A stretch of 64,000 nucleotides of DNA from Thiobacillus thioparus DSM 505. Lineage in GTDB: Bacteria; Pseudomonadota; Gammaproteobacteria; Burkholderiales; Thiobacillaceae. Below the pieces are notes generated by a model. That model saw nothing but the letters and a program-made list of their open reading frames with translations, made no database searches and was not told the DNA's origin. Where the stretch lies: NCBI RefSeq assembly GCF_000373385.1, contig NZ_KB891317.1, forward strand, positions 186,001-250,000. The letters are read 5' to 3'. This document shows, one piece after another, positions 1-64,000 of the stretch; within the stretch, counting starts at the first letter, position 1, and each line of letters begins with the position of its first letter. The translations under genes were made by a program, and so were the position numbers.

Positions 1-1347
1 GTCGTCGTAGGCCGGGGTGACGGTCTTTTCCCGCATGACGCACCAGTTCTTGCGGTAATGCTGGCGGCCGTGGTCCCACTCGGGATACAACTCGGCACCC
101 TTCTCGTGATAGGTGCCGTGCCACACGGCATCGGGATCCTCGGGCTGGTCGAAGACGAGGTTGGGGTCGTATTCACCGTCACCTGCAGGGGTCAGGTAGT
201 CCGGCGGGATCTCGCCGAAATCGAGATAGACCGAGGTCAGCAGCTGTTTGACGCCGTCGGGCGGCGCGATCGGGGCGTCGTCGAGGGTGACCTCGAAGTC
301 GAGCAGGCCGTTTTCATCGCGCGGCGTCACATTCAGCTCAGGCGGTGTTTCAGCAGCGGAGGGCGGGTCGGGCTGCGCGGCCGTGTGTTCCTCCAGCAGT
401 TCGGCCAGCTTGATGCGCAGTCGCGCTTTCTCCTTGTCCAGCCGGGCCGCCCGGGCGGCGGCAATGGCATCCGGCCGCAGGCAACCCTGATCGCTCCATT
501 GCGGGCAGTCGGTATCCTCGTACGCAGCATCGAGCAGGGCCAGGCTGTCGTCCAGCGTGGCCTGGTCGGCGGCAAGCCTGGCCTCGAACCGCTGCCAGGT
601 CGGCGGCAATGCAGGATCGAGCTGTGCGCGCAGGCGCTGCATCTGCCGGTACAGGCCGGGCAGTTCGCGAGCGATGCGCGCGCTCAGGCGCAGGGTTTCC
701 AATGCATACAGTCGGGCGAGCGCGCGCTCCGGATCGGCATATCTCGCAGCGACGCCAGCGAGGTCGGCGCGCAAGGTGCCGTAACGGGTTTGTGCCCACA
801 GCAGTGCGACGGTGATCTTGGCCAGCTGGAAGTTGTCGTCGAGGTCCGGCAACGCGGCGATCAGCGGTGGCAATACGATCCGTTCGCCATCGGTCCAGGC
901 GTCGTCGCCCTCCTCGATGTGCAAGCGTCGCCCCGAGAGGCCGCAGACGAAAGTCCCCAGGATGGGGGAGATGTCATCGAACAGTGCGCCGGCCGCATCG
1001 TTCCGGTGCTGGGTCTCGTCGAAGCTGTCGACTTCCTCCATCACCCTGAGCGCGGTCTGCAGGCCCGTACGGTCGAATACATCGCAGGTGTGCACCGCCC
1101 ATGCCTCCAGCAGGCGCCGCTCCATGCGCGACAGCAGAGCCGGCGCGCGGCGGCCGAATTGCCAGGCTAGCGTGATATGGGTGGAAGCGATGCGGCGTAT
1201 CCAGCCGAGGATGAAATCCTGCTCGTCGCGCGTCAGCGTGGCGAGTTCGGCTGCGAGCTGCTCGACCTTGAAATAGGTGAATTCGGTGTCCAGCCAGATG
1301 TGGAGGCTGGCCTCCATCTCGGCTGTTGTCAGTTGTTGCTGTGCCAT
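1..1347 (-). CDS. cbbO: CbbO-like RuBisCO activase subunit (3' end beyond window)
   Basis: Partner of the CbbQ AAA+ ATPase; CbbO binds RuBisCO and with CbbQ removes inhibitory sugar phosphates. The frame is open from an ATG at 1347 to base 1 (449 codons), so the C-terminal von Willebrand A domain expected in this family is outside the window. The N-terminal part starts [14 protein letters not shown], and near the edge carries the segment YPEWDHGRQHYRKNWC, a motif shared by CbbO and NorD proteins. The start codon overlaps the cbbQ stop (TGATG), implying translational coupling. NorD is the alternative; the CbbQ-like partner and the autotrophic context favour CbbO, but the RuBisCO genes are not in the window. 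Confidence 0.8.
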   Translation of the reverse strand, partial: MAQQQLTTAEMEASLHIWLDTEFTYFKVEQLAAELATLTRDEQDFILGWIRRIASTHITLAWQFGRRAPALLSRMERRLLEAWAVHTCDVFDRTGLQTALRVMEEVDSFDETQHRNDAAGALFDDISPILGTFVCGLSGRRLHIEEGDDAWTDGERIVLPPLIAALPDLDDNFQLAKITVALLWAQTRYGTLRADLAGVAARYADPERALARLYALETLRLSARIARELPGLYRQMQRLRAQLDPALPPTWQRFEARLAADQATLDDSLALLDAAYEDTDCPQWSDQGCLRPDAIAAARAARLDKEKARLRIKLAELLEEHTAAQPDPPSAAETPPELNVTPRDENGLLDFEVTLDDAPIAPPDGVKQLLTSVYLDFGEIPPDYLTPAGDGEYDPNLVFDQPEDPDAVWHGTYHEKGAELYPEWDHGRQHYRKNWCVMREKTVTPAYDD

Positions 1348-2159
1348 CAGAAGATGGAGGAGGACAGCTCCTGGATCGCTTTGAGCATGTCGGCGTCGTC
1401 GGTGACCGCCTGGGCGACGGCGGCTTTGCAGGCGGTGACCGGACTCACGCCGTCAGCGATCAGCTTCCCCGCATGCACCAGTAGCCGCGTGGACGCGCCT
1501 TCCTCAAGCCCGCTGCCCTTGAGATTGCGCGTCATCTGCGCGAAACGGACGAGGTTGTCGGCGATGGCGTCGGATACGCCGGATTCGCTGGCGACGATGC
1601 GCCGTTCGAGCGCGGCCGACGGGTAGTCGAATTCGAGTGCGACGAAGCGCTGCCGGGTCGATTGCTTGAGGTCCTTCAGCACGCTCTGATAACCGGGATT
1701 GTAGGAAATGGCCAGGCAGAACTCGGGGGGGGCTTCGACGACCTGCCCGAGTTTTTCCATTGGCAGGGTACGGCGGTCGTCGGCCAGCGGATGGATCACC
1801 ACCATGGTGTCCTTGCGTGCCTCGACGATTTCATCCAGGTAGCAGATGCCGCCGCAACGTACCGCGCGGGTGAGTGGGCCGTCGACCCATACGGTTTCAC
1901 CGCCTTTGACCAGGTAGCGGCCAACCAGGTCGGAGGCGGTGAGGTCATCGTGGCACGAGACCGTGATGAGCGGACGCTTCAATCGCCATGCCATATGCTC
2001 CATGAAGCGCGTCTTGCCGCAGCCGGTGGGGCCTTTCAACAGTACCGGTATCTGTTGCCGGTAGGCGGCCTCGAACAACTGGATTTCCTCCCCGACGGCC
2101 TCGTAGTAGGGCTCTTTTTCGATGAGGTGGTGGGCAGGGTCGAGGGTACGGGCATTCAT
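1347..2159 (-). CDS. cbbQ: CbbQ, MoxR-class AAA+ ATPase of RuBisCO activase
   Basis: A 270-residue AAA+ protein of the CbbQ/NirQ/NorQ family. The Walker A loop [10 protein letters not shown] lies near residues 41-50, and the Walker B-type segment [10 protein letters not shown] follows near residue 105. Length and N-terminus ([19 protein letters not shown]) match the family, so I start at the ATG at 2159; the frame stays open upstream but only by reading through the preceding gene. It lies 14 bases after the DUF4124 gene and overlaps cbbO by one base. The expected role is ATP-driven remodelling of inhibited RuBisCO together with CbbO. NorQ cannot be fully excluded from sequence alone. Confidence 0.85.
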
Positions 2160-2173
2160 GGTCGGAGGGGCTT

Positions 2174-2650
2174 TCAGAAGCAGCCGGACAGCTGCTTTTT
2201 GCGTTCGAGCTCTTTGACTTGCAGGTTCCACGCGTCCATTTGCTTCTGCGTATACCCTTTGCGGCGCGCCTGGTCCATCTTGTCGAACACTTGCCCAAGC
2301 TTGTTGGTCAGTGCGTCGCATTTGCTCGCCGATGTCCGTGAGGGCGGGGGTGCGCTGGCGTGCCGGGTTTCGAGGCGAATCGGTGCAGGCTCTTTGGCGG
2401 GGGACTTCAGCTTGGTGGCGGCAGGCTTGGCTGATGGAACAGTAGCTGGCTGAGCAGACAGTGCTTGCACAGGGTCGGACTGCGGAGGGGGATCGATTTC
2501 GACGGTATGGACTTCCCGGGCATTGTGGCAGGGGAGGTTGGAATACGTGACTTCCCCCTTGGCATCAATGCATTTGTTGAGCGTGGCAGCTTCCGCATAG
2601 GAAGCAAGCGTCAGCACGAGCACCCCTGTCAGTCCAATCAGGCTTCGCAT
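2174..2650 (-). CDS. Secreted DUF4124-domain protein
   Basis: 158 residues beginning [21 protein letters not shown], a clear signal peptide with cleavage after AEA. The mature start, roughly [19 protein letters not shown], is the DUF4124 signature (two cysteines, K-x-G-x-V-x-Y). A proline/alanine/lysine-rich linker follows, then a basic helical tail with a cysteine near the C-terminus (LSGCF). DUF4124 proteins are envelope proteins of unknown function. An in-frame TTG at 2662 could be an earlier start, but the ATG at 2650 gives the cleaner signal peptide. It sits between the YkgJ and cbbQ genes in one tight run. Confidence 0.75.
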
Positions 2651-2658
2651 CGGTGGAA

Positions 2659-3570
2659 TCAATGCTCGCCCGAGTATTTGTCATCCTCCAGCGCCATCTT
2701 CTGCTGGAAATCGGCCTCTTTCTGCTGCTCGGCCAGGGCACGGTGGCGGGCCAGGCGCTTTTCGTAGGCATCCGGCCGCTCGTCGACGAATTTTTCGCCG
2801 AACAGGGTATGGCGCAGGAAATTCAGGCCGAAGTCGAGCAGGGCCTCGTCGTCGGCGATCAGCAGCGCCATGACGTCGACAGGGATGTCGTAGGTGTCGT
2901 TGAAGCTTGGGCTCATAACGAAGGCGCGGAAGCGGTCGATATCGTAGCTCGCCATGAAAAACAACTGGTTGGAAATGGGGGTGGGCTTGCCGATAGCGGG
3001 GCCGGCCGATTTACGTTTGACCACCAGTTGCCGCCAGGCATGCGCCTTCTCGTCGTATTCGGCCACACCCTGTTCGGCACGATATTGCTCGATGGTCTGC
3101 GTCTTGTCTTCGAGATGGCCGAGACAATGCGGTTCTCTCACCATTGCGTAGGCGCTGCGATCGATATATTCATCCGAGCGGCGCATCGTCAGCAAGGCGA
3201 CCGGATAGTAGCGGCAGGCGGTCGGACGGTCTTCATAGACGCCGCAGCCTTCCGGGGTCATGAACTGGCAGGCGGTGCCGCCCTCGATCGGCTTCAGCTT
3301 GACGCCGGGCATGCCGTCCTTGTCCATCTCGAACGGCACCGAATACTGATTGAGAAACTCGCCAGACGACATGTCCAGACGCTTTTTCAGGCGCAGGATG
3401 TCGTAGGGCGTCAGCGGAATGTCGATGTTGCTGCAACAGGCATTCCAGCACTTGACGTCGCGATGGCAGCGGAATTGCAGCGTCGCGTTTTCCGCCAGCA
3501 TGATGGGTTTGACCGGGTTGCCGGCGAAGGGGGAGTCTTCGATCAAGTCCTTGAATTCATTTTCGTTCAT
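2659..3570 (-). CDS. YkgJ-family cysteine-cluster protein
   Basis: 303 residues. The N-terminal half carries the YkgJ (zinc/iron-chelating) cysteine cluster: C-H-R-D-V-K-C-W-N-A-C-C near residues 35-46, then CQFMTPEGCGVYEDRPTACRYYP further on. The spacing of Cys residues suggests a bound metal or Fe-S cluster; the biochemical role of the family is not established. The C-terminal third is charged and helical. The gene is the first of a four-gene minus-strand run (this gene, DUF4124, cbbQ, cbbO) with gaps of 8 and 14 bases and one overlap, so a role near CbbQO maturation is possible but purely contextual. Confidence 0.8.
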   Translation of the reverse strand: MNENEFKDLIEDSPFAGNPVKPIMLAENATLQFRCHRDVKCWNACCSNIDIPLTPYDILRLKKRLDMSSGEFLNQYSVPFEMDKDGMPGVKLKPIEGGTACQFMTPEGCGVYEDRPTACRYYPVALLTMRRSDEYIDRSAYAMVREPHCLGHLEDKTQTIEQYRAEQGVAEYDEKAHAWRQLVVKRKSAGPAIGKPTPISNQLFFMASYDIDRFRAFVMSPSFNDTYDIPVDVMALLIADDEALLDFGLNFLRHTLFGEKFVDERPDAYEKRLARHRALAEQQKEADFQQKMALEDDKYSGEH

Positions 3571-3616
3571 TTCACACTACCTTCCGGGGCCGTGCCCCAC
3601 ATCTGTAACACACACA

Positions 3617-3642
3617 CGAAAGCGCAAGGTTACGCGCTTTCG
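3617..3642. promoter_or_regulatory. Perfect 9-bp hairpin upstream of the YkgJ gene
   Basis: CGAAAGCGC and its exact complement GCGCTTTCG are separated by eight bases. The element lies 47 bases before the ATG of the YkgJ gene and beyond the aprA terminator. It has no U-run, so it is more likely an operator or leader hairpin than a terminator; no binding protein can be named. Confidence 0.4.
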
Positions 3643-3759
3643 GCTGGATGCTAAACCTTGTTGGTCTTGCAGTTTTAGCTATTTGAAGAAAACGGGCGCG
3701 CTGTAATGGCAAGGCGTCGTCCAAAAAACTGGGCCGCTGAGCCAATTCAGGTGGCGCCC

Positions 3760-3788
3760 AAAAAACCGGGCGCCTCGAGGGCGCCCGG
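3760..3788 (-). terminator. Rho-independent terminator of the aprBA transcript
   Basis: Read on the minus strand, a perfect 9-bp GC stem (CCGGGCGCC / GGCGCCCGG, 3766-3774 and 3780-3788) with a 5-base loop is followed directly by six T. It starts 22 bases after the aprA stop codon, so it ends the apr transcript before the YkgJ operon. Confidence 0.9.
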
Positions 3789-3810
3789 AGTTTACAGCCG
3801 ACTCAATGAA

Positions 3811-5832
3811 TCAATGAGCAGCGGGCTTGAACAGCTTGGACTTGTCGACCAGATCCACGTGGGCGCGCTTGAAGCAGTTCCACTGTTTGGAGTTCTTGTC
3901 GTAGACCGAGTTCACGAAGCAGTGCCAGTTTTCCTCATCGACAAAGTTCTTGTCCATGCGGTAGTAGAAGCCGGGGTAACGGCTTTCCTCGCGGAACTGG
4001 ATGTGCTTCATGTGGGCTTCGGCCGTCAGGATGCGATGGTAGTTTTCCCACGCACGCAGCAGTTCGTGCAGGTCTTTCGCACGCATCTTCTCCGCGTCTT
4101 CCTTCAGCATGTTCAGCTTCTCTTCAGCCACGCCCAGCATGTTGGCATTGGTGGTGTAGTAAGTCGCAACACCGGCAACATACTCGTCCATGATCTTCTG
4201 CAGACGGAACTGCGCCATCTTGGGTGTGATGTAGTTAGGGTTGACGTCGATCGCCGTGGTGTAGTCCTTGTGCTCCAGGAAGGTGCGCACCGGCTTGTAA
4301 ATGTCTTCCACCAGCTGCTCGACGGAGGTGTCGAGTTCGGGTTTCCAATCCTTGTTGTCGATGCAGTACTTGACCATGGACTTGGCACACATGCGGCCTT
4401 CAGCGTGAGAGCCCGAGGAGAACTTGTGGCCGGAGGCGCCCACGCCGTCACCGGCGGTGAACAGGCCCTTGACCGTGGTCATCGAACGGTAGCCCCAGCT
4501 CCAGCCTTTCGGCAGGTGGGCCGGAATCTTGTCCTTGTCCGCGTGCGCTTCGTCAGTCGGCGCGCCCAGATCGGTCGGACCCGACACCCAGATGCCGCAG
4601 CAGCCGGAGTGGCTACCCAGGAGGTAGGGCTCGGTCGGCATCAGTTCGGAGTTTTTCTTCTCCGGTTCGACGTTCTCACCCACCCAGATGCCGCACTGGC
4701 CGACGCACATGTCTAGGAAATCTTCCCAGGCTTCGGCTTCGAGGTGCTTCACTTCGCGCGGGGTCAGCGTTTCACGCAGTTTGGCAAGGGCTGTCACGGT
4801 GTCCATGTAGATGGGGCCGCGGCCTTCCTTCATTTCCTTCAACATCAGGTGGTTACGCAGGCACGATGCCGGCACGGCCGCCTGGCCGTAGGGGGGGTAG
4901 TCGTTCAGCAACTCCTTGTTCTTCTGCATGTAGACTTCGCCGTAGGCGTTGACAGCTTGGGCCTTGAACAGGAGGAACCAGGCGCCGACCGGGCCGTAGC
5001 CGTCCTTGAAGCGGGCGGGCACGAAGCGATTTTCCATCATGGTCAGTTCGGCGCCGGCTTCGGCTGCCATCGCATAGGTCGAACCTGCGTTCCACACCGG
5101 ATACCATGCGCGGCCGGTACCTTCACCGACGGAGCGCGGACGGAAGATGTTCACGCAACCCCCGGCAGCCAGCAGAATGGCCTTGGCCTTGTACACGACC
5201 ACTTTATGATCACGGGTCGAGAATCCGACCGCACCGGCGATGCGGCTGGGATCGTTTTTGTCATTGACCAGCTTGACGATGAAGATGCGCTCTTCGATGC
5301 GATCCATGCCGAGTGCTTTTTTGGTGGCTTCGGCAACGATCCATTTGTAGGATTCGCCGTTGATCATGATCTGCCATTTGCCGGAGCGCACGGGCTTGCC
5401 GCCATCCTTCAGCGTGGGCAGGCCCTGGGCACCGTCATGACGCTCACCGTTCTCGTCGGTCTTCCAGATCGGCAGGCCCCACTCCTCGAACAGGTGCACG
5501 GAATCATCCACGTTCCGGCCCAGATCGTAGGCGAGGTCGTCGCGCGTGATGCCCATCAGGTCGTTGGAGACCATGCGGGCGTAATCGGCGGGATCCTGCT
5601 CGGAGCCGATGTAGGTGTTGATTGCAGACAGACCCTGCGCCACGGCGCCGGAGCGGTCCATAGCCGCCTTGTCGACCAGCTTGATCTTCAGGTCGATGCC
5701 CAGCTCGGTCTTGGCGGCGTCAGCCCAGCGCATGATTTCGTAACCGGCGCCGCAGCATGCCATGCCACCGCCGATCAGGAGGACGTCCACTTCCTCCTGG
5801 ACAACTTCGGGATTACCAAATTCTCCAGCCAT
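3811..5832 (-). CDS. aprA: Adenylylsulfate reductase alpha subunit
   Basis: 673 residues. FAD-containing catalytic subunit of APS reductase, which in sulfur oxidisers runs in reverse, joining sulfite and AMP to form APS. The N-terminus has the dinucleotide-binding glycine run VDVLLIGGGMACCGAGYE and the family segment DKAAMDRSGAVAQGLSAINTYIG. A downstream region has GSHSGCCGIWVSGPTDLG and a second FAD-contact segment, GLFTAGDGVGASGHKFSSGSHAEGR. It follows aprB with a 21-base gap and a good ribosome site (AGAGGT). The product is cytoplasmic and acts as an AprAB heterodimer. Confidence 0.97.
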   Translation of the reverse strand: MAGEFGNPEVVQEEVDVLLIGGGMACCGAGYEIMRWADAAKTELGIDLKIKLVDKAAMDRSGAVAQGLSAINTYIGSEQDPADYARMVSNDLMGITRDDLAYDLGRNVDDSVHLFEEWGLPIWKTDENGERHDGAQGLPTLKDGGKPVRSGKWQIMINGESYKWIVAEATKKALGMDRIEERIFIVKLVNDKNDPSRIAGAVGFSTRDHKVVVYKAKAILLAAGGCVNIFRPRSVGEGTGRAWYPVWNAGSTYAMAAEAGAELTMMENRFVPARFKDGYGPVGAWFLLFKAQAVNAYGEVYMQKNKELLNDYPPYGQAAVPASCLRNHLMLKEMKEGRGPIYMDTVTALAKLRETLTPREVKHLEAEAWEDFLDMCVGQCGIWVGENVEPEKKNSELMPTEPYLLGSHSGCCGIWVSGPTDLGAPTDEAHADKDKIPAHLPKGWSWGYRSMTTVKGLFTAGDGVGASGHKFSSGSHAEGRMCAKSMVKYCIDNKDWKPELDTSVEQLVEDIYKPVRTFLEHKDYTTAIDVNPNYITPKMAQFRLQKIMDEYVAGVATYYTTNANMLGVAEEKLNMLKEDAEKMRAKDLHELLRAWENYHRILTAEAHMKHIQFREESRYPGFYYRMDKNFVDEENWHCFVNSVYDKNSKQWNCFKRAHVDLVDKSKLFKPAAH

Positions 5833-5853
5833 TTCGTTTACCTCTTTAAGTTA

Positions 5854-6327
5854 TTACTTACGAATCAGTTCGGCAGGGTTGCCTGCACGGTAACCGCCCA
5901 TCATGTCCCGGGTGAACGAACCCGTGGCCTCGATATCAGCCATTTTCGGCATGGGTTTGTTGCCGTAGGGATCGATCGAGCCTTCGGGTGTGGTGCGGAT
6001 CGGGAATTTGAAGCGCTTCAACGTACCGTTGCGGAACTTGATGGTCCACATGATGGAGTCGGATCCACGCAGGGGCTGAACCATGCCGCCCAGCGGCACG
6101 ACGTCGGCATAGTGGCGGACTTCGATTGCCTGTTGCGGGCAGATCTTGACGCAGGAATAACACTCCCAGCACTGCTCGGGTTCCTGATTGAATGCGCGCA
6201 TGGCGTGGCCGGTTTCCGAACCGTCCTTGTCCAGTTTCATCAGGTCGTGCGGGCAGATGTACATGCAAGCGGTCTTGTCCTGACCCTTGCAGCCGTCGCA
6301 CTTGTCGGTACGAACATAGGTTGGCAT
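5854..6327 (-). CDS. aprB: Adenylylsulfate reductase beta subunit (ferredoxin-like)
   Basis: 157 residues. Electron-transfer subunit with two [4Fe-4S] clusters. Cysteines in CDGCKGQDKTACMYICPHD form most of one cluster and CWECYSCVKICPQQAI the other. The C-terminal extension from about residue 105, which ends YRAGNPAELIRK, is the tail that wraps around AprA in known structures. The ribosome site AGGAG precedes the ATG. It is the first gene of the aprBA pair, 182 bases downstream of sat. Confidence 0.97.
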   Translation of the reverse strand: MPTYVRTDKCDGCKGQDKTACMYICPHDLMKLDKDGSETGHAMRAFNQEPEQCWECYSCVKICPQQAIEVRHYADVVPLGGMVQPLRGSDSIMWTIKFRNGTLKRFKFPIRTTPEGSIDPYGNKPMPKMADIEATGSFTRDMMGGYRAGNPAELIRK

Positions 6328-6483
6328 TACAGTCTCCTAAAGTTAGCTAACAATCCGCGTACGTCGCGGTCCGCTTAGAACTGAACCCGTCCTTGGCCGG
6401 GGCGTCTCGCGAATCCGCTTCCGGTAGGCTCGTGTCCTAAAACCCTTACCCTGCCGGCATCTGCTGCGATCAGGGCATACCCC

Positions 6484-6501
6484 TCCGGCATCGCTGCCGG
6501 A
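6484..6501 (-). other. Hairpin after the sat stop codon
   Basis: Perfect 7-bp stem TCCGGCA/TGCCGGA with a 4-base loop, starting 8 bases after sat. There is no U-run, so it is more plausibly an RNA processing or stability element than a terminator. The rest of the 182-base sat-aprB gap shows no other clear signal, apart from the aprB ribosome site. Confidence 0.4.
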
Positions 6502-6509
6502 CAGGAAAA

Positions 6510-7718
6510 TCATGCGGCCGAATGGCCTTTCAATTCGATCTTGACGTTTTGTTCGGCCGAGAGTCCGGCGTAGTACTTCTGCAGTACCTTCGCGACTTCC
6601 GGGCGGCTGAATTCGACTGGGAGATCCTGGCCTTCGGACAGCATCGAACGGACCTTGGTACCGGACAACAGGATGCGATCGTCCTTGGTGTGCGGGCAGG
6701 TGCGCTGCGAGGCCATGCCGCCGCATTTCTTGCACCAGAAGGTCCAGTCGATGTTCATGTTGACGGTTTCCAGAGAGCCCTTCGGGATTTCGTCGAAGAT
6801 CTTCTGGGCGTCGAACGGGCCGTAGTAGTCGCCGACGCCGGCGTGGTCGCGACCGACGATCAGGTGCGAGCAGCCGTAGTTCTGGCGGAACAGGGCATGC
6901 AGCAGGGCTTCGCGCGGACCGGCATACCGCATGTCCAGCGGATAGCCGGCCTGGATGACGGTATTGGGGGCGAAGTAGTTTTCGACCAGCACGCTGATGG
7001 CTTCGGAACGCACTTCGGCGGGGATGTCGCCCGGCTTCAGTGCGCCCAGCAGGGAGTGGACCAGCACGCCGTCCATGGTCTCGATGGCGATCTTGGCCAG
7101 GTATTCGTGCGAGCGGTGCATCGGGTTGCGGGTCTGGAAGGCAGCGATCTTGCTCCAGCCCATCTGCTCGAACTTGGCACGGGTCTCGGCCGGGGTCATG
7201 AACTGATCGCCGTATTCTTCCTTGAAGGTGCCGGTGGACAGGACCTTGACCGGACCGGCCAGGTTGTACTTGCCCTGTGCCATGACCATCTTGACGCCGG
7301 GGTGCTCGAGGTCGGTGGTCTTGTAGACCTGCATGCACTCGTGAGCCTTGTCGATGGTGTATTTGTCGGTCACCTTCATGGTGCCCATGATCTCGCCAGA
7401 TTCACCGTCGACCAGCGCGATCTCGTCGCCGTCCTTGATGGACTCGTCGTCGGTCGACAGGGTGACGGGGATGGGCCAGAACAGGCCGTTCGCCATCTTG
7501 TAGCCGTCGCACACGCCCTGCCAGTCGGACTTGGTCATGAATCCGTCCAGCGGGGTGAAGCCGCCGATACCCATCATGATGAGGTCGCCGGTTTCGCGCG
7601 AGCTCATCTTGAGCTTGGGTAACGAGGCTGCGCGGGCTTTTTCGGCGGCGAGTGCGTCGCCCGTCAGTAGCAGGGGTTTGAGTTCACCGCCGCCATGGGG
7701 GCGTACCAGTTTGGACAT
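6510..7718 (-). CDS. sat: Sulfate adenylyltransferase (dissimilatory ATP sulfurylase)
   Basis: 402 residues of the monofunctional Sat family. In sulfur oxidation it releases ATP and sulfate from APS and pyrophosphate, giving substrate-level energy. Family motifs are visible: [10 protein letters not shown], the nucleotide-binding [13 protein letters not shown] (QxRNP and HxxH), GREHAG-type segment as [14 protein letters not shown], and a CxxC...C-x8-H-type knuckle at [16 protein letters not shown]. No APS-kinase domain is fused. The ribosome site GAGGAGA lies 5 bases before the ATG. It works with the downstream aprBA. Confidence 0.97.
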
Positions 7719-7835
7719 GCTGTCTCCTCAGACTTTATGGGGGTATTAGAGTCTGGGCAGGATAGCACTGGGGGTGGCGCCTGAATAATCCTTTATTTTT
7801 ATTTGAGGATAAGCAGGTTTGATATTAATCGCGAA

Positions 7836-7870
7836 AATGAAAAAGCCCGGATAATCCGGGCTTTTTCATT
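7836..7870. terminator. Symmetrical terminator between the 137-aa orphan and sat
   Basis: Perfect inverted repeat with 17-base arms and a single central base. The arms contain AAAAAGCCCGGAT, so both strands give a GC stem flanked by A and T runs. It lies 13 bases after the stop of the upstream minus-strand gene and separates its transcript from sat. Confidence 0.9.
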
Positions 7871-7883
7871 CAAAAACAAATCG

Positions 7884-8297
7884 TTATGCGTCAAAAAAGG
7901 CAGGCATGTCGGTTTGCTCGGTCTTGATGACGTCGACCCAGGCGGGTTTGGTGTCGCCGCCGGCCGCGGCCAGTTTTTTGGTCTCTTCGTAAAGCATCTT
8001 CCAGCGGTTGTAGAGACAATCGCTGACCTTGCGCATGCCCGAATCGAAGTAGGAGTTATGCAGGTCGCCGACGGTGCGGGTGAAGGATTCCATCTGCTCC
8101 AGCAGGTTATGCGGGTAGCCGTGGCGGTTGGGGTCGGCATATTTGACCATTTCGCGCTTGACTGCGCGGACGAAGACCTTCTGGCCTTCAGTGAGGTCGG
8201 CCTCGGTTCGCGGCGCGCCGCCGAAATTCATCACTTCGTTGATGAAACCGTTCAGGCGCTCGCCGAAATCGAAATTGGCGTAATCCACGTTCTGCAT
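7884..8297 (-). CDS. Uncharacterised 137-residue protein upstream of sat
   Basis: Not recognised. The product is a soluble, mostly helical protein, starting MQNVDYANFDFGERLNGFIN and ending DMPAFFDA. It has one cysteine, many aromatic residues and no signal peptide or membrane segment. The ORF has a good start (ribosome site GGAGGA) and its own terminator. It stands alone between the amidotransferase gene and sat, on the same strand as sat-aprBA. A sulfur-related role would be inference from position only. Confidence 0.7.
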   Translation of the reverse strand: MQNVDYANFDFGERLNGFINEVMNFGGAPRTEADLTEGQKVFVRAVKREMVKYADPNRHGYPHNLLEQMESFTRTVGDLHNSYFDSGMRKVSDCLYNRWKMLYEETKKLAAAGGDTKPAWVDVIKTEQTDMPAFFDA

Positions 8298-8419
8298 AAA
8301 TCCTCCAATATTTCCTGTTTCAGGTATTCGGGTGATGCTGTAAGACTGGATATGACTCCGCCGCCTATCCTACGCCGCGCGATGCGGCTGTCCAGCGTCT
8401 TCCCGGGACGGTCTTGCGA

Positions 8420-9130
8420 TTATTTTCTAAGCCCTTGAATCCAGCGGGAATAAATTTTGTCCGCCAGTTCATGCAGACGGGCGGTGCGGGCGAGCAAATC
8501 CGCCTGGATCACATCGGGCGACTGCACGCCGGGACTGTCGCTGGCGGCGATTTCGGCGGCGCCGTTGTCGCACCAGCTGGCGATGAGTTCGGGCGTCATT
8601 TCGACATGGCATTGCATGCCGATATGGCGGTCGTTGAGCACATAGGCCTGGTTGGCGCAGAAGGCGCTGTCGAGAAGACGCGTGGCGCCTGGCGGCAGGC
8701 TGAAAGTTTCGCCGTGCCAGTGAAACGCCAGCATGGGCTGCGTGGTGTCGCCCAGCCAGGAGCGCGCGGCGTCGGCATCGGTGATGCGAACGTCGCCCCA
8801 GCCGATTTCCTTGACCGGATTGGCGCCGACCGTGCCGCCCAGCGCTTTCGACATAAGCTGGCCGCCCAGGCAATGGCCGATCACCGGAATGTCCGATGCG
8901 ACCGCCTGGCGGATCAGCGCCAGCAGGGGCGGGATCCAGGGCAGATCGTCGTTGACGCTCATCGGGCCGCCCATCAAGCAGACGCCTGAAGCGCCGTTAA
9001 GGTTTTCAGGCACGCTGTCGCCAGCGTCGATACGCACCAGTTGCCAGGGAATGCCGTGACGATCCAGGAATGTGGTGAAATACCCCGGCCCCTCGGTAGG
9101 CGAATGACGGAAAACCAGAACAGGACGCAT
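8420..9130 (-). CDS. Class I glutamine amidotransferase (GMP-synthase-like domain)
   Basis: 236 residues starting MRPVLVFRHSPTEGPG. The nucleophile elbow GHCLGGQLM puts the catalytic cysteine at about residue 87; a His in AFHWHGETF and the CHVEM segment complete a class I glutaminase fold. It has no synthetase domain, so it belongs to the stand-alone GuaA-like group whose acceptor substrate is unknown. I start at the ATG at 9130; a longer upstream frame would run through the divergent protease gene. Its start codon overlaps that of the protease gene on the other strand. Confidence 0.85.
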   Translation of the reverse strand: MRPVLVFRHSPTEGPGYFTTFLDRHGIPWQLVRIDAGDSVPENLNGASGVCLMGGPMSVNDDLPWIPPLLALIRQAVASDIPVIGHCLGGQLMSKALGGTVGANPVKEIGWGDVRITDADAARSWLGDTTQPMLAFHWHGETFSLPPGATRLLDSAFCANQAYVLNDRHIGMQCHVEMTPELIASWCDNGAAEIAASDSPGVQSPDVIQADLLARTARLHELADKIYSRWIQGLRK

Positions 9131-9779
9131 GATGTCTCTCAGGAAAAAAACAGTCGCGATGATGATAGCTGCTGGCGGGCTGGCCTGCACAACCGCATGG
9201 TCAACAAGCATATCGGTGGTGGGCCTGTTCAAGGACAAGGCGATCGTCAGCATCGATGGCGGAAAACCGCGCACCCTCAGCGCGGGGCAAATGGTCCAGG
9301 GCGTGAAACTGGTCTCTGCGGATTCCGACAGCGCCAGCTTCGATATTGAGGGCAAGCGCCGGACTCTGGGCATGGGCCAGTCGTTCGCGGGCGGGACGGC
9401 GACGGACAGCCGCCCGAGCATTTCCCTCACGGCCGACGCGCGTGGTCATTTTGCGGCGGCAGGCGCGCTCAACGGATATCCGATGACTTTTCTGGTCGAT
9501 ACGGGTGCTACCGCCATCGCCATCAGTGCAACCGAGGCCAAGCGTATCGGACTCGACTACCGGTCGGGCCAGGCGGTCGGCGTGGGGACGGCGGCGGGTG
9601 TGGTGCCTGCGTGGCGCGTCAAGTTCAATACGGTCAAGGTCGGTGGGATCTCGGTTAACCAGGTGGACGGGATGGTGGTGGAAACCGGTCTGAACATGCC
9701 GTTGCTGGGGATGAGCTTTCTGAACCGGATGGAAATGAAGCGCGATGGCCAGACGATGACGCTGACGCAGCGTTACTGA
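9129..9779 (+). CDS. Secreted retropepsin-like aspartic protease
   Basis: 216 residues. An N-terminal signal segment (LRKKTVAMMIAAGGLACTTAW) is followed by a small beta domain and then a clan AA aspartic protease half. The active-site motif is FLVDTGATAIAIS with Asp near residue 124, and the later GLNMPLLGMSFL matches the family's second signature. Such single-domain proteases act as dimers in the envelope; substrates are unknown. ATG codons at 9129 and 9132 are both possible, preceded by AGGA. It is divergent from the amidotransferase gene with overlapping starts. Confidence 0.85.
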   Translation: MMSLRKKTVAMMIAAGGLACTTAWSTSISVVGLFKDKAIVSIDGGKPRTLSAGQMVQGVKLVSADSDSASFDIEGKRRTLGMGQSFAGGTATDSRPSISLTADARGHFAAAGALNGYPMTFLVDTGATAIAISATEAKRIGLDYRSGQAVGVGTAAGVVPAWRVKFNTVKVGGISVNQVDGMVVETGLNMPLLGMSFLNRMEMKRDGQTMTLTQRY

Positions 9780-9790
9780 TTATTCGTAGG

Positions 9791-9833
9791 CATCAAAACA
9801 AAAGGCCTGCATTGCAGGCCTTTTGTTTTGATG
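9791..9833. terminator. Bidirectional terminator between protease gene and folE2
   Basis: A perfect inverted repeat: 21-base arms around one central base. The GC core AGGCCTGCA is flanked by A/T-rich arms (CAAAACAAA and its complement), so it can stop transcription from both convergent genes. Confidence 0.92.
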
Positions 9834-9918
9834 GTTCGGGTTGAGGTCGGGCCGGTTTCCGCGCGTGGCTCCGGTCGCTTCGCTTGCGTTGGCCTGCGTC
9901 GCAAGCGGGTCCGGCGCC

Positions 9919-10731
9919 TTACGCCTGACCCCGTTTGTCGCGTTCGATCACTGCATAGGCGCTGTGATTGTGGATCGACTCGAAGTTCTCGGCTTCCACC
10001 ACATACGCATCGATCAGCGGCTCGGCGTTCATCGCGGCGGCGACGTCGCGCACGATGTCCTCGACGAACTTGGGATTGTCATAGGCGCGCTCGGTGACGT
10101 ATTTTTCATCCGGTCGCTTCAGCAGCCCGAACAGCTCGCACGAGGCCTGATCCTCGACCTTGCGCACCAGATCCTCGATCCACAGGAAGCCGTTGGTCTT
10201 CGCGGTGACGGTGACGTGCGAGCGCTGGTTGTGCGCGCCATACTCGGAAATCTTCTTTGAGCACGGACACAGGCTGGTCACCGGCACCAGTACTTTGGTG
10301 GTGTGGGTGTACTGGCCGTTCTCGATTGCGCCGATGAAGGTCACCTCGTAATCGAGCAGGCTCTGCACGCCGGAGACGGGCGCGGCCTTGTTGACGAAGT
10401 AGGGGAAGCTCATTTCGATGTAGCCCGATTCGGCTTCCAGGCGCTCGACCATCTGGCGCAGCATGCCTTCGAAGTTTTCCACCGAAATCTCGCGCTCGCG
10501 CGTATTGAGGATCTCGATGAAACGCGACATGTGCGTGCCCTTGAAGTTGTGCGGCAGGAACACGTACATGTTGAAGGTGGCGATGGTGTGCTGGACGCCG
10601 CCGCTCTTGTCCGCCACGCGAACCGGGTGACGGATGCTCTTGATGCCGACCTTGTTGATGGCGATTTGCCGCGTGTCGGCCGAGCTTTGCACGTCCGGCA
10701 TGCAAACGGCGGTATCGCAAATCTGGTTCAT
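9919..10731 (-). CDS. folE2: GTP cyclohydrolase FolE2 (type IB)
   Basis: 270 residues of the COG1469 family, the FolE replacement that makes dihydroneopterin triphosphate for folate and queuosine precursors. The conserved segment with the key cysteine is [22 protein letters not shown], and the C-terminus has the family [17 protein letters not shown]. It lies 63 bases after dxs on the same strand, so it may be the last gene of the xseB-ispA-dxs transcript or have its own promoter. FolE2 can work with metals other than zinc. Confidence 0.95.
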
Positions 10732-10794
10732 GGCAGGCTCCTTGGTATCGATGCAGTTTAGACTAAGTATAAACTGCCGGAATAGTTGAGTAAA

Positions 10795-12651
10795 CTACTC
10801 GGGTAATAGGGTTATCCGTTGGCGGACGGCATGCTCGATGCCCGCGGCATCGAGTCCGCAGTCGGCCAGCATTCTGGCGGGGTCGCCATGTTCGATGAAG
10901 GTGTCGGGCAGGCCCAAATGCAGGATCGGCATGATGACTCCGAGTTCGGCCAGCGCCTCGGCCACTCCGGCGCCGGCGCCGCCCGCCACCGCGTTTTCCT
11001 CCAGCGTGACGAGCAGACGATGGCCGTGCGCCAGTTCGCGCAGCAGATCCAGATCCAGCGGCTTCACGAAGCGCATGTCGGCCACGCTGGCGTCGAGTGT
11101 TCCAGCAGCTTGAAGGGCGGGCGCGACCAGGCTGCCGAAGGCGATCAGCGCCACGTCATGGCCGCGTCGCCGCAGCACGCCCTTGCCGATCTCGACAGCA
11201 TCGAGCCCGGCGTCTATCGTGGCGCCGACTCCACTGCCGCGCGGATAGCGCACAGCCGAAGGACCTTCGTGCAGGAAGGCGGTGGTCAAAAGTGCCCGGC
11301 ATTCGTTCTCATCCGATGGCGCGGCGATCAGCATGTTGGGGATACAGCGCAGGAAAGAGAGATCGAAGCTGCCGGCATGGGTGGGGCCGTCTGCGCCGAC
11401 CAGACCCGCACGGTCGATCGCCAGCATCACCGGCAGATTCTGCAGGGCGACGTCGTGGATCAACTGGTCGTAGGCGCGCTGCAGGAAGGTCGAGTAGATC
11501 GCCACCACCGGCTTGATGCCTTCGCAGGCGAGGCCGGCGGCAAAGGTCAGCGCATGCTGTTCGGCGATGCCGACATCGAAGTAGCGCTTGGGATAATCCT
11601 GCGAGAAGCGCACCAGGCCGGAGCCCTCGCGCATCGCGGGGGTGATGCCGACCAGTCGCGTGTCGGCGGCGGCCATGTCGCACAGCCAGTCGCCGAACAC
11701 TTGCGTGTAGGTGGGCTTGCCACCGGTTTTCTCCGCGACGCCCGCAGCGGGGTCGAAACGCGATACGCCGTGATACAGGCAGGGATTGGCTTCAGCGGGC
11801 GCGTAGCCTTTGCCTTTGCGGGTGACCACATGCAGGAATTGCGGGCCATTGAGTTGCTTGATGTTGGAGAGCGTGTCCAGCAGTACATCGAAGTCATGGC
11901 CGTCGATCGGGCCGATGTAGTTGAAACCGAATTCCTCGAACAATGTGCCCGGCGTCACCATGCCCTTCATGTGTTCCTCGGCGCGTTTGGCGAGTTCGCG
12001 GATCGGCGGGGCGACGGACAGCACTTTCTCGCCGGCGCGGCGTGCCGCAGCATAGAACTTGCCCGACATCAGCCGAGCCAGATAGTTGTTGAGCGCGCCG
12101 ACGTTGGGCGAGATCGACATGTCGTTGTCGTTCAGCACCACCAGCAGGGGGAGGTCGGTCGCCCCGGCGTTGTTGAGCGCTTCGAACGCCATGCCGGCGG
12201 TCATCGCGCCATCGCCGATGATGGCCACGGCGCGCTGGCTGCTACCCAGTTGATGAAAGGCTTCGGCCATGCCGAGTGCCGCCGAGATCGACGTGCTGGA
12301 GTGGCCGGCGCCGAAGGCGTCGAACGTGCTTTCGGCGCGGCGCGGGAATCCGGCGATGCCGCCCGGCTGGCGCAGGCCGGCCATCCCGGCACGACGACCG
12401 GTCAGAATCTTGTGGGCGTAGGTCTGGTGGCCGACGTCCCATACGATGCGGTCGCGCGGGGTGTCGTATACATAGTGCAGGGCGATCGTAAGTTCCACCG
12501 TGCCGAGATTGGAGGCGAGATGGCCGCCGGTCTGGCCAACTGAGTTGACCAGGAATTCGCGCAGTTCGTTGGCGAGTTTGGGCAGATCGGTAGGCGAGAG
12601 TGCGCGCAGTTCGTCCGGCGAATTGATGGTGTCGAGCAGGGACGTGGGCAT
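10795..12651 (-). CDS. dxs: 1-deoxy-D-xylulose-5-phosphate synthase
   Basis: 618 residues. It condenses pyruvate and glyceraldehyde-3-phosphate with thiamine diphosphate in the first step of the MEP isoprenoid pathway. The N-terminus has [20 protein letters not shown] and the thiamine-binding [16 protein letters not shown]. The C-terminal transketolase parts show [10 protein letters not shown] and [14 protein letters not shown] use the ATG at 12651, two bases after the ispA stop codon; the frame is open further upstream only across ispA. It forms the classic xseB-ispA-dxs set. Confidence 0.97.
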
Positions 12652-12652
12652 G

Positions 12653-13540
12653 TCAGAACGTCCGCTCGATGACGAAGTCGGCCAGCTGGCGCAAGCGTGC
12701 TGCGGGCGGCCCAAGCTCGGCCAGTGCGGCGTGGGCATCGGCGCGCAGTTCCTGCGCGAGTTCGCGTGCGCGTGTTGTCCCGAGCAGGCTGACGTAGGTC
12801 GGTTTGTTGTTGGCCGCGTCCTTGCCCGCGGTCTTGCCCAGCGTCGCAGTGGGGGCCTCGGCATCGAGCACGTCGTCGACCACCTGGAAGGCGAGGCCGA
12901 TGCACTTGGCGTAATGGTCGAGCGCTGCGGCGGTCGTGTCGGACAGCGTGCCGCACTGCGCACCCAACAGCACCGAGGCGCGGATCAGCGCGCCTGTCTT
13001 GTGGATGTGCATGAATTCGAGTTCGGTCAGGTCGAGTGGTTTGCCGACGCTGGCCAGATCGATCGCCTGGCCGCCGGCCATGCCGCGCGAGCCGGCTGCT
13101 TGCGCCAGTAGCTGCACCATCTTCAGTTGCGTCGCCGCATCGTCGGCGAGCGCCCGCGATGCGAGGATGTCGAACGCCAGGCTCTGCAGGGCATCGCCCA
13201 CCAGCAGTGCGGTGGCTTCGTCGAACTCGACGTGCACCGTGGGTTTGCCGCGTCGCAGCGCGTCGTCATCCATCGCCGGCATGTCGTCGTGCACCAGCGA
13301 GTAGGCATGGATCAGTTCGACTGCCGCCGCGGCGTGCTGGACGCGTTCAGGGGTGGCGCCCGTGACGTCGGCGGCGGCGAATGCCAGCAGCGGGCGCACG
13401 CGCTTGCCGCCGCCCAGGACGGCATAGCGCATGGCCTCGTGCAGGCGTTGCGGGGCAATGCTGGATGGCGGGAGCCACTCGGCCAGCACGCTTTCCATGC
13501 GCGTCTGGCATGCCTGGGTCCAGGCGGAAAAATCAGTCAT
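12653..13540 (-). CDS. ispA: Farnesyl diphosphate synthase (polyprenyl synthetase)
   Basis: 295 residues starting [12 protein letters not shown]. The two aspartate-rich magnesium sites are present: DDMPAMDDD (first) and DDVLD (second), with GGKRVRP for substrate binding. It makes farnesyl diphosphate from IPP and DMAPP. The start at 13540 gives an 8-base overlap with xseB, so translation is probably coupled. The gene precedes dxs directly. Confidence 0.95.
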
Positions 13541-13775
13541 CGGTGTCTTCGGTCTTGAAAGGCTGCAAGGCCCCATTTTCCAGAATCTTCACCTGCTGCT
13601 CGGCATCGGCAAGCTGCAGGCGACAGTATTGCAATAGCTCGGCGCCGCGCTTGTAGGCCGTCAGCGAGGTTTCCAATGGCAACTGGCCGGATTCCATTTC
13701 GGCCACGATAGTTTCCAGTTCGGCCAGTGCGGACTCGTAATCTTTGGGGGGTGTGGTGGCGCGGGACTTGGCCAT
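13533..13775 (-). CDS. xseB: Exodeoxyribonuclease VII small subunit
   Basis: 80 residues, the usual length for XseB. The family pattern YESALAELETIVAEMESGQLPLE followed by SLTAYKRGAELLQYCR is present. Several small subunits bind one XseA to make a single-strand-specific nuclease; xseA is not in the window. First gene of the xseB-ispA-dxs group, transcribed divergently from the Rieske oxygenase gene. Confidence 0.95.
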   Translation of the reverse strand: MAKSRATTPPKDYESALAELETIVAEMESGQLPLETSLTAYKRGAELLQYCRLQLADAEQQVKILENGALQPFKTEDTDD

Positions 13776-13871
13776 GAATATCGAACCCGGCGGAGAAAGG
13801 ACGATACTTTAACAAATTCAGCGTTGAGGCGCCTCCCCGGGTATACGGCTATGCTAGAATTTTGCGCTTTC

Positions 13872-14026
13872 CCTGCCTGACGGTGCTTTCGTCTGACAGG
13901 GGGTCATCCGTACCCGCACCCCTCAAGGGGCGGGGTAGGCCGTGATTGTCAAGACGCTAAAGCGCCAGCAACCACGCTCTAAATCCGGTGGGTCATTTAC
14001 TTGCCGCTCCAGTGTCATTACTGGAG
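13872..14026 (+). promoter_or_regulatory. Structured leader before the Rieske oxygenase gene
   Basis: Three potential hairpins lie ahead of the ATG at 14054. The first is 13872-13900, with two 11-base arms, two mismatches and a 7-base loop. The second is a C-rich/G-rich pair around CCCCTCAAGGGG at about 13913-13935. The third is 14007-14026, CTCCAGT/ACTGGAG with a 6-base loop. A G-rich segment follows the last. The stretch from about 13870 to 14053 has no ORF. I could not match it to a known riboswitch consensus, so this is an RNA-structure candidate only. Confidence 0.4.
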
Positions 14027-14053
14027 GGGGCTTGGTTTTGAGTAGGGTACGCC

Positions 14054-15166
14054 ATGAGCGATCTCGCCGAATCCAGCGCCTTGTCGCTAACTTCGCCTCA
14101 GCTGCCAGTTTCCTGGTACTTCGATCCAGCCATCTATGCGCTGGAGCTCGAGCATTTGTTCAAGCAGGGTCCCGGTTATGCGGGCCATCGGTTGATGGTG
14201 CCCGAGCCGGGCGACTATCACGCGCTGGAAATGTTCGACGGCGCGAAAATGCTGGTCAACGGCGGAACGAATATCGCGTTGTTGTCCAATGTGTGCCGTC
14301 ATCGCCAGGCGCTGATGCTGACCGGTCGCGGCAAGCTGCCGTCCAACAACATCGTCTGCCCGATCCATCGCTGGACCTATGACAGCCAGGGCCAGTTGAT
14401 GGGGGCGCCGGAGTTCCCCGGCAATCCCTGCCTGAACCTGAACCGTACCGGCCTGCAAAACTGGCAGGGCCTGCTGTTTGCCGGCAAGCGCGATGTACAG
14501 GCCGATCTGGCCGGTATGCAGGCGGCGCGCGAACTGGATTTTTCGGGCTTCATGCTCGATCGCGTGCAGGTCACGCATTACGCCTGCAACTGGAAGACCT
14601 TTATTGAAGTGTACCTGGAGGACTACCACGTCGCGCCATATCACCCAGGCCTCGGCCATTTTGTCACCTGTGACGACCTCAATTGGGAATACGGCGACTG
14701 GTGGTCGGTGCAGACGGTGGGCGTGAACCGGGGGCTCTCCAAGGCGGGCTCGCAGGTCTACCAGAAATGGCATGAGCAGGTTCTGGCGTATGACCGGGGC
14801 ACGGTGCCGGCGCACGGGTCGATCTGGCTGACCTATTACCCTGGCCTGATGGTTGAGTGGTATCCGCATGTACTGGTGGTGTCGTCGATCGTACCGACCG
14901 GCGTCGAGTCGTGCACCAACGTCGTCGAGTTCTACTATCCCGAGGACATCGCCTTGTTCGAACGCGCCTTCATCGAGGCCGAGCAGGCGGCTTACCACGA
15001 GACTGCGATGGAGGACGAGGATATCTGCGAGCGCATGCACAAGGGGCGGCGCGCGCTATACCAGCAGGGCATTTCCGAGACCGGGCCGTACCAGTCCCCG
15101 CTGGAGGACGGCATGATGCATTTCCATTCCTTCCTGCGGCGCGAGATCGAGCCGCATCTCAAATGA
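14054..15166 (+). CDS. Rieske [2Fe-2S] non-heme iron oxygenase, alpha-type subunit
   Basis: 370 residues. The Rieske cluster ligands are C81-x-H83 (CRHRQ) and C102-x2-H105 (CPIHRW), although the usual GxG around the second pair is absent. The catalytic iron site is suggested by the histidines in EVYLEDYHVAPYHPGL, typical of ring-hydroxylating oxygenase alpha subunits. No reductase or ferredoxin gene is adjacent, so electrons must come from elsewhere. The substrate is unknown. It is followed by a strong terminator and then an EamA exporter gene. Confidence 0.85.
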   Translation: MSDLAESSALSLTSPQLPVSWYFDPAIYALELEHLFKQGPGYAGHRLMVPEPGDYHALEMFDGAKMLVNGGTNIALLSNVCRHRQALMLTGRGKLPSNNIVCPIHRWTYDSQGQLMGAPEFPGNPCLNLNRTGLQNWQGLLFAGKRDVQADLAGMQAARELDFSGFMLDRVQVTHYACNWKTFIEVYLEDYHVAPYHPGLGHFVTCDDLNWEYGDWWSVQTVGVNRGLSKAGSQVYQKWHEQVLAYDRGTVPAHGSIWLTYYPGLMVEWYPHVLVVSSIVPTGVESCTNVVEFYYPEDIALFERAFIEAEQAAYHETAMEDEDICERMHKGRRALYQQGISETGPYQSPLEDGMMHFHSFLRREIEPHLK

Positions 15167-15185
15167 GAGGGGTGAGCATTCCGAG

Positions 15186-15212
15186 CGGGCGGCCGATGCC
15201 GCCCGTTTTTTT
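15186..15212 (+). terminator. Rho-independent terminator after the Rieske gene
   Basis: CGGGCGGC and its exact complement GCCGCCCG flank a CGAT loop and are followed by seven T. It ends the Rieske transcript 20 bases after its stop and finishes only 12 bases before the next annotated ATG. Confidence 0.92.
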
Positions 15213-15224
15213 CGTCTGCCCGCC

Positions 15225-16091
15225 ATGAAATCGAGCTGGATGCTGGTGGCGGCTGCCTTGTTCGCACTGATGAGCGTGCTGGTGAAACACGCATCCGCAA
15301 GCTTCTCGCCCGCCGAACTGGTGTTCTATCGCTCGGCATTCGGCCTGATGGCGATCTGGGCGGCAATCGCCATCCGCCATCGCCAGTTGTGGGCCCCACT
15401 TGCCACGCCTTGTTTCAACGCCCATCTGTGGCGCGGACTGGCGGGTTTCACTGCGCTGGTGCTGTTCTTCTACGCATTGTCGCAACTGCCGCTCGCCACC
15501 GCGGTCACCCTCAATTACACGGCTCCGCTGTTTCTTGCCGCCTTGTCGGCCTGGTGGTTGCGCGAACGCCACGGACGTGGCCTCGTCGGCGCGGTACTGA
15601 TGGGCTTCGTCGGCGTATTGCTCTTGTTGCGGCCGCAGGTTCAGGGTCAGGCCTGGCTGCCTGCATTGGCCGGCCTGGCGTCGGGGATGCTGGCCGCGGT
15701 GGCCTACGTCAACGTCAAGAATCTGGGCAGGCTGGGCGAGTCCGAATGGCGTGTGGTGTTTTACTTCACGCTGCTATCGACCGCGGGCGGCGCCGCCTGG
15801 ATGGTGCTGGCCGGGTCTCACATTCCGCAGCGGGCCGACTGGCCGTGGTTGATCGGCATCGGCGCCACCGCCACAGTCGCGCAACTGGCGTTGACGCGGG
15901 CATATCATCGCGGCCGCACGCTCACGGTCGGCTCGCTGGCCTACACCACGGTCGGATTTTCCGCCTTGTACGGTGTGCTGCTGTTCGGTGAACGACTGTC
16001 GCTGATGGCGTGGGTGGGCATGGCAGTCGTGGCAGTCGCAGGCATCTGGGCAGTACGTGCGTCAACCTCAACCCCGCCCGATTCGCTATAG
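15225..16091 (+). CDS. EamA/DMT-superfamily transporter
   Basis: 288 residues with about ten hydrophobic segments in two repeated halves, as expected for DMT-family exporters. Visible family features are the FYRS segment after the second helix, the TAVTLNYTAPLFLA helix, and the C-terminal YTTVGFSALYGVLLFGE. The substrate cannot be predicted. The ATG at 15225 lies just behind a terminator and lacks an obvious ribosome site; in-frame ATG codons slightly downstream (15240) are alternatives. It is followed by the SpoIIAA-like gene after 27 bases. Confidence 0.85.
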   Translation: MKSSWMLVAAALFALMSVLVKHASASFSPAELVFYRSAFGLMAIWAAIAIRHRQLWAPLATPCFNAHLWRGLAGFTALVLFFYALSQLPLATAVTLNYTAPLFLAALSAWWLRERHGRGLVGAVLMGFVGVLLLLRPQVQGQAWLPALAGLASGMLAAVAYVNVKNLGRLGESEWRVVFYFTLLSTAGGAAWMVLAGSHIPQRADWPWLIGIGATATVAQLALTRAYHRGRTLTVGSLAYTTVGFSALYGVLLFGERLSLMAWVGMAVVAVAGIWAVRASTSTPPDSL

Positions 16092-16118
16092 TGAAAGCAC
16101 TTTCCAGAGGAGCGCACC

Positions 16119-16487
16119 ATGATCAGCCTGAACGTCAAGGGTAACCAGATCGCCGTCACTGTAATGGGCCAATTCACGCTGGCCGATTATCAGGAGTTTG
16201 AACAGGCGGTGAACTATGGCATCCAGTTCCAGGGTACGGTCAACCTGCTGTTCGATCTGCGTGACATGCTGTCGTTCAGTGTCGACGTGGCGTGGGAGGA
16301 GCTGAAGTTTTCGCGCGAGCACAAAACCGATTTCGGCCGTATCGCCATTCTGACCGGCGACCAGTGGGTGGCGTGGAGCATGTGGGTGAACCGCATGTTC
16401 ATGTCGGCGGATATCCGTCTGTTCGACGATCTGGACATGGCCCAGGCCTGGGTGACGGGCGGCGAGTGGCCGGCTGCGGCAGGCTGA
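16119..16487 (+). CDS. SpoIIAA-like (STAS-fold) protein
   Basis: 122 residues resembling the SpoIIAA-like family (PF11964 type), whose STAS fold is linked to the Sec14 fold. It begins MISLNVKGNQIAVTVMGQFTLADY and includes the strand-helix NLLFDLRDM. There is a strong ribosome site (AGAGGAG) 7 bases before the ATG. No partner kinase or phosphatase is nearby. It probably shares a transcript with the transporter upstream. Confidence 0.75.
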   Translation: MISLNVKGNQIAVTVMGQFTLADYQEFEQAVNYGIQFQGTVNLLFDLRDMLSFSVDVAWEELKFSREHKTDFGRIAILTGDQWVAWSMWVNRMFMSADIRLFDDLDMAQAWVTGGEWPAAAG

Positions 16488-16522
16488 GGCGAGCCGCGTA
16501 CGGCGGGCGTGTACCGTTCATG

Positions 16523-17290
16523 TCATGAGGGGATGCGGCGCGCCGGCCTGAAGACGTCCTGGTTGGCGTAATACGCCGCGTTTGCGTTGGCCGGGTCCCA
16601 GCCGGGGATGCCCTGCACCGGCAAGGGTGCGAGTTGGCGTGGCGAGTCGATCCCGGCGAGCGTACGAACCGACAATCCCTCCACAACATCGGGATCGAGC
16701 GACTCTGCAATCAGCGTCAGGCATTTTCCGGTCATTCCCGGGTAGGGGTCGAGCAGCTTTTCCAGCAGCGCATGGCCGACCACTACAAATTGCATCGTGG
16801 TTTCGACCTCATGCCGGTGGTCCCAGAACAGCGGCCGCCAGGCACGTTCGGCCAGCAGGGCCGGCCACACCGGATTGCGGCTGATCACCCATACACCGGA
16901 CTCGTCCAGCACGGTCAACGCATCGCGACGGCGGCCCCGGATTGGGCTGGTCTCGCCGACAATCGCATTGCCATGCGCCGCATTCAATGCAGCCTTGAAG
17001 CGCGGAAACCGCAGCCAGACCAGCGCGTTCAGCACGTCGTGCCAAGTCTCGGCGCGGGTCGGTACCTCGCCGGTCCGCAGGATATGCGTTTCGTAATCGC
17101 GCGCGGACAGGCGGCCGTCGGGCATAAAAAAACGCAGCGGCAGGCCGCTTGCGTTACGTGTATCGCGGCGGATGGCCTGGGCATTGAGCGCATCGAGGCA
17201 ATCCGGGCCGGGTGTGGGCTGGGCTCGTGCGAGGCCCAGCGCATCGATCAGCGCCAGATAAGGTGCGAACGCAGGGTGGTCGAACTTCAA
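16523..17290 (-). CDS. DUF3025 family protein
   Basis: 255 residues. The segment ETWHDVLNALVWLRFPRFKAALNAAH is characteristic of DUF3025, and the C-terminal half has histidine- and tryptophan-rich segments (RPLFWDHRHEVETTM). It has no signal peptide. The function of the family is unknown. The start overlaps the cnoX stop by four bases (ATGA), so it is the last gene of the pip-cnoX operon. Confidence 0.8.
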   Translation of the reverse strand: MKFDHPAFAPYLALIDALGLARAQPTPGPDCLDALNAQAIRRDTRNASGLPLRFFMPDGRLSARDYETHILRTGEVPTRAETWHDVLNALVWLRFPRFKAALNAAHGNAIVGETSPIRGRRRDALTVLDESGVWVISRNPVWPALLAERAWRPLFWDHRHEVETTMQFVVVGHALLEKLLDPYPGMTGKCLTLIAESLDPDVVEGLSVRTLAGIDSPRQLAPLPVQGIPGWDPANANAAYYANQDVFRPARRIPS

Positions 17291-18150
17291 TGCAGCGATT
17301 CGGAGAGTGCCTGGCGGTATTGCCGTGTCAGCGGATGCGCGCTGCCCAGCAGATCGAACAGGGCGAGCAGGCTGCTGCGGCCGATGTCATGGCGGTAGCT
17401 GCGATCGGTTCGGGCGACCCACAGCAACTCGTCCATGGCGGCAGCAAACTGGTCTGCCGCCAGTAACTGGGCCGCGCGCTGGAAATGCGCATCCAGGTCG
17501 TCCGGCTGCTGCGCAAGGCGGGCGTCGAGTTCGGACAGCGATGGCGCCTGGCGAGCGGTTTCGGCCAGGTTCAGGTGCGCATGCAGGCGGGCGATCTCGG
17601 GCTCTGCCCGTGCTTCCGGCGGTAGACTGTCGAGCAACTTCAGCGCCTGCTCGCCGTCGCCTTCTGCCCACAGCAATTTGGCGAGGTCACGCGGGATGGC
17701 CAGATTGTCGGGCTCGGCCATCGCCGCGTTGGCGAGCAGCATGCGCGCCTGCTGCACGTTGCCTGCCTGCCATGCGGCGATGCCGAGCGCGTGGGCGCGA
17801 TGGGCGTCGCCCGCAATGAAGCGGTCGAGCACTTCACGGAAGCTGCTGTCGGGATCGGCACCATGGATGGTGTGGGCGACCTCGCCGCGCCAGAAAAACT
17901 TCACCGTCGGCACCGAATTCACGCTGAAGCGGCGCGTCAGTTCGGGCAACTCGTCGGCGTTCAGCATGACGAGCAGGAACTTGCCGCCGTATTCGGCAGC
18001 AAGCTTTATCAGCCGCGGCATCAGGATGAAGCAGGGGCCGGCCTTGGGGGTCCAGAAATGCACCAGCACCGGGCCCTTGTGCGAGTTTTCCAGCACCAAC
18101 CGGTTGAAGTTTTCCGCGCTGGCATCGAAGACGTAAGGCGACAGGGCCAT
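17287..18150 (-). CDS. cnoX: CnoX/YbbN-type thioredoxin-TPR chaperone
   Basis: 287 residues: a thioredoxin-fold domain (about 1-110) followed by TPR-like helices, the architecture of CnoX (YbbN), which protects and hands over clients to GroEL or DnaK under oxidative stress. The redox motif reads WTPKAGPC, so the first cysteine of the CxxC pair is replaced by alanine and only the second remains. Members of this family often have lost the first cysteine, so it is probably not a disulfide reductase. It overlaps pip by one base and the DUF3025 gene by four. Confidence 0.85.
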   Translation of the reverse strand: MALSPYVFDASAENFNRLVLENSHKGPVLVHFWTPKAGPCFILMPRLIKLAAEYGGKFLLVMLNADELPELTRRFSVNSVPTVKFFWRGEVAHTIHGADPDSSFREVLDRFIAGDAHRAHALGIAAWQAGNVQQARMLLANAAMAEPDNLAIPRDLAKLLWAEGDGEQALKLLDSLPPEARAEPEIARLHAHLNLAETARQAPSLSELDARLAQQPDDLDAHFQRAAQLLAADQFAAAMDELLWVARTDRSYRHDIGRSSLLALFDLLGSAHPLTRQYRQALSESLH

Positions 18151-19112
18151 CAGTCGAATGCTCCGGTCTGGGCGAAACGGCCGCAGGCGGCAACCAGTTC
18201 GCGGGCGATGCCCGGCTCGAACGCCGAATGCCCTGCATCCGGCACGATGACATAGCGGGCTTCGGGCCAGGCGCGCGCGAGTTCATCGGCCGACACGATG
18301 GGGCAGACGGCGTCGTAGCGTCCCTGCACGATGATCGCCGGAATGCCGCGGATGCGATCGACGTTGGCGAGCAGGCTGTTGTCGGGCAGGAAAATGTTGT
18401 TGACGAAATAGTGCGCTTCGATCCGTGACAACGAGAGGGCTCTTTTGTCGTCACCGAACGCGGAGACGAGTTCGGGATTGGGCAGCAGGGTCGAGCACGA
18501 AGCCTCGAAGGCGGCCCAATGATGGGCGGCGGGCTGGTGCACGGTGGGGTCGGGATTGACGAGGCGGCGATGGTAGGCTGTCAGCAGATCGTGGCGTTCG
18601 TCCTCCGGGATGAATTCGGCGAGTTGGCGCTGCGCCTCGGGAAACAGGGTGCGAATACCGTGGAGAAACCAGTCGATCTCGCTTTTGCGACAGAGGAAAA
18701 TGCCCCGCAGCACCAGCCCGCGGCAGCGCTCGGGATGCGCCTCGGCGTAGGCGAGCGCCAGGGTCGAGCCCCACGAACCGCCGAAGACCAGCCAGGATGC
18801 GATGCCAAGTTCGCGACGCAGCGCTTCCATGTCGGCGATCAGATACGGCGTGGTGTTGTCGGCCAGTTCGCCGTGCGGTGTGGAGCGGCCGCTGCCGCGC
18901 TGGTCGAACAAAACGATGCGGTAGCGTGCCGGATCGAAGAACCGCCGCTGTACAGGCGACGTGCCGGAGCCGGGCCCGCCGTGCACGAACAGCACCGGGA
19001 TGCCATCCGGGTTGCCGGACGTTTCCCAGTAAATGCGATGGCGACCTGCCGTTTCCAGCATGCCGCTGGCATAGGGGGTGATGAACGGGTGGAGCGAAGC
19101 AATGTCGGGCAT
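18150..19112 (-). CDS. pip: Proline iminopeptidase
   Basis: 320 residues, an alpha/beta-hydrolase of the S33 family that removes N-terminal proline from peptides. The oxyanion segment HGGPGSG and the nucleophile elbow GGSWGSTLALAYAE are present, and the catalytic His is in PDAGHSAFEPG. DQRGSGRSTP is a family signature. No signal peptide is seen, so it acts in the cytoplasm. First gene of a three-gene operon with cnoX and DUF3025. Confidence 0.93.
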   Translation of the reverse strand: MPDIASLHPFITPYASGMLETAGRHRIYWETSGNPDGIPVLFVHGGPGSGTSPVQRRFFDPARYRIVLFDQRGSGRSTPHGELADNTTPYLIADMEALRRELGIASWLVFGGSWGSTLALAYAEAHPERCRGLVLRGIFLCRKSEIDWFLHGIRTLFPEAQRQLAEFIPEDERHDLLTAYHRRLVNPDPTVHQPAAHHWAAFEASCSTLLPNPELVSAFGDDKRALSLSRIEAHYFVNNIFLPDNSLLANVDRIRGIPAIIVQGRYDAVCPIVSADELARAWPEARYVIVPDAGHSAFEPGIARELVAACGRFAQTGAFD

Positions 19113-19350
19113 GACGGACGCCTTGAATGATAAGCCGAATCATATCCCCGGCCCATGGGGCGTGAACAGGTGAGGCTTGTGCGATGCGTCGTATGGACTG
19201 GTGGTCGCAGTATCGACAGGCGCGGGCTGGGACCGTATGCTACCCGTGCGCAAACAATGCGCCGACAGGCGACCGGGTCATCCGGATCGCATGAGCGAAT
19301 AAAAAAACAGGTCCACTGTTTCCACCATAACTGATACGAGGAGTTCTTTC

Positions 19351-19740
19351 ATGAGTCATGTCGTCAAGGTTGCCCTGCTGGGACTGGGTGAAGTCGGGGA
19401 GAAATTTGCCGAGCATTTTCTGGAGAAGATCCAGGAAGAGGGCGTCAACGTGGAGATCGTCGCCGTCGCGCACCGCAATCTGGAATCGCCCGTTGCATTG
19501 GGGTTCAGCCATAGCAAGGTGCCGGTGTTCAAGGATGCGATGGAAGTGGTGACCATGGGTGCGAAGGTGGACATCATTTTCGATCTGACCGGAGATCCCG
19601 AACTGCGCAAGAAGCTGCGGGTGGCGTTGCAGGAAAGCCATAACCAGCACACCGTGATCGCCCCTGAGGTGGTCGCCCACCTGCTGTGGAACTTCTTCGG
19701 CGAAGGCGAGTTGCCGAGCAGCGGCCAGACGGGCTACTGA
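19351..19740 (+). CDS. Short Rossmann-fold protein (homoserine-dehydrogenase-like NAD domain)
   Basis: 129 residues. The start VVKVALLGLGEVGEKFAEHF has the GxGxxG-type dinucleotide loop (GLGEVG), followed by alternating strands and helices (VEIVAVAHRNLES, VDIIFDLTGD). There is no catalytic domain after the nucleotide fold, so it is a stand-alone NAD(P)-binding module, possibly a sensor. A strong ribosome site (GAGGAG) precedes the ATG. It heads a plus-strand run with the FIST and GGDEF/EAL genes. Confidence 0.7.
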   Translation: MSHVVKVALLGLGEVGEKFAEHFLEKIQEEGVNVEIVAVAHRNLESPVALGFSHSKVPVFKDAMEVVTMGAKVDIIFDLTGDPELRKKLRVALQESHNQHTVIAPEVVAHLLWNFFGEGELPSSGQTGY

Positions 19741-19750
19741 TGCAGGCCTT

Positions 19751-19768
19751 GCCGGCCGAAAGGCCGGC
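19751..19768 (+). other. GNRA-tetraloop hairpin within the FIST operon
   Basis: Perfect 7-bp stem GCCGGCC/GGCCGGC closing a GAAA tetraloop, in the 61-base gap between the Rossmann gene and the FIST gene. With no U-run it is more likely an RNA stability element than a terminator. Confidence 0.5.
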
Positions 19769-19801
19769 GCGCCGCGCTGATGCATTCCCTGTCTTAAAGA
19801 C

Positions 19802-20905
19802 ATGACATCGCCCTTCAAATTCGCCCACGCCGCGAATCCCGACTGGACCCAGGCGGCCCAGGCCTGCATGGGCCAGCTGGGTGCGATCCCGTCGGGAGCG
19901 ACGCTGGGATTCCTGTATGTGTCGGATGCCTTTGCCGGCGAACTCGATGCGATCCTGGCGTTCTTCAAAAGCGCGACCGGCGTGCCCCACTGGACCGGCA
20001 GCGTGGGGGTCGGCGTCTGCGCCACGGGCGTGGAGTATCTGGAAGAACCGGCACTGGTCGTGATGCTGGCGGAATTCGATCCTGCTGACTTCAGCATGCT
20101 GCCGGTGCTGCGTTCGCCGCAGGACATCGAGACGCAACCGGCGCAAGCCTATTTCGCCGTGGCGCATGGCGACCCGGCAAACAGCCGCATGCAGGAACTG
20201 ATCGACAGTCTTTCCGCACACGTATCGAGCGGATTTGTCGTCGGCGGGTTGTCGAGTTCGCGTGGCGAGACGACGGCGCAGATCAGCGACGGCGTAGTGA
20301 GCGGCGGCTTGTCAGGCGTGCTGTTCAGCGAACGGGTGAAGCTGGCGACGCGGCTGACGCAGGGCATCTCGCCGCTGGGACCGCGCCATCGCATCACCAC
20401 AGCGAACAAGAACGTCATCGGCAGTCTCGATCACCGTCCGGCGCTGGATGTGATGAAGGAGGAAATCGGCGACGTGCTGGCGCGCGATCTGCGGCGTGCG
20501 GCCGGCTATATTTTCGTCGGTCTGCCGGTTCGCGGTTCGGATACCGGGGATTATCTGGTACGCAACATTCTCGGCGTCGATCCGCAGAACGATCTCGTGG
20601 CGGTCGGCGAGTATGTCGAGCCGGGAGACGAACTGCTGTTCTGTCGCCGCGACCAGCAAACCGCCGAAGACGACCTGTTGCGGATGCTCTCGGCCATCGG
20701 GGCGCAACTGGGCGTACCGATCCGGGGCGGCGTATATTATTCCTGCCTGGGGCGCGGCCAGCATATGTTCGGTGCGCCGAACCGGGAATTGGAATTGATT
20801 CGCGACACCCTCGGAGACTTTCCGTTGGTGGGATTTTTTGCCAACGGGGAAATTTCCCACAACCGTTTATATGGCTACACCGGGGTATTGACCCTGTTTG
20901 GCTGA
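19802..20905 (+). CDS. FIST-domain sensory protein
   Basis: 367 residues covering the FIST_N and FIST_C domains, a periplasm-independent small-ligand sensor family often found beside signalling enzymes. The C-terminal domain ends VGFFANGEISHNRLYGYTGVLTLFG, a typical FIST_C ending with FxxxGE. No output domain is fused, so it would have to signal through a partner. The neighbouring GGDEF-EAL enzyme is the obvious candidate. Ligands suggested for the family (small molecules such as amino acids) are not verified. Confidence 0.85.
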   Translation: MTSPFKFAHAANPDWTQAAQACMGQLGAIPSGATLGFLYVSDAFAGELDAILAFFKSATGVPHWTGSVGVGVCATGVEYLEEPALVVMLAEFDPADFSMLPVLRSPQDIETQPAQAYFAVAHGDPANSRMQELIDSLSAHVSSGFVVGGLSSSRGETTAQISDGVVSGGLSGVLFSERVKLATRLTQGISPLGPRHRITTANKNVIGSLDHRPALDVMKEEIGDVLARDLRRAAGYIFVGLPVRGSDTGDYLVRNILGVDPQNDLVAVGEYVEPGDELLFCRRDQQTAEDDLLRMLSAIGAQLGVPIRGGVYYSCLGRGQHMFGAPNRELELIRDTLGDFPLVGFFANGEISHNRLYGYTGVLTLFG

Positions 20906-20931
20906 CCAGATGAAGAAACACGGAGATACGC

Positions 20932-21195
20932 ATGACCCTGCACGCCATGAAAGAAGATGAAATCCGCTTGCTGCGCGATGAAATCGACATGCTGATGAAC
21001 GAGCGCCGCCAGCTCTTGCAGGTGACCGGCGCGGCGGCGGTATTCGTCGCCAACCTCGATACCGACAGCCTGCCCGATGAAGCCGACACCATCGATGCTG
21101 CCGAGATGCTGGCCGAACAACTCAACGGCTTGTCCGAGGAGACACTCAAGGACGCATTGGAGTCCGTGCGCGCCGAGGTCGACCCCGCTCAGTAG
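20932..21195 (+). CDS. Uncharacterised 87-residue charged helical protein
   Basis: Not recognised. It begins MTLHAMKEDEIRLLRDEIDML, a charged helix that could form a coiled coil, followed by a short hydrophobic stretch (AAAVFVANL) and acidic helices. The ribosome site GGAG is 8 bases before the ATG. It lies between the FIST gene and the GGDEF-EAL gene with gaps of 26 and 14 bases, so it could bridge sensor and enzyme, but that is inference. Confidence 0.65.
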   Translation: MTLHAMKEDEIRLLRDEIDMLMNERRQLLQVTGAAAVFVANLDTDSLPDEADTIDAAEMLAEQLNGLSEETLKDALESVRAEVDPAQ

Positions 21196-21209
21196 CCGGA
21201 TTTAACGTC

Positions 21210-23420
21210 TTGGCCCTTCCGGCATTGCCAGCCCTGACCGAAGTCAGGCGCATTGCGCTGATTGTCGGGCTGACGGCGCTGGCCTACGCCCTGGCGGGGT
21301 GGACCAGCCTCAAGATCACGGCGTATGCCGCCAATGTGGTGGCCGTGGTCTGGCTGGCAGCCGGTATCGGCGCCATGGCGAGCCTGCGTTTCGGTATGGC
21401 AGGCGTCGTGGGGGTGCTGCTGGGATCGTTTGCGCTCAACAGCCAGATCCTGCCGCCGGAAGCGGCATTCCGCCTGGCGCTCGGCGCGGCCGCGGGGGCC
21501 GCTGTGATCGGGTATCTGCCGCGCTACCTGCCGCCCTTCAGTTCCACCCTCGATTATGTTTCCAGCGTCGCCAAGTTTTCGCTCGTAGCTGCGCCGCTGG
21601 GATGTGCGGTGAGCGCGCTGGCGGGCGTATTCAGCCTGGGCTTGTTCGACCATCTGCATTCCGACCTGGTGTGGCGGACCTTGGGCGTCTGGTGGCTGGG
21701 GGAACTGCTTGGGGTGTACCTGATTGCGCCGCTGCTCCTGACGGCGTCGCGCTGGGATTTGTTGCCGACCAACAAGGGCGCGCGTCTGGAGGGCCTGGTG
21801 CTGGTGCTCGGCATGCTTCTGTTGACGCGCGTGATGATGGAGTATGCCGAGCCCTTGCGGCCGGCCGAAATCGTCCTGTTCGTCCTGCTGCCCGGCGTGC
21901 TGTGGGCGGCGCTGCGATTCTCGGTGACCGGGGCGAGTGTGGCCATATTCCTGGCGGCGTTGATCGTGCTGGGCGTTTCGCTCGTCTCCTTTGGCGGACT
22001 GACCAGCGCCACGATGCCGCGCGACGTGTTCGCGCTGCAGATCAGCATGATGACCATGGCGCTGGGCGGTCTCTTCGTGTCGGCAGCCCTGACCGAACGC
22101 CGCTATTCCGAGATGCGGCTCGACATGCTGGCCAACCACGATCCGCTGACCGGCCTGCCCAACCGTTCGTATTTCCAGGATTTCCTCGGTCATGCACTGG
22201 CACGCGCGCAGCGCGAGAAACTCCAGATCTCGCTGCTGTTCATCGATCTCGACCGCTTCAAGCACATCAACGACTCGCAGGGACACGAGGTGGGCGACCA
22301 GGTGTTGCGTGTCGTGGCCAACCGGCTGGATGAGCAATTGCGCGCCGACGACTTCGTCGCACGGCTGGGCGGGGACGAATTTGCCGTCATCCTGATGCAC
22401 CCGCCGGCTTCGCGGGCCGCCAGCCGCGTGGCCCGCAAGCTGCTCAAGGCGCTGGCCGAGTCGTTCAAGCTCGAGCGGCGGCGTTATGCCATCGGCGCCA
22501 GCATTGGCATCAGCGTGTATCCGGACGATGGCCTCGACGCCAACACGCTGCTGCGCCAGGCCGATCTGGCGATGTATCAGGCCAAGCAACGCCGCAGCGG
22601 CTTCGAATATTTCAGCGATGAATTGAACACCGTGGCGCAGCAACAGCTGAACCTGGAAACCGGCCTGCGCCAGGCGCTCGAGCGCGACGAGCTGGCACTG
22701 GCCTATCAGCCGAAAGTCGATCTCGCCAGCGGTCGCGTGGTGGGGCTGGAAGCTCTGGCGCGCTGGCTGACCCGTTCGGGCGGCATCATCTGGCCCGATC
22801 AGTTCATTCCGGTGGCCGAGGAAACCGGCCTGATCATGCCGCTGGGCCGCTGGGTGGTACGAGCGGCTTGCGAACAATGGATCGTCTGGCGCGATGCGGG
22901 CCTCAACCCACCACCCGTGGCCATCAATCTGTCGCCGCGCCAGTTTTCCGATGCGCGCCTGATCGATGACATCGATGCCATTCTGAAGGAAACCGGCATG
23001 GAGTCATCGTATTTGCAACTGGAAGTGACCGAGAGCGCGGCGATGGAGAATCCGGCGCGTACTTTCGACATGCTCGATGCCTTGCGCCAGCGCGGCCTGC
23101 ATGTCTACATCGACGATTTCGGCACCGGACATTCCAACCTGGGCCAGTTGAAACGTATGCCGATCGATGCGCTGAAGATCGACAAGAGCTTCGTCACGGA
23201 TGTGCTGACCGACAGCGACGATGCCGAGATTGCCACCGCCATCATTCGTCTGGCGCACGCCCTCCATCTGCGCGTCGTGGCCGAGGGCGTCGAAACGCTC
23301 GAGCAGGTGGCGTTCCTGAAAAGCGGGGGCTGCGATGAAATTCAGGGTTATGTGATCGCCAAGCCGCTGCCGCCGGACCAGGTGAGCGAACTGTTTGCGC
23401 GGACCTTCACCCTGGCCTGA
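21210..23420 (+). CDS. MASE1-GGDEF-EAL cyclic-di-GMP enzyme
   Basis: 736 residues. The N-terminal 290 residues form a MASE1-type membrane sensor with about eight hydrophobic helices. A GGDEF domain follows with the intact motif RLGGDEFAV, and then an EAL domain with GLEALARW and the catalytic segment YIDDFGTGHSNLGQLKRMPIDALKIDKSFV. Both catalytic signatures look intact, so it could make and break c-di-GMP. The reading frame begins with TTG at 21210; no ATG lies near the start. The gene ends 4 bases from the convergent sqr gene. Confidence 0.9.
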   Translation: MALPALPALTEVRRIALIVGLTALAYALAGWTSLKITAYAANVVAVVWLAAGIGAMASLRFGMAGVVGVLLGSFALNSQILPPEAAFRLALGAAAGAAVIGYLPRYLPPFSSTLDYVSSVAKFSLVAAPLGCAVSALAGVFSLGLFDHLHSDLVWRTLGVWWLGELLGVYLIAPLLLTASRWDLLPTNKGARLEGLVLVLGMLLLTRVMMEYAEPLRPAEIVLFVLLPGVLWAALRFSVTGASVAIFLAALIVLGVSLVSFGGLTSATMPRDVFALQISMMTMALGGLFVSAALTERRYSEMRLDMLANHDPLTGLPNRSYFQDFLGHALARAQREKLQISLLFIDLDRFKHINDSQGHEVGDQVLRVVANRLDEQLRADDFVARLGGDEFAVILMHPPASRAASRVARKLLKALAESFKLERRRYAIGASIGISVYPDDGLDANTLLRQADLAMYQAKQRRSGFEYFSDELNTVAQQQLNLETGLRQALERDELALAYQPKVDLASGRVVGLEALARWLTRSGGIIWPDQFIPVAEETGLIMPLGRWVVRAACEQWIVWRDAGLNPPPVAINLSPRQFSDARLIDDIDAILKETGMESSYLQLEVTESAAMENPARTFDMLDALRQRGLHVYIDDFGTGHSNLGQLKRMPIDALKIDKSFVTDVLTDSDDAEIATAIIRLAHALHLRVVAEGVETLEQVAFLKSGGCDEIQGYVIAKPLPPDQVSELFARTFTLA

Positions 23421-23424
23421 GCGT

Positions 23425-24738
<1,314 letters not shown>

Positions 24739-24799
24739 TCAACGGGGGGGCGCGCGAGCGTCCGGGATGGCTGTGCAGCCGGGCAGAACTTACGTGAGA

Positions 24800-25087
24800 T
24801 CACCTCAAAAAATACTGGACATAAAAAATCAAGGCCACGCCCATCAGCACCCAGGCGACGACCGGGCCGAGCAGCACCCGCAGGACGTTGTTTCGCGGGA
24901 CGAACCCGACGCCATGCACGAATCCCGCCGACATGCCCCACATGATGAACGTGAGCACGCCGTGGCTGATCGCCCTGCCGTCGGCGACGGTCAGCCCGCG
25001 CGGGAATACGGTGACGAGGATCATCAGCGCGAGCGCCGAGACCAGCGATACGCCGCGCGCCCAGCCGCTGTCGAGAACGCGGTTCAT
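24800..25087 (-). CDS. ybgE: YbgE-family Cyd operon protein
   Basis: 95 residues with three hydrophobic helices. The family segment HGVLTFIMWGMSAGFVHGVGFVPRN is clear. YbgE proteins are encoded behind cydABX in many proteobacteria; their role is unknown. It begins 28 bases after cydX on the same strand. Confidence 0.85.
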   Translation of the reverse strand: MNRVLDSGWARGVSLVSALALMILVTVFPRGLTVADGRAISHGVLTFIMWGMSAGFVHGVGFVPRNNVLRVLLGPVVAWVLMGVALIFYVQYFLR

Positions 25088-25115
25088 GCGCGGGTTCGTT
25101 TCCCCCGAGGGAAGG

Positions 25116-25253
25116 TCAGCCCTGCCGCGTGTCGTTCGCGGCCTTGGCGCGCGCTTCGTCGAGCGCGCATTCCTTGGCGTCGCACATCATCGCGCTGATC
25201 GAGGCGAGCAGCACGGCCATGGTGACTCCGAGGATCCAGGCGAAATACCACAT
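25116..25253 (-). CDS. cydX: CydX, small subunit of cytochrome bd oxidase
   Basis: 45 residues starting MWYFAWILGVTMAVLLAS, the single-helix signature of CydX, followed by a charged tail with two cysteines. CydX stabilises the haems of cytochrome bd. The ATG at 25253 is chosen because it opens exactly at the MWYFAWILG motif. It lies 11 bases downstream of cydB. Confidence 0.92.
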   Translation of the reverse strand: MWYFAWILGVTMAVLLASISAMMCDAKECALDEARAKAANDTRQG

Positions 25254-25264
25254 GGTGATTCCTT

Positions 25265-26401
25265 TCAGTAAACCGACTTGTCGTTGGCGGCGATGAATTC
25301 CGTCGTGACCTTGCCCCACATCACCTTGTACGCCCACGAGGTGTAGAAGATGATCAGCGGCATGAAAATCACCGTGGCGCCGAGCATCAGGCCGAGCGTG
25401 AGCTGCGAGGACACGGCGTCATAGACGGTGAGGCTGGAACGCGGATCGCTCGACGACGGCATGACGAAGGGGAACATGGACACGCCGGCGGTGCCGATGA
25501 TGCCGGCGCATGCCAGCGAGGAGGACCAGAACGCCAGCCCGGCCTTGCCGAGGCGAGCGAACAGGATACCTGCGGCCAGGGCGGCGAACGTGGCGATCGG
25601 TACCCACTTCGTCCACGCGTAGGTGTGGTAGTTGGTCATCCAGGCGCCGGCAGCGGTTGCCACAGTCTTGGCGAGCGGGTCGGGCAGGCCGTTGGGGTCG
25701 ACGGCACTGGTGATCACGTAGCCGTCGATGCCGGTCGCCACCCACCAGCCTGCGAGCGCGAAGGTGACGAAGGTCAGGGTGCCGAAAATCAGGCTGGCGG
25801 TGCGGACGCGGCGGTAGATGTCGCCCTCGGTGCGCATCATCAGGTAATTCGCGCCCTGGAAGGTGATCATGCCGAGGCTGACGACACCGGCGAGCAGCGC
25901 GAACGGGTTGAGCAGTTGCCAGAAGCTGCCAGTGTAGGTCGACATCAGGATGTCGTTGAACTGGAAGGGCACGCCCTGCAACAGGTTGCCGAAGGCGACG
26001 CCAAAGATGATCGGTGGCACGGCGCCGCCGATGAACAGGCCCCAGTCCCAGGTGCTGCGCCAGGTCGGGTTCTGGATCTTGGAACGATAGTCGAAGCCGA
26101 CCGGGCGGAAGAACAGCGCCCAGAGTGCAGCCATCATCGCCCAGTAGAAGCCCGAGAAGGCGGTGGCATAGACCATCGGCCAGGCGGCGAAGACCGCGCC
26201 GCCGGCGGTGATGAACCAGACCTGGTTGCCGTCCCAGTGCGGCGCGACGGTGTTGATGACGGCGCGGCGCTCGAGGTCGTTGCGGCCGACGAAGGGCAAC
26301 AGTACGCCCATGCCCATGTCGTGGCCGTCCATGATGGCGAACCCGACAAGCAGGACGCCAATCAGCAGCCACCAGACGAGTTTCAGGGTTTCGTAGTCCA
26401 T
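25265..26401 (-). CDS. cydB: Cytochrome bd ubiquinol oxidase subunit II
   Basis: 378 residues, almost the E. coli length. Begins MDYETLKLVWWLLIGVLLVGFAIMDGHDMG, the family start, with GRNDLERRAVINTVAPHWDGNQVWF as the next signature. About eight to nine membrane helices. It pairs with CydA and CydX to reduce oxygen with quinol. Nine bases separate it from cydA. Confidence 0.97.
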   Translation of the reverse strand: MDYETLKLVWWLLIGVLLVGFAIMDGHDMGMGVLLPFVGRNDLERRAVINTVAPHWDGNQVWFITAGGAVFAAWPMVYATAFSGFYWAMMAALWALFFRPVGFDYRSKIQNPTWRSTWDWGLFIGGAVPPIIFGVAFGNLLQGVPFQFNDILMSTYTGSFWQLLNPFALLAGVVSLGMITFQGANYLMMRTEGDIYRRVRTASLIFGTLTFVTFALAGWWVATGIDGYVITSAVDPNGLPDPLAKTVATAAGAWMTNYHTYAWTKWVPIATFAALAAGILFARLGKAGLAFWSSSLACAGIIGTAGVSMFPFVMPSSSDPRSSLTVYDAVSSQLTLGLMLGATVIFMPLIIFYTSWAYKVMWGKVTTEFIAANDKSVY

Positions 26402-26410
26402 GCTTGCTCC

Positions 26411-28003
26411 TTAGATCCGGTTAGCCGGCGCGTGGGCGGGCAGTGCGCCGCCAGCTGCCTTCTCGTTGTGGTACTTGCCGGTGCCGAGGCTGGCCGGGCC
26501 TTGCCGCACGTACTTCGTCATCAGAACCATCTCGACGATCAGCAGCACGGTGTAGAAGCCGACGAAGCCGGCCAGCGAACCGTAGATATTGCCGACGCTG
26601 ATGTTGGACACCGAGATGTGCGTCGGCAGCACGCCGTAGATCGTCCACGGCTGGCGGCCGTATTCGGCGACCACCCAGCCGAGCTCGGCGGCGACCCAGG
26701 GCATGGGAATGAACCACAGCGCCCAGCGCAGCAGCCATTTCTTCTCGATGAAGCTGCCTTTCACCGAATAGAACAGCGCCAGCGTGAACAGCGCGAGGAA
26801 CAGGAAACCCAGCGCGACCATGATGCGGAAACTCCAGAACAGCGGGGCGACGCGCGGGATGGTGTCGTCGACCGCCTGCTGGATCATCTCGGGCGTGGCC
26901 TGCGACACGTCGACGATGTATTTCTTCAACAGTAGGCCGAAGCCGAGGTCGGCTTTGTGTGCTTCGAACTGCGCGAGCGCCGTTTTGTCGTCGTGGTTCC
27001 TGCGCAACTGCTCAAGCGCGATTACCGCGTGGATGCCGTTTTCGATGCGCTCGCGGTTCCTGGCCTTGATTTCCTTGATGCCGGGCATGGTCTTGGTGAG
27101 CGAGCGCGTGCCGATCAGGCCAAGCGCATAGGGAATCTGCAGCTGGTAATCGTTGCGCTCGGCTTTTTCGTTAGGCACGGCGAACACGGTGAATGCCGCC
27201 GGGGCCGGTTCGGTTTCCCACATCGCCTCGATCGCCGCCATCTTGGTCTTCTGCGATTCGCTCACGGTGTAGCCCGATTCGTCGCCCAGCACGATGACCG
27301 ACAATGCGGAGGCAAAGCCGAAGCCGGCGGCGATGCGGAAGGAACGCCGCGCGAAGTCGAGGTCGCGGCCCTTGAGCAGGTAGTAGCTGGAAATGCCGAG
27401 CACGAACAGCGAGGCGGTGACGTAGCCGGCCGACACCGTATGCACGAACTTGGCCTGCGCCGTGGGGTTGAAGACGATGGCCCAGAAATCGCTCATTTCC
27501 ATGCGCATGGTGACGAAGGAAAACGTCGCGCCGACGGGATCCTGCATCCAGCCGTTGGCGATCAGGATCCACAGCGCCGAGAGGTTGGAGCCGACGGCCA
27601 TCAGCACCGTCACCATGAAGTGCTTCCACTTGTTCAAGCGGTCCCAGCCGAAGAAGAACAGGCCAATGAAGGTCGATTCGAGGAAGAAGGCCATCAACCC
27701 CTCGATCGCCAGCGGCGCGCCGAAGATGTCGCCGACGTAGTGCGAGTAATACGCCCAGTTGGTGCCGAACTGGAATTCCATGGTGATGCCGGTGGTGACG
27801 CCGAGCGCGAAGTTGATGCCGAACAGCTTGCCCCAGAAGCGCACCATGTCCTTGTAGATGGTGCGGTCGGTGATGACGTAGGTCAGTTCCATGATGACCA
27901 GGATGAACGCCAGCCCCAGCGTGAGCGGTACGAACAGGAAGTGATAAAGCGCGGTGACTGCAAATTGCAGCCGCGACAGATCGACGAGTTCTTCAGTCAG
28001 CAT
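26411..28003 (-). CDS. cydA: Cytochrome bd ubiquinol oxidase subunit I
   Basis: 530 residues. The haem b595 ligand His is about residue 21 in FAVTALYHFLF; the haem b558 region has VHTVSAGYV and FRIMVALG. The GRQPWTIYGVLP segment is the bd hallmark. The periplasmic Q-loop from GYTVSESQKTKMAAIE to the next helix is long, so this is the L-type bd as in E. coli. This terminal oxidase is known to tolerate sulfide. A ribosome site GGGAG precedes the ATG, and the start overlaps cydP. Confidence 0.97.
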   Translation of the reverse strand: MLTEELVDLSRLQFAVTALYHFLFVPLTLGLAFILVIMELTYVITDRTIYKDMVRFWGKLFGINFALGVTTGITMEFQFGTNWAYYSHYVGDIFGAPLAIEGLMAFFLESTFIGLFFFGWDRLNKWKHFMVTVLMAVGSNLSALWILIANGWMQDPVGATFSFVTMRMEMSDFWAIVFNPTAQAKFVHTVSAGYVTASLFVLGISSYYLLKGRDLDFARRSFRIAAGFGFASALSVIVLGDESGYTVSESQKTKMAAIEAMWETEPAPAAFTVFAVPNEKAERNDYQLQIPYALGLIGTRSLTKTMPGIKEIKARNRERIENGIHAVIALEQLRRNHDDKTALAQFEAHKADLGFGLLLKKYIVDVSQATPEMIQQAVDDTIPRVAPLFWSFRIMVALGFLFLALFTLALFYSVKGSFIEKKWLLRWALWFIPMPWVAAELGWVVAEYGRQPWTIYGVLPTHISVSNISVGNIYGSLAGFVGFYTVLLIVEMVLMTKYVRQGPASLGTGKYHNEKAAGGALPAHAPANRI

Positions 28004-28211
28004 GGGGGCTCCCGGGTGAGGATTGAGATGTGTGGGCGGGTTGATTGGGGTTGGCCAGACGCTCGGCTACGGCATCGGCGTCGGGGTGCAGCGCATGGCC
28101 GTCGAAGAACGCATAAAAAATGGCCGCGATCACCAGCAGCTTGATCGCGATGGCGAGCGAGATTTCTTTGGCCAGCGGATGGTGCAGGAAAGTGGGCATG
28201 GGCGGTTTCAT
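27993..28211 (-). CDS. cydP: CydP, small membrane protein of the cyd operon
   Basis: 72 residues starting MKPPMPTFLHHPLAKEI, with one membrane helix (LAIAIKLLVIAAIFYAFF) and a hydrophilic tail. This pattern fits CydP, a putative small subunit encoded ahead of cydAB. It overlaps cydA by 11 bases. The ATG at 28211 has GGAG six bases before it, but see the sigma-54 promoter: the predicted transcript would start only six bases before that ATG. The next in-frame ATG is at 28199. Confidence 0.75.
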   Translation of the reverse strand: MKPPMPTFLHHPLAKEISLAIAIKLLVIAAIFYAFFDGHALHPDADAVAERLANPNQPAHTSQSSPGSPHAD

Positions 28212-28227
28212 GAGTACTCCGAATATT

Positions 28228-28244
28228 CGCAAGTGCCGTGCCAA
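28228..28244 (-). promoter_or_regulatory. Sigma-54 (-24/-12) promoter for cydPABX-ybgE-sqr
   Basis: On the minus strand the sequence reads TTGGCACGGCACTTGCG, matching the RpoN consensus YTGGCACGrNNNTTGCW at every specified position except the last, with the invariant GG and GC ten bases apart. The implied start is about 28217, only six bases before the cydP ATG. It lies beside a gene for a sigma-54 activator, which supports function. Confidence 0.92.
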
Positions 28245-28327
28245 CTCCCTGGGATAGGCGGGGCTTTTATTTCTCTTTGGTTTCAAAAGAATAGATCAAT
28301 TTTGCGGCAGGCACTGGAAACGCTGAC

Positions 28328-28382
28328 TGCCATTTATGACAAAATCTGCTAATGTTCTGTGACGTAAATGACATAAGTGGCA
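28328..28382. promoter_or_regulatory. Dyad, possible enhancer site for the FisR-like activator
   Basis: TGCCATTTATGACA at 28328-28341 and TGACATAAGTGGCA at 28369-28382 are inverted copies matching at 12 of 14 positions. The pair is centred about 140 bases upstream of the cyd promoter start, a normal enhancer distance, and abuts the regulator's own ATG at 28390. Binding is inference. Confidence 0.5.
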
Positions 28383-28389
28383 CAAGGCC

Positions 28390-29673
28390 ATGCCACCTGC
28401 CAACGAACTCATCCGTTTTCTCGAGACCCATCCCGACCCCCAGATCGTCATGGGGATCGACTACCGGATTCTGGCGGCCAATGCGGCCTATCGCCGTGTG
28501 TATGCCGGCGAACGGAATGTGGTCGGGCAGTTTTGCTACGCGATATCGCATGGCTACAACCGGCCCTGCGACGAATGCGGCGAATCCTGCCCGCTCGCTG
28601 CCAGCCGGGTCAGCGGCGAGCCGCGGCGTGTACTGCATCTGCACCATACGCCGCGCGGCGAGGAGCATGTCGACGTCGAACTGACGCCGATCGTCGGTAC
28701 GTCGGGAAAGACCGAGTATTTCGTCGAACGCATGCTGACGGTACGCGAGGCCAGCAGTTTCCCGGCCGAAAGCGGCCTGGTCGGCAAATCGTCAGCCTTC
28801 AATCGCATGCTCGAACTGGTCCGGCGCGTGGCGCCTTCGGACACCGCCGCCCTGTTGCTGGGCGAATCGGGCACCGGCAAGGAACTGGTCGCGCAGGCCA
28901 TTCACCAGCAGAGCAGGCGCGAGCACGGGCCGTTCGTGGTGGTGGAGTGTTCGGGGCTGACCGAAACCCTGTTCGAGAGTGAACTGTTCGGTTACGAGAA
29001 GGGTGCGTTCACCGGCGCCAATCAGCGCAAGATCGGCCTGGTCGAATCGGCGTCGGGCGGGACGCTGTTTCTGGATGAAGTAGGCGATATTCCACTCAGC
29101 CTGCAGGTCAAGCTGTTGCGTCTATTGGAAACGGGGACCTTTCGCCGGGTCGGGGGCGTGGAGATGCTACGTGCGGATTTTCGTCTGATCGCCGCCACCC
29201 ACCGTGACCTCAAGACCATGGTCGAACGCGGCAGTTTCCGTCGCGATCTGTATTACCGGTTGAGCGTGTTCCCGATTCACCTGCCTGCCTTGCGCGAGCG
29301 GCGCGGCGACATCGGCCTGCTGGCCGACACCCTGCTGGCCCGGCTGGCGCCGGGGCGGGCCTACACGCTGAGCGAAGCCGCACGGGCCCGGCTGCAGGAC
29401 TACGATTACCCGGGCAACATCCGCGAACTGCGCAATATCATCGAACGCGCGATGCTGATGGCCGACGGCGATACCCTGCTGGAGGAGCATCTGCCGCCCG
29501 AACTGAAAAGCGACGAGACAGGCATGCCGGGCGTGGACGACATCGTGCCGCTGGAAACGGCGGAACTGCGCTATCTGCAATGGGCGCTGGCGCACCATGG
29601 CGGCGATCGAAAATCGCTGGCCGCGCAACTGGGGATCAGTGAACGGACGCTTTACCGAAAACTGGCCCAGTGA
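28390..29673 (+). CDS. FisR-like sigma-54-dependent activator with cysteine-rich sensor domain
   Basis: 427 residues: an N-terminal PAS-like sensor (about 1-115), a sigma-54 AAA+ domain (about 130-360) with Walker A GESGTGKE and the sigma-54 contact loop GAFTGA at 205-210, and a C-terminal Fis-type helix-turn-helix ([22 protein letters not shown]). Sensor cysteines are C49, C60, C63 and C67. The C49-C60-C67 spacing (11 and 7) equals that of C53-C64-C71 in Cupriavidus FisR, which senses sulfane sulfur. It is divergent from the cyd-sqr operon, the natural target. Confidence 0.9.
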
Positions 29674-29691
29674 CGCGTGTCACTGGGCCAG
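29662..29691 (+). terminator. Terminator overlapping the end of the FisR-like gene
   Basis: Perfect 13-bp stem (CTGGCCCAGTGAC and its complement) around a 4-base loop, followed by TTTATTT. The stop codon TGA lies inside the left arm, so the terminator includes the last codons of the gene. Confidence 0.85.
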
Positions 29692-29739
29692 TTTATTTCG
29701 CTGGCGGCCCCTTGTCCTTGGGAGCTGTGCATACCGGAT

Positions 29740-32544
<2,805 letters not shown>

Positions 32545-32639
32545 GTTGGGGCGACTCGTAAAAATGAATGGCTGCGAAAAGGTTTGGAGGCTTGATTTTA
32601 CCGGAAGCGATCACGCACGGACGCGCCTGCAGACTCGCT

Positions 32640-32990
32640 TTACAGCCGCACGCCGAACAGGCTCAGCAGTCTGATCATGCCGACGTAGGCCAGCGCCGTG
32701 GCGGCGCTGGACACGGCCAGGCTCGTCCAGAATCCCCACCCGAGGCGCAGCAGAATGGGCAGCAGCACGAACAGCAGCAGCGAGGGCAACACCAGCCAGA
32801 AGATGCCGCCGGCAAGCGTGGCGACCTTCTGCACGTCGCCGGTGTCGAGATACAGCCAGACAAAGGCCAGCAGCGAGGTGAGCGGCAGCGAGGCCAAGGC
32901 GGCTGCCCAGAAGGTGCTGCGCTTGGCCACTTCGGCCACTGCGACGAGGATCAGCGCGGACAGGCCGATCTTGAGCGCGTATTGCCACAT
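32640..32990 (-). CDS. DUF3147 membrane protein
   Basis: 116 residues with four hydrophobic helices, beginning MWQYALKIGLSALILVAVAEVAKRS; the helix pair with SLPLTSLLAFVWLY fits DUF3147. Function unknown. The gene lies 40 bases downstream of lysS on the same strand and may share its transcript. Confidence 0.75.
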   Translation of the reverse strand: MWQYALKIGLSALILVAVAEVAKRSTFWAAALASLPLTSLLAFVWLYLDTGDVQKVATLAGGIFWLVLPSLLLFVLLPILLRLGWGFWTSLAVSSAATALAYVGMIRLLSLFGVRL

Positions 32991-33030
32991 GGCGGCTGGA
33001 TCAGCCTTCGCGCCGCATCTGCGGGCTCAT

Positions 33031-34587
33031 TTAACTTTCCCGCCGCATTTGCGGGAAGAGGATGACGTCGCGGATGGAGGGCGAGTCGGTCAAGAGCATC
33101 ACCAGGCGGTCGATGCCGATGCCGCAGCCGCCGGTGGGTGGTAGGCCATGCTCCAGCGCGCGGATGAAGTCGGCGTCGTAGTGCATCGCCTCCTCGTCGC
33201 CGGCTTCCTTCTGCCGCACCTGCTCCATGAAGCGCTCGGCTTGGTCTTCGGCGTCATTGAGCTCGGAGAAGCCGTTGGCCATTTCGCGCCCGGTGATGAA
33301 CAGTTCAAAGCGCTCGGTGATGTCGGGCTGGCTGTCGGAGCGACGCGCCAGCGGCGAGACCTCGGCCGGGTAGTCGATGATGAAGGTGGGCTGGATCAGC
33401 AGCGCCTCGGTGGTTTCCTCGAAGAACGACAGCTGCAGGCCGCCGATGCCGTCCTGCGGGCGGTACTTGGCTTTCATCGCGGTGAACTGCGAGACCAGCC
33501 AATCGCGGTCGTTCAACTGTTCGACCGTGTAGTGAGGATTGTATTTTTGGATCGCCTCGACGATGGTGAGGCGATCGAACGGCTTGCCGAGCTCGATTTC
33601 GTTGCCCTGATAGGTGACCGTGGTCGAGCCGGTGGCGGCGACCGCGGCGGCGCGGATCAGCGACTCGGTGAGGTCCATCAGGTAGCGGTAGTCGCGATAG
33701 GCCTCATAGAATTCCATCATGGTGAACTCGGGGTTGTGCCGTGTCGACAGTCCTTCGTTGCGGAAGTTGCGGTTGATCTCAAACACCTTCTCGAAGCCGC
33801 CGACCACCAGGCGCTTGAGATACAGCTCGGGTGCGATGCGCAGGAACAGTTCCATGTCGAGCGCGTTGTGGTGCGTGGCGAAAGGCTTGGCCGCCGCGCC
33901 GCCGGGGATGGGGTGCATCATCGGCGTCTCGACTTCGAGGAAGTCGCGCTCGACCATGAAGGCGCGAATGGCCTGGATGATCTTCGAGCGGCGCTTGAAG
34001 GTCTCGCGCGCGTCGTCGTTGGTGATGAGGTCGAGGTAACGCTGACGGTATTTCTGTTCCTGGTCGGCGAGACCGTGGAATTTTTCCGGCAGCGGGCGCA
34101 GCGCCTTCGACAGCAGGCGGATCGACTTCGCCTGAATGGTCAACTCGCCCTTGTTGGTCTTGAACAGGGTTCCGGTGGCGCCGATGAAATCGCCGAGGTC
34201 CCAGTGCTTGAAGGCATCGTGCGCATCAAGCCCGGTGAGGTCGTTCGACACATAGACCTGGATGCGACCGCTCATGTCCTGCAGTGTGGCGAAACTGGCC
34301 TTGCCCATCACGCGCTTCAGCATCATGCGTCCGGCGAGCTGGACCTGGATGGCCTCGGCTTCCAGCGCCTCCTTGGACTTGTCGCCGTGGGCAGCGGCCA
34401 GCTTGCCGGCGTAGTCGTGACGCTCGAAGTCGTTGGGGAAGGCGACGCCCGCCTCGCGAATCGCGGCCAGCTTGGCGCGGCGCTCGGCGATGATCTGGTT
34501 TTGACTCAGGTTTTCTGATTCGGCATTTGCCGGTTTCGTCGAAACTCCGTTTACGTCGAGGGCAGGGGCGTTGGTTTCGGTGTTCAT
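33031..34587 (-). CDS. lysS: Lysine-tRNA ligase (class II)
   Basis: 518 residues. The N-terminal OB-fold binds the tRNA anticodon, and the class II catalytic core shows motif 1, motif 2 ([23 protein letters not shown]) and motif 3 ([18 protein letters not shown]). I start at the ATG at 34587, [14 protein letters not shown]; upstream in-frame sequence is not conserved-looking. It is divergent from recQ across 194 bases that must hold both promoters. Confidence 0.97.
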
Positions 34588-34781
34588 GTCGGGGTCTGAG
34601 TGGGTATCGGTATGGAGGTTGAAGCCGGAAAGGACAGCAGCCTCGGTGCGGGGTTTTCTTCGTGGCAAACCTTGGGGCACGGCAAAGAACCGAGCAAAAC
34701 GTGACACAATTATATCCGATGTAACTCCCTGATTTCCCAGCTGGGCGGTCAGAATCGCCCGTCCGCAAGCCCGTTTCCTAC

Positions 34782-36578
34782 ATGCCCGATACCCCTTTAA
34801 GCCTGCTCAACCGCATCTTCGGCTACCCCGCATTTCGCGGCGAGCAGGCGGCCATTGTCGACACCGTTGTGGCGGGCGGCGACGCCCTGGTGCTGATGCC
34901 CACCGGCGGCGGCAAATCGCTGTGCTTCCAGATTCCGGCGCTACTGCGCGACGGCTGTGCCGTGGTGGTGTCGCCGTTGATCGCGCTGATGCAGGATCAG
35001 GTCGCGGCGCTCAAAGAACTGGGCATCGCCGCCGAGTTTTTAAACTCCAGCCAGGAGGGCGCAACGGCCGCGCAAGTTGAACGCGAATTCGTTTCCGGGC
35101 AGCTCAAGCTCCTGTATGTCGCGCCCGAGCGCCTCCTTACCCCGCGCTTTCAAAGCCTGCTCGAACAGGCCCGCGTGTCGCTGTTCGCCATTGACGAGGC
35201 GCATTGCGTGTCGCAATGGGGACACGACTTCCGCCCGGAATACCTCGGCCTCTCGGCCTTGCACGAGAGGTTTCCCGCCGTGCCGCGCATCGCGCTCACC
35301 GCCACGGCCGATACCGCGACGCGCGCCGAAATCCTCACCCGGCTCGATCTCGGCGCCGCACGCGTGTTCGTCGCCAGCTTCGACCGCCCCAACATCCGTT
35401 ATCGCATTGCCGAAAAATCCGACCCGCGCCGGCAGTTGCTGGATTTCCTGGACGAGCACAAAGGCGAGGCGGGCATCATCTATTGCAGCACGCGCAAGAA
35501 GGTCGAGGAGACGGCGGACGGACTCAAGCAGGCCGGCTTCACCGCGCTGCCCTACCACGGCGGCATGGACAACGACACGCGCCGCCGCCACCAGGAAAAA
35601 TTCCTGCGCGAGGACGGCGTCGTCATGGTCGCCACCCTCGCGTTCGGCATGGGCATCGACAAGCCCGACGTGCGCTTCGTCGCGCACCTCGACCTGCCGC
35701 GTTCGGTCGAGGGTTACTACCAGGAAACCGGCCGCGCCGGTCGTGATGGCGAGCCGGCGGAAGCGTGGATGGCGTGGGGACTGCAGGACGTCGTCACCCA
35801 GCGCCGCTTCATCGACGAGGGCGAGGCCGAGGACGCGCACAAGCGCATCGGCCATGCCAAGCTCGATGCCCTGGTCGGCCTGTGCGAGGCCGCCAGCTGC
35901 CGTCGCGTCGCATTGCTGAGCTACTTCGGCGAAGCCAGCCAGCCCTGTGGCAACTGCGATGTCTGCCTCAACCCGCCGACGCTGTGGGACGGCACCGAAG
36001 CCGCGCAGAAGCTCTTGAGCACGGTCTACCGAACCGGCCAGCGCTTCGGCGCCGGCCACGTCATCGACGTGCTGCTCGGCAAGACCACCGAGAAAATCGA
36101 GCGCTTCGGCCACGGCCAGTTGAGCGTATTCGGCATCGGCGCCGGCCAGACCGACAAGGTCTGGCGCGCCGTGCTGCGGCAACTCGTCGTGCGCGGCCTG
36201 CTCGAAGTGGACCACACTACCTACGGCGCCTTGAAACTCACTGCCGCCGCCCGGCCTGTGCTGAAGGGTGAAGAAACCGTCATGCTGCGCGCCATTGCCG
36301 CCGCGTCGTCCCGCAGGAAGTCGCGTCTCGCCCCCAGTTCCGGCGCAGGCGTCCACGACGACGAAGATCCGCTCTTCCTTGCCCTGCGCACCTGGCGCCG
36401 CGAAACCGCCAACGAAAAGGGAGTGCCCGCCTACGTCATCCTGCACGACGCCACCCTGCGCGAAATCGCTGCCCGCCGCCCCGCCACGCTGGCGGAACTG
36501 GGCGAGATATCGGGATTGGGGACGAAGAAACTGGAAGCGTATGGGGAGGCGGTGTTGGGGGTGGTGGCGGAGGGCTGA
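34782..36578 (+). CDS. recQ: ATP-dependent DNA helicase RecQ
   Basis: 598 residues. Helicase motifs include Walker A TGGGKS, DEAH ([20 protein letters not shown]) and [10 protein letters not shown] (motif VI). The RQC zinc site shows CGNCDVC, with an upstream Cys in CEAASCRR, and a HRDC-type helical domain ends the protein ([25 protein letters not shown]). It unwinds recombination intermediates. Normal length for the family. Confidence 0.96.
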
Positions 36579-36601
36579 CCCCCGGCCGCTGGCCGCGGCC
36601 T

Positions 36602-36651
36602 TTGACGAATGACTTCCTTCGTCCTATAGTTAACCAAAAGGTTAATTAACC
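36602..36651 (+). promoter_or_regulatory. Sigma-70 promoter and palindromic operator of the ArsR gene
   Basis: TTGACG (36602-36607) and TATAGT (36625-36630) are 17 bases apart, a near-consensus sigma-70 promoter. Overlapping its -10 and start region is a dyad, TTAACC-AAAA-GGTTAA (36630-36645), which shares its right arm with the perfect palindrome GGTTAATTAACC (36640-36651). The position implies autorepression by the ArsR-type protein encoded next. Confidence 0.85.
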
Positions 36652-36666
36652 TTGCGAGAAAGTACG

Positions 36667-37218
36667 ATGAGCCCTGCAACCGACACCTTGAGCATGACCT
36701 TTGCGGCCCTGTCAGACCCCACCCGGCGGGCAATGCTGGCGCGTCTGGTGCAGGGCGAGGCCTCGGTGAACGAGCTTGCCGCGCCCTTCAAGATGAGCCT
36801 GCCCGCCGTCTCGAAACACATCAAGGTGCTGGAAAAAGCAGGTTTGTTGATCAAGACCCGCCATGCGCAACAACGCCCCTGCAAGATCGATGGCGAGCAA
36901 CTCAAGCAGGCGGTTGACTGGATCGAGCAGTACAGGCAACTGTGGGAAGGACGCCTGGACCGTCTGGATGCCTATCTGCAGGAACTGCACGCCAGTGGAT
37001 CCGCGGCCAGGCCGGCACAGGAAACGGCTTCCAACCCCGATGCAGGCAAGCCCATCGATACGCCGGGCAAGGCCAAAAGAAGTGCCGGCAAGCGATCCCA
37101 ATCTGCCTCAAGCCCTAAACAACCCGAGCACGCCCTACGATCCGCAGGCAACCAGCCCACAACCAAGGAGAAAACAGATGACAACGAACTTCAACAGCAA
37201 ATTGGATTTGACTTTTGA
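36667..37218 (+). CDS. ArsR-family transcriptional regulator
   Basis: 183 residues starting [27 protein letters not shown]. The winged helix-turn-helix reads [28 protein letters not shown]. No metal-binding CVC motif is visible, so it is of the group that lies next to AHSA1 proteins rather than a metalloregulator. The last 70 residues are low-complexity and polar; their codons overlap the next gene by 41 bases. A TTG at 36652 could extend it by five residues. Confidence 0.9.
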
Positions 37219-37684
37219 GCGCATCGTCGATGTGCCGCCCCAGCTGGTTTGGCGCGCCTGGACCGAACCCGAGTTGATCAAGCAATGGTTCTGCCCCTTG
37301 CCATGGAAGACGATCGATGCCGAAGTCGATGTGCGCCCCGGCGGCATTTTTCGCACCACCATGCAGTCGCCCGAGGGCAAGGCGTTTCCCAATACCGGCT
37401 GCTACTTGGAGACGGTCAAAAACGAAAAACTCGTCTGGACCAATGCCTTGTTGCCCGGCTTCCGGCCCGCATTGATGAACGCCCCCTGCGGCGATGAATC
37501 CGCCGAATTCATGTTCACCGCCAAGGTTGAAATGGCCCCACATGGCGAAAACGGCACCCGCTACCGCGCCACCGTCATTCATGCAGACGAGGCAGGGTGC
37601 CGGACGCACGCCGCCATGGGCTTTGAAGCAGGCTGGGGCGTGGCGCTCGACCAACTGGTCGCCATGGTCAAGCGAGGCATTTGA
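37178..37684 (+). CDS. AHSA1/SRPBCC-domain protein 1
   Basis: 168 residues starting [40 protein letters not shown], the activator-of-Hsp90-homologue-1 (START-like) fold. The ATG has GGAG eight bases upstream, and the start lies inside the 3' end of the ArsR gene, a 41-base out-of-phase overlap. It probably binds a hydrophobic ligand; none can be named. Confidence 0.85.
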
Positions 37685-37727
37685 TCATGCGGCCCCGCAC
37701 GATCCGGATCTTTTAAGGAAATAAACG

Positions 37728-38186
37728 ATGAAACCGAGCGAAAACGAACGCGAGCTGGTCCTTCAGCGCGAAGTACCATTTGCCCGGGAACGGGTCTGGA
37801 AAGCCATGACCGTGCCCGAACACCAGAACCGCTGGTGGGGTCCGGACGGCTTCAGGAACGAAAACGTGACCATGGATTTCCGGGTCGGCGGCGCGTGGAC
37901 ATTCGAGATGGTCGGACCCGAGGGCACCCGCTACCCCAACCACGCCGTATTCAAGGAAATCACCCCGCCGTCCAGGCTGGTCTTCGACCACGGCGATGGC
38001 CAGCGGATATGGTTCGAGACCTGTATCACCCTGCAGGAAACCGGCAGCGGTACCCTGATCACGCTGCGCCAGCTTTTCCCCAGCAGGGAATCCCGCGACG
38101 AAGTGGTTGAGAAATACGGTGCCATCGAGGGGGGCAAGCAGCACCTGGCGAAGCTTGAGGTTTATCTCGGGGCGAACAGGGTTTGA
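37728..38186 (+). CDS. AHSA1/SRPBCC-domain protein 2
   Basis: 152 residues: KPSENERELVLQREVPFARERVWKAMTVPEHQNRWWGP is the AHSA1 start, with a GG-x-W-T-F-E-M strand following. It is the second of two adjacent AHSA1 genes in the ArsR operon, 43 bases after the first. The two proteins are clearly divergent from one another. Confidence 0.88.
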   Translation: MKPSENERELVLQREVPFARERVWKAMTVPEHQNRWWGPDGFRNENVTMDFRVGGAWTFEMVGPEGTRYPNHAVFKEITPPSRLVFDHGDGQRIWFETCITLQETGSGTLITLRQLFPSRESRDEVVEKYGAIEGGKQHLAKLEVYLGANRV

Positions 38187-38316
38187 AACGTTGCAGCCAA
38201 TTATGGCTGGGTGCAACCGAGAGTGGCGGATCAGGATAGTCGCCGCTACAGTCCACTTTCCGGCTGCGGGTCGCTCGGTCTGCGCGAGCATGGCGAGTAG
38301 TGGAAATACATTCCAA

Positions 38317-39021
38317 TTATGTGTCGGCCACGAGGCGATAGCCCACGCCGGATTCGGTGCGGATGTGGCGAGGCAGAGTCGGGTTCGCCTCCAGCTTGCG
38401 ACGCAGCCCTGTCATGTAGACGCGCAGGTAGTGGGTATCCTCGGCATGACTGGGGCCCCAGACTTCCCGCAGCAGCTGCCGGTGAGTGAGCACCCGGCCG
38501 ACATTGGCGATGAGCAGGGCGAGCAGCCGGTATTCGATAGGCGTGAGATGGACCTCCGAGTCGCCACGGTGGACCTGGCGGCGGGCCAGGTCCACCGTGA
38601 CCTCGCCGAATGTGACCAGTGGCCCTTCGCCGCCGGCCAGGCGGGCGCGCCGCAACAGCGCGCGCACCCGTGCCAGCAGTTCCGCCACGCCAAAGGGCTT
38701 GGTCAGGTAGTCGTCTGCCCCGGCATCGAGGGCGGCCACCTTGTCGGTCTCGTCGACGCGGGCGGACAGAATCAGGATGGGAACGGCAGACCAGCTGCGC
38801 AGGTCGCGTACCACGTCGACGCCGTCCCGGTCCGGCAGGCCCAGGTCGAGAATGACCAGGTCGGGCTTGCGCGTGCCGGCCTCAACCAGTCCTCGTTCCC
38901 CTTCGCCGGCTTCCACCACGTGGCAGCCCTCGGCTTCCAGCGCGGTGCGCACGAAGCGGCGGATCTGGGGCTCGTCTTCGATGACGACCACGGTGGGCGA
39001 AGCGGCATGCAGGTCTTCCAT
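38317..39021 (-). CDS. kdpE: KdpE response regulator
   Basis: 234 residues, OmpR class. Phospho-acceptor Asp is D59 (LVILDLGLPDRDG), with K108 in LTKPF. The C-terminal winged helix ends RRKLEANPTLPRHIRTESGVGYRLV. It activates kdpFABC when K+ is limiting. It follows kdpD with a 6-base gap, the last gene of the kdp run. Confidence 0.96.
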   Translation of the reverse strand: MEDLHAASPTVVVIEDEPQIRRFVRTALEAEGCHVVEAGEGERGLVEAGTRKPDLVILDLGLPDRDGVDVVRDLRSWSAVPILILSARVDETDKVAALDAGADDYLTKPFGVAELLARVRALLRRARLAGGEGPLVTFGEVTVDLARRQVHRGDSEVHLTPIEYRLLALLIANVGRVLTHRQLLREVWGPSHAEDTHYLRVYMTGLRRKLEANPTLPRHIRTESGVGYRLVADT

Positions 39022-39027
39022 TCAGGT

Positions 39028-41742
39028 TCAGATCTCCGGGACGACGACGGGCGGCTCGCCGGCGGGCAGGGTGATGATGAACCGGGCGCCGCCTTCGGGA
39101 CGATTTTCCCCTCTGACCGTTCCTTTGTGTGCCTGGACGATGGCACGCACGATGGCAAGGCCGAGGCCGACCCCCGCCACGGAGGATTCGTCCTGGCCAC
39201 GGGTGAATTTCTCGAACAGGCTTTCCTCTCGACCGGGCGGCAGCCCCGGTCCGTTGTCGGCGACGGTGATCGTGACGCGGTCACCCTCGTTGCGGGCAGC
39301 GATCTCGATACGGCTGCCTGCCGGCGTGTATTTCGCGGCGTTCTCCAATAGGTTGCAGAACACCCGTTCCATGAGCACGCTGTCGAGTTCCAGCAAGGGC
39401 AAGTCCGCCGGCAGGTTGACAACCACTTCATGCCGCGCCAGGGGAATGGCCAGGATTTGCATCGAGGCGCCCACCACTTCCTCCAGGGGCTGCCATTCCC
39501 GCCTCAGCTGGACGTGGCCCTCCTGCAGGCGCGCCATATCCAGCAGGTTGCTCACCAGGGTGCTGGTCCGCAGGGACTCGGTGCGAATGGCCTGGGCGAT
39601 CTCGGCCTGGGCTTCCGGCAAGGGCGGGCCGGCCAGCGGCAGGGAGTCGGCCAAGCCCGCCAGCACGGTTAGCGGCGTGCGCAGGTCATGGGACAGGGCG
39701 GACAACAGGCCGTTGCGCAGCCGTTCGGACTCCATCCGCACCAGGGCGTCCTGCGCCACTTCCACGAAATGCACCCGCTCCAGAGCCAGGGCGATCTGGG
39801 CGGCGAAGGTCTCCAGCAGACGGGCCTGCTCGGGCTGGAACAGGAGCCGTTTCTGGCTGGGCAGCAGGGCCAGCACCCCCCGCGTGCGCATCGGCGCCTT
39901 CAGCGGCAAGTAGTACATGGGCGCGCCCGGCAGGCTCTGGGTACCCATCCCTGCGGGCTGCTGGTGATCGTAGACCCACTGGGCGATCGCCGGATCCAGC
40001 GGCAACTCCTGGTGTCCGGGCAAGGGCGCGGGCGCATGCAGTTTTTCCTGGAGGTCAGGCAGCAGGATGCAGACCTGCGACTGGAACAAGCCTTCCAGAT
40101 GGTGGTGGGAGATGTCCACGATGTCTGCCGGCAGAAGCGCCCCCGCCAACTCCCGGCCCAGTTCGTTGAGCGCTCGGGTACGACGCTCGCGGTACATGGC
40201 GACGCGGGTCTGATAGCGCAGGCTCGCCGCCACCCTGCTGATCGTCAGGCCTACTCCCAGCATGATGGAGAATGTCAGCAGGTGACGGGTGTCCGCCACA
40301 CTGAAGGAAAGCTTCGGGGGCACGAAGAAAAAATCAAAAGCCAGTACGCAGAGGAAGGAGGCCAGGATGGCAGGCCCCTGTCCGTAACGGACCGCCACCG
40401 CGACCACGCCCAGCAGGTAGAGCATGATGATGTTGGCCAGATCGAGCCATGGACTGACCACCTGGGCAAGCACGGTGGCGAGGGCGCAGGCTACTCCGGC
40501 CCAGACATAGCCCGGCCACCGGGCCATGGGCACGGACTCCGGGTCGAGAATGAAAGGCGTGGAGACCGCCTCCGCGGGAGACCGGGCCTCTGCCTCATGT
40601 GCGACGACATAGACGTCGACATCCTCGGCCAGGGCGGAGAGGCGGTCCGACAGGGGGGCGCGGAGCATCCGCGACAAGCCGGTACGCAAACTCTTGCCTA
40701 CCACCAGTTTCGATACGTTGCGGCTGACGGCATAGGCCAGCAGGGTCTGGGTGTCCTCCTGCCCGGCGAGGGTGGCCGTCTCCGCACCCAGTTCGCGGGC
40801 CAGGGCCAGTGTCCTCAGAATCTTGTCGCGGTTGGCCTCGGACAGGCGCTGCAGCGCGGGGGTCTCGACGTAGACGGCGATCCAGTCGGCGTGCAGGTCC
40901 GCCGCCAGCCGGGCGGCAGCGCGCACCAGCCGGTCGCCGCCGGCGCCCGGGCCGATGCAGGCCAGCAGGCGTTCCTTGGCCTGCCACACCGTTTCGATGG
41001 CCTGGTCGGTGCGGTATTCCCGCATCTGCGCATCCACCCGGTCGGCGGTGCGGCGCAAGGCCAGTTCGCGCAGGGCGATCAGATTGCCCTTGCGGAAGAA
41101 ATTGCGGATCGCCCGCTCGGCCTGCTGGGGAAGGTAGACCTTGCCTTCCTTCATGCGCTGCATCAGTTCGTCCGGGGTCAGGTCGACCAGGGCCACTTCG
41201 GCTGCCTGCTCGAACACGCGATCCGGCAGGGTCTCGCGCACCTGGATGCCGGTGATGTTGCCGACGATGTCGTTGAGGCTTTCCAGATGCTGCACGTTCA
41301 CCGTGGTCCAGACGTCGATGCCGGCTGCCAGCAGTTCCTCGACATCCTGCCAGCGCTTGGGATGGCGCGAGCCGGGCACGTTGGAATGCGCCAGTTCGTC
41401 CACCAGGAGCAGGGTGGGCTTGCGCGCGAGCGCCGCATCGAGGTCGAACTCGCGCAGCTCCCTTCCCTGGTAGGCCACGACCTTGGGGGGCAACAGTTCG
41501 AGCCCGTCCAGTAACTGTGCGGTCTCGGAACGTCCATGCGTTTCCACCAGGCCCACCACCACCTCGCGCCCCTGGCTTTGCAGGGCCCGTGCCGCGCTCA
41601 GCATGGCGTAGGTCTTGCCCACGCCGGGACAGGCGCCAAAAAAGACCTTCAGCTTCCCCCTCTGTTCGCGTTCGGTATCGGCCTCGATGCGGGCAAGCAG
41701 GGTATCGGGGTCGGGGCGGTTGTCTTGATCGTTGGCAGGCAT
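39028..41742 (-). CDS. kdpD: KdpD sensor histidine kinase
   Basis: 904 residues. The N-terminal KdpD domain has Walker A GACPGVGKTYAML at about 33-45 and a DE-containing Walker B (LLLVDELAHSN), followed by a universal-stress-like domain, four closely spaced membrane helices, a GAF-like region, and a kinase core with phospho-His near residue 685 (LSHDLRTPLTVLAG) and the ATP-binding NLLENAAKY, DNGPGL and GVGLGLAI motifs. It senses K+ limitation. It sits 15 bases after the zinc-finger gene, before kdpE. Confidence 0.96.
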   Translation of the reverse strand: MPANDQDNRPDPDTLLARIEADTEREQRGKLKVFFGACPGVGKTYAMLSAARALQSQGREVVVGLVETHGRSETAQLLDGLELLPPKVVAYQGRELREFDLDAALARKPTLLLVDELAHSNVPGSRHPKRWQDVEELLAAGIDVWTTVNVQHLESLNDIVGNITGIQVRETLPDRVFEQAAEVALVDLTPDELMQRMKEGKVYLPQQAERAIRNFFRKGNLIALRELALRRTADRVDAQMREYRTDQAIETVWQAKERLLACIGPGAGGDRLVRAAARLAADLHADWIAVYVETPALQRLSEANRDKILRTLALARELGAETATLAGQEDTQTLLAYAVSRNVSKLVVGKSLRTGLSRMLRAPLSDRLSALAEDVDVYVVAHEAEARSPAEAVSTPFILDPESVPMARWPGYVWAGVACALATVLAQVVSPWLDLANIIMLYLLGVVAVAVRYGQGPAILASFLCVLAFDFFFVPPKLSFSVADTRHLLTFSIMLGVGLTISRVAASLRYQTRVAMYRERRTRALNELGRELAGALLPADIVDISHHHLEGLFQSQVCILLPDLQEKLHAPAPLPGHQELPLDPAIAQWVYDHQQPAGMGTQSLPGAPMYYLPLKAPMRTRGVLALLPSQKRLLFQPEQARLLETFAAQIALALERVHFVEVAQDALVRMESERLRNGLLSALSHDLRTPLTVLAGLADSLPLAGPPLPEAQAEIAQAIRTESLRTSTLVSNLLDMARLQEGHVQLRREWQPLEEVVGASMQILAIPLARHEVVVNLPADLPLLELDSVLMERVFCNLLENAAKYTPAGSRIEIAARNEGDRVTITVADNGPGLPPGREESLFEKFTRGQDESSVAGVGLGLAIVRAIVQAHKGTVRGENRPEGGARFIITLPAGEPPVVVPEI

Positions 41743-41757
41743 GAGCTCAGTGTACTT

Positions 41758-41931
41758 TCAGCGTCCGTCCTGCACACGCAATGGGCAGGATTCAAACAGT
41801 TGCCTGCGCATGCGACGGCGGCGCTCAGACTCACACTCGGGGGAACACGTGAACTGGCGCCCCCAAGCCACCGAGTGACGGGCAGGGTTCACCGCATGTG
41901 TCTTCCCGCAGACTGGGCAAATGTGGATCAT
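41758..41931 (-). CDS. Small zinc-finger-like protein in the kdp operon
   Basis: 57 residues starting MIHICPVCGKTHAVNP, with a C-x2-C pair, then CSPEC and a basic helix (ERRRRMRRQLFES). Four cysteines suggest one bound zinc. A good ribosome site (GGGGA) lies five bases before the ATG; earlier in-frame ATG codons at 41958 and 41967 would overlap the preceding gene. Role unknown. Tight spacing puts it in the kdp transcript ahead of kdpD. Confidence 0.55.
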   Translation of the reverse strand: MIHICPVCGKTHAVNPARHSVAWGRQFTCSPECESERRRRMRRQLFESCPLRVQDGR

Positions 41932-41947
41932 CAACTTCCCCGCGCGG

Positions 41948-42292
41948 TCAAATGGCATGTTCGGCATAGCGGGCAAGATCCGATGCCGCGCTATGGGTTT
42001 GTGCGGAAACCAGGAACACCTCCCGGCCATGCGATGCGCCGACTGCCAGGGCAAGGCCGAGGGCGGCGGCGCCCGCGGTAGCCACGGCAAGCCTCAATGG
42101 CGCCTGCCAATCGGTCAGGTAACAAAGCAAGGCCGCGGTACCGAGGGCGCTGGCCGGGAAGCTGCCGTGTGCGACCTCGCGGCCATCGGCGCGCGCCGCG
42201 ACCCGGATGTCTTCCCCGACCAGGGCGATGCCGATGCATATCTTGTCGTTACACGCGGGGGGTGGCTCTTCTTTCTGCTGAGTGATACTCAT
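41948..42292 (-). CDS. Uncharacterised 114-residue protein in the kdp operon
   Basis: Not recognised. It begins MSITQQKEEPPPACNDKICIGIAL and contains a segment GTAALLCYLTDWQAPLRLAVATAGAAALGLAL, which could be a helix-rich core or a membrane hairpin, and ends DLARYAEHAI. No signal peptide. I use the ATG at 42292; an upstream ATG at 42322 is less likely. It lies between the EIIA-like gene and the zinc-finger gene. Confidence 0.55.
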   Translation of the reverse strand: MSITQQKEEPPPACNDKICIGIALVGEDIRVAARADGREVAHGSFPASALGTAALLCYLTDWQAPLRLAVATAGAAALGLALAVGASHGREVFLVSAQTHSAASDLARYAEHAI

Positions 42293-42370
42293 GTCAATTC
42301 CTGTCGTTACGATGCGTTTCATCCTAGCGGCAGCCGCGTCAAGATGTCGTAAAGATTGGCCGCCGGACCG

Positions 42371-42919
42371 TTAAGCGCGGCTAAAGAAAGGGGCCACGGG
42401 CTGGCTCCAGGAAGCGAACAGCTGCTTGACCTCCGAGGCGTGACCGCACTGGTGCAGGCGTGCGCGAAAACGGCAGTCGGAGAACAACTGCGTGGCATCG
42501 GCCAGAATTCTGAGGTGTTCCTCGTCGGCCTGATTCGGCGCCAGCAGGACCAGGATATCCATGACCGGGTTGCCGTCCGGGGCATCGAAGGGGATGGGCG
42601 ACTTCAGGCGCATATAGGCAACCTGCATCCGTTCCAACTCCTTGACGCGGGCATGGGGGATGGCGACACCTTTTCCAAGGCCAGTGGAACCGGCCTGCTC
42701 GCGGCGCGATAGACTCCGGGCTACCCATTCCTGGGGGAGCGCATGCTCGCGCTCCATGTGCCGACCGATGACATCGAAAAGCTCAAGCTTGTTCGAGACC
42801 GCGACGTCGAGGCAGATATTTTCCGGGGAGAGATAACTGGCGAGCGTGTTCAATCCGGAGGGCTTTTTCGCGCCGATAAACAAACCAGACTTGATCACGG
42901 CCAAGGGATTCAGATTCAC
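42371..42919 (-). CDS. EIIA(Ntr)/fructose-type PTS phosphorylation protein in the kdp operon
   Basis: 182 residues if begun at the GTG at 42919, which has GGAG six bases upstream; a TTG at 42961 is the alternative. The PTS EIIA type-2 domain covers most of it: LSPENICLDV start, and the phosphorylatable histidine in GKGVAIPHARV (about residue 89). The order of helices fits PtsN. In E. coli, PtsN binds KdpD and alters kdp expression, so a copy here may be a dedicated kdp regulator. No EI, HPr or IIB gene is near. Confidence 0.85.
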   Translation of the reverse strand: MNLNPLAVIKSGLFIGAKKPSGLNTLASYLSPENICLDVAVSNKLELFDVIGRHMEREHALPQEWVARSLSRREQAGSTGLGKGVAIPHARVKELERMQVAYMRLKSPIPFDAPDGNPVMDILVLLAPNQADEEHLRILADATQLFSDCRFRARLHQCGHASEVKQLFASWSQPVAPFFSRA

Positions 42920-43033
42920 GTTCGTCTCCAGATTTACGCTGCCTTGGACAGGGTATGCCAATCAACCACGTGGAATCGATTGCAGGTGGGGGAATAGGAG
43001 GGGGCGCCTGCACCGTTCCAATGAGTCAGCAAG

Positions 43034-43840
43034 TTAGAACGTCTTGGAAATCCATGCAGTGGCCGTGGCTTTGCCCAGATACTCGCCGGTATTGCTCGTC
43101 CCGGTGTTCGTCCAGAAAGCTTTCTCGGCATTGGTGTCGCTGTACGCGACGCCAAGGGTCATGCCGGACGTCTGCTTGGCCAGCTTGCCGAGGTCATACG
43201 TTGCACTGATCTTCCAGTCCTTGTAATCCGGCGATACGCCGTAGGCGGCAATAAACTGATCGTCGTTCTTGAAGTTGAAGGTGCCCCAATGCGCACCCAG
43301 GGTCATGCCGGTGTCTGCAACAGGCAGGCTGCCGGAAATATCCAGATAGTAGGTGCCATTGGTATTCGGGCCGACGCCAAACACCGAGTCACTCACATAG
43401 TGGGAATACTTGGCAGTAAACCATTTCCAGCCTACCGAGCCATAAATCTCCGAGGTCCAGGCACCCACAACGCTGTCTTTTTTGCTGCCCGGGTACATGT
43501 AGCGGATCGCCCCCACGTCATAACTGATCGGTCCGATGGTATTGCGGTAGCCGCCGTAGAGATCGAGTTCCATGCTGCCGCCGGTGTAACCCTGGAATTC
43601 CGTCAGCCAGCTTACATTGGAGCCCCAGGTGCCAAGGTAGACACCGCTGGCGTGCGTATAGTCAAAGCCGCCCTGAATGGCAGGCTTGCCGCCGGTCTGG
43701 GAAATGCCGCGGAAGACATAGTTGCTGGTGAGGCCGATATTGGCCGTCAGCGTATGCGGGCTGTCCTCGGCGAGCGCTGGCAGGGACGCCATTGAGGCCA
43801 TGAGGACGAGGGGGGAGAAGATAGGGTGGGGCAGTTTCAT
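43034..43840 (-). CDS. TorF-family putative outer-membrane porin
   Basis: 268 residues with a signal peptide (VLMASMASLPALA) and a beta-rich mature part: TLTANIGLTSNYVFRGISQTGGKPAIQGG is the TorF/Gcw_chp family signature, and the C-terminal residue is Phe (SKTF), as in outer-membrane beta barrels. It begins at the stop of the 40-residue peptide (TAATG), inside the kdp run. It might let K+ or another solute through the outer membrane; substrate unknown. Confidence 0.85.
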   Translation of the reverse strand: MKLPHPIFSPLVLMASMASLPALAEDSPHTLTANIGLTSNYVFRGISQTGGKPAIQGGFDYTHASGVYLGTWGSNVSWLTEFQGYTGGSMELDLYGGYRNTIGPISYDVGAIRYMYPGSKKDSVVGAWTSEIYGSVGWKWFTAKYSHYVSDSVFGVGPNTNGTYYLDISGSLPVADTGMTLGAHWGTFNFKNDDQFIAAYGVSPDYKDWKISATYDLGKLAKQTSGMTLGVAYSDTNAEKAFWTNTGTSNTGEYLGKATATAWISKTF

Positions 43841-43962
43841 TAACTTGATTTCCTTTCTTGTTTCTCGGGGTGTTTGTTAGTCAAGCAGGTCACAACAACC
43901 CATGCAAAGAGCAAGGGGATGACGAGTGCGGCGATAGCCATCAGGAAGTTCTGGAGTTCCAT
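43840..43962 (-). CDS. 40-residue membrane peptide between kdpC and the porin gene
   Basis: MELQNFLMAIAALVIPLLF begins one hydrophobic helix that runs to about residue 26, followed by a short charged tail (KHPEKQERKSS). The frame starts 7 bases after kdpC and its TAA shares a base with the porin ATG, so it is tightly coupled. Nothing in the sequence equals KdpF. I do not recognise the family; a single-helix accessory peptide is plausible. Confidence 0.6.
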   Translation of the reverse strand: MELQNFLMAIAALVIPLLFAWVVVTCLTNKHPEKQERKSS

Positions 43963-43969
43963 GGCGGTC

Positions 43970-44548
43970 TTAGGGTTTGGCCAGACGGTCCAGCGCCAGG
44001 TTCAGCGCCAGCACGTTGACCCGGGGTTCGCCCAGCAGGCCGAGTTGGCGCCCCTCGGTATGGGCGTCGATGAGCGTGTTCACCGCGGCCACGTTCAGGC
44101 CGCGGATGCGGGCGACGCGAGGGACCTGCCAGCGCGCGGCGGCGGGGCTGATCTGAGGATCGAGGCCGCTGCCCGAGGCAGTGACGAGGTCTTCCGGGAT
44201 CGGCGCGGTCTGGCTCGGGTCGGAGGACTTCAACGCATCGATCCGGGCCTTGACCGCCTCTTTCAGCGCCGGGTTGAGCGGGCCCTGATTGGAGCCGCTG
44301 GAGGCGCTGGCGTTGTAGGGCATCGGGCCGGTGGCCGAGGGGCGGCCCCAGAAGTATTTCGGGTCGGTAAAGTTCTGGCCGATCAGCCGCGAACCGACCG
44401 GCTTGCCGTTCACGACGATCAGGCTGCCCTCTGCGGCGTCGGGGAACAGCACTTTCGCGATTCCGGTCACCGCCACAGGGTAGACAATGCCGGTAACGGC
44501 CGACAACAGGACGAACAGGGTGAGGGCGGGACGAAACAGGGTCTTCAT
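43970..44548 (-). CDS. kdpC: Potassium-transporting ATPase KdpC subunit
   Basis: 192 residues with one N-terminal membrane helix. Family segments [22 protein letters not shown] and the tail [43 protein letters not shown] are clear. KdpC anchors KdpA and KdpB and raises ATP affinity. 14 bases after kdpB. Confidence 0.97.
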
Positions 44549-44562
44549 GATTTTTTCCTTTC

Positions 44563-46641
44563 TCAGGCGAGCCCGGCAACGGCGATGAGCATGTCGATCA
44601 GCTTGATGCCGATGAAGGGCGCGATCAGCCCGCCCAGACCATAGACCGCCAGATTGCGACGCAGCAGCGCGGCGGCGCCCCGGGGTTGGTATTTCACGCC
44701 TTTCAGCGCCAGCGGGATCAGGAACATGATGATCAGCGCATTGAAAATCACCGCCGACAGGATGGCGGAAGCCGGGCTGGCCAGTCCCATGACGTTGAGC
44801 GCCGCGAGCTGCGGGTAGGTGGTGACGAAAGCTGCGGGGATGATGGCGAAATACTTGGCGACGTCGTTGGCGATGGAGAAGGTGGTGAGCGAACCGCGCG
44901 TCATTAACATTTGTTTGCCGGTTTCCACCACCTCGATCAGCTTGGTCGGGTTGGAATCGAGGTCGACCATGTTGCCGGCCTCCTTGGCCGCTTGCGTGCC
45001 GGTGTTCATGGCCACCGCTACGTCGGCCTGCGCGAGTGCAGGCGCGTCGTTGGTGCCGTCGCCGGTCATGGCCACCAGCCGGCCTTCGGCCTGGTATTCG
45101 CGGATGAGCTTCAACTTGGCCTCCGGCGTGGCCTCGGCCAGGAAGTCGTCCACCCCCGCCTCGGCGGCGATGGAGGCGGCGGTCAGGCGGTTGTCCCCGG
45201 TGATCATCACCGTCTTGATGCCCATGCGGCGCAGTTCGGCGAAACGCTCCTTGATGCCGCCCTTGACGACGTCCTTCAGTTCCACCACGCCTAGCACGCG
45301 GGCACCACCGCCGGCGGATTCGGCCACCACCAGCGGGGTGGAGCCGCGTTTGGCGACCTGCTCGACGATCATTTCCACTTCGGGCGGGAAGTGACCGCCG
45401 CGTTCCGCGACATAGGCGCGTACCGCTTCGGCTGCTCCCTTGCGGATCTCGCGGCCGTCGAGGTCGACGCCGCTCATGCGGGTCTGGGCGGTGAAATGCA
45501 CGAAATGGGCACCCAGTTCACGCACGTCACGGCCGCGCAGGTTGAACTTGTCCTTGGCCAGAACCACGATGCTGCGACCTTCCGGCGTCTCGTCGGCGAG
45601 CGAGGAAAGTTGGGCTGCGTCGGCCAGCGCCGCTTCCTTCACGCCGGCGGCGTGCAGGAAATTGGTCGCCTGGCGATTGCCCAGCGTAATCGTGCCGGTC
45701 TTGTCCAGCAGCAACACATCGACATCGCCCGCCGCTTCGACCGCACGGCCGGAGGTGGCGATGACATTGGCCTGCATCATGCGGCTCATGCCGGCGACCC
45801 CGATGGCCGACAGTAGACCGGCAATCGTGGTCGGGATCAGGCAGACCAGCAAAGCGATGAGCACCGTGATGGAGATGGGTGTCCCGGCCTTCGCGACACT
45901 GACGCCGAACATCGAGTAGGGCAGCAAGGTGACGGTGACGCCCAGGAAAACGATGGTCAGCGCCACCAGCAGGATGGTCAGTGCGATCTCGTTGGGCGTC
46001 TTCTGGCGTTTGGCGTTTTCCACCATGGCGATCATGCGGTCGACGAAGGTCTCGCCCGGATTGACCGTCACGCGCACGACCAGCCAGTCGGACAGTACGC
46101 GGGTGCCGCCGGTGACGGCGGAGAAGTCGCCGCCCGCTTCGCGGATGACAGGCGCCGATTCGCCGGTGATCGCCGATTCATCCACCGAGGCCACGCCTAC
46201 GATGACCTCGCCGTCGGCCGGAATGGTCTCACTGGAATGGACGATGAAGACATCGCCCTTGCGCAGGTCCGTTGCCGGCACCGTGACCCACGTATCGGTG
46301 GCGTTCGCTCCCTTGATCTTTTTGGCCAGGGTCTCTTTCTTCAGCCCGCGCAACGAGGCCGCCTGGGCCTTGCTGCGGCCCTCGGCCAGCGCTTCGGCGA
46401 AGTTGGCGAACAGCACCGTGAACCACAACCAGAGCGCAATGGCGAGGATGAATCCGGCCGGGGCTTCGCCCTGTCCGGCCAGGGCCTGAGCCCAGAGCGC
46501 GGTGGTCAGGATGCTGCCGACGTAAACCACGAACATCACCGGGTTGCGCCACTGTACGGCGGGGTTCAGCTTCCTGAATGAATCGACGATCGCCGGCTTC
46601 AACAACGCCGGGTCGAACATGGCAAGTTTCTTGTGCGACAT
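44563..46641 (-). CDS. kdpB: Potassium-transporting P-type ATPase KdpB
   Basis: 692 residues. P-type motifs are all present: TGES ([11 protein letters not shown]), the phosphorylated Asp in [13 protein letters not shown], and [10 protein letters not shown]. Start is the ATG at 46641 ([14 protein letters not shown]). It energises K+ entry via KdpA. 19 bases after kdpA. Confidence 0.97.
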
Positions 46642-46660
46642 TTCAGTTATCTCCTTCGGC

Positions 46661-48448
46661 TCAGTGAGCGAGCCCAAGCATCAGATGCTCGACCACCGGC
46701 CCGAGCGCAAGCGCGGGGACGTAATTCAGCGCGCCGACCAGAACCACCGTGCCGATCAACAGCACGACGAAGAGCGGGCCATGGGTGGGCATGGTGCCGG
46801 CGCTGGCGGTAATGCGCTTCTTTGCGGCGAGGGCGCCGGCCAGGGCCAGCACCGGCACGATCACGCCAAAGCGGCCGAACCACATGGCGATGCCGAGCAG
46901 GGTGTTGTAGAAGGGCGTGTTGGCCGACAGCCCGGCAAACGCACTGCCGTTGTTGTTGGCGGCCGAGGTGAAGGCGTAGAGAATTTCCGAGAAACCGTGC
47001 GCGCCGGGGTTGGCGATGCCGGCGACACCGGCCGGGACCATGACGGCGATGGCCGTACCGGCCAGCACCAGCAGCGGCGTCACCAGGATGGCGATGGACA
47101 CCATCTTCATCTCGTAGGCCTCGATCTTCTTGCCCAGGTATTCCGGCGTGCGGCCGATCATCAGGCCGGCGATGAACACCGCCATGACGGCGAACACCAG
47201 CATGCCGTACAGCCCCGTTCCGACACCGCCGAACACCACTTCGCCGAGCATCATGTTCCACAGGGTAACGAAGCCGCCCAGCGGCATGAAGGAGTCGTGC
47301 ATGGAATTGACCGCGCCGCAGGAGGCCAGCGTGGTGATGGTGGCGAAGAGGCCCGAGTCGGCTATGCCGAAGCGTGTCTCCTTGCCTTCCATGTTGCCGA
47401 CCGATGTGTCGGTGCCCAGGCTGGCCAGCAGCGGGTTGCCCTGATGTTCGAAGCTCATCGCCGCAACCGCCATGACCACGAACAGTAGCGTCATCGCGGC
47501 CAGCACCGCCCAGCCCTGACGCATGTCGCCCACCATGCGGCCGAAGGTCAGGGTCAACGCCGCCGGGATCAGGAAGATCGACAGCATCTGGATGAAGTTC
47601 GCGAGCGGGGTTGGATTTTCAAAGGGATGCGCCGAATTGGCGTTGAAGAAGCCGCCGCCGTTGGTGCCGAGCGTCTTGATCGCTTCCTGCGAGGCGACCG
47701 GGCCCATCGGCAAGGACTGGGTCCGGAGCGAGACGGACTCGGTGACGGCGTTGCCCTTGTCGTCCTTGGCCGGCTGGCCGGCGGCATCGAGTTTGGGCGC
47801 GTCGTACCGGGTGGCCTCCACGGTCGTCACGTTCTTGTAGGCATCGAAGTTCTGGATGACACCCTGGCCGACCAGGAACACGGCGTAGACCAGCGAGATC
47901 GGCAGCAGCACATAGAGCGTGATGCGGGTGAGATCGACCCAGGCGTTGCCGATGGTTTTGGCGGTGTGGCGGGCGAAGCCGCGGATCAGCGCAATGACGA
48001 CGACGATGCCGGTGGCGGCGGAAAGGAAGTTCTGCACCGCCAGGCCGAGCATCTGGGTCAGGTAGCTCATCGTCGATTCGCCACCGTAGCCCTGCCAGTT
48101 GGTGTTGGTGACAAAGCTGATCGCGGTGTTGAACGACGAATCCGGACTGACGTTGGCCATCGCCTGGGGATTCAGCGGCAACCACAGCTGCAGCCGTTGC
48201 AGCGCGTAGACGGCCAGGAAGCCGAGCAGGTTGAACAGCAGGATGGCAAAGGCGTATTTCAGCCAGCCCATTTCCTCGTCCTTCTTCACGCCGCCGAGGC
48301 GATACAGCACGGACTCGATAGGGCCGCCGAGGCGCATCGCAAAGCCGCGGCCTTCCATCACATTGGCGATATAGATACCCAGTGGCTTGGCCACCAGCAG
48401 CAGGATTACCAGATACGCTCCAAGCAGGAGCCAGGCATGGGTAGTCAT
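46661..48448 (-). CDS. kdpA: Potassium-transporting ATPase KdpA (channel-like subunit)
   Basis: 595 residues with about ten membrane helices. The four selectivity-filter repeats are visible, for example [53 protein letters not shown] and [12 protein letters not shown]. It binds and passes K+. The start overlaps the kdpF stop by four bases (ATGA). Confidence 0.97.
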
Positions 48449-48537
48449 GAAAAGTCCTCAGGTTTGAGCAGGGCGGCGATCAGGTAGACAAGCAACCCAA
48501 TCGCGACGATGGCGCTGACGATGAGTAACCCGCTCAT
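48445..48537 (-). CDS. kdpF: KdpF subunit
   Basis: 30 residues ([20 protein letters not shown], then [10 protein letters not shown]), a single hydrophobic helix ending in LLKPE(D/R)F, typical of KdpF, which stabilises the Kdp complex. It overlaps kdpA by four bases and the preceding micropeptide by four. Too short for common ORF calls. Confidence 0.93.
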
Positions 48538-48626
48538 TGGGTGCCTCCCAACTTTGCGCAGCCGACGGCGACGCCCACCACCAGGGCGAAGAACAGGGCA
48601 ATGCCTGCGAGGTAGAACAGGTCCAT
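48534..48626 (-). CDS. 30-residue membrane peptide, first gene of the kdp operon
   Basis: MDLFYLAGIALFFALVVGVA is one hydrophobic helix, followed by [11 protein letters not shown] strong ribosome site (AAGGAG) lies six bases before the ATG, and its stop overlaps the kdpF start (ATGA). It is a candidate accessory peptide of the Kdp pump; small ORFs of this pattern occur ahead of kdpF elsewhere, but I know of no assigned function. Confidence 0.75.
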   Translation of the reverse strand: MDLFYLAGIALFFALVVGVAVGCAKLGGTQ

Positions 48627-48661
48627 GACATCTCCTTGCAACGTGAACGGCGATGCAATGG

Positions 48662-48726
48662 ACTATAGAGACCTGCCAATAAAGATGCGGCTAAGACTGA
48701 TGAGGAAAGTGTTAAGAAAACGTAAA
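48662..48726 (-). promoter_or_regulatory. kdp promoter with KdpE-type box
   Basis: On the minus strand, TATAGT (48667-48662) fits a -10 box and implies a start near 48655, 30 bases before the first ORF. TTTACGTTTTCTTAACAC (48726-48709) resembles the E. coli KdpE site (T-rich with TTTACAC end) and would lie at about -71 to -54, the same position as in E. coli. There is no good -35, as expected of an activated promoter. Confidence 0.75.
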
Positions 48727-48739
48727 GTTGCTGAGATAA

Positions 48740-49173
48740 TTGCGCCGAAGCCGGAAATGGTTTCGGACGGCGTGATTGACCGATAAGAACAGTTGTCCGA
48801 TTTTCACTAAAATATCGGCGTCTTATCCGACACGGAAGAAAAATGGGTTGCTCAGCCTTCCAGGTGCGCTTCTGCTGGAGTTCTGATTGGCCGTTTCCAG
48901 CTACTCAACGGACTCTCGACGAGTAGCCCATGACCGCCTACTTTAGGGTCGATTGCCGTCCCCTGCCGTTGTCGAAAGTAGACATTTAGCCCGAACTTCG
49001 TACCGGAGTCGGCAAGCTGCTCCACACCGGCCGCTCATTGTCTCCAGTGTTAACAATGGCAGCAAAGACCGAGGCGTTGGCGACCAATTTGGCGATGGCT
49101 GTCGATCAGCGCAGTTGGACGAAGCCGATCCCTGTACCATTTACCTTTACCCGTACGTTATGAGGCCCCTCAA
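48740..49173. other. Gene-poor stretch between the kdp promoter and the XRE gene
   Basis: No supported gene. Short frames on both strands lack ribosome sites and recognisable domains. A small inverted repeat, CATTGT/ACAATG, is at about 49036-49058. It looks like eroded sequence at a junction between the core kdp locus and accessory DNA. Confidence 0.4.
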
Positions 49174-49614
49174 TTGTCGAACATCGCATCCGTGCTCAAG
49201 GAAGAAATCGCCCGACTCGTCCGCAGGCAGTTACGCGGCGAAACCGAAAACCTCAAGAAGGCATCGAGCCGTTATCGCGCCGATATCGCCGCTTTGAAGC
49301 GGCGCATCGAGGCCTTGGAAAAGCAGATATCCCGCCTCGAGAAAATGGTGCCGAAGAAGGTCGCGCCTATCGCCGACAAGGAATCCGAAACGAAACTGAG
49401 GTTCAAACCGCAAGGTGTGCGTGCGCAGCGGACGCGGCTCGGACTGTCCGCGCCGGAGATGGGGGCGCTGGTGGGCGTCTCCGCCCAAACCATCTACAAC
49501 TGGGAAACCGGTACGTCGCGCCCAAGGGCCGAGCAGCTCGCCGTCATCGCGGCTGTCCGGAAGATGGGCAAACGCGAGGTCAAGGCACGGCTTGACCAGT
49601 TGCGAGCGGAGTGA
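49174..49614 (+). CDS. XRE-family regulator with N-terminal coiled coil
   Basis: 146 residues. Residues about 1-65 are basic, heptad-rich helix (RYRADIAALKRRIEALEKQISRLEKM); residues 80-135 are a Cro/C1 helix-turn-helix (VRAQRTRLGLSAPEMGALVGVSAQTIYNWETGTSRPRAEQLAVIAAVRKM). The frame opens with TTG at 49174 with GAGG eight bases before it. Neither neighbour looks like its target. It could be a stand-alone regulator or an antitoxin-like protein, but no toxin gene is seen. Confidence 0.75.
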   Translation: MSNIASVLKEEIARLVRRQLRGETENLKKASSRYRADIAALKRRIEALEKQISRLEKMVPKKVAPIADKESETKLRFKPQGVRAQRTRLGLSAPEMGALVGVSAQTIYNWETGTSRPRAEQLAVIAAVRKMGKREVKARLDQLRAE

Positions 49615-50033
49615 TGGACCCGTACACGCCGCACCCGCAGCCCTTCCGCCGTACGAGAACCACTACACCCTGGGAATCCTGAAGGGTAACTTCGGCGACT
49701 GGACCAGCGAGGAAGTCGTCAAGTACGAGAATGATGTTGCGGGAGAGGTTCGGGCACCTTGGCCGGCCCACGCTGAACACAGAGGTTGCGACGGTTGACA
49801 ATCCAGGCCTGGCAGGCAGGTCGTCGGCCTTGCCGGTCACCCTCACATGGCTGCTGACAGATCTCGAAAGTCTGCTTTAAGGACCGGCTCCAAATTGGCG
49901 TTACCGGCCATCGGACCTTGAGGTTGATGTCACGGATATCTGCTCCTCGTGCCTGAGCGGATCCACAACTGTCCTCTGGCTGAGCGCCCCCTATGGCTGC
50001 CTTCGCAGCAACCTCAGGAGCGTTTTAACCATG
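49615..50033. other. Gene-poor stretch after the XRE gene
   Basis: No supported gene. Several short frames exist without ribosome sites or domains. The sequence around 49860-49990 (CGAAAGTCTGCTTTAAGG and onward) resembles degraded spacer found near accessory genes; no intact mobile element is visible. Confidence 0.4.
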
Positions 50034-50510
50034 CTAATGGTGAGGATTCACTTCCAGGTTTTCCACCTCGCATTCCTCCATGTAATGCACGAAGCCGCGA
50101 CGCAATCGCTCCGCCCAGCCTTCGCCTAGCTTTACGCCCACCTCTCCCATCTTCGCTTCGAGTTGATCAGCCGTTGCCTGGAGCAGGTCGTAGGTGATGG
50201 TCACTATGTTGTCGTCCTGAATCACGATTGCCTTCACACCCATCATGGCACCCAATGCCTCGCCCAAGACCACGGCGTCATGTGCGGCGAGCGGCGTGTC
50301 GAGTTGAAAGCGTCTGCGCTTGAACAACACCACGCCCTTCTGTTTGGGCGCTTTCTCGCCGGGCACCCCGATGTAGAGGTGGGGATTGGCGACGAAGCGC
50401 TGTCGGCATTGCTCCGAGCAGAAGGCATAGTGAATCCCCTCGTATATCGTTTCGAGTTGCGCTGGGACGACATCCATCCCGCAGACCGGATCCTTGACAG
50501 GGGTACTCAT
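50034..50510 (-). CDS. YHS-domain metal-binding protein
   Basis: 158 residues. The N-terminal YHS domain has DPVCGMDV and a second cysteine pair in FCSEQCRQRF, a copper-binding arrangement. The C-terminal part (from about residue 70) has the alpha/beta pattern of a heavy-metal-associated-like domain but lacks CxxC. It is encoded 13 bases after the copper ATPase gene and probably acts as its chaperone or regulator. Confidence 0.8.
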   Translation of the reverse strand: MSTPVKDPVCGMDVVPAQLETIYEGIHYAFCSEQCRQRFVANPHLYIGVPGEKAPKQKGVVLFKRRRFQLDTPLAAHDAVVLGEALGAMMGVKAIVIQDDNIVTITYDLLQATADQLEAKMGEVGVKLGEGWAERLRRGFVHYMEECEVENLEVNPHH

Positions 50511-50523
50511 CGATTGTCCTTGG

Positions 50524-52599
50524 CTACTTTCCTGGGGGGCTCGACTCGGCAGTTACCCCGCTTCTTCCCAATAGCCGGGCGTTGATAGCCACAATCACCG
50601 TACTCAACGACATCAGCACGGCGCCCATGGCAGGCGTGAGCAACAGTCCCCACGATGCAGCGACGCCGGCGGCAAGCGGAATGGCGAAGGCGTTGTAGCC
50701 GGTGGCCCAGAGCAGGTTTTGCACCATCTTGCGGTAGGTGGCGCGGGCCAGGCCCAGGATGGCGGCTACATCGCGGGGGTCGTTTCGCACCAGCACGACG
50801 TCGGCCGACTCGATGGCAACATCGGTGCCGGCGCCGATGGCGACGCCAAGGTCGGACTGGGTGAGCGCCGGTGCGTCGTTGACGCCGTCGCCCACCATGG
50901 CCACGGTCAGCCCGCGCGATTGCACTTCCTTGACTTTCTCCGCCTTCTGCTCCGGCAGCACCTCGGCGAAATAGTCGTCCAGGCCCAACTCCTGTGCGAC
51001 GGTCTTGGCAACCGCCTGTGAGTCACCTGTGAGCATCATGCACTGAATGCCCATGCCTTTCAGAGAAGCCACCGCCGCTCGCGACTCGGGGCGCACCACG
51101 TCGGCCAAGCCAAAGGCCGCGGCGACCGCGCCGTCCACCAGCAGAAACACCAGGGTCTTGCCCTGTCCGGCCAGTTTTTCCAGGCGCGGGTCGTTTGCCG
51201 ACAGACCCTCGGCGTGCAGATAACCGGGGCTGACCACCTTGATGTCATGCCCTTCCACCTTTGCCTCGGCACCGCGGCCGGTGAGGTTACGAAATTCGGA
51301 TGCGGCAGGGAGAACGATGCCGCGCGCTTCGGCGGCATGCAGGATGCCCTTGGCGATGGGATGTTCGGACTGACTTTCCAGGGCCGCCGCCAAGCGCAGG
51401 CAGGCGGATTCATCCAGGTCGCCGAGCGGGATGCTGTCGGAAACTCCGAAGCGCCCTTCGGTGAGCGTTCCGGTCTTGTCGAACACGACCGCCTGCAGAT
51501 TTCTAGCGCGCTCGAAGGCGGCCCGGTCGCGGATCAGCAGGCCGTGGCTCGCCGACAGGCTGGTGCTCACCGCCACAACCAGAGGCACTGCCAGTCCCAG
51601 TGCGTGCGGGCAGGCGATCACCATCACCGTCACCGCCCGTTCGATAGCGAACTCCAGATCGCGCCCCAGCCCGAGCCAGACAATGAATGTCAGCGAGCCC
51701 CCGCTCAAGGCAATGGCGGTCAGCCATACTGCCGCCCGGTTGGCCAGATCCTGGCTGCGGGAGCGGGATTCCTGGGCGCGCCGCACCATATCCATCACTT
51801 GAGCCAGATAGGTCTCATCCCCAGTCTTGCGTATCTCCAGAGTGACGGCACCCTCGCCGTTAACCGAGCCGCCGATCACCTCCGCACCTTCGCCTTTTTC
51901 CACCGGTTTGGACTCGCCAGTGAGCATCGATTCATCCAGGATGGTCTGGCCGGAAATAATCACCCCATCCGTAGGTACCCGTTCGCCCGGTTTGACCAGC
52001 ACCCGGTCGCCGGTTTGTAAATCGTTCACTGGCACGTCCTCGGTCGCGCCATCTGGAGACAGACGATGCGCCTCGGCAGGCAGCAGCCGCACCAGGGCCT
52101 CCAGCGCGCCGGAGGCGCCCATTACCGATTTCATCTCGATCCAGTGGCCCAGCAGCATGATGTCGATCAGGGTGGCCAGTTCCCAGTAGAACCCCATGCC
52201 GGACAAGCCGAAGGTGACCGCACTGGAGTAGAAGTACGCCGCACTGATGGCCACCGCGATCAGCGTCATCATGCCGGGCTGGTGCTTCCGGAGTTCTTCT
52301 CCGAACCCCTTCAGGAACGGCCAGCCGCCATAGAAGAACACAATGCTGGAAAAAGCGAACAGGACATAAGCATCACCGCGAAAAGCTAGTGGTGCCGCGA
52401 GCCCGAGCATGTCCCACAAACCGGGAGACAGGGCTAGGATGGGCAAGGTGAGGATCAGGGAAATCCAGAAGCGCTTGCGGAAATCGGCGACCATGTGAGC
52501 ATGGTGGCCATGAGTGCCGTGCTCTGCGTCGCCGCCGTGGGGATGGCCAGCGTGTCCGGTTCCACTGCCCTCATGGAGGTGAGACGAATTGGCATTCAT
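50524..52599 (-). CDS. copB: Copper-transporting P-type ATPase, CopB type
   Basis: About 691 residues starting MNANSSHLHEGSG. A His-rich N-terminus (HGGDAEHGTHGHHAH) replaces the CxxC domains of CopA, and the membrane metal site is CPH (VIACPHALGLAVPL), which defines the CopB (P1B-3) class. Catalytic motifs are TGES, DKTGTLTEG and GDGVNDAPAL. It exports copper or silver. AAGGAG lies before the ATG; a GTG nine bases upstream is also in frame. Confidence 0.93.
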   Translation of the reverse strand: MNANSSHLHEGSGTGHAGHPHGGDAEHGTHGHHAHMVADFRKRFWISLILTLPILALSPGLWDMLGLAAPLAFRGDAYVLFAFSSIVFFYGGWPFLKGFGEELRKHQPGMMTLIAVAISAAYFYSSAVTFGLSGMGFYWELATLIDIMLLGHWIEMKSVMGASGALEALVRLLPAEAHRLSPDGATEDVPVNDLQTGDRVLVKPGERVPTDGVIISGQTILDESMLTGESKPVEKGEGAEVIGGSVNGEGAVTLEIRKTGDETYLAQVMDMVRRAQESRSRSQDLANRAAVWLTAIALSGGSLTFIVWLGLGRDLEFAIERAVTVMVIACPHALGLAVPLVVAVSTSLSASHGLLIRDRAAFERARNLQAVVFDKTGTLTEGRFGVSDSIPLGDLDESACLRLAAALESQSEHPIAKGILHAAEARGIVLPAASEFRNLTGRGAEAKVEGHDIKVVSPGYLHAEGLSANDPRLEKLAGQGKTLVFLLVDGAVAAAFGLADVVRPESRAAVASLKGMGIQCMMLTGDSQAVAKTVAQELGLDDYFAEVLPEQKAEKVKEVQSRGLTVAMVGDGVNDAPALTQSDLGVAIGAGTDVAIESADVVLVRNDPRDVAAILGLARATYRKMVQNLLWATGYNAFAIPLAAGVAASWGLLLTPAMGAVLMSLSTVIVAINARLLGRSGVTAESSPPGK

Positions 52600-52695
52600 G
52601 GCCTGCACTCCTTATGGCAACGCACGACGCCTGAGGCCATCAAGGGTATGCGCCTGCCGTAGCGTTGCCCCTTCAGGCTATCCGGTGAAGAACGG

Positions 52696-52845
52696 CTAAT
52701 GACTTAACTGGCCCAAGAGCTCCCGTCGTAGCTCATGCGGCGTCGGTTGTCCCCGGAAAACGCCTTCATCGTTCACGAGGAGGTTCGGGGAATGCCGAAT
52801 GGCGTGCGCCATGACCACGTCCGGCTCGTCCTCGACAAACAACAT
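52696..52845 (-). pseudogene. Remnant of a thioredoxin-fold protein
   Basis: A frame of 49 codons from an ATG at 52845 gives MLFVEDEPDVVMAHAIRHSPNL and ends PTPHELRRELLGQLSH. It resembles the C-terminal half of a small thioredoxin-like protein, including the buried proline strand (RHSPNLLVNDEGVF), but the N-terminal strand with CxxC is missing and an in-frame stop lies about 35 bases upstream. No ribosome site is apparent. Probably an eroded metal-resistance gene. Confidence 0.4.
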
Positions 52846-53078
52846 CTCGAATGGGATGGTCCCTATCCCTGAGTTCTTGTTGCAAGCTCAAATCGTGACT
52901 GCAACTCCTGGTCGCAATAATCTTGACGTTCATGAAAACCGTCTTGCCTTATACAAAATACGATCTGACCGTCTCCATTAACAGCAGACTCGATCGTTAC
53001 CCAGAGATTCGATGAGACGCATAGCATGTCCCAACCTATTCCCTCCATACGCCGGTTGCCTCTATGTCATGACTACTG

Positions 53079-53540
53079 TCATTTCACGCTGTGGCCTTCG
53101 CCGCGAACCTTGCGCTGCACCTGAAGGGCAGTGAGGCCGTCATGTCGCCCTTGTTCGTTGTAAAGCACGTCGATGACCACCCCTTTGTCGTCGAACTCCA
53201 GGGTATAGATGCGCACACCGTAACCCGGCCCGGTTTCGTAGACGGTATGCTTTTTCGTTGTGGGATGCTGGTAAGTTTTGGCTTGCTTGTCCCCCACCTC
53301 GTATACCCAGCCTTCCTTGCCGTTGGGCAGGATTAAGGTATGGACGGCTTTACCATGGTGACTGAAGGCGGCTTGTTTGGTGATGACGCCGAGGGGGTAG
53401 GTGCGCAACACCACCTCTGGCGCCACTTCATCAGTGAAGCTCGGGGGCATGGGCAACGGAGCCGCATACCCAGCAAGTGTGGTGGTCGCCGCGGCAATGG
53501 CAATAGTCATCGTCCACAGCACGTTCGAAACAGACTTCAT
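53079..53540 (-). CDS. Periplasmic protein of the copper cluster
   Basis: 153 residues with a signal peptide (KSVSNVLWTMTIAIAAATTTLAGYA) and a beta-rich mature part. The central segment reads LPNGKEGWVYEVGDKQ and YTLEFDDKGVVIDVLYNEQGRHDG. I do not recognise the family; SmpA/OmlA-like folds have a similar strand pattern. The ATG at 53540 follows GAGGA. Copper-related only by position. Confidence 0.65.
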   Translation of the reverse strand: MKSVSNVLWTMTIAIAAATTTLAGYAAPLPMPPSFTDEVAPEVVLRTYPLGVITKQAAFSHHGKAVHTLILPNGKEGWVYEVGDKQAKTYQHPTTKKHTVYETGPGYGVRIYTLEFDDKGVVIDVLYNEQGRHDGLTALQVQRKVRGEGHSVK

Positions 53541-53606
53541 GATCGTCCTCCTTTGTTTGGCCGGCAGCATTCGCGACGATCATTGGATCACCGGATAGTC
53601 ACGGCT

Positions 53607-53819
53607 TTACTCTGTCAGATCGGCGCGCCGTTTCAGGAACGCATCCCGATCGATTTCACCGCGCGCATAACGTGCTTCCAGAATGTCCAGAGACGTGCGC
53701 TCAGGTTTTCCATCCCGGCCGCTGATGACGTTGCGGATGACCAGGGCGATCAGCAGGACAGGAATGAGCCAAATCAGGATCATCCCCCACTCCATGCCGT
53801 AATGTTCAAAGCCAAGCAT
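53607..53819 (-). CDS. SHOCT-domain membrane protein
   Basis: 70 residues: a membrane helix (GMILIWLIPVLLIALVI), then the SHOCT motif SLDILEARYARGEIDRDAFLKRRADL. Such short proteins occur commonly beside copper-resistance genes; function unknown. It lies between the 153-residue periplasmic protein and the Met-rich protein. Confidence 0.85.
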   Translation of the reverse strand: MLGFEHYGMEWGMILIWLIPVLLIALVIRNVISGRDGKPERTSLDILEARYARGEIDRDAFLKRRADLTE

Positions 53820-53854
53820 GTGCTAGCACTCTTGTCCGGCGCTCAGGATCTCGC

Positions 53855-54349
53855 TCATTTGGCCGGTTTCTCGGGGCTGCCCGGGGGCATGCCCATGTTC
53901 ATCTGCATCATGTCCATGCGCTTTTCCATCATGTCCATGCGCTTGGTCATCATGTCGTCCTGCCCTGCCATGCCGCCTTGCATGCCCTGGCCCATCATTC
54001 CCCCTTTGCCCCCCATCATGCCCATGCCGCCGCCCATCATCCCGTCTTTCATCATCGGACAGTCCATCATGCCGCCCATCATGCTTTTCCCTGCCATCAT
54101 GTTTTCCTGCATGGTCTGCATATGCTCCTGCAGCAGCCTCTGGCGCTGAGCCGGGTCTTTGGACTTGGCCATCTGTTCCAGCTGGCTTTGCATGCGTTTG
54201 GTATTGGCCTGCATCTTCTGGATCGTCTGCTCGGCAGCGGGTGCTACCGCGCCGGCTTTCTGATCGGGATGGTGCGCGTCATCCGCGAGAACGGGTTGCA
54301 TAGCCAAAGCGGAAAGCGTCAGCGTGGCAAATAGTGTGTGGCGTTTCAT
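53855..54349 (-). CDS. Methionine-rich periplasmic protein
   Basis: 164 residues: signal peptide (KRHTLFATLTLSALAMQPVLA), then a His/Gln helix and a C-terminal half dominated by methionine and glycine in MMGG-type repeats, ending in two MDMM repeats. Met-rich clusters bind Cu(I) or Ag(I), so a periplasmic copper buffer is likely. The ATG at 54349 is chosen over an earlier start that would overlap the CusF gene. Confidence 0.8.
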   Translation of the reverse strand: MKRHTLFATLTLSALAMQPVLADDAHHPDQKAGAVAPAAEQTIQKMQANTKRMQSQLEQMAKSKDPAQRQRLLQEHMQTMQENMMAGKSMMGGMMDCPMMKDGMMGGGMGMMGGKGGMMGQGMQGGMAGQDDMMTKRMDMMEKRMDMMQMNMGMPPGSPEKPAK

Positions 54350-54380
54350 GGTTAACTCCTTTGCGTGGGGAAAATGAGCA

Positions 54381-54719
54381 TTACGGTTGGACAACTTCGA
54401 GCGTGGTCACGGTGAGGACGCCATTGACTTTCTCGGCCAGAAATCTGATGCGGTTGTCCGGCTTAACCCGATCGAGCCAACTTGCATCCTGGACGCGGAA
54501 TACCATAGTCATAGCAGGCATACCGAGATTTTCCAGGGGGCCGTGCTTGATGGTTAGCCTGCCCTGATCCTTGTCGATTTTCTTCACCTGGCCTTCGGAT
54601 AACGTCGTGGTCATGGTCGCATGGCTCATTGCATTGCCATGACTGATATGACCCACGTCGGCCCAGGCTGGCAGGGCTAGGAACAGGGTGACGAGAAGGG
54701 TTGAGAGGCTGCGTTTCAT
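54381..54719 (-). CDS. CusF-like periplasmic copper-binding protein
   Basis: 112 residues with a signal peptide (KRSLSTLLVTLFLALPAWA). The CusF fold is clear in EGQVKKIDKDQGRLTIKHGPLENLGMPAMTMVFRV: the family His and two Met residues (H, M-x-M) that bind Cu(I) are all present. It likely hands copper to an efflux system such as the tripartite pump encoded next to it. Confidence 0.9.
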   Translation of the reverse strand: MKRSLSTLLVTLFLALPAWADVGHISHGNAMSHATMTTTLSEGQVKKIDKDQGRLTIKHGPLENLGMPAMTMVFRVQDASWLDRVKPDNRIRFLAEKVNGVLTVTTLEVVQP

Positions 54720-54730
54720 GGAGGTCTCTT

Positions 54731-55171
54731 TCAATAGCGGGCGTAGGTTTGGGGAATGCCATCGTTGTTCACGAGCAGGACATCGTAATGATCCTTGCGG
54801 CTGCCCTGTTCCATGCCGGGCGAGCCCATTGGCATGGCAGGAACGACCAAGCCGCGCGCCTTGGGTTTCTCTCTTAACAGGCGCTTGATTTCCCTGGCCG
54901 GCACATGTCCTTCCACCAGATAGCCGTTAACCTCGGCGGTATGGCAGGATCCGTAGCCGGGCGGTACGCCAAGGCGATACTTCTGCTGCACCACGTTGTC
55001 TGTGTCGTGGCCTCTGACGGTGAATCCATTCGCCTTGAGATGATCAATCCACTTATTGCAGCACCCGCAAGTCGGGCTCTTGTAGACATCAATCACCGGA
55101 CTTGCTGGAGCAGCCCAGGACGCCTGGGAAAGACTGCCGATGAGAAGAAGGCTGACAACAATATTCTTCAT
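54731..55171 (-). CDS. DUF411 periplasmic metal-binding protein
   Basis: 146 residues. A signal peptide (KNIVVSLLLIGSLSQASWA) is followed by VYKSPTCGCCNKWIDHLKANGF, the DUF411 C-x-CC motif, with a later cysteine in GYGSCHTAEVNGYLVEGHVP. These proteins are linked to copper and cadmium resistance. The gene leads the run toward CusF. The start at 55171 opens the signal peptide. Confidence 0.9.
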   Translation of the reverse strand: MKNIVVSLLLIGSLSQASWAAPASPVIDVYKSPTCGCCNKWIDHLKANGFTVRGHDTDNVVQQKYRLGVPPGYGSCHTAEVNGYLVEGHVPAREIKRLLREKPKARGLVVPAMPMGSPGMEQGSRKDHYDVLLVNNDGIPQTYARY

Positions 55172-55657
55172 CCAATGTCCTTGTTCAGGAGTGAGGTCAG
55201 TATGGAATGGGGCTTGCCACATTAACCTGACGCAGAGATTACATTTGTGTCATCTTCGGCCCAGATAAGTCGTTGGCGCGCCGTGGGGAGTCTTGGCCTT
55301 TGGAAGGCTCTTGAGATCATTGCCATCGGCCTTTCCACTCCAAGGCTCCTGTCGTTACTTGAAACAGAGGTATCGAGCCTTTTTCGACCGATAAAAAGGG
55401 ACATTCATGTTTGAAACAGTGCTGAGCCTGGAGAGCTTTTTGGCTGCGTGTACTCCCCGCCGAACCTGCCGCCCCATGCTTGCGCTCCCAAGGATTGGGG
55501 GATACTCCAGTCACGGCAGTGTTCGTTCGAACACAAGCCCGGCGATAACGACTGTCTGACAGCGCGGAAAACCAGTTGCAGCCTGGTTGATCCGGGCACT
55601 TTGAAGCATCGGTCGTGTTAAGGCCAGCCCCTCCGGATTGGCTCGATGTTCAGATCA
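55172..55657. other. 486-base stretch without a supported gene
   Basis: Short frames exist on both strands, but none has a ribosome site or recognisable domain. The segment separates the CusF cluster from the efflux operon and looks degenerate. Confidence 0.4.
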
Positions 55658-56095
55658 CTACATCTGGCCGGACATAGAGGATGTAGAAGTTGGTGGCGTC
55701 CGCTGCATAGGCGTGAAACGACCCTGTAGCGCGGTCTGACCAGATAACGCGACGGAAACCACGACCTTCATGTCGGGCGCAAGCTCGAATTTACTTGAGC
55801 CTTTCATTTGATTGTCGCCAGCGGGCACGAGCTTCACACTGGCCTTGCTCTTGCTGGAAAGTATGGTTGCGGTGCCCGTTGCGCCCTGGGTGTCAATTTT
55901 TTTGCCAGCGTGGTCCGTAATATAGACGCTCACTTCGTTGGTTTTTACCACCAGTTCATAGTGGTACTGCTGCACCATGCGTAACTGACCGCCATGAGGC
56001 GCGGTTTGGGTGTCGAGATATTCGTCGCTATGGGCAAACGCGCCTTGCGCGAAGAACATAGTCAAGGCGAGGACGGATGGTTTCAGGTATTTCAT
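55658..56095 (-). CDS. Periplasmic protein after the RND efflux operon
   Basis: 145 residues: signal peptide (KYLKPSVLALTMFFAQGAFA), then SDEYLDTQTAPHGGQLRMVQQYHYELVV and a beta-rich part, ending in a Thr/Ser/Pro tail. The His-rich start (HSDEY, PHGG, YHYE) may bind metal. It is encoded downstream of the cusA-like gene; similar small proteins accompany heavy-metal efflux operons. Confidence 0.75.
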   Translation of the reverse strand: MKYLKPSVLALTMFFAQGAFAHSDEYLDTQTAPHGGQLRMVQQYHYELVVKTNEVSVYITDHAGKKIDTQGATGTATILSSKSKASVKLVPAGDNQMKGSSKFELAPDMKVVVSVALSGQTALQGRFTPMQRTPPTSTSSMSGQM

Positions 56096-56171
56096 TTTGT
56101 GGCTCCACAGATAAGGTTTGAAAAGGGACTGCTATTTTTGGTTCTTCACATTCCGTTCATTTTTTGCTGGA

Positions 56172-59100
56172 TCAGAAGTTTTCCTTACTGCCTTGTGCCA
56201 GCAGCTTCATCATCGGTTTTTCGCCCCACAGGTAAAACATCACCGGCGTAAGCAGGGTATCCAGCAGCGTGGAACTCACCAGACCGCCAAAAATCACCAC
56301 CGCAACCGGATGCAGGATTTCCTTGCCCGGATCGCCTCCGGATAGCATCAGCGGAATCAGGGCGAAGGCCGCCACCAGTGCGGTCATCAGCACGGGTGTC
56401 AGACGTTCCAGGCTGCCGCGAATGATCATTTGCTTGTCGAATGTTTCGCCCTCGTGCGCCACCAAGTTGATGTAGTGGCTGATTTTCAGGATGCCATTGC
56501 GTGTGCTGATGCCGGCCAGGGTGATAAATCCGATCAGGCTTGCCACCGACAATGTGCCGCCGGATAGCCACAGCGCAATGACGCTGCCCACCAGAGCCAA
56601 CGGAATATTGCCCATGATCATCAGCGACAGCACGGTGGATTTGTAACGGCTGTAGAGAACCAGGAAGATCATGGCCAATGACACCAGAGACAGCCCGGTA
56701 ATCAGTTGGCTGGCTTCTTCCTGTGCCTGAAATTGGCCTTCCAGCTTGGTGAAATAGCCTTCTGGCAACGGAAATTTGGCGAGCTCGGCGCGGATGTCGC
56801 GGATGATCTGCGCCATGTCGGTGCCGTCGCTGTTGCCCATCAGCACCATGCGGCGGCGGCTGTTTTCGCGCAGGATCTGGTTGGGACCGTCGCTGTCCTG
56901 GATTTCGGCGATGAGGCGCAATGGGATGCGTCCACTCGGCGTTTCCACCAAGAGATTGCTCAAGCCTTGCGCGCTACGGTCGGTATCTGCAAGGCGAATC
57001 ACCACGTCGAAGCGGCGGTTGCCTTCGATCACCTGTGCTGCGGTGGCGCCGTTGGAAAGCGTCTCCAGTGCAGTGTTGATTGCTGCCGGGGTGACGCCAT
57101 ATTGCCTGGCCTTGGCGTAATCGACACGGATTTGCAGTTGCGGAATGCGCACTTGTTTTTCCAGTTGCAAATCAACCAGGCCAGGGACCTTGGCAAGTCG
57201 GGTTTGCAGATCCGCTGCCAGGCCGCGCAGCGTGTCCACGTCGTCGCCGAAAATTTTCAGCACGATCTGCGCGCGTACCCCGGACAGCATGTGGTCGAGC
57301 CGGTGCGAAATGGGCTGACCGGTATTAACCGAGGCGGGAAGCGGTGCGAGGTGGTCGCGGATGTCCTGCAGAACGGCCTCGCGGGAGCGGCCGGATTTTT
57401 TCAGATCTGCGTCGATCTCGCTGTAGTGCACGCCTTCCGCATGCTCGTCCAGCTCGGCGCGACCGGTACGCCGCCCCACCTGGGTCACCTCCGGCACTTG
57501 CAAAATCAGTTGTTCCGCCAGGGTGCCGATGCGGTTGGATTCCGACAGGGAGGTGCCCGGATTCATCACGGCCGTGATGGTGAGCGTGCCTTCGTTGAAC
57601 GCGGGCAGGAAGGAGCGGGCGAAGAACGGCACGGCTGCGGCGGCGAGCGCCACCGCGAGCAGGCCTGCGCCCAGCACCAACTTGCTGTGGTCAAACGACC
57701 ATTGCAACAGGCCAGCGTCCCATTGCTTGAGATTTTTGACGACCGGACTGTCGTCGTGCTCCAGCCGCTTCATTTTCGGCAGCAGGTAGTAGCACAGCAC
57801 CGGCGTCAGCGTGACCGACACCAGCATGCTGGCGAGGATGGACACGATGTAGGCGACACCCAAAGGCGCGAACAGCTTGCCCTCGATGCCGGACAGCACG
57901 AACAGCGGCACGAACACCAGTACGATGATGAGCGTGGCATAGACGATGGCGGAACGCACTTCCAGCGTGGCTGCGGCGATGACTTCCAGTACGGGTATTT
58001 TGTCTCCCTGCGCACGGTTCTGCCTCAAGCGCCGGAATACGTTCTCTACCCCCACCACCGCATCGTCCACCAGTTCGCCGATGGCAATGGCCAGGCCCCC
58101 CAGCGTCATGGTGTTGATCGACTGCCCGAAATATTTGAACACCAACACCGTGATTAGGATAGAGACGGGAATCGCCGTGAGCGAAATGAAGGTGGTGCGG
58201 AAATTGAGCAGAAACAGGAACAGCACCATCGCCACCATGATGGCGCCGTCACACAAGGCCTCTTCCACGTTGCTCACCGAGCTTTCGATGAAATTCGCCT
58301 GCTTGAACAAGATGTCTTTAGCCGCGATCCCGGCTGGCATGTTCTTGTTCAGCTCCGCGAGCGCCGCCTCGATTTCGCGCGTAAGCTTGATCGTGTCCGC
58401 TCCAGGCTGTTTCTGTAACGACAGGATCACCGCGGGCTTGCCCATGAAGCTCGCGTCGCCGCGCTTCAGGCGGGCGGCGAAGCCCACCTTGGCGACTTGC
58501 TTGAGCAGAACAGGGGTCCCTTCACGGTAGTCGATCACCAGGTCCTGTAAATTTTCCAGTTTGGTGGTGCGCCCGATATTGCGGATCAAATATTCCTGTG
58601 CCTGCGACTCCAGGAAACCGCCGCTGGTGTTGGTAGCGAAATTCGCCAGTGCCTTTTCAATTTGTTCCAGGGTGATGCCGAGGCGGCCGAGGCTGACCGG
58701 ATCGGGCGTCACCCGGTATTGCTTCACTTCGCCGCCGATGGGAATCACTTGCGACACGCCCGCGATCGTGAGTAGCCGCGGACGCACCACCCAGTCCGCC
58801 AGTTCGCGCACCTGCATCGGACTCGCATGGGCAGGGTCGGCGGTCATCGCAATCAACATGATCTCGCCCATGATGGAACTGATCGGCCCCATCTGTGGCG
58901 TGATACCGGCGGGAATCTGCTCACGTACCAGGCTTAGACGCTCGGCGATCTGCTGGCGGTTGCGGTAAATATCCGTGCCCCAGTCGAACTCCACGTACAC
59001 GATGGACAACCCGATGCCGGAAACCGAGCGCACCCGCGTCACGCCCGGCAGTCCGTTCATCGCCGTCTCGATGGGAAAGCTGATGAGCTGCTCCACTTCC

Positions 59101-59276
59101 TCCGGCGCCATGCCGGCGGCCTCGGTCATCAGCGTCACGGTGGGCTTATTGAGATCGGGGAACACGTCCACCGGCAGCTGTTTCAGGCTGAGCGTGCCGT
59201 ATACCAGCAGCAGGAGCGACGCAGCGATGACGAACAGGCGTTGGCTCAGGCTGGATTGAATGATTGCTTTAAACAT
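56172..59276 (-). CDS. Heavy-metal RND efflux pump, CusA/CzcA family
   Basis: 1034 residues. Begins [45 protein letters not shown], the typical HME-RND start, with two sets of membrane helices and the conserved [19 protein letters not shown] segment in the fourth helix. The proton-driven pump moves metal ions out through an adaptor and TolC partner. Substrate (Cu/Ag versus Co/Zn/Cd) is not settled by what I can see; the nearby CusF favours Cu/Ag. Confidence 0.93.
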
Positions 59277-59285
59277 GTAGGTCTC

Positions 59286-60971
59286 TCAGCGGATCTGCGT
59301 AAGCAATGCCGCTCCCTGCGTCACCACCCGGTCGCCATCATGCAACCCCTCCAGCACCGCAACCGTATTGGCGTCCAGCGGCTGCACGCCCACCTGTTTC
59401 GGCACGAAGCGTTCGGCGGCGGCGTGCACCCACACGATGGTTTCCCCATTGTTGTTTTTCATGAGGCTGCCTTGCGGCACGGGAATGCCACGGATGGTTT
59501 GCTGGGATTGCACGAACACATTCACCGGCTGGCCCACGCTCAACGTGGGGAAGGGAGGCTTGATAGCGAACTGCATGGGAAGCGCCTGTTCGCGCAGTTG
59601 ATAACTTTGACCGATGAACGCCAGCGTCAATGGCTGGTTGCCGGAAGTCGCGGCGGAAGCGCTCGCCACCTGTCCGACCAGCGTGGTGTCGTAGGCAACG
59701 GCCTCCACCCGGAGCCTAGATGGATCAAGCACTTCAAACAGGACTTCCCTGGCTTCCACCACTTGTCCCGCGACCACATCGGCCCGGCTCACCACGCCGG
59801 AAACCGGCGCGCGCAGGGCTTCGCGCTGGAACAGACTGGCCGCCACCGCCGCCTTGCGCGCCTTGAGGCTTGCCGCTTCAGCCCGCGCTGCGTCGATCTC
59901 CTTTTGCGGCAGGCTGCCCACCAATTGCTCCAACCGCTCTGCGCGCTTTTCAGCCAGGAGCAGATTGCTTGCCAGTTCGGCCAGTTGCGCCTGCTGATTA
60001 CCCTTGTCTATGTTGCTGGCGGCGGGTTCGATGTAGGCCAGAACTTTCCCTTTCCCCACCTTCATGCCCAAAGTGGGAAAGCCGCCGGCGGGCGCGACAA
60101 TGCGCCCCGACTGGCTGGACTGCACGCGTCCGCTGAAATTCGGATCGGCACTGACATGGCCGTTGAGCTCAAGCGTTTTGGCAATGTCGCGCGTCTTGAC
60201 CAGCTCGGTGCGGATGCCGAGCAGCCGCTGCGCGGGCTTGGGTGCAAAAATGCTGCCGTCGGGCAAACGCACGGGGGAAGCCTGCGCGGCGAACGCTACG
60301 GTGTTCATCGCAGCAGCAACGGGTGCGGCTTTGGGCTTGTCGCCATGATCTTCGTCGCCGTGGGCATAGCCGGGATTGCTGTGCCCGCCGAGCAGGAAAG
60401 CCGCACACACGGGCAACACCAGGCTTGATGCCGCACCCTTGCGGCGGCGGATGCGTTTGAACAGCGCAAACAGCGCGATGGCGCCTGTTAAGCCGCCCGC
60501 CGCCCATTTTCCGTAGTCGAGCCAGGCGCGGCCGCGGTCTTCGCCGGGCTTCAAACCGGGTATTTGCAAGGTGCCGATCAGCAAATCCTCCAGGCCGGCT
60601 GCTTCCACTCTCACCACAACCTCATGCGTGCCGGGCTGCTTCAGCCAGTCCGCAGCGGCCGTGTAACTGCCGTCTTTCGTCGCCAGTAGCTGAAGCTTGC
60701 GTCCGTCACTTTCCAGTTCGATTTTCGCGTTGAGGATAGGCTCGTTGGTGGCGTAGCGGTCGGCAAAGACCGTGAGCTTGCCGTCCTGAAGTACACCCAG
60801 CAGTTCTACATCGGGTGATTTCAATTCCAGCAGCGACCCGGACGCAGACAAGCTGACTGGCGCGCGTGCCTCGTTGCCATGGTCTTCGTCGCCGTGGGCA
60901 AAGACGAAGCGCGGCATCAGCAAAACCAGTATCCATGGCAAATAAATGGCCATTTTTTTGATTGTCGTCAC
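59286..60971 (-). CDS. RND periplasmic adaptor with duplicated His-rich motif and internal membrane helix
   Basis: 561 residues from the GTG at 60971, whose GTGA overlaps the tolC stop and has GGGAG seven bases upstream. Signal peptide (1-25), HGDEDHG at 26-32, a beta domain (about 40-150), a membrane helix at about 156-171 with RIRRR after it, a second hydrophobic segment (183-196), a second HGDEDHG at 204-210, then a HlyD/CusB-type adaptor core. The extra N-terminal module is unusual. An ATG at 60953 is the other start. Confidence 0.88.
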   Translation of the reverse strand: MTTIKKMAIYLPWILVLLMPRFVFAHGDEDHGNEARAPVSLSASGSLLELKSPDVELLGVLQDGKLTVFADRYATNEPILNAKIELESDGRKLQLLATKDGSYTAAADWLKQPGTHEVVVRVEAAGLEDLLIGTLQIPGLKPGEDRGRAWLDYGKWAAGGLTGAIALFALFKRIRRRKGAASSLVLPVCAAFLLGGHSNPGYAHGDEDHGDKPKAAPVAAAMNTVAFAAQASPVRLPDGSIFAPKPAQRLLGIRTELVKTRDIAKTLELNGHVSADPNFSGRVQSSQSGRIVAPAGGFPTLGMKVGKGKVLAYIEPAASNIDKGNQQAQLAELASNLLLAEKRAERLEQLVGSLPQKEIDAARAEAASLKARKAAVAASLFQREALRAPVSGVVSRADVVAGQVVEAREVLFEVLDPSRLRVEAVAYDTTLVGQVASASAATSGNQPLTLAFIGQSYQLREQALPMQFAIKPPFPTLSVGQPVNVFVQSQQTIRGIPVPQGSLMKNNNGETIVWVHAAAERFVPKQVGVQPLDANTVAVLEGLHDGDRVVTQGAALLTQIR

Positions 60972-62158
60972 GGCAAGACTCCCAGAGCTTGATTGAGGCG
61001 GGCGCGCGACAGCGCCTGCGCGATTTCTTGTTGGTTGCAAGCCTGCCCGGCGTCAAACGCGGCCGCTCGGGCGCGCAGCAGGGCGAATAGGTCGGTTTCG
61101 CCGAGATCGAAGGATTTCTGGATCAGTTCAAGGTTTTCCTGCGTTGCGGCTCGCTGCTGCTGCGCCATCTCCAGCAGTTGACCGGTGGCTTGCAAGCTTT
61201 GCTCCGCCTGCTGTATCTGGAATTCCAGCGTGAGCCGGGTGCGGTTGTATTGGCTTTGCGCGTCGGCAAGGGCGGTTTGGGCAGCGCTGATGAGCGGCAG
61301 GTTGCGCGCATCGGTGGACAAGGGCAGGCGCATGGAGATGATTACGGAGTCGGCGTAAGGGTCGTTCAGGCTGCCACGCTCCCGGCGCATACCGAGCCCA
61401 AGCTCTGGATTGTCGCGGCGCGATTCGATTGCCAGGCGTACTTGCGCCTGCGCCGTTTCGATCGCTTTGCGCGCATCTTCCAGCAACGGATGGTCGTCAG
61501 GCAGGGGCTTCGGCAGCACGCTTTCCGACATGTCGTCAGGCAAGGCTGTCATGCCGGTGAGAGTGGCATAGGTTTGCTGAGCCTGGAGTAGCCGGGTACG
61601 GCTTAGCAAAACCGCTGCCTGGGCGGTGCGCCATTCATTCTGTGCCAGATTCAAATCGGTCCTGGCCAACTCTCCTGCCCGAACCCGCCGGGCGACATCG
61701 TCCGCCAGTTTTTTCGCAGTGCGCGCGCGCGCTTCGTCGAGCTGGATTTGGGCCTGAGTCTGGCGCACTTGCCAGATAGACTCGCGCAGTTCTCCCGCCA
61801 GTTTCAGGCGCAACGCACGAATACTGGCTTCCAGGCTACCCTTGCCGGCTTGCGCCTGGCGTTGCCGCGCATCGCGCTGACCGGGCAGCCAGATGGGCAA
61901 AGCGATGCCGGCTTCCCACTCGTTCAAGCCCGCATTGTTGGTCAACTGATCGCCGCGATGGCTCAAAATGACGGCGGGTGAGCCGGGCAGCAGACTGTTC
62001 GCGGCGACGATCTGGGCATCGCTTTCCGCGCGCCTTGCCTCCAGGATTTGCGCTTGGGGGCTTGTTTCCCAGGCTTGATCCAGAGTTGCGCGCAGGCTGA
62101 CGGCGTAAACGGGGTTCGTGAGCAGCAAGCCAACAAAAATCAACAGGGTGCGACGCAT
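60968..62158 (-). CDS. TolC-family outer-membrane channel of the efflux operon
   Basis: 396 residues with a signal peptide (RRTLLIFVGLLLTNPVYA) and two long helical repeats typical of OEP/TolC proteins. The first repeat begins SLRATLDQAWETSPQAQILEARRAESDAQIVAANSLLPGSP. It forms the outer channel for the adaptor and pump genes that follow, and is the first gene of the operon. Confidence 0.92.
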   Translation of the reverse strand: MRRTLLIFVGLLLTNPVYAVSLRATLDQAWETSPQAQILEARRAESDAQIVAANSLLPGSPAVILSHRGDQLTNNAGLNEWEAGIALPIWLPGQRDARQRQAQAGKGSLEASIRALRLKLAGELRESIWQVRQTQAQIQLDEARARTAKKLADDVARRVRAGELARTDLNLAQNEWRTAQAAVLLSRTRLLQAQQTYATLTGMTALPDDMSESVLPKPLPDDHPLLEDARKAIETAQAQVRLAIESRRDNPELGLGMRRERGSLNDPYADSVIISMRLPLSTDARNLPLISAAQTALADAQSQYNRTRLTLEFQIQQAEQSLQATGQLLEMAQQQRAATQENLELIQKSFDLGETDLFALLRARAAAFDAGQACNQQEIAQALSRARLNQALGVLP

Positions 62159-62222
62159 GATGTTCTCGAATATTCAGGTTAAGTCGCAAGAAAACTCAGT
62201 CGTCTGGCGAATGCAGCCTATC

Positions 62223-62276
62223 GATACCGTCAGGCCATTTTCGGTCACAGCGCCAAGGCGCGCGTTTGACGGTATC
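62223..62276. promoter_or_regulatory. Long-spaced inverted repeat between efflux operon and regulator
   Basis: GATACCGTCA (62223-62232) and its exact complement TGACGGTATC (62267-62276) are 34 bases apart in the divergent promoter region. It could be an operator with two half-sites or an RNA stem. Confidence 0.45.
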
Positions 62277-62312
62277 CTGCGGATGTGTGCCCAACATCAA
62301 TCTGACAAGCCG

Positions 62313-62328
62313 ATTACAAATCTGTAAT
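62313..62328. promoter_or_regulatory. Heavy-metal response-regulator box
   Basis: ATTACAAATCTGTAAT, a perfect 6-base dyad with a 4-base spacer, fits the ATTACA/TGTAAT boxes of CopR/CusR/CzcR-type regulators. It is in the divergent region between tolC and the regulator gene, so it can serve both. Confidence 0.7.
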
Positions 62329-62389
62329 GCGCACCTTCATCGGGAGTGAGCTGTGGCAGGATGCTTCTATCCAGTCTGATGTTCCGACC

Positions 62390-63082
62390 ATGAAAATCCT
62401 GATCGTCGAAGACGAGCCCAAGACGGGCGATTACCTGAAGCAAGGTCTCACCGAGGCCGGTTTCGTCACGGATCTGGCTCGCGAGGGATGGGATGGGCTG
62501 GAACTTGCCAAAGCGGGGCACTACGATCTGATGATCCTGGATGTGATGCTGCCCGGCATCAATGGCTGGCAGGTGCTCGAAGGCGTTCGCCGGGCTGGCA
62601 TGGACATGCCAGTGCTGTTTTTGACTGCACGCGACCAGGTCGAAGACCGGGTCAAGGGGTTGGAATTGGGTGCCGACGATTATCTGGTGAAGCCCTTTGC
62701 TTTTGCCGAGCTGCTGGCCCGGGTGCGCTCCCTGGTTCGCCGGGGGCATGCCAGTCTGGAATCCGCTGTCCTCAAGGTTGCCGATCTGGAACTGGATCTA
62801 CTACGGCGACGCGCCACACGAGCAGGGCGCAAGATCGAGCTGACAGCCAAGGAATTCGCCCTGCTCGAACTGTTTCTGCGCCGCAAGGGCGAGGTGCTGC
62901 CGCGCAGCCTGATTGCCTCCCAGGTATGGGACATGAATTTCGACTCCGATACCAACGTCATCGATGTGGCGGTGCGGCGGCTGCGAGTCAAGATTGACGA
63001 GGGGTTTGAATTCAAGCTTATCCACACCGTGCGGGGAATGGGCTACGTGCTGGAAACCTTCCCGGCAAATGCGGAACCATGA
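62390..63082 (+). CDS. Heavy-metal response regulator (CusR/CopR type)
   Basis: 230 residues, OmpR class, starting [20 protein letters not shown], a hallmark of the heavy-metal group. Phospho-Asp is D51 ([10 protein letters not shown]), K101 in VKPF. The DNA-binding end has [36 protein letters not shown]. The ATG overlaps no upstream gene; the divergent efflux operon is the likely target. Translation is coupled to the kinase by an ATGA overlap. Confidence 0.94.
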
Positions 63083-64000
63083 AAATCTTGTCGCTGACTG
63101 CCCGGATTAGCCTGCTTTTCGCCGTGGCGGCTTCCCTGGTTCTGCTGACGACGGGCTATTTCCTGACGCAAGTGGTGGAGACCCATTTCGAGGAGGGGGA
63201 TCGAGACGAACTCAATGGCAAGCGGGCACTCATCCAGAATTTGTTCAAGCACACTTTTACCCAGGCGGAATTGGATTCTCTGCCTCAACAACTGAATGAC
63301 GCCCTGGTCGGCCACCATGGTCTCGCAGTGGCGGTAATGGATGCGGCGGGCAATATCTGGTTCGCCACGTCAGGCGCGGTTTTCCCACGCACGCTGCTGC
63401 AAGATTGTCAAACTCAGCCGATAGCCTGTACGTCCGGCGCCTTGCGGCAGTGGAAGCAGGCCGGGGTGAGCTACCGAGGCATGGCCGTGTCGATGACGAC
63501 AGGCAGCGGCAAGCGCTACACCGTAGCGGTCGCACTGGACATCGAACATCATGATCTCTTCATGAATAAGTTCCGGTCAGTGCTGGCTCTCGCCATCGCT
63601 TTGGCCGCCCTGGCCACAGCCAGTCTGGGCTGGGTAGCCACCCGATGGGGGCTTTCCCCCTTGCGCCAAGTCACCGATATGGTGGCGGGCATGTCTGCCG
63701 AACATTTGGCAGAACGCTTGCCGACTACCGATTTACCGGTGGAACTCAAGCCTCTCGCAACTGCTTTTAACGCCATGCTGGCTCGTCTGGACGATTCCTT
63801 TCGGCGTCTTTCCGCGTTCTCTTCTGACATCGCGCACGAACTTCGCACACCCATTTCCAACCTCATGACCCAGACCCAAGTGGCACTTTCCAGTGCACGC
63901 AGTAATGATGAATACAAGGAGGTTTTGTACTCTAGCCTGGAGGATTATGAACGCATGGCGCAGATGGTTGGCGACATGCTCTATCTTGCACAGGCCGACA
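63079..64000 (+). CDS. Heavy-metal sensor histidine kinase (CusS type), 3' end beyond window
   Basis: 307 codons are visible. [28 protein letters not shown] opens with a membrane helix, the periplasmic sensor runs to about residue 165 and holds two cysteines (C110, C117), a second helix leads into a HAMP domain, and the HisKA box is [14 protein letters not shown] with H253. The ATP-binding domain lies outside the window. ATGA overlap with the regulator gene. Confidence 0.9.

Follow-up and report, generated by a model that had tools for sequence, protein, structure and literature searches.

Kdp is an emergency potassium pump that combines a channel-like subunit with a P-type ATPase. In the window, by which we mean the whole 64,000-nucleotide stretch of Thiobacillus thioparus DSM 505 that was analysed, its genes are headed by two consecutive small ORFs (Table 1). 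We named the first of these ORFs, and the family that it represents, Z. Z is a conserved gene that stands first in the kdp operon here, and in the ORF list it spans 30 codons from an ATG start to a TGA stop. A preliminary description, made from the DNA letters alone, had reported two tandem 30-codon ORFs linked by ATGA overlaps to each other and to kdpA, with a strong ribosome site before the first, and had identified the second as kdpF. We found both overlaps, an AAGGAG placed 5 nt upstream of the Z ATG, and matches of the second ORF above the cut-offs of both KdpF models (26.85 bits for TIGR02115, 21.2 bits for PF09604). A GGGAGG lies 6 nt upstream of the kdpF ATG.

Table 1 Features of the kdp region (window coordinates).
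Feature	Position	Strand	Basis
Candidate KdpE operator upstream of Z, T-rich TTTACG..TTAACAC stretch	48709..48726	-	sequence and likeness to the E. coli KdpE site
AAGGAG, likely ribosome-binding site of Z	48632..48637	-	sequence
Z, predicted 30-aa single-helix peptide, first kdp operon gene	48534..48626	-	ORF, family profile, dN/dS, co-occurrence
ATGA overlap, Z stop / kdpF start	48534..48537	-	sequence
kdpF, 30 aa / 30 codons	48445..48537	-	TIGR02115 40.4 bits, PF09604 42.3 bits
ATGA overlap, kdpF stop / kdpA start	48445..48448	-	sequence
kdpA	46661..48448	-	TIGR00680 800.7 bits, PF03814
kdpB	44563..46641	-	TIGR01497 1094.6 bits
kdpC	43970..44548	-	NF001454, TIGR00681
kdpD, sensor kinase, further downstream on the same strand	39028..41742	-	NF007793 1145.1 bits
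kdpE, response regulator	38317..39021	-	NF007820 341.3 bits

The candidate operator resembles the KdpE site of E. coli. Within 250 nt upstream of Z, the motif TTTA[TC]AC occurs on the coding strand of 58 of 253 Z genes and on the opposite strand of 4 of 253, a strong strand bias. The interval from kdpC to kdpD holds, likewise on the minus strand (42371-43840), genes for a putative porin of the TorF family and for a IIA protein like PtsN, the latter scoring 106.8 bits, below its model cut-off of 138.7; in E. coli, PtsN acts on KdpD. A small membrane-type ORF of 40 aa (43840-43962, minus strand), for which NCBIfam gave no match, directly follows kdpC and precedes the porin gene.

Distribution and inheritance of Z

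We gathered kdpA loci with their upstream DNA from the host order, the host phylum, three further phylum sets, 80 named loci and 12 annotated plasmid records. Each of the three further sets covers the phylum of a single genome: an Acidobacteria genome for the Acidobacteriota set, an Ignavibacteria genome for the Bacteroidota set and a Thermomicrobiales genome for the Chloroflexota set, the latter two set names following GTDB placement. Of the 326 loci, one entry of two bases was a mistake and was dropped; 325 have a KdpA match, 324 of them with 200 bp or more of upstream DNA, and 319 regions are unique, window included; 11 later annotated records and E. coli K-12 stand outside these counts. 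The loci from genome searches are the best-scoring KdpA genes, so the shares with Z given below are not unbiased estimates.

A Z profile was seeded with 138 candidates that share a 4-nt overlap at their stop with kdpF and iterated for four rounds on the same loci that it scores. At or above 9 bits it matches 255 of the 319 unique regions, compared with a single one of the 1595 dinucleotide-shuffled controls and none of the 319 taken from the reverse strand, and KdpF was found by profile search in 314 of the 319. Z occurs in the order set (86/95), plasmids (7/12), phylum set (27/29), named loci (70/78), Acidobacteriota (20/28), Chloroflexota (28/29) and extra gammaproteobacteria (3/19). The Bacteroidota set is weak for Z, with 14/29 by the full profile, 5/29 by the held-out profile described next, and five of the six matches (among 255) that score below 15 bits.

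The circularity of the iterated profile is removed in a held-out test, in which the profile was trained on 69 Z sequences from the host-order (betaproteobacterial) set only. At or above 9 bits this profile finds Z in 24/29 loci of the phylum set, which cover almost every other class of that phylum, in 24/29 of the Chloroflexota, in 15/28 of the Acidobacteriota, and in 28/38 of the named loci L178-L216, which are mostly not betaproteobacterial. Its matches among the controls are two in the 1595 shuffled regions and none in the 319 reverse-strand ones, and among real KdpA proteins it matches 1 of 240; the held-out matches together with the low rate on KdpA show that a Z match is not mere hydrophobicity. 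Among the later records, the Z profile scores 46.3 bits in Mycetohabitans, 34.6 in Methylocystis, 31.7 in Subdoligranulum (a clostridium), 26.7 in Phenylobacterium, where Z lies directly upstream of kdpF, 23.2 in Nonomuraea, 17.7 in Rhodococcus, 16.0 in Sinorhizobium and a weak 11.8 in Streptomyces. Tsukamurella has no Z, and the best scores in Enterococcus and Niallia are at most 7.7 and 5.4 bits. Z is also present in a Pseudomonas strain (L139) whose KdpA is 72% identical to that of the window, and the clostridial locus (L332) has the order Z, kdpF, kdpA. Two Z-like ORFs stand upstream of kdpF at L008 (43.8 and 21.7 bits) and at L183 (34.4 and 14.0 bits).

E. coli K-12 carries kdpF alone upstream of kdpA, with a best Z score of 1.0 bit, and Z was found in none of the seven named Enterobacterales (E. 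coli K-12, Rahnella, Pantoea, two Providencia, Enterobacter and Entomohabitans). Neither a Lactiplantibacillus plasmid, which has kdpF, nor a Trichormus plasmid, which lacks it, has Z. Neither gene is present in 5 of the 319 regions, and kdpF occurs without Z at 59 of 314 loci; these 59 loci and E. coli K-12 indicate that the pump can work without Z. The copy of the PDB that we searched holds 25 entries with KdpA, representing three distinct sequences (18, 6 and 1 entries), all of which align end to end with KdpA of E. coli K-12 at about 1200 bits. Structural knowledge of the pump thus comes from an organism without Z, and the best match of the Z profile to PDB sequences has an E value of 0.25.

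No Pfam or NCBIfam model matches the window Z above its cut-off, and the Z family as a whole corresponds to none of their families, the hits obtained being insignificant. Six of the first seven plasmid records with a Z match list no gene on Z, and of eight later records with a match, five list no gene there and two no genes around it. Since the PLSDB gene table is incomplete, these gaps are weak evidence that annotation often skips the Z gene. On an Arthrobacter plasmid (L100, 855-1052), Z appears to form the end of an annotated 65-aa hypothetical protein whose start is perhaps placed too far upstream. Z of Mycetohabitans endofungorum is annotated as a 'potassium ABC transporter ATPase' (WP_212667346.1). 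The earlier statement that Z is not a known subunit is true of Pfam and NCBIfam; it has to be qualified by this one RefSeq annotation and by a passage of one paper in which the operon of C. acetobutylicum is written kdpZYABCXDE (PMC5401905).

Z is closely tied to its neighbours. kdpF accompanies it at all 255 Z loci of the 319 regions, and among 247 Z-kdpF pairs the two genes overlap by 4 nt in 127, are separated by a gap in 94, and have Z after kdpF in 4. One reading of this arrangement is that Z is a leader ORF whose translation, and not its product, sets the expression of kdpF and kdpA, as its first position and the frequent ATGA coupling could suggest. Against it stand the gaps, the residue-level conservation across phyla with a dN/dS of 0.26 (see below), and the four pairs with reversed order, from which it follows that Z need not be a leader; we consider a leader-only Z very unlikely. 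The order kdpF-Z-kdpA, in place of Z-kdpF-kdpA, is seen at L090, L092, L093 and L095. No fusion of Z and KdpF in one frame was found at 12 bits or more in the 319 regions. At two loci of the phylum set (L133 and L135), a third small hydrophobic ORF lies between kdpF and kdpA; the Z profile gives no frame there more than 5.3 bits, Z itself excepted.

To follow Z genome-wide, 300 host-order genomes were searched with a profile of 59 Z peptides, 22 of them from the host order. The profile hits 77 genomes, namely 74 of the 100 that have KdpA and 3 of the 200 that do not; G042, whose KdpA match lies below the cut-off, is counted among the latter. Of 79 matching places, 75 lie on the same strand as kdpA and at most 500 bp upstream of it; the other four are probably chance matches because they are weak (E 6e-4 to 0.009) and lie inside longer open frames of 225, 775, 160 and 844 codons. 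The window Z, itself a query row, is found in the host genome at 42.4 bits (E 2.8e-10), and its position within 500 bp upstream of kdpA and next to kdpF places it in the family.

On a FastTree phylogeny of 240 KdpA proteins, which has some long branches, the presence of Z requires 13 changes. Shuffled labels need 38.2 on average, and none of 500 shufflings needs as few as 13, so Z is inherited with the pump; it has changed presence about 13 times on this tree, by losses or gains. We also computed covariation between Z and KdpF (the top values, 0.20 and 0.197, exceed the maxima of 0.11-0.17 reached in eight group-wise permutations) and between Z and KdpA (0.30 and 0.28, over maxima of 0.21-0.25 in three permutations). 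Relatedness within groups remains in both comparisons and the Z-KdpA pairs are scattered over KdpA, most of them involving the Z column that varies most; the covariation gives no clear partner and is therefore not used as evidence.

Sequence, selection and relation to KdpF

The most conserved columns of Z are D2 (90%), L6 (55%), F12 (60%), F13 (64%), C23 (75%) and L26 (79%). The core from D2 to L26 is ungapped, C23 is followed mostly by E or D and then by R or K before L26, and the tail beyond L26 is variable. The resulting core, M-D-x3-[LI]-x5-F-F-x9-C-[ED]-[RK]-L, agrees with the window Z at all positions but one (A at 24). The GC-x-x-LGG tail seen earlier in the window peptide is thus conserved in part: C23 and L26 are kept in the family, the two final glycines in only 30% and 28%. 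Length, which the preliminary description had proposed to compare in other genomes, is 26-35 residues in 240 of 253 Z peptides.

Across 41 independent pairs, the dN/dS of Z is 0.26, compared with 1.30 and 1.79 in the other two frames, and third codon positions hold 284 of 536 changes. Judged by these substitutions, the codons of Z are under purifying selection, comparable to that on KdpF (dN/dS 0.22, 87 pairs). Z begins with ATG in 236 of 253 cases and has an SD-like 4-mer upstream in 217 of 253. The conservation, the dN/dS and these start and SD sites strongly support the claim that the ORF is translated, and we infer that Z is a produced peptide. That Z is an untranslated chance ORF, as could be imagined of any ORF this short, is extremely improbable in light of the profile nulls, the held-out test and the dN/dS.

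The peptide is predicted to form a single transmembrane helix. The average charge is -0.99 on the N-terminal and +0.88 on the C-terminal flank, and the C flank is the more positive in 214 of 248 peptides, equal in 27 and less positive in 7; by the positive-inside rule, these charges point to an N-out/C-in topology. Permutation tests revealed no conserved helical face in Z, with p values of 0.82 and 0.99 when the membrane part is considered and 0.19 over the entire peptide. In the window Z, a hydrophobic stretch is followed by GC, and a lipoprotein signal model gives an E value of 0.025 (14.9 bits, below its cut-off of 19.3), features that would suit a lipoprotein precursor releasing a short lipopeptide. 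In the family, however, a lipobox-like motif is found in only 34 of 248 peptides and any K or R before the helix in 3 of 248, the cysteine is replaced in 63 of 248, and R, Y and K are common at position -2. We thus rejected Z as a bacterial lipoprotein, a reading with next to no probability.

We then compared Z with KdpF, because the preliminary description had suggested that it could be a duplicated KdpF-like peptide. The two are alike in length (about 30 aa), in their single helix, in belonging to the kdp operon, in commonly overlapping their neighbours and in the selection on them. They differ in that Z has another sequence signature and matches neither KdpF model, and in that E. coli K-12 has KdpF without Z. 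At 9 bits or more, the Z profile matches 2 of 301 KdpF peptides, and of 253 Z peptides 1 is picked up by the KdpF profile. TIGR02115 and PF09604 are not listed for the window Z at E values up to 10, in a search whose filters drop most matches above 0.1, and at E 0.1 the KdpF models match 0 of 59 Z peptides. Nor do the Z column frequencies agree with the C-terminal half of the KdpF consensus, YLVYALLRPEKF.

Profile-profile comparison of Z with KdpF gives a probability of 59.6% (single-comparison E 8.9e-5), or 81.5% with the roles swapped, while 22 hydrophobic KdpA windows reach at most 9.9% in the same comparison. These values, together with the similar length, the single helix and the adjacent genes, would fit a diverged KdpF duplicate that occupies a second KdpF-like site. 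Omitting the Met columns of Z, however, lowers the probability to 1.6% or less, no better than the controls (3.8% reversed, up to 5.1% column-shuffled), and the likeness therefore rests on common start methionines. As the conserved residues also differ and the profiles hardly cross-match, Z is not a recognisable copy of KdpF, and we regard the duplicate at a second site as highly improbable. A very old common origin of Z and KdpF may nonetheless underlie the pair.

Proposed role and comparison with known systems

We propose that Z is a dedicated accessory peptide of the Kdp pump, a single helix with N-out/C-in orientation that is absent from the E. coli lineage, a reading to which we assign a probability of roughly 65%. 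Its Met-Asp N-terminus would lie outside, and its C-terminus, short and basic with mostly Cys-Glu/Asp-Arg/Lys-Leu, on the cytoplasmic side. Z is probably produced together with KdpF, KdpA, KdpB and KdpC through coupled translation and, by analogy, would most likely bind to the complex as an additional, accessory helix. Bound Z would steady the membrane domain or tune the activity of the pump, like the single-helix peptides of other P-type ATPases. The earlier suggestion of a further Kdp subunit fits the co-occurrence and gene order, and its part concerning physical membership in the complex is a hypothesis.

Alternatively, Z could be a small regulator whose target is not the pump but KdpD, the sensor, or some other membrane partner. 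kdpD and kdpE lie on the same strand in the same neighbourhood, further downstream in the window, and regulatory membrane peptides are known (PMC3618439). Z sits with kdpF and kdpA, which speaks against this alternative, but Z was found by that very place; we consider regulation of KdpD unlikely. Returning to Z as a pump peptide, a broader proposal is that the ancestral bacterial Kdp had five membrane components instead of four, with Z a constitutive or regulatory subunit in most bacteria that was lost in Enterobacterales, leaving the E. coli pump a reduced form. We consider the chances of this scenario evenly balanced.

If most other Kdp pumps carry Z, the picture of stability, coupling or inhibition drawn from E. 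coli may be incomplete for them, and Z should be included when KdpFABC from other organisms is expressed. For Caulobacter crescentus, one study describes a strongly structured leader, about 100 nt long, upstream of kdpF (PMC8552747); Phenylobacterium, of the same family, has Z there, and the leader annotation may need correcting.

In the titles and openings of abstracts that we covered, a literature from which subscription papers are mostly absent, we found no broad, selected family of Z-type peptides absent from E. coli. The main text of a Ribo-seq paper on S. meliloti (PMC10117765) does not contain 'kdp', and such a peptide goes unmentioned in the accessible parts of PMC10903887 and PMC11018627. 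Clostridial orfZ/kdpZ, compared by its description, agrees with the gene order of the clostridial locus L332. Two small ORFs for hydrophobic peptides, orfZ and orfY, reportedly precede kdpA in Clostridium acetobutylicum (Treuner-Lange et al., 1997), and a kdpZFABCN operon of Alicyclobacillus acidocaldarius is said to have been described by Schleussinger et al. in 2006. Both reportedly resemble the present arrangement, in which a small hydrophobic ORF is followed by a second small ORF and kdpA; the second ORF had thus reportedly been noted before in single species, and those notes are not known to have defined a family.

Single-helix peptides are known to act on P-type ATPases or similar proteins, as sarcolipin and phospholamban do with SERCA and MgtR and MgtS with MgtA. 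These peptides, which were established by experiment, serve as our working model for Z. CydX is likewise a single helix whose gene stands in an operon with its complex. Z would resemble CydX and other small subunits as a short peptide of a membrane complex (PMC4325964); the two complexes are unrelated, and CydX is a demonstrated subunit whereas Z is a putative one.
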